Assembly (NCBI GenBank): GCA_030646655.1
Contig: JAUSLB010000301.1
Location: forward strand, 1 to 10,706
Reading direction: 5' to 3'
From: Deltaproteobacteria bacterium
GTDB taxonomy: Bacteria > Desulfobacterota > GWC2-55-46
Length of the DNA stretch: 10,706 nucleotides
How positions within the stretch are numbered: position 1 is the stretch's first letter; each line of letters begins with the position of its first letter. Of the stretch, positions 1-10,706 are shown in pieces. Under the pieces are notes generated by a model that worked only from the letters and a program-made list of their open reading frames with translations, searched no databases and was not told the origin of the DNA. Both the position numbers and the translations under genes were made by a program.

Positions 1-1367
1 TAACGCACTTCCTCTCCCTCTATGAGGACGTGACGGAGAAGAAGACCTCGAAAGAGACTATTCAGTTCCTCGCCCACTTCGACGGGCTTACGGGGCTTAC
101 GAACAGGACGCGGTTCATAGAGCTTTTGAACGACTGGATAATAGAGGCCCGGATAGAAGGGGGCACGGGGGCGCTCTTCCTTATAGACATCGACCAGTTC
201 AAGTTCATAAGCGACGCCTACGGCAACGGCATGGGCGATGAGTTCCTGAGGAGGGTGGCAAAGCTCCTTCAGGTGACGCTCCGCTATATTCACACCCGCT
301 ACTTTAACGAGACCGGCAAGGAGAGCCTGCTGTGCAGGCTCAGCGGGGACGAGTTTGCCATATTCATACCCGGCGTAAACAGGGTCGAGGGGGTCGCGGT
401 GGCCGAGCAGATAAGGAAGGGGCTCGAGGGCTTCTATCAGTCTGACGTGCCCTGCCATATGACCGCGAGCATCGGGGTATCGTTATACCCGGAGCACGGC
501 AATACCACTTCAGAGCTCCTTACGAGGGCCGACGCCGCGATGTACAGGGCAAAGGAGCTCGGGAGGAACAGGTTCCACTTCTACACGCCAGAGGAGCGCG
601 ATATCGAGCAGATGCACTCAAGGCTGGTGTGGAAGGAGAACATCCTTAAAGCTCTTAAGGAAGACCGCTTCGAGGCGTGGTTCCAGCCGATAATGGACCT
701 TACGGAGGACAAGGTCAGGCACTACGAGGTCTTGGCGCGCATGCGCGGCCATGACGGCGGGGTAATACTTCCCGGGCCGTTCATAGACATAGCCGAGAGG
801 TTCGGGCTGGTGAGCTCCATAGCCAAGGTCATCATGGAGAAGGCGATGAGGCTTCAGGCGGAGACGAGCCGGAGCGGCAACCCGCTCACCTTCTGCTTAA
901 ACGTCTCTGGCAAGGAGCTCGGGGACAAGGAGTTCTTGTATTTCCTCCAGTCTAAGATATACGAGACGGGTGTTGACCCTGAGCGCCTTATATTCGAGGT
1001 GACGGAGACGGCCTCCATAGGCGACCTCGACAGGGCTATTAAATTTTTAAGGGCCCTGAAGTCCATAGGCTGCCACGTATCTCTTGACGACTTCGGCATA
1101 GGGTTCACCTCGTTCCTCTATCTGAAAGAGATGCACGTCGACTATGTGAAGATAGCCGGGCCGTTCATAAAGAATATCGAGAACAACTTAAACGACAGGC
1201 TCTTCGTAAAGGCGATAACGGATGTCGCCAAGGGCATGGGCATAAAGACTATCGCGGAGTTCGTCGAGACAGAGGAGTCGAAAAAGACCCTCAAAGAGAT
1301 AGGGGTCGATTACGCGCAGGGCTACTTCATCGGAAGGCCGAGCCCTACCCTTCAGTTCCACCCTTAA
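1..1367 (+). CDS. PAS-GGDEF-EAL cyclic-di-GMP signalling protein, 5' end cut by window
   Basis: A bifunctional c-di-GMP turnover protein. The frame is open to the window edge (first full codon at base 3). The residues before the GTG at base 30, THFLSLYEDVTEKK, look like the end of a PAS domain, so I take the true start to lie outside. The GGDEF domain follows: DGLTGLTNR, the metal/substrate segment DIDQFKFISD, and the signature as SGDEF (bases 342-356). No RxxD inhibitory site stands at the usual distance before it. The EAL domain has the signature as EVL (726-734), then LNVSG, EVTET, DDFGIGFTS, KIA where KID is usual, AEFVE, and QGYFIGRP. The Asn of the canonical IND (guanine-binding in PleD) is Ser here, and the Asp of KID is Ala. 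Diguanylate cyclase activity is therefore doubtful; phosphodiesterase activity is possible but not assured. A terminator-like hairpin follows 45 bases after the stop. Confidence 0.93.
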   Translation, partial: THFLSLYEDVTEKKTSKETIQFLAHFDGLTGLTNRTRFIELLNDWIIEARIEGGTGALFLIDIDQFKFISDAYGNGMGDEFLRRVAKLLQVTLRYIHTRYFNETGKESLLCRLSGDEFAIFIPGVNRVEGVAVAEQIRKGLEGFYQSDVPCHMTASIGVSLYPEHGNTTSELLTRADAAMYRAKELGRNRFHFYTPEERDIEQMHSRLVWKENILKALKEDRFEAWFQPIMDLTEDKVRHYEVLARMRGHDGGVILPGPFIDIAERFGLVSSIAKVIMEKAMRLQAETSRSGNPLTFCLNVSGKELGDKEFLYFLQSKIYETGVDPERLIFEVTETASIGDLDRAIKFLRALKSIGCHVSLDDFGIGFTSFLYLKEMHVDYVKIAGPFIKNIENNLNDRLFVKAITDVAKGMGIKTIAEFVETEESKKTLKEIGVDYAQGYFIGRPSPTLQFHP

Positions 1368-1411
1368 GCCATCCGGCTTAAATTCCCCTGATAACCTAAA
1401 ATTGAAGGCCT

Positions 1412-1440
1412 GAGCAGCAGGCGTGCTCTTTAGTTTTTTT
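1412..1440 (+). terminator. Rho-independent terminator after the GGDEF-EAL gene
   Basis: A 5-bp stem GAGCA/TGCTC (1412-1416 with 1424-1428) has a 7-base loop and is followed by TTTAGTTTTTTT. The stem is short, but the U-tract and the position between convergent genes fit a terminator for the plus-strand gene. The minus-strand side of the hairpin lacks a good T-run, so termination of dedA here is less certain. Confidence 0.6.
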
Positions 1441-1449
1441 GAAAAATAA

Positions 1450-2088
1450 TCAGGCCCTTCTCCTGTGCCTTATAACCTCTATCAGGCCCGGAAGTATCGA
1501 GATGAAGATGATGGCGAGGATTACGGCCGTGAAGTTCTTCTTTACAATAGGCAGGCCCCCGAAGAGATACCCCCCGAACACGAACAGCCCTATCCAGAGT
1601 ATGCCGCCGGCTATATTGTAGGATATAAATCTGCCGTAGCTCATGGCCCCTATTCCAGCGACGAAAGGCGCGAAGGTGCGCACGATCGGCACGAACCGCG
1701 CCAGTATAATGGTTTTCCCCCCGTATTTCTCGTAGAAGCTGTGGGTTTTGTCGAGGTATTCCTTTTTAAAGATGCGGCTTCCCGTCTTATGGAATACCTT
1801 CGGCCCCATGAAGTGCCCGACCCCGTAATTGACGGTGTCGCCGAGGATCGCCGCGACGCTTAAGGAGATAAAGAGGTATTCGACCTTGAGAGAGCCCATT
1901 GCCGCGAAGTTGCCTACTGCAAAGAGGAGGGAATCCCCGGGAAGGATGGGAGTTACCACAAGGCCTGTCTCGCAGAAAATGATAATGAAGAGTATGAGAT
2001 ACGTCCAGACCCCGAAGTCGCTTATTATAATATTGAGGTGCTTATCGAGGTGCAAGAATATTTCAATAAATTCCTTTATGTATTCCAT
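1450..2088 (-). CDS. dedA: DedA family inner-membrane protein
   Basis: A 212-residue polytopic membrane protein of the DedA/SNARE-associated (VTT) family, which acts in lipid transport and envelope/proton-motive-force homeostasis. The sequence is strikingly like E. coli DedA along its whole length: FCETGLVVTPILPGDSLLF (about 38-56), YLDKTHSFYEKYGGKTIILA (111-130), RFVPIVRTFAPFVAGIG (131-147), and ILPGLIEVIRHRR at the C-terminus. The acidic pair E40 and D52 and the arginines R131 and R137 match residues essential in E. coli DedA paralogues. I chose the ATG at 2088 over the one at 2115. It has an AAGGGGAG ribosome-binding site, it aligns with the E. coli N-terminus, and 2115 sits about where transcription should start. 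The gene is transcribed alone, divergently from the promoter at 2175 and convergently with the GGDEF-EAL gene. Confidence 0.95.
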   Translation of the reverse strand: MEYIKEFIEIFLHLDKHLNIIISDFGVWTYLILFIIIFCETGLVVTPILPGDSLLFAVGNFAAMGSLKVEYLFISLSVAAILGDTVNYGVGHFMGPKVFHKTGSRIFKKEYLDKTHSFYEKYGGKTIILARFVPIVRTFAPFVAGIGAMSYGRFISYNIAGGILWIGLFVFGGYLFGGLPIVKKNFTAVILAIIFISILPGLIEVIRHRRRA

Positions 2089-2121
2089 ACTCTCCCCTTC
2101 TTTGGAAAACCCCAAAACAAC

Positions 2122-2150
2122 AATATAAGTTATCTTCCCCCGGTAGTCAA
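2122..2150 (-). promoter_or_regulatory. sigma70-type promoter for dedA
   Basis: Read on the minus strand: TTGACT (-35, bases 2150-2145), a 17-base spacer, and TATATT (-10, bases 2127-2122). The predicted start of transcription near 2115 leaves a leader of about 27 bases before the dedA ATG. Both hexamers are close to consensus and the spacing is optimal. Confidence 0.75.
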
Positions 2151-2174
2151 CTGCGGGGAAGGGGCAGCCCTGAT

Positions 2175-2202
2175 TTGACAGCGCGGAAACAGGTTATATA
2201 CT
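2175..2202 (+). promoter_or_regulatory. sigma70-type promoter, divergent from dedA
   Basis: A perfect TTGACA (2175-2180), a 16-base spacer and TATACT (2197-2202). The -35 box lies 24 bases from the -35 box of the dedA promoter, so the two are back to back. Transcription would start near 2209 and run through a strong AGGAGGGGG site with an ATG at 2232 that opens only a 10-codon frame ending at 2264, then through the interspersed repeat and on to the DUF1328 gene. Confidence 0.65.
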
Positions 2203-2259
2203 CGGAATAGGGGGGCAGGAGGGGGCGTAATATGCCGGGGCTTCCCGTTCTAACAGGAT

Positions 2260-2368
2260 GCTGAAAAAGTCCGTCCTGGACTTTTTCAGCAACGATTTGG
2301 CTGGGCTGCCTCCGTCCAATCATTACAAATTGCCCGGCTTTTCGGTCTCGCAATTGCACAATCCGTTC
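2260..2368 (+). repeat. Small interspersed repeat, copy 1 (MITE-like, hairpin at its left end)
   Basis: Begins with a perfect 13-bp hairpin, GCTGAAAAAGTCC / GGACTTTTTCAGC (2260-2272 with 2278-2290, loop GTCCT). The following roughly 80 bases align with the reverse complement of the window's right end. 22 bases are identical (2267-2288 with 10706-10685). Further shared blocks include ACAAATTGC, CTTTTC, TGCAAT/CGCAAT and CAATCCGT. No coding capacity is seen. It resembles a non-autonomous repeat or a decayed IS end; no transposase is present. Confidence 0.7.
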
Positions 2369-2413
2369 AACAGTTACTTGTATTGTGGCTGGCAAGGAAA
2401 ATTACATTTACAT

Positions 2414-2498
2414 GGCTCGCCTTATCACTTCGTGAGCCGGCGAGCATCCAGAGGCGATCCTTCCCCCATTATGGGGGATTGCGTATCAGGTATACCTG
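2414..2498 (+). other. Structured leader upstream of the DUF1328 gene
   Basis: Three symmetric elements lie between the repeat and the gene. GCTCGCC/GGCGAGC (2415-2421 with 2439-2445) competes with GGCTC/GAGCC (2414-2418 with 2434-2438). A hairpin CCCCCA-TTA-TGGGGG lies at 2463-2477. A perfect 12-base palindrome CAGGTATACCTG lies at 2487-2498. The mutually exclusive pairings could switch, and the palindrome could be an operator, but I recognise no known riboswitch class. A function is not shown by the sequence. Confidence 0.4.
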
Positions 2499-2523
2499 CT
2501 AACGGCATGAAAGAGGTGATAAT

Positions 2524-2691
2524 ATGCTTTCTTGGGCGATAACTTTTTTGATAGTAGCCATAATAGCGGCTGTCTTGGGCTTTGCGGGGATAGCCGGGAC
2601 AGCGGCATGGATCGCGAAGCTCCTTTTCGTCGTCTTCGTGATACTCTTTATCGTATCCCTCATAGTCGGGCGTGGAAGGCCTGCGGTATGA
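2524..2691 (+). CDS. DUF1328 (YtjA-like) small membrane protein
   Basis: A 55-codon gene, [14 protein letters not shown]... to ...GRGRPAV. The signature [25 protein letters not shown] is that of the DUF1328/YtjA family: small proteins of about 55 residues with two hydrophobic segments (about 5-21 and 30-48) separated by the glycine-rich [10 protein letters not shown]. Members sit in the inner membrane; their function is not established, although they often behave as stress-linked proteins. The ATG is preceded by AGAGGTGA at a suitable distance. Expression probably depends on the promoter at 2175, which gives a leader of about 315 bases, or on a weaker promoter I cannot identify inside the leader. 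A strong terminator follows 76 bases after the stop. Family assignment is sure; role is unknown. Confidence 0.9.
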
Positions 2692-2767
2692 CCCTGAACG
2701 GCCGATTACCGGGAAAAGAGGCTTTTTTGAGCCGTCTTTTAGCCTTTTACAGTTTGGCTTAAAGCTT

Positions 2768-2803
2768 AAGAAAAAGAGGCTGCTTAAGCAGCCTCTTTTT
2801 CTT
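2768..2803. terminator. Long bidirectional terminator
   Basis: A perfect 16-bp stem (2768-2783 with 2788-2803) around the loop TTAA. GGCTGC forms the GC-rich top, and an A-run on the left faces a T-run on the right. It ends DUF1328 transcription and insulates the operon that starts at 2972. Confidence 0.9.
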
Positions 2804-2920
2804 TTATTTACTTTGAGAAAATTGTGCTAAAATCCGCCTGCCTCTCTTATTTAAGCCGGAAAGCGCTGATTTTAAAAGAAAACCGTTTTATATGCCGGCC
2901 CTCTCCAAAGGTTTTTAGGT

Positions 2921-2948
2921 TTGAAGATGATATATCTTATGGTATGAT
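2921..2948 (+). promoter_or_regulatory. sigma70-type promoter with extended -10 for the Ycf46-M41 operon
   Basis: TTGAAG (2921-2926), a 16-base spacer and TATGAT (2943-2948), with TGG directly before the -10 as an extended element. Transcription would begin near 2955, leaving a leader of about 17 bases with AAAGGTG as ribosome-binding site. The spacer holds an imperfect inverted repeat, AAGAT-N5-ATCTT (2924-2938), which could be an operator. No heat-shock sigma box or CIRCE element is seen. An alternative extended -10, TGCTAAAAT, lies at about 2825-2833. Confidence 0.6.
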
Positions 2949-2971
2949 AATAGTTACAATAAAGGTGTTAT

Positions 2972-5107
2972 ATGAATACGCGTGACTTCGAAAATGAGAT
3001 AAAGATCCATATCGAGGCCCGATACCCTATACTCTGGCTTGTGTCGTTCGAGGAGCGGAGGGTCGAGAGGATTGTAGAGAACTTGAGCGACGCCACGAAG
3101 TTCAACTTCTGGTCGTGGTCTGTCTCGCGCGGGCTCTATGGGGGGGAGAAGAAGAAAAGGGAGCTGATGGGCAAGGAGAAGATCCTCTCCATCATAGAGG
3201 AGAAGATATCGAAAGGGGAGAATACCAATAACCTCTTCCTTTTAAAGGACATAGCCAGCTACTTCAACTCCCACGAGTTCTTACGGAAGTTCAGGGACCT
3301 GCCGGCGATAATAGAAGAGCGCCATACAATCAACACCATCTGCATCTTATCTCCCACATTGAGCGAGATCCCCCCTGAATTAGAGGAGGATATCATAGTA
3401 CTCGAGCTCTCTTTGCCGGATTACGACGAGATCGCCGAGATGGTCTCCAAGACCTACGGCCACCTGATACCCGAGAAGTGGCACGCCTCCACGCGCTCAA
3501 TCCTTTACAAGTCCTTGCAGGGCCTTTCTATGGACAACATAAAAAGGGTCATAAGGAAGGCGATAAGCTTAAATAACGGCTTTCTTAACGAGGACTGCAT
3601 ATCCTACATACAGGACGAAAAGCAGCAGATAATAAAAAAGCAGAAGATACTCGACTACTACCCCCACAGGGAAACAATTGAGAATATCGGGGGACTGAGC
3701 GAGATAAAGAAGTGGTTTATCGAAAGGGAGCATGTATTCCGCTTGAGCAGGGATAAGATCGAGACCCTCGGCCTCGATGTGCCGAAGGGGCTCCTCTTAA
3801 TAGGCGTGCCCGGCTCAGGAAAAAGCCTCTGCTGCAAGGCTTTGGCCGGGATATGGAACCTGCCGCTATTAAGGCTCGATGTGGGCCGGCTATTCGGCTC
3901 AACGGTCGGCGAGTCCGAGAAGAACATAAGAAGGTGCATCCAGCTCTCGGAGGCGGTAAGCCCCTGCATACTCTGGATAGACGAGATAGACAAGGCCTTC
4001 GGCGGCATACAGGGCTATCAGGGCGACTCAGGCACGCAGATGAGGGTCTTCGGCACTTTCATCACGTGGCTTCAGGAGAAAGAGAACCCTGTATTCGTCA
4101 TCTCCACGGCAAACGAGCCCAAGAACCTCCCCCCTGAACTATGGAGGAAAGGCAGGTACGACGAGGTTTTTTTCGTGGATCTTCCGAGCCAGGATGAGAG
4201 GGAGGAGATATTCAGGATACACCTGGAGAGAAGGGTGCAGAACCTGAGCAGGCTGAACCTGAGGGAATTGGCCCAGAACAGCCAGGGATTTACCGGCGCG
4301 GAGATCGAGCAGGCGGTAAAGGACGCGGTCGTCACCACGTTCAATAACGTCCACGGCGGCGAGAACACGAAAGAAGTCGAGGATATGATAGAGGGGCTCC
4401 TTGCCCTTGACGTTACGCAGGATACGCTGCTTTCCTCCATAAGGCACATAACGCCGCTGTCGGTATTAAAGAAGGAGGAGATAGATGAGCTAAGGACATG
4501 GAGCCACCAGAGGGCCCGTCCGGCATCACGCTCGCTCTTCCTCCAGAGGGCTGAATCCCTGACGGATATGGAGAAGAGGAATATCGCCATACACGAGGCT
4601 GGCCACGCCGTAATGATGAAGCTCCATTTCAACAAGACCCCTGCCTTCGTAAGCATTGACAATTATAAGAACTTTAGCGCCTTCATCCCCGTAGACGAGG
4701 CGATAAGGACGACATTTACCAAGAGGGACCTGGAAAAGGAGATAGGCGTCATACTCGGCGGGATGGTGGCGGAAGATGAGATGATAGGCAGCGACTCCAA
4801 GACGGTCGGCGCCTCCCACGACCTCATTCAGGCTACCGGCATAGCGAGGAAGATGGTAGTAGAGTACGGGTTCGGCGAGCTTATGAGGAATAAAAGCCTC
4901 ATCGTCCTGCAGGACTACGCCCTGATGTCGGGTGGCGAGGTTCTGGACGACATCCAGAAGATACTCGACGGGGCGAAGGAGGCAACGGCCGAGGTGGTGG
5001 TGAGGAACAAGGATCTCATCCTTTCGCTCGTTGAAAGGCTCATTAAGGAAGTGCTGATGAACGGGGACGCCCTTAACAGGTTCTTCAGTGAGAACCCCAT
5101 AAGCTAA
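2972..5107 (+). CDS. Ycf46-like AAA+ ATPase fused to an FtsH-type M41 zinc peptidase
   Basis: A 711-residue, apparently soluble AAA+ protease. Residues 1 to about 225 match the Ycf46 N-terminal region: ARYPILWLVSFEERRVERIV at 16-35, and later PPELEEDIIVLELSLPDYDE. The AAA+ module follows, with Walker A GVPGSGKS (278-285), Walker B ILWIDEID (D337, E338), sensor-1 STAN (N381) and the arginine-finger segment RKGRYDEVFFVDLP. Up to about residue 500 this is a full-length Ycf46. Residues from about 515 are an M41 peptidase: HEAGHAV (H541, E542, H545) and a likely third zinc ligand D617 in GASHDL. These match the HEAGH and distal Asp of FtsH at similar spacing. No transmembrane segment is present, unlike FtsH. 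It is the first gene of a five-gene operon and has a good ribosome-binding site. ATP-dependent proteolysis is inferred; the substrate is unknown. Confidence 0.93.
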   Translation: MNTRDFENEIKIHIEARYPILWLVSFEERRVERIVENLSDATKFNFWSWSVSRGLYGGEKKKRELMGKEKILSIIEEKISKGENTNNLFLLKDIASYFNSHEFLRKFRDLPAIIEERHTINTICILSPTLSEIPPELEEDIIVLELSLPDYDEIAEMVSKTYGHLIPEKWHASTRSILYKSLQGLSMDNIKRVIRKAISLNNGFLNEDCISYIQDEKQQIIKKQKILDYYPHRETIENIGGLSEIKKWFIEREHVFRLSRDKIETLGLDVPKGLLLIGVPGSGKSLCCKALAGIWNLPLLRLDVGRLFGSTVGESEKNIRRCIQLSEAVSPCILWIDEIDKAFGGIQGYQGDSGTQMRVFGTFITWLQEKENPVFVISTANEPKNLPPELWRKGRYDEVFFVDLPSQDEREEIFRIHLERRVQNLSRLNLRELAQNSQGFTGAEIEQAVKDAVVTTFNNVHGGENTKEVEDMIEGLLALDVTQDTLLSSIRHITPLSVLKKEEIDELRTWSHQRARPASRSLFLQRAESLTDMEKRNIAIHEAGHAVMMKLHFNKTPAFVSIDNYKNFSAFIPVDEAIRTTFTKRDLEKEIGVILGGMVAEDEMIGSDSKTVGASHDLIQATGIARKMVVEYGFGELMRNKSLIVLQDYALMSGGEVLDDIQKILDGAKEATAEVVVRNKDLILSLVERLIKEVLMNGDALNRFFSENPIS

Positions 5108-5119
5108 AGGAGGGATGTT

Positions 5120-5458
5120 ATGTCTTTCTACACCGTCATCAAGACAGAGCTCAGCAGCAAGAAATACATCATCTGCGCCCTTGAGGAGCTTAAAAAGAGG
5201 GGCGAGATAAAGAGCTTCGTAAAGAACGAGAAGAAAGACACGATAGAAGTCGACAGGGACGGGGATATCATAAACATCTCGAAGGAGAAGACCGGGAATT
5301 ATCAGATGGGCGGCGACAACCGCGTTGTAGGTAACTTCTCTAACAGGCTGAAGCAGATATACGCGTACGAGTCCATCAAAGACAACCTCCCGCTCGATTT
5401 CGAGATAGCAAAAGAGAACGAGACAGCCGGGGAGATACAGATACTGCTAAAGGGCTGA
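5120..5458 (+). CDS. DUF1257 (Ycf35-like) protein
   Basis: A 112-residue soluble protein beginning MSFYTVIKTELSSKKYIICA, the typical opening of DUF1257/Ycf35 (MSxxTxIKTxIxDxxxLxxAL). The C-terminal part, NRLKQIYAYESIKDN, also fits the family's end. It is rich in lysine and glutamate and has no membrane segment. It starts 12 bases after the ATPase stop, with a near-perfect AGGAGG at 6 bases, so it is surely co-translated with it. In cyanobacteria and red-algal plastids, ycf35 and ycf46 are both conserved and the genes often sit with a DUF2997 gene, as here. The biochemical role is unknown; an adaptor or substrate-like partner of the AAA+ protein is my inference. Confidence 0.85.
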   Translation: MSFYTVIKTELSSKKYIICALEELKKRGEIKSFVKNEKKDTIEVDRDGDIINISKEKTGNYQMGGDNRVVGNFSNRLKQIYAYESIKDNLPLDFEIAKENETAGEIQILLKG

Positions 5459-5488
5459 AAGCCGTTCCCCGTGCCCGTGAGCCGTGAA

Positions 5489-5510
5489 AAGGCATTTTAC
5501 AGGATGCCTT
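5489..5510 (+). other. Intercistronic stem-loop
   Basis: AAGGCAT/ATGCCTT (5489-5495 with 5504-5510) around an 8-base loop, with no T-run after it. It lies in the 74-base gap between the DUF1257 and DUF2997 genes. It may set mRNA stability or processing rather than termination. Confidence 0.4.
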
Positions 5511-5532
5511 AAAACCTCTTTAAGGGGGAATA

Positions 5533-5712
5533 ATGGACAGGCAGATCAGGATCAAGATAACCCCGGACGGCAAAGTAGAGATAGACTCAAGCGTTTACAA
5601 GGACTGTAAGGAAGTGGCCGAGCACCTGACGAAATTGCTCGGCAAGCCCGTGAGCTTCACAGAAAAGGACGAGCTCGACAGGGAGATAAAGGTAAAGATA
5701 GAGACGGAGTAA
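5533..5712 (+). CDS. DUF2997-like small protein
   Basis: A 59-codon gene, MDRQIRIKITPDGKVEIDSS... to ...EIKVKIETE, with AAGGGGG as ribosome-binding site. The pattern I-x-I-x-I-T-P-D-G-K-V-x-I, then a single Cys (residue 25, in YKDCKEVAEHL) and an amphipathic helix ending in KLLG, is that of DUF2997. This is a family of small proteins found beside Ycf46 and DUF1257 genes. The predicted form is two beta strands, a helix, then a further strand (REIKVKIETE). It is acidic and soluble. The conserved cysteine is the only one and may be functional, for example in metal or cluster binding or as a site of modification. It lies between DUF1257 and the radical-SAM gene. Family assignment rests on pattern and context. 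Confidence 0.75.
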   Translation: MDRQIRIKITPDGKVEIDSSVYKDCKEVAEHLTKLLGKPVSFTEKDELDREIKVKIETE

Positions 5713-5807
5713 GTTTCAGGCGCTCAGATTTTTATAAAGAGAATCCAGAGAATCCCTCTTCCCCTATTCCTATAAAAAAATAACCTAAACTTTTACTGGT
5801 TGCCGCC

Positions 5808-6377
5808 ATGCCGGGTGAACTCCTCAATATCCACGCCATACTGCCTTATTCGAGGGTGAACGGCCCCGGTTTGAGGGAGGTCGTATTTTTTCAGGGCTGC
5901 GCGAGCAAATGTCCGGGTTGCTTTAACCCGGAGACGCACTCTTTCGAAAAGAGGGAGCTCTATACAGTTAAGGAGATATTAGAAAAAAGGGCGGGCCTTG
6001 TAGAGGGCATAACAATCAGCGGCGGCGAGCCCTTTATGCAGAAAGAGGGCTTATTTGAGCTCCTTAAGGCCGCCAAAGACCTCTGTCTTACGACCGTAGT
6101 ATATACAGGTTTTATTTTTGAGGAACTGAAAGAAGACCGACTCTGCGCCCGGATACTCGAATTCACGGATGTCCTCATCGACGGGGCTTACGAAGAAACT
6201 AAGAAAGAGAAGACTCTCCTTGCGCGCGGCTCAGAGAACCAGAGGCTCTTTTTCCTTACAAAACGCTACAGCGAAGCCGATTTTCACATGCCCGGCAAGG
6301 TCGAGGTCATAATAGGCAAGGACGGCTCAGTCACCGAGACGGGCTTTAGCAGGGTTATTTTCGGGGTAAAGGCTTGA
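5808..6377 (+). CDS. Minimal radical-SAM protein (NrdG/PFL-activase-like)
   Basis: A 189-residue radical-SAM protein of the single-cluster activase type. The cluster motif is CASKCPGC (C31, C35, C38; CX3CX2C) after the hydrophobic strand VVFFQG. SGGEP (71-75) is the SAM-binding glycine motif, and TVVYTGF (about 95-101) and DVLIDGAYEE (about 118-127) are typical of NrdG-like proteins. There is no auxiliary-cluster or RiPP-recognition domain. The ATG has no clear ribosome-binding site, but no other start is in frame after the stop at 5781. The gene lies 95 bases after the DUF2997 gene, and its stop lies 2 bases before the Hsp70 start, so the two are tightly coupled. NrdG proteins normally sit with a glycyl-radical enzyme. 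None is here, so the target may be a partner in this operon. That is inference. Confidence 0.85.
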   Translation: MPGELLNIHAILPYSRVNGPGLREVVFFQGCASKCPGCFNPETHSFEKRELYTVKEILEKRAGLVEGITISGGEPFMQKEGLFELLKAAKDLCLTTVVYTGFIFEELKEDRLCARILEFTDVLIDGAYEETKKEKTLLARGSENQRLFFLTKRYSEADFHMPGKVEVIIGKDGSVTETGFSRVIFGVKA

Positions 6378-6379
6378 AG

Positions 6380-9034
6380 ATGACGGATTTCGAAGGCCTT
6401 AAGCAGGCGCTGAATTCGATAAAAGAAAGCGGGGACAAGCACTCGATAAGGGGGCTTTTGATCGATACCGCCCGCCGGCTCCCGAAGGCGGCCGAGTTCC
6501 TTGAGCTCTACAAGCTCGGCTATGAGCTTTTAAATAAGATTACCGACCCTGAGGACAACAGGCACGCAACGCTCGATTTCGTAAAGGAGATACCCCAGAC
6601 GGATATCTTCCTCCCGCTCTACTCAAAGGCCGTAGAGGACGCGATCGACGCGGCAGACGGACTGGAAGAGGCCTACAAGAGGACTACGGAGCTCCTTCGG
6701 CTCGCGGAAGAGACCCCAAAGACGGATAAGTTCCTTAATACGCGCCTTAGGGCCTGGAGGCTCGCCATGAACCTTCCGGATAAGCCCCGGCAAAAGGAGG
6801 CCCCGCTCGATAAGATCGCCGGAGAGCTGCCGAAGACCAGCGATGTATCGTTCTTTAAGCGCTACACGCTCCTCGGCATAGCAAAGGAGATGCCCAAGGA
6901 AGGGGCGTTTGCCGTTGCCTACAGGGAGGCTATAAGCTGCGCCATAAAGGCGGTGCCCCTGATCGAGGAGCCTTTTTACAGGAAGTACGCTCTCATTTAC
7001 ATAGCGAGGGATATCCCCAAAAAAAAGGAGTTCGCCGGCCTCTATGAGCAGGCCATAACAGAAACCTTTAAGGCAACTATCGAGATAAAAGACCCGTTCG
7101 CGAGGCAGCACGCCCTGATTGAACTGCTGCAGGAGGTCCCAAAGACGATCGGGTTCTTCCCTCTCTTGCAGGATGTTATCGAGCAGTCGCTTTCTTTCTT
7201 TACCGTAAGGAAGTGGATGGGGGATATAGAGGTCTTCGATGTCGTTGACTACATACTCTCGGCGGAAGAGCTCGGGATAAAGGAATCGAAGAAGAAAAGG
7301 TTCTCGAGGGAGAAGTACGCGGACATACTCTCAAAGGAGCTCGAAAAGCTCGCCCCGAAATTGAACGACACGCGCTTCATAGAGACCCTAAAGCCATATA
7401 CCCATGTCTGGGTCCAGCCCAAGGGGTTAAGGGAGGCGGTAAAGAAGGTCGTTGACCGCCTTGAGGGCCTTGCCGCCACCTACCACGGGCGCGAGATTGA
7501 AAGGCCGTTATTCGTAAAAGAGCATAACCCGGCCTCCAAGAGCTGCTATGTGGTGCATAAGAAAGAGCCGGCCGATATAGACTGCGTCTCCATAGACTTA
7601 GGCGCCACGAATACCGTCATCATGAGGAAAAAGGGCGGCTCGCAGCCCGACTTCGTCCAGCTCCCTGTGGCAAGGAGGCACGACGGCGCGTTTATCATCC
7701 CGACGGTCTTGAGCGCCGAGACTAATTCCATCGGGGCCGAGGTCAACGAGGAGTTCCCGATAACGAATATTAAGCAGATGCTCCTCGAAGGCAACCCCAA
7801 GGCAAAGGAGCACATGGACAGGTTCTTCCGTATCCTGTACCAGCACCTTAAAAAAGCCGCCCCGAGCCCCGGCTGGTTCTCGATCATCCCCAAGAACCTT
7901 TCGGACGTCATCTACTTTACCGTCCCCGTAGGCTATACGGACTACAAGAACTCCTTAAAAGAGATAGTCGAGAGGCACGCCAAAGGGGCGAAAGTGGAGT
8001 TCATAGAGGAGCCGCTCGCCGCCGCAATGGGCTATCAGGTCGTTGAGGACAGGGACAAGGTGGTTTTGATAATAGACTTCGGCGGCAGCACCTTGAATAC
8101 GATGCTGGTCCGCCTGAATGTGAACGAGGTGCATATAGTGGCAAAGCCCGAGAGGGCGCAGGTCCTCGGCGGCAGGGACATAGACGTCTGGCTCGCGGAG
8201 CACCTCTCTAAGAAGGCGGGCATACCGCACGGCAATATCCCTTACAGGCTCATAAGCAGGGCAGAGGAGATAAAGATAGAGCTTTCGAAAAAGAACGAGG
8301 CGGCCTTCGTTTGGGAGGGCAGGGAGGCGTCGAAGGTGACGAGGGAGGAGTTCGAGGAGGTCCTCGATGAGCACGATTTTTACAAGCTCATCGACAGGAC
8401 GATATCGTATGTCCTCAAAAGGGCTGAGAAGGTAGGGCTCAGGAAGGACAAGATCGAGGCGGTATTGCTTACAGGCGGCTCTTCGCAGATACCTTCCTTC
8501 AGGGAGAAGATCGGCCATATATTCCCGAACCTGAGAAGGGAGAACCTGATATACGACCACAGCCCCCTTACTGCCGTGGGGCAGGGCGCCGCGCTTTACG
8601 GCACGAGGGAGATTACCGACAGGCACTTGGGGCTCGCGTACGCCATAAGGTATTCGGCTACTGATAAGGACGCCACCCACTCCTTCTCCATTGTCCTTGA
8701 GAAAGGCACGGCCCTGCCCGTAGAAAAGACGTTCAGGGTGAGGCCCGCCAAGAAGCTCGGGTTGCAGAACGAGATATATGTGGAGCTCTTCGAGGTCCCG
8801 GAGAGCCTGATCGCCCGCAAATGGGTGATAGAGGGGGGTATCGAGTTCCTTAAGCAGGAACTGAAGCAGTTCAACGACCTTAACTTAACGGGGCTTAAGA
8901 CCGTAACGCTCCCTTATAAGGAGCCGATTGAGATTGAAACCGAGATAACTCTGGCCGTGGATGGGTCCGGCCATTTAAGCGTCATTTACGGGCCGCAGAA
9001 TACCGTCATTGAGACAGGGGTAAGGTTGCAGTAA
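6380..9034 (+). CDS. Hsp70-family chaperone with an N-terminal helical-repeat array
   Basis: An 884-residue protein. I start it at the ATG at 6380, with AAAGG 7 bases upstream, rather than the TTG at 6374. Residues about 20-280 are alpha-helical repeats of 38-41 residues marked by LPK (34), IPQ (71), TPK (112), LPK (150), MPK (171), IPK (212) and VPK (253), each followed by an aromatic-rich helix such as FAGLYEQAI. From about 400 it is an Hsp70 nucleotide-binding domain: phosphate-1 IDLGATNTVI (405-414), connect-1 EEPLAAAMGY, phosphate-2 DFGGSTLN (566-573), adenosine VLLTGGSSQIP and connect-2 PLTAVGQGAALYG. The last 135 residues resemble a substrate-binding beta domain (KGTALPVEKTF, LTGLKTV, AVDGSGHLSVIY) without the helical lid. 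The second Asp of the phosphate-2 loop (D206 in Hsc70) is Asn573, so ATP hydrolysis may be slow. No J-domain or GrpE partner gene is nearby. Confidence 0.92.
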   Translation: MTDFEGLKQALNSIKESGDKHSIRGLLIDTARRLPKAAEFLELYKLGYELLNKITDPEDNRHATLDFVKEIPQTDIFLPLYSKAVEDAIDAADGLEEAYKRTTELLRLAEETPKTDKFLNTRLRAWRLAMNLPDKPRQKEAPLDKIAGELPKTSDVSFFKRYTLLGIAKEMPKEGAFAVAYREAISCAIKAVPLIEEPFYRKYALIYIARDIPKKKEFAGLYEQAITETFKATIEIKDPFARQHALIELLQEVPKTIGFFPLLQDVIEQSLSFFTVRKWMGDIEVFDVVDYILSAEELGIKESKKKRFSREKYADILSKELEKLAPKLNDTRFIETLKPYTHVWVQPKGLREAVKKVVDRLEGLAATYHGREIERPLFVKEHNPASKSCYVVHKKEPADIDCVSIDLGATNTVIMRKKGGSQPDFVQLPVARRHDGAFIIPTVLSAETNSIGAEVNEEFPITNIKQMLLEGNPKAKEHMDRFFRILYQHLKKAAPSPGWFSIIPKNLSDVIYFTVPVGYTDYKNSLKEIVERHAKGAKVEFIEEPLAAAMGYQVVEDRDKVVLIIDFGGSTLNTMLVRLNVNEVHIVAKPERAQVLGGRDIDVWLAEHLSKKAGIPHGNIPYRLISRAEEIKIELSKKNEAAFVWEGREASKVTREEFEEVLDEHDFYKLIDRTISYVLKRAEKVGLRKDKIEAVLLTGGSSQIPSFREKIGHIFPNLRRENLIYDHSPLTAVGQGAALYGTREITDRHLGLAYAIRYSATDKDATHSFSIVLEKGTALPVEKTFRVRPAKKLGLQNEIYVELFEVPESLIARKWVIEGGIEFLKQELKQFNDLNLTGLKTVTLPYKEPIEIETEITLAVDGSGHLSVIYGPQNTVIETGVRLQ

Positions 9035-9050
9035 ATTTTTCGCTGAAAAT

Positions 9051-9092
9051 AATAAAAAACCCCCCGCCATTTATGGCGGGGGGTTTTTTATT
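9051..9092. terminator. Strong bidirectional terminator
   Basis: A 19-bp stem (9051-9069 with 9074-9092) around the loop TTTA. The core is CCCCCCGCCA/TGGCGGGGGG, flanked by A6 on the left and T6 on the right. It serves both the Hsp70 gene and the convergent TPR gene. Confidence 0.95.
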
Positions 9093-9109
9093 TCATGCTA
9101 AAGAGGGTC

Positions 9110-9538
9110 TCAGGCGATCCTTCCCACGAGCCTGCCGAGCAATCTATTGACCGGGTTCTGCCTCTGGAGGAAGGCCACGACAGGTCTGCGCCTCACCCCG
9201 AGCCTCCTCATCTCCTTCAAGAGGCCGAGATGGCAGTTATCGAACTTAAGCCCTTTCCTGAAGGCCCTTACCGCGACTGATTTCTGGCCGTTTAGGAGGA
9301 ATATCCTTCCGAGGTTAAAGTAGATCTCAGGGTTGTAGAACTCCTTCTCGGCCGCCATGAGGCAAAGGGAAATAGCCTTGTCGTAGTTCCCCTCGACATT
9401 GGCGAGGCATACGGCGTAATAAGACATTGCCGTAGGATGCTGCGTGAAGCACAGGTCTTCGTCAAATACGCTCAGCGCCTCGCGGAACTTTTCGTCACGA
9501 GCAAACCCTATACCCTTTTCAACAACCTCAATTTCCAT
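9110..9538 (-). CDS. TPR repeat protein
   Basis: A 142-residue soluble protein made of about three tetratricopeptide repeats (about 2-33, 37-69 and 71-104; the best is PEIYFNLGRIFLLNGQKSVA). A basic tail follows: LGVRRRPVVAFLQRQNPVNR. That tail pattern, LGxRRxPVxxFLxRxNPxN, recurs in a TPR family I associate with Desulfobacterota and Nitrospirota. I chose the ATG at 9538 over the one at 9556 because GGGAGGTG stands 6 bases before it, and the extra residues MREVRS would overlap that site. The gene is single and convergent with the operon. It probably acts as a scaffold for protein-protein contacts; no partner can be named. I found no convincing promoter upstream. Confidence 0.85.
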   Translation of the reverse strand: MEIEVVEKGIGFARDEKFREALSVFDEDLCFTQHPTAMSYYAVCLANVEGNYDKAISLCLMAAEKEFYNPEIYFNLGRIFLLNGQKSVAVRAFRKGLKFDNCHLGLLKEMRRLGVRRRPVVAFLQRQNPVNRLLGRLVGRIA

Positions 9539-9556
9539 AGACCGCACCTCCCGCAT

Positions 9557-9933
9557 TTTTGAAATTAACTGCTGCTCTATAGCCAGAATAAAGAAACTTT
9601 TTTTGTTGCTGTTAAATCAAGGAAAGCAGGAAAAGGCTGTATTATTCGATAAAGCATCTTGAAGGCAGTATATAACAGGGGAGCCTTTTTTTATGTAACC
9701 CCGGTCACTGACCGGTTTTTAAATCCGCCTCGCGAGGGGATTAAAGCAGGATAAAGGACCCGGCACCGCTATTGGAGGGGGTCCCTAAAAAGGTAGGTCA
9801 GGTCTTGCATCGGGATTCTGATTTTTTGATGCAAGACCTGATTGGCGGGCCTGAGACATTTGGCAGCCGGGGCCCATCCTTAGCCCCGGCAAGAGGGGGG
9901 GGGTAATATGAAGTGGGTTGCTACAGCGCTAAA
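9557..9933. other. Gene-poor region rich in inverted repeats
   Basis: No convincing gene. Symmetric elements follow one another: AAGGC/GCCTT followed by T5 (9662-9692); CCGGTCA/TGACCGG followed by T5 (9701-9720), both terminator-like on the plus strand; the palindrome CCTCGCGAGG (9728-9737); GGACCC/GGGTCC (9756-9784); the 14-bp repeat at 9798-9841; and GCCGGGGC/GCCCCGGC (9866-9890). A run of nine G (9895-9903) precedes ATG at 9908, which opens only 9 codons. The region could hold a small RNA or the remains of mobile DNA. Confidence 0.5.
9798..9841. repeat. 14-bp perfect inverted repeat, REP-like hairpin
   Basis: TCAGGTCTTGCATC (9798-9811) and its exact complement GATGCAAGACCTGA (9828-9841) around a 16-base loop containing six T. 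Similar TCAGGTCTTGCA palindromes are, as I recall, linked with REP-associated IS200-type transposases, but none is in the window. On the minus strand a T5 run follows 7 bases after the stem, so it could also help end transcription of the secreted-protein gene. Confidence 0.6.
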
Positions 9934-10356
9934 CTAACGGGTAAGAGGCCTGACCGGCGGAGGCGCAGGCTCGCCCTTTACAGAGATCTCAAGCTCGCAT
10001 TCCTTGCAGGACCCGACCTTGACCTCCATTTCGTTCTCGGCCTGCAGTGTCACGTTGAATTCCAGAACCTCGGTCTTCTTGTTGAAGTCTTTCTCTTTCG
10101 CCACGTCCTGGCCGTTCAGCTCTATCTCGGCGCTGCTGACCCTCGATTTCTTCCCGGAGTCGCCGCCGTTCTTTACTACAATAATCCCGCTTCCGGGGAC
10201 AGGGGCTGTGAAGTTGAGTTTTGTTTCTTTATTGTGGTGCTCTCCCTTAGTGATATAGACCGGGCCGTATATAGTTGACATCTCGGCCTCTGCCGCGCTT
10301 ACAACGCCTAAGAGCAGCAAAGAGGATAAAACCGCTATACCTTTAAATCTCTTCAT
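9934..10356 (-). CDS. Small secreted protein with a beta-sandwich-like domain
   Basis: A 140-residue exported protein. Residues 1-24 are a Sec signal peptide: MKRFKG, a leucine-rich core SSLLLLGVV, and probable cleavage after AEA near residue 24. There is no lipobox. The mature part has the alternating strand pattern GSGIIVVKNGG, RVSSAEIELNGQDV, KDFNKKTEVLEFNVTL and NEMEVKV. I know this pattern from extracellular Ig-like domains that recur in surface proteins of Desulfobacterota and relatives. It ends in CKECELEISVKG and a proline-rich tail EPAPPPVRP. The ATG has a strong AAGGAGGAG site upstream. The gene stands alone and is likely periplasmic or extracellular. The specific function is unknown. 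Confidence 0.85.
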   Translation of the reverse strand: MKRFKGIAVLSSLLLLGVVSAAEAEMSTIYGPVYITKGEHHNKETKLNFTAPVPGSGIIVVKNGGDSGKKSRVSSAEIELNGQDVAKEKDFNKKTEVLEFNVTLQAENEMEVKVGSCKECELEISVKGEPAPPPVRPLTR

Positions 10357-10394
10357 GGCCCACGCTCCTCCTTATGGATTTTTAAACTCACCCT

Positions 10395-10403
10395 GTTATA
10401 CCA
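10395..10403 (-). promoter_or_regulatory. Extended -10 promoter for the secreted-protein gene
   Basis: Read on the minus strand: TGGTATAAC, an extended -10 (TGN plus TATAAC). I see no good -35 at 16-18 bases. The start of transcription would be near 10388, leaving a leader of about 32 bases with the AAGGAGGAG site. Confidence 0.4.
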
Positions 10404-10563
10404 CTGGACCAAAAAACATACAGTGACATAGGTTACAAGGCAGCGGGCGGAATTTTAACAGGAGATTTAAGGCAACCCGGAAAGTATTGAAAAAGACTGA
10501 GGATTTTAGAGGTGAGGAGTGCTTTTTAAGATGGGGGGAAAGTCGATGCGTTCTTTTTCAGGT

Positions 10564-10593
10564 TTAGCAGGCTGTTGAAAAACAGCCTGCTAA
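10564..10593. repeat. 13-bp hairpin with GAAA tetraloop at the edge of repeat copy 2
   Basis: TTAGCAGGCTGTT (10564-10576) pairs exactly with AACAGCCTGCTAA (10581-10593) around GAAA. It has no T-run after it. It marks the left edge of the second interspersed repeat, and copy 1 lacks this hairpin. Confidence 0.75.
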
Positions 10594-10597
10594 GGCA

Positions 10598-10706
10598 ATA
10601 CATGGACGGATTGCCAAATTGCAAGGCTTGAAAAGTCGAGCAATTTGTGAGACTTGGACAAATTTATTTCGGCCAAGTCGTGGTTGAAAAAGTCCAGGAC
10701 GGACTT
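10598..10706 (-). repeat. Small interspersed repeat, copy 2, cut by window end
   Basis: The reverse complement of this stretch aligns with 2260-2368 along its length, including 22 identical bases at the outer end. The terminal hairpin (TTGAAAAAGTCC, loop AGGAC, then GGACTT) is cut by the window edge and probably continues outside. The 10357-10563 stretch before it holds only the promoter and ribosome-binding site of the secreted-protein gene and A/G-rich DNA. Confidence 0.7.

Follow-up and report, generated by a model that had tools for sequence, protein, structure and literature searches.

Many plastids and cyanobacteria keep Ycf46 and Ycf35, proteins for which we know of no biochemical role. 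Excerpts of published work describe a Synechocystis 'cluster g' in which the DUF2997, ycf35 and fed7 (ferredoxin 7) genes lie together (PMC4284462), a need for SigD in the expression of ycf35 and fed7 (PMC8875361), a Ycf46 operon responsive to iron, light and oxidative stress, with external carbonic anhydrase activity reported to be lowered upon ycf46 inactivation (PMC7496141), and a tendency of freshwater red algal plastids to be without ycf35, ycf46, pbsA and ycf34 (PMC5940233). The FtsH ternary conflict systems of deltaproteobacteria and planctomycetes, also as excerpted, need MoxR and vWA proteins and combine an FtsH-type ATPase with helical proteins, a radical-SAM protein being present in a subset (PMC7159879); the term 'ycf46' is absent from the main text of that paper.

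Here we analysed a window of 10,706 nucleotides, the whole stretch of deltaproteobacterial DNA under study, which contains a five-gene operon (Table 1). As in the Ycf46-DUF1257-DUF2997 set, the ATPase belongs to the same AAA family, and relatives of the small proteins stand in the same order in other lineages. Unlike in that set, Ycf46 is fused to M41, both small proteins have diverged strongly, and genes for a radical-SAM protein and a repeat-Hsp70 follow downstream. The operon is strictly conserved and is a new variant built on the Ycf46 trio. A literature search in PMC, which covers no subscription papers, found no description of it and nothing joining Ycf46 or DUF1257 with Hsp70, M41 or radical SAM. 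The link to Hsp70, a protease and a radical-SAM protein offers concrete tests of the role of Ycf46 and Ycf35.

Table 1. Features of the operon in the window; residues of gene 5 are those of the predicted model, numbered from TTG 6374.
Feature	Position	Strand	Basis or detail
Promoter-like site TTGAAG, 16 nt, TATGAT, preceded by TG	2921..2948	+	9/12 matches
Gene 1, Ycf46-type AAA ATPase fused to peptidase M41, 711 aa	2972..5107	+	Pfam, identity, clade
AAA domain, residues 274-403	3791..4180	+	Walker A GVPGSGKS, Walker B ILWIDEID, pore loop GSTVG
Peptidase M41 domain, residues 530-699	4559..5068	+	HEAGH 541-545, GASHDL 613-618
Gene 2, putative diverged DUF1257 (Ycf35-type) protein, 112 aa	5120..5458	+	hhalign, position next to Ycf46
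Gene 3, putative diverged DUF2997 protein, 59 aa, invariant Cys codon 5605-5607	5533..5712	+	weak Pfam match, hhalign
Gene 4, NrdG-like radical-SAM protein, 189 aa, CxxxCxxC 5898-5921	5808..6377	+	Pfam, NCBIfam
Gene 5, repeat-Hsp70 (alternative start TTG 6374)	6380..9034	+	helical solenoid, Hsp70 nucleotide-binding domain, SBD-beta-like domain
N-terminal all-helical region, residues 1-370	6374..7483	+	predicted model
Hsp70 nucleotide-binding domain, residues 401-745	7574..8608	+	Pfam, motifs, model
Beta-rich C-terminal domain aligned with Hsp70 SBD-beta, residues 746-886	8609..9031	+	predicted model
Intrinsic terminator hairpin	9052..9091	+	-35.2 kcal/mol, z -6.98, 0/200 shuffles equally low

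Five co-oriented genes conserved as a unit

The source genome of the window is a 1.68-Mb draft that is 75% complete. The five genes, all on the + strand, fill positions 2972-9034 and are separated by 12, 74 and 95 bases from gene 1 to gene 4. The last gap depends on the start of gene 5, being 2 bases from ATG 6380 and giving way to a 4-base overlap from TTG 6374. The co-oriented genes and the four short gaps listed in the initial annotation were thereby confirmed. Its 'one promoter, one terminator' held in part: the hairpin after gene 5 stands out from shuffled sequences (z -7.0), whereas the promoter-like site is a 9/12 match and the promoter scan overall was near chance, with 10 sites against 7.1 expected (sd 2.2). 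The hairpin was absent from the list of the pattern scan. None of the five operon proteins has a membrane helix by hydropathy.

The scan with gene 1 covered one genome per species, and its best 80 loci were evaluated. Identity to gene 1 was 71-88% in 28 of these loci and then dropped to 38-41% in the other 52, which align to gene 1 only up to about residue 510-564. The high-identity loci are labelled Deltaproteobacteria, Desulfuromonadales bacterium, Nitrospirae/Nitrospiria/Nitrospirota or simply 'bacterium', with no cultured species among them. All but one (27/28) reach into M41 before the contig end; the exception, L029, whose contig ends ahead of M41, was counted as fused by its 81% identity. 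With those from the genome searches of the two phyla added, fused loci numbered 50 in all, or 41 distinct ones after nine exact duplicates were left out. The other four genes lie downstream, in identical order and strand, in all 35 testable loci of these 41, while the remaining six contigs stop 0-693 bases past the AAA reading frame or inside the frame. Median intergenic gaps across the fused loci range from 9 to 49 bases, and in one locus (L007) a 2.6-kb insertion separates the DUF2997 and radical-SAM genes.

Within the phylum of the source genome, the full-length fusion is carried by 16 of 395 genomes among the matches listed, and by all eight sampled genomes of its own family. At E <= 1e-30, these 16 of the 395 genomes, and none of the rest, have the repeat-Hsp70; the chance of such full overlap would be 8e-29 if the two were independent, a figure that overstates the case because related genomes are not independent of each other. 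In a second phylum, Nitrospirota, that of locus L020, 12 of 245 genomes have the fusion among the matches listed (eight full-length and four in pieces mostly at contig ends), and one of them, G454, has two copies. Mostly two and four candidates per genome were scored in the searches of the own and the second phylum, respectively.

The five genes are thus confirmed as a single conserved and inherited unit, and their conservation exceeds chance by far. Absence of the radical-SAM and Hsp70 genes next to most Ycf46-M41 genes had been named earlier as a refuting result; both genes are present at 35/35 testable loci. Confinement of the gene order to close relatives had been named as a result that would speak against the unit; the carriers do form one protein clade (at least 71% identity, 28 of the best 80 loci), yet this clade spans two phyla.

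This conservation also bears on the view that the operon is a conflict or defence system akin to the MoxR-vWA FtsH ternary systems, which we regard as very unlikely. Those systems share with it an FtsH-type ATPase and helical proteins, a subset also radical-SAM proteins, and they occur in deltaproteobacteria and planctomycetes, according to the excerpted account (PMC7159879). However, the operon has a single AAA domain, not a doubled one, and neither MoxR nor vWA was found among the nine window proteins; PADLOC matches were to generic families only. Moreover, the locus is stable, being kept in 8/8 own-family genomes, and two flanking genes are common to 9 and 11 of the 41 fused loci, many of which are short.

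Domains and conserved motifs of the five proteins

Domains were called at the Pfam and NCBIfam cut-offs in a scan of the nine window proteins. Of the five family labels given at the outset, AAA-M41, radical SAM and Hsp70 were upheld by Pfam, whereas DUF1257 and DUF2997 fell below the cut-off and were reached through remote comparison. In gene 1, the AAA domain scored 102.9 bits (E 2.3e-29, above the cut-off) and the M41 domain 69.8 bits against a cut-off of 29.9 (E 3.6e-19). Walker A is kept in 17/17 fused rows, as is Walker B with conservative changes. HExxH is also retained in all 17 rows, as HEAGH in 16 and HEASH in one, together with the third-ligand Asp of the M41 domain. The zinc ligands of this domain are presumably those of FtsH.

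The fusion resembles FtsH in having an AAA domain followed by M41, with HEXXH and a third-ligand Asp. It differs from FtsH in the lack of a membrane anchor (none at the N-terminus by hydropathy, the top 19-residue mean of gene 1 being 1.27), in its Ycf46 N-terminal domain and in the pore loop GSTVG, and its score with the NCBIfam FtsH model, 172.1 bits, lies below the cut-off of 600. GSTVG is found in 39/39 fused rows, whereas a VCP-like ATPase has KWVG there; given that the usual pore aromatic is absent, threading by the fused AAA domain may be weak or absent.

The Ycf46 N-terminal domain and the AAA domain can be aligned with cyanobacterial proteins over approximately residues 5-520, at 38-41% identity, and one source calls the relatives of gene 1 the SpoVK/Ycf46/Vps4 family. 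In a tree built by a quick method from 93 of 120 sequences, with most cyanobacterial rows left out, the fused proteins form one clade (39 rows, SH-aLRT 100) on a stem of 1.75 changes per column. One fused clade on such a long stem fits a single fusion event, and the M41 protease is an addition peculiar to the fused clade.

Gene 2 has no Pfam match at all and thus fails the cut-off of PF06868. This model is matched by 8 of 24 gene 2 orthologues (best E 0.019) and in 37 of the 395 own-phylum genomes, with no operon carrier among the latter. When the 24 orthologues were compared by hhalign with ten DUF1257-type proteins, a set in which L120 and L181 match PF06868 with E 1.1e-22 and 2.1e-29, the result was a probability of 96.9% over 111 columns (E 1.6e-10). 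The DUF1257 label of gene 2 thus derives from its relatives alone, by profile-profile comparison. Gene 3 reached 21.0 bits with DUF2997 (PF11211), under the cut-off of 24.1. The model is matched weakly by 23/23 gene 3 orthologues (best E 1.2e-5), and hhalign of the gene 3 family against DUF2997 gave 81% over 38 columns (E 1.2e-5). Such remote comparison suggests that genes 2 and 3 belong to DUF1257 and DUF2997. One Cys of DUF2997, Cys25, is invariant in 35/35 rows, distant lineages included.

Gene 5 matches HSP70 in Pfam (E 1.8e-20, over the cut-off) and has both the phosphate and the adenosine motif of the Hsp70 nucleotide-binding domain; the phosphate motif, DLGATNT, is kept in 37 of 42 rows. 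In the predicted model, the SBD-beta-like region aligned up to residue 883, with an uncertain relative placement of the domains (rmsd 9-10), and the protein stops after the beta domain, without the SBD-alpha lid. Gene 5 is thus predicted to share the nucleotide-binding and SBD-beta-like domains of Hsp70 (DnaK, BiP) and to differ from it by the solenoid in front and the missing lid; no DnaJ or GrpE gene lies within the operon. A search of 5.8 billion proteins yielded 178 Hsp70 relatives at E <= 1e-3 among 7,997 scored, and the 120 relatives listed cover 90% or more of the gene 5 protein with an identity of 48% or higher.

Gene 4 lies over the Pfam cut-offs of Fer4_12 (E 6.8e-35) and Radical_SAM. 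It resembles NrdG and other glycyl-radical activases in size, in its CxxxCxxC, NGPG and GGEP motifs and in tree grouping, and scores just below the NCBIfam NrdG cut-off (123.7 against 126.1 bits). The CxxxCxxC cysteines are invariant in 22/22 radical-SAM rows, and GGEP is likewise kept, one row (L023) reading GGDP. That both motifs persist as in catalytic members argues against a redox or SAM-status switch, in which the radical-SAM protein would act as an oxygen-sensitive cluster sensor toggling the AAA ATPase, Hsp70 and protease without a covalent product. We consider such a switch quite unlikely, even though the excerpts of PMC7496141, PMC8875361 and PMC5940233 link trio members in cyanobacteria and plastids to iron, light and oxidative stress.

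Unlike that of the known activases, the usual partner of gene 4 was mostly not found. NrdD is present in 2 of the 16 carrier genomes and was not found in the other 14, a Gly_radical domain is present in 2/16, and neither was found in 12/16, the one-contig genome G197 included; two of the 16 are less than 90% complete. No NrdD was found in the source genome (75% complete), and the same search was positive in 6 of 14 control genomes. Among the second-phylum carriers, one of six has NrdD. In G147, one of the carriers that have a glycyl-radical domain, this domain has a further weak radical-SAM match at a distance of 0.6 kb.

At E <= 1e-20, the radical-SAM family of gene 4 is present in 41 of the 395 own-phylum genomes: the 16 carriers, seven trio genomes of the HEAT type, G200 from one of the families of the HEAT-type genomes, three genomes of a third group, 11 of the genus g77 and three others. 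NrdD adjoins the radical-SAM gene in both g77 genomes inspected (2 of 11), as expected of an ordinary NrdG. In the HEAT-type genomes, the radical-SAM gene is distant from the trio in six of seven and nearby, on the opposite strand, at L126; no NrdD was found among the few neighbours scanned around the unlinked genes. At E 1e-20 the family was not found in the eight type-A genomes, which have the trio and Hsp70, implying that some versions of the system do without the radical-SAM gene.

In a tree of 36 radical-SAM proteins, which has long branches and a bootstrap that had not settled, the 22 fused rows group with two NrdD-linked rows (support 88/92), and the HEAT-type and third-group rows stand apart from the fused rows. 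BLAST identity of gene 4 is 44-46% to the two NrdD-linked proteins and 33-38% to the third group. The tree and these identities suggest that the fused clade may have acquired its radical-SAM gene independently, from an NrdG. The tree also argues against a common origin of this gene for fused and rearranged loci, and the radical-SAM link may have arisen repeatedly.

The NrdG score of 123.7 against 126.1 and the grouping with NrdD-linked NrdG proteins would also suit neighbours with separate roles, among which gene 4 would be an ordinary NrdG. This is already strongly contradicted, by the order kept in 35/35 loci, by the presence of Hsp70 in the same 16 genomes, by the 14 of 16 carriers in which NrdD was not found and by the loci that unite these families in a different order, and we hold it to be very improbable.

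Ycf46 loci without the protease

Twenty M41-less Ycf46 loci of the own phylum were inspected. DUF1257, DUF2997, a helical-repeat protein and an Hsp70-like ATPase share the strand of Ycf46 in 15 of the 20, a biased rate as the loci are mostly the best of the matches listed, and one obtained with partner profiles built partly from the same loci. With a profile made from the fused Hsp70 only, the same 15 loci score E 3e-4 to 8e-17. In these 15, the helical-repeat protein and the Hsp70-like ATPase are separate genes. Profile comparison of six Hsp70-like proteins, two of them third-group, with the fused Hsp70 covered residues 402-872 (E 1e-34). The repeat protein has HEAT_2 in one M41-less group (L112 2.4e-15, L124 1.9e-8), and in the other group the single member scanned, L120, gave E 0.043. 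Of the other five, L113 combines the trio with a different radical-SAM family and lacks Hsp70, L131 is cut short by its contig end, and L127-L129 have none of the Ycf46 partners. The link of Ycf46, DUF1257 and DUF2997 with Hsp70 extends beyond the M41-bearing loci.

Four loci without M41, which form the third group, are rearranged. In L198 the order is radical SAM, FGE-HEAT fusion protein, DUF1257, Ycf46, DUF2997 and Hsp70; L199 is ordered as L198, its contig being cut ahead of any Hsp70. L131 runs from an FGE-like gene through radical SAM and DUF1257 to Ycf46 and the contig end, and L181, from the second phylum, has DUF1257, Ycf46, FGE-like, HEAT, DUF2997, Hsp70 and radical SAM. All four have an NrdG-like radical-SAM gene, and both uncut ones (L198, L181) have Hsp70. 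Pfam shows the FGE-like domain PF03781 in L131, L181 and L198, and BLAST shows it in L199. The recurrence of the same families in another order and without M41 speaks for a joint function, and their radical-SAM gene may have been recruited separately. The L181 set sits between the HisS and PurB genes.

In eight loci labelled as planctomycete (L030, L032, L037, L039, L048, L049, L061, L065), radical-SAM group c11, a different family from that of the operon, lies upstream of Ycf46. DUF1257 and DUF2997 are present in 6/8 of these loci and Hsp70 in 0/8. Among 39 cyanobacterial Ycf46 loci, these profiles placed DUF1257 next to Ycf46 in L044 and L045 only; the other 37 showed no same-strand partner, and Hsp70 was found in 0/39.

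Possible functions of the operon

On the evidence of sequence, a role in protein remodelling and degradation is credible. The best explanation, which we advance tentatively and at rather less than even confidence, is that the operon encodes one dedicated soluble AAA/Hsp70 complex for remodelling and degradation, with a radical modification of one of its parts or of a client. It is preferred because of the linkage, the kept catalytic motifs, the predicted Hsp70 fold, the one fused clade and the failure to find a usual activase substrate in most carriers. Such a complex would be built on a Ycf46-DUF1257-DUF2997 core. The solenoid-Hsp70 would capture clients and the Ycf46 ring would remodel or unfold them with ATP, while the M41 domain gained in the fused clade would degrade them, like a membrane-free FtsH. 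DUF1257 and DUF2997 might be small adaptors or the modified subunit, and the NrdG-like enzyme would modify a subunit of the complex, or else a client, by radical chemistry; the invariant DUF2997 Cys is the best first candidate for its target, not a result. We infer complex formation, the direction of client flow, degradation and the radical target alike. If true, the proposal would give bacterial protein quality control a soluble AAA-M41 protease as well as a step of radical chemistry.

Several observations stand against this complex. The GSTVG pore loop, the lidless Hsp70 and the operon without a DnaJ or GrpE gene fit it poorly, Ycf46 often stands alone, DUF1257 and DUF2997 are below the Pfam cut-offs in the window, and the operon enzyme could be an NrdG that was acquired separately.

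A wider proposal, which we find doubtful, is an undescribed class of ATP-dependent machine, composed of an AAA ring, DUF1257, DUF2997, a solenoid and Hsp70 and licensed by radical-SAM modification of the DUF2997 Cys. The Ycf46 and Ycf35 of cyanobacteria and plastids would then be stripped-down relatives, radical-SAM types would have been recruited more than once, and one clade would have captured M41 to become a soluble protease.

Alternatively, the operon might be a maturation system, which is possible if somewhat unlikely. DUF2997 or DUF1257 would be its product, modified by the radical-SAM enzyme and trimmed by M41, and the AAA ATPase and Hsp70 would fold this product or bring it into an enzyme that works with redox chemistry or a metal, by analogy with cofactor-insertion chaperones. 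The FGE-like family includes cysteine-modifying enzymes, and the presence of its domain in L131, L181, L198 and L199 is consistent with maturation; however, FGE-like domains are common and often occur without cysteine modification. The DUF2997 Cys, invariant in 35/35 rows from distant lineages too, likewise favours a maturation system, as does the clustering of the Synechocystis DUF2997 and DUF1257 genes with ferredoxin 7 in the excerpt of PMC4284462. Against it, an inspection short of a systematic search revealed neither a leader peptide nor a cleavage site, and the radical-SAM genes of the planctomycete loci belong to a different family.

Flanking genes and irregular forms of the fused operon

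The gene encoding the VTT-domain membrane protein is common to 9 of the 41 distinct fused loci (those bearing the Ycf46-M41 fusion gene), and that encoding the TPR protein to 11, many of these loci being short. Because these flanking genes are shared with other fused loci, the operon site is stable among near relatives. In the own-phylum sample, none of the 37 genomes with Pfam-level DUF1257 is among the 16 that carry the fused operon, against a chance expectation of 1.5, a difference that is not significant alone.

One carrier has 2.6 kb of inserted DNA between DUF2997 and the radical-SAM gene (L007:7569-10182). The repeat-Hsp70 reading frame is in two pieces on three draft contigs (L012, L015 and L026), reflecting either a true break or an assembly error.

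Coordinates of the genes flanking the operon and of the regions that hold the FGE-like domains
Feature	Locus	Coordinates	Remark
GGDEF-EAL protein gene	window	3-1367	
VTT-domain membrane protein gene	window	1450-2115	
TPR protein gene	window	9110-9556	
Small protein, signal-peptide-like start	window	9934-10356	start judged by eye
FGE-like domain	L181	9365-10108	
FGE-like domain	L198	4321-6201	
FGE-like domain	L199	2405-4267	
FGE-like domain	L131	64-606	

Operon copies and co-resident Ycf46 relatives

One genome (G454) contains the fused operon twice (L173 and L174); its first copy bears an in-frame TAG inside the AAA match and a radical-SAM match broken into two pieces. In each of two second-phylum genomes, G395 (L183) and G396 (L182), the fused gene is co-resident with an M41-less Ycf46 relative, for which the profiles used found no partner genes.

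Operons with M41-less Ycf46

In one arrangement (L115, L117-L122 and L130), the Hsp70-like gene and Ycf46 are separated by a gene for another conserved small protein of 63-71 amino acids (group c5); L120, the single member submitted to Pfam, gave no convincing match. In eight planctomycete-titled loci (L030, L032, L037, L039, L048, L049, L061 and L065), a gene upstream of M41-less Ycf46 encodes a member of a weakly activase-like radical-SAM family (group c11), distinct from that of the operon. A signal-peptidase-like gene and a TPR gene come next in L030, as identified with Pfam, followed by a candidate PilT-type ATPase, judged by eye.

The four rearranged M41-less operons encode, alongside the radical-SAM gene, an FGE-like domain (formylglycine-generating-enzyme type). 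In L198 and L199, this domain is fused to a C-terminal part with 48-50% identity to the HEAT protein of L181.
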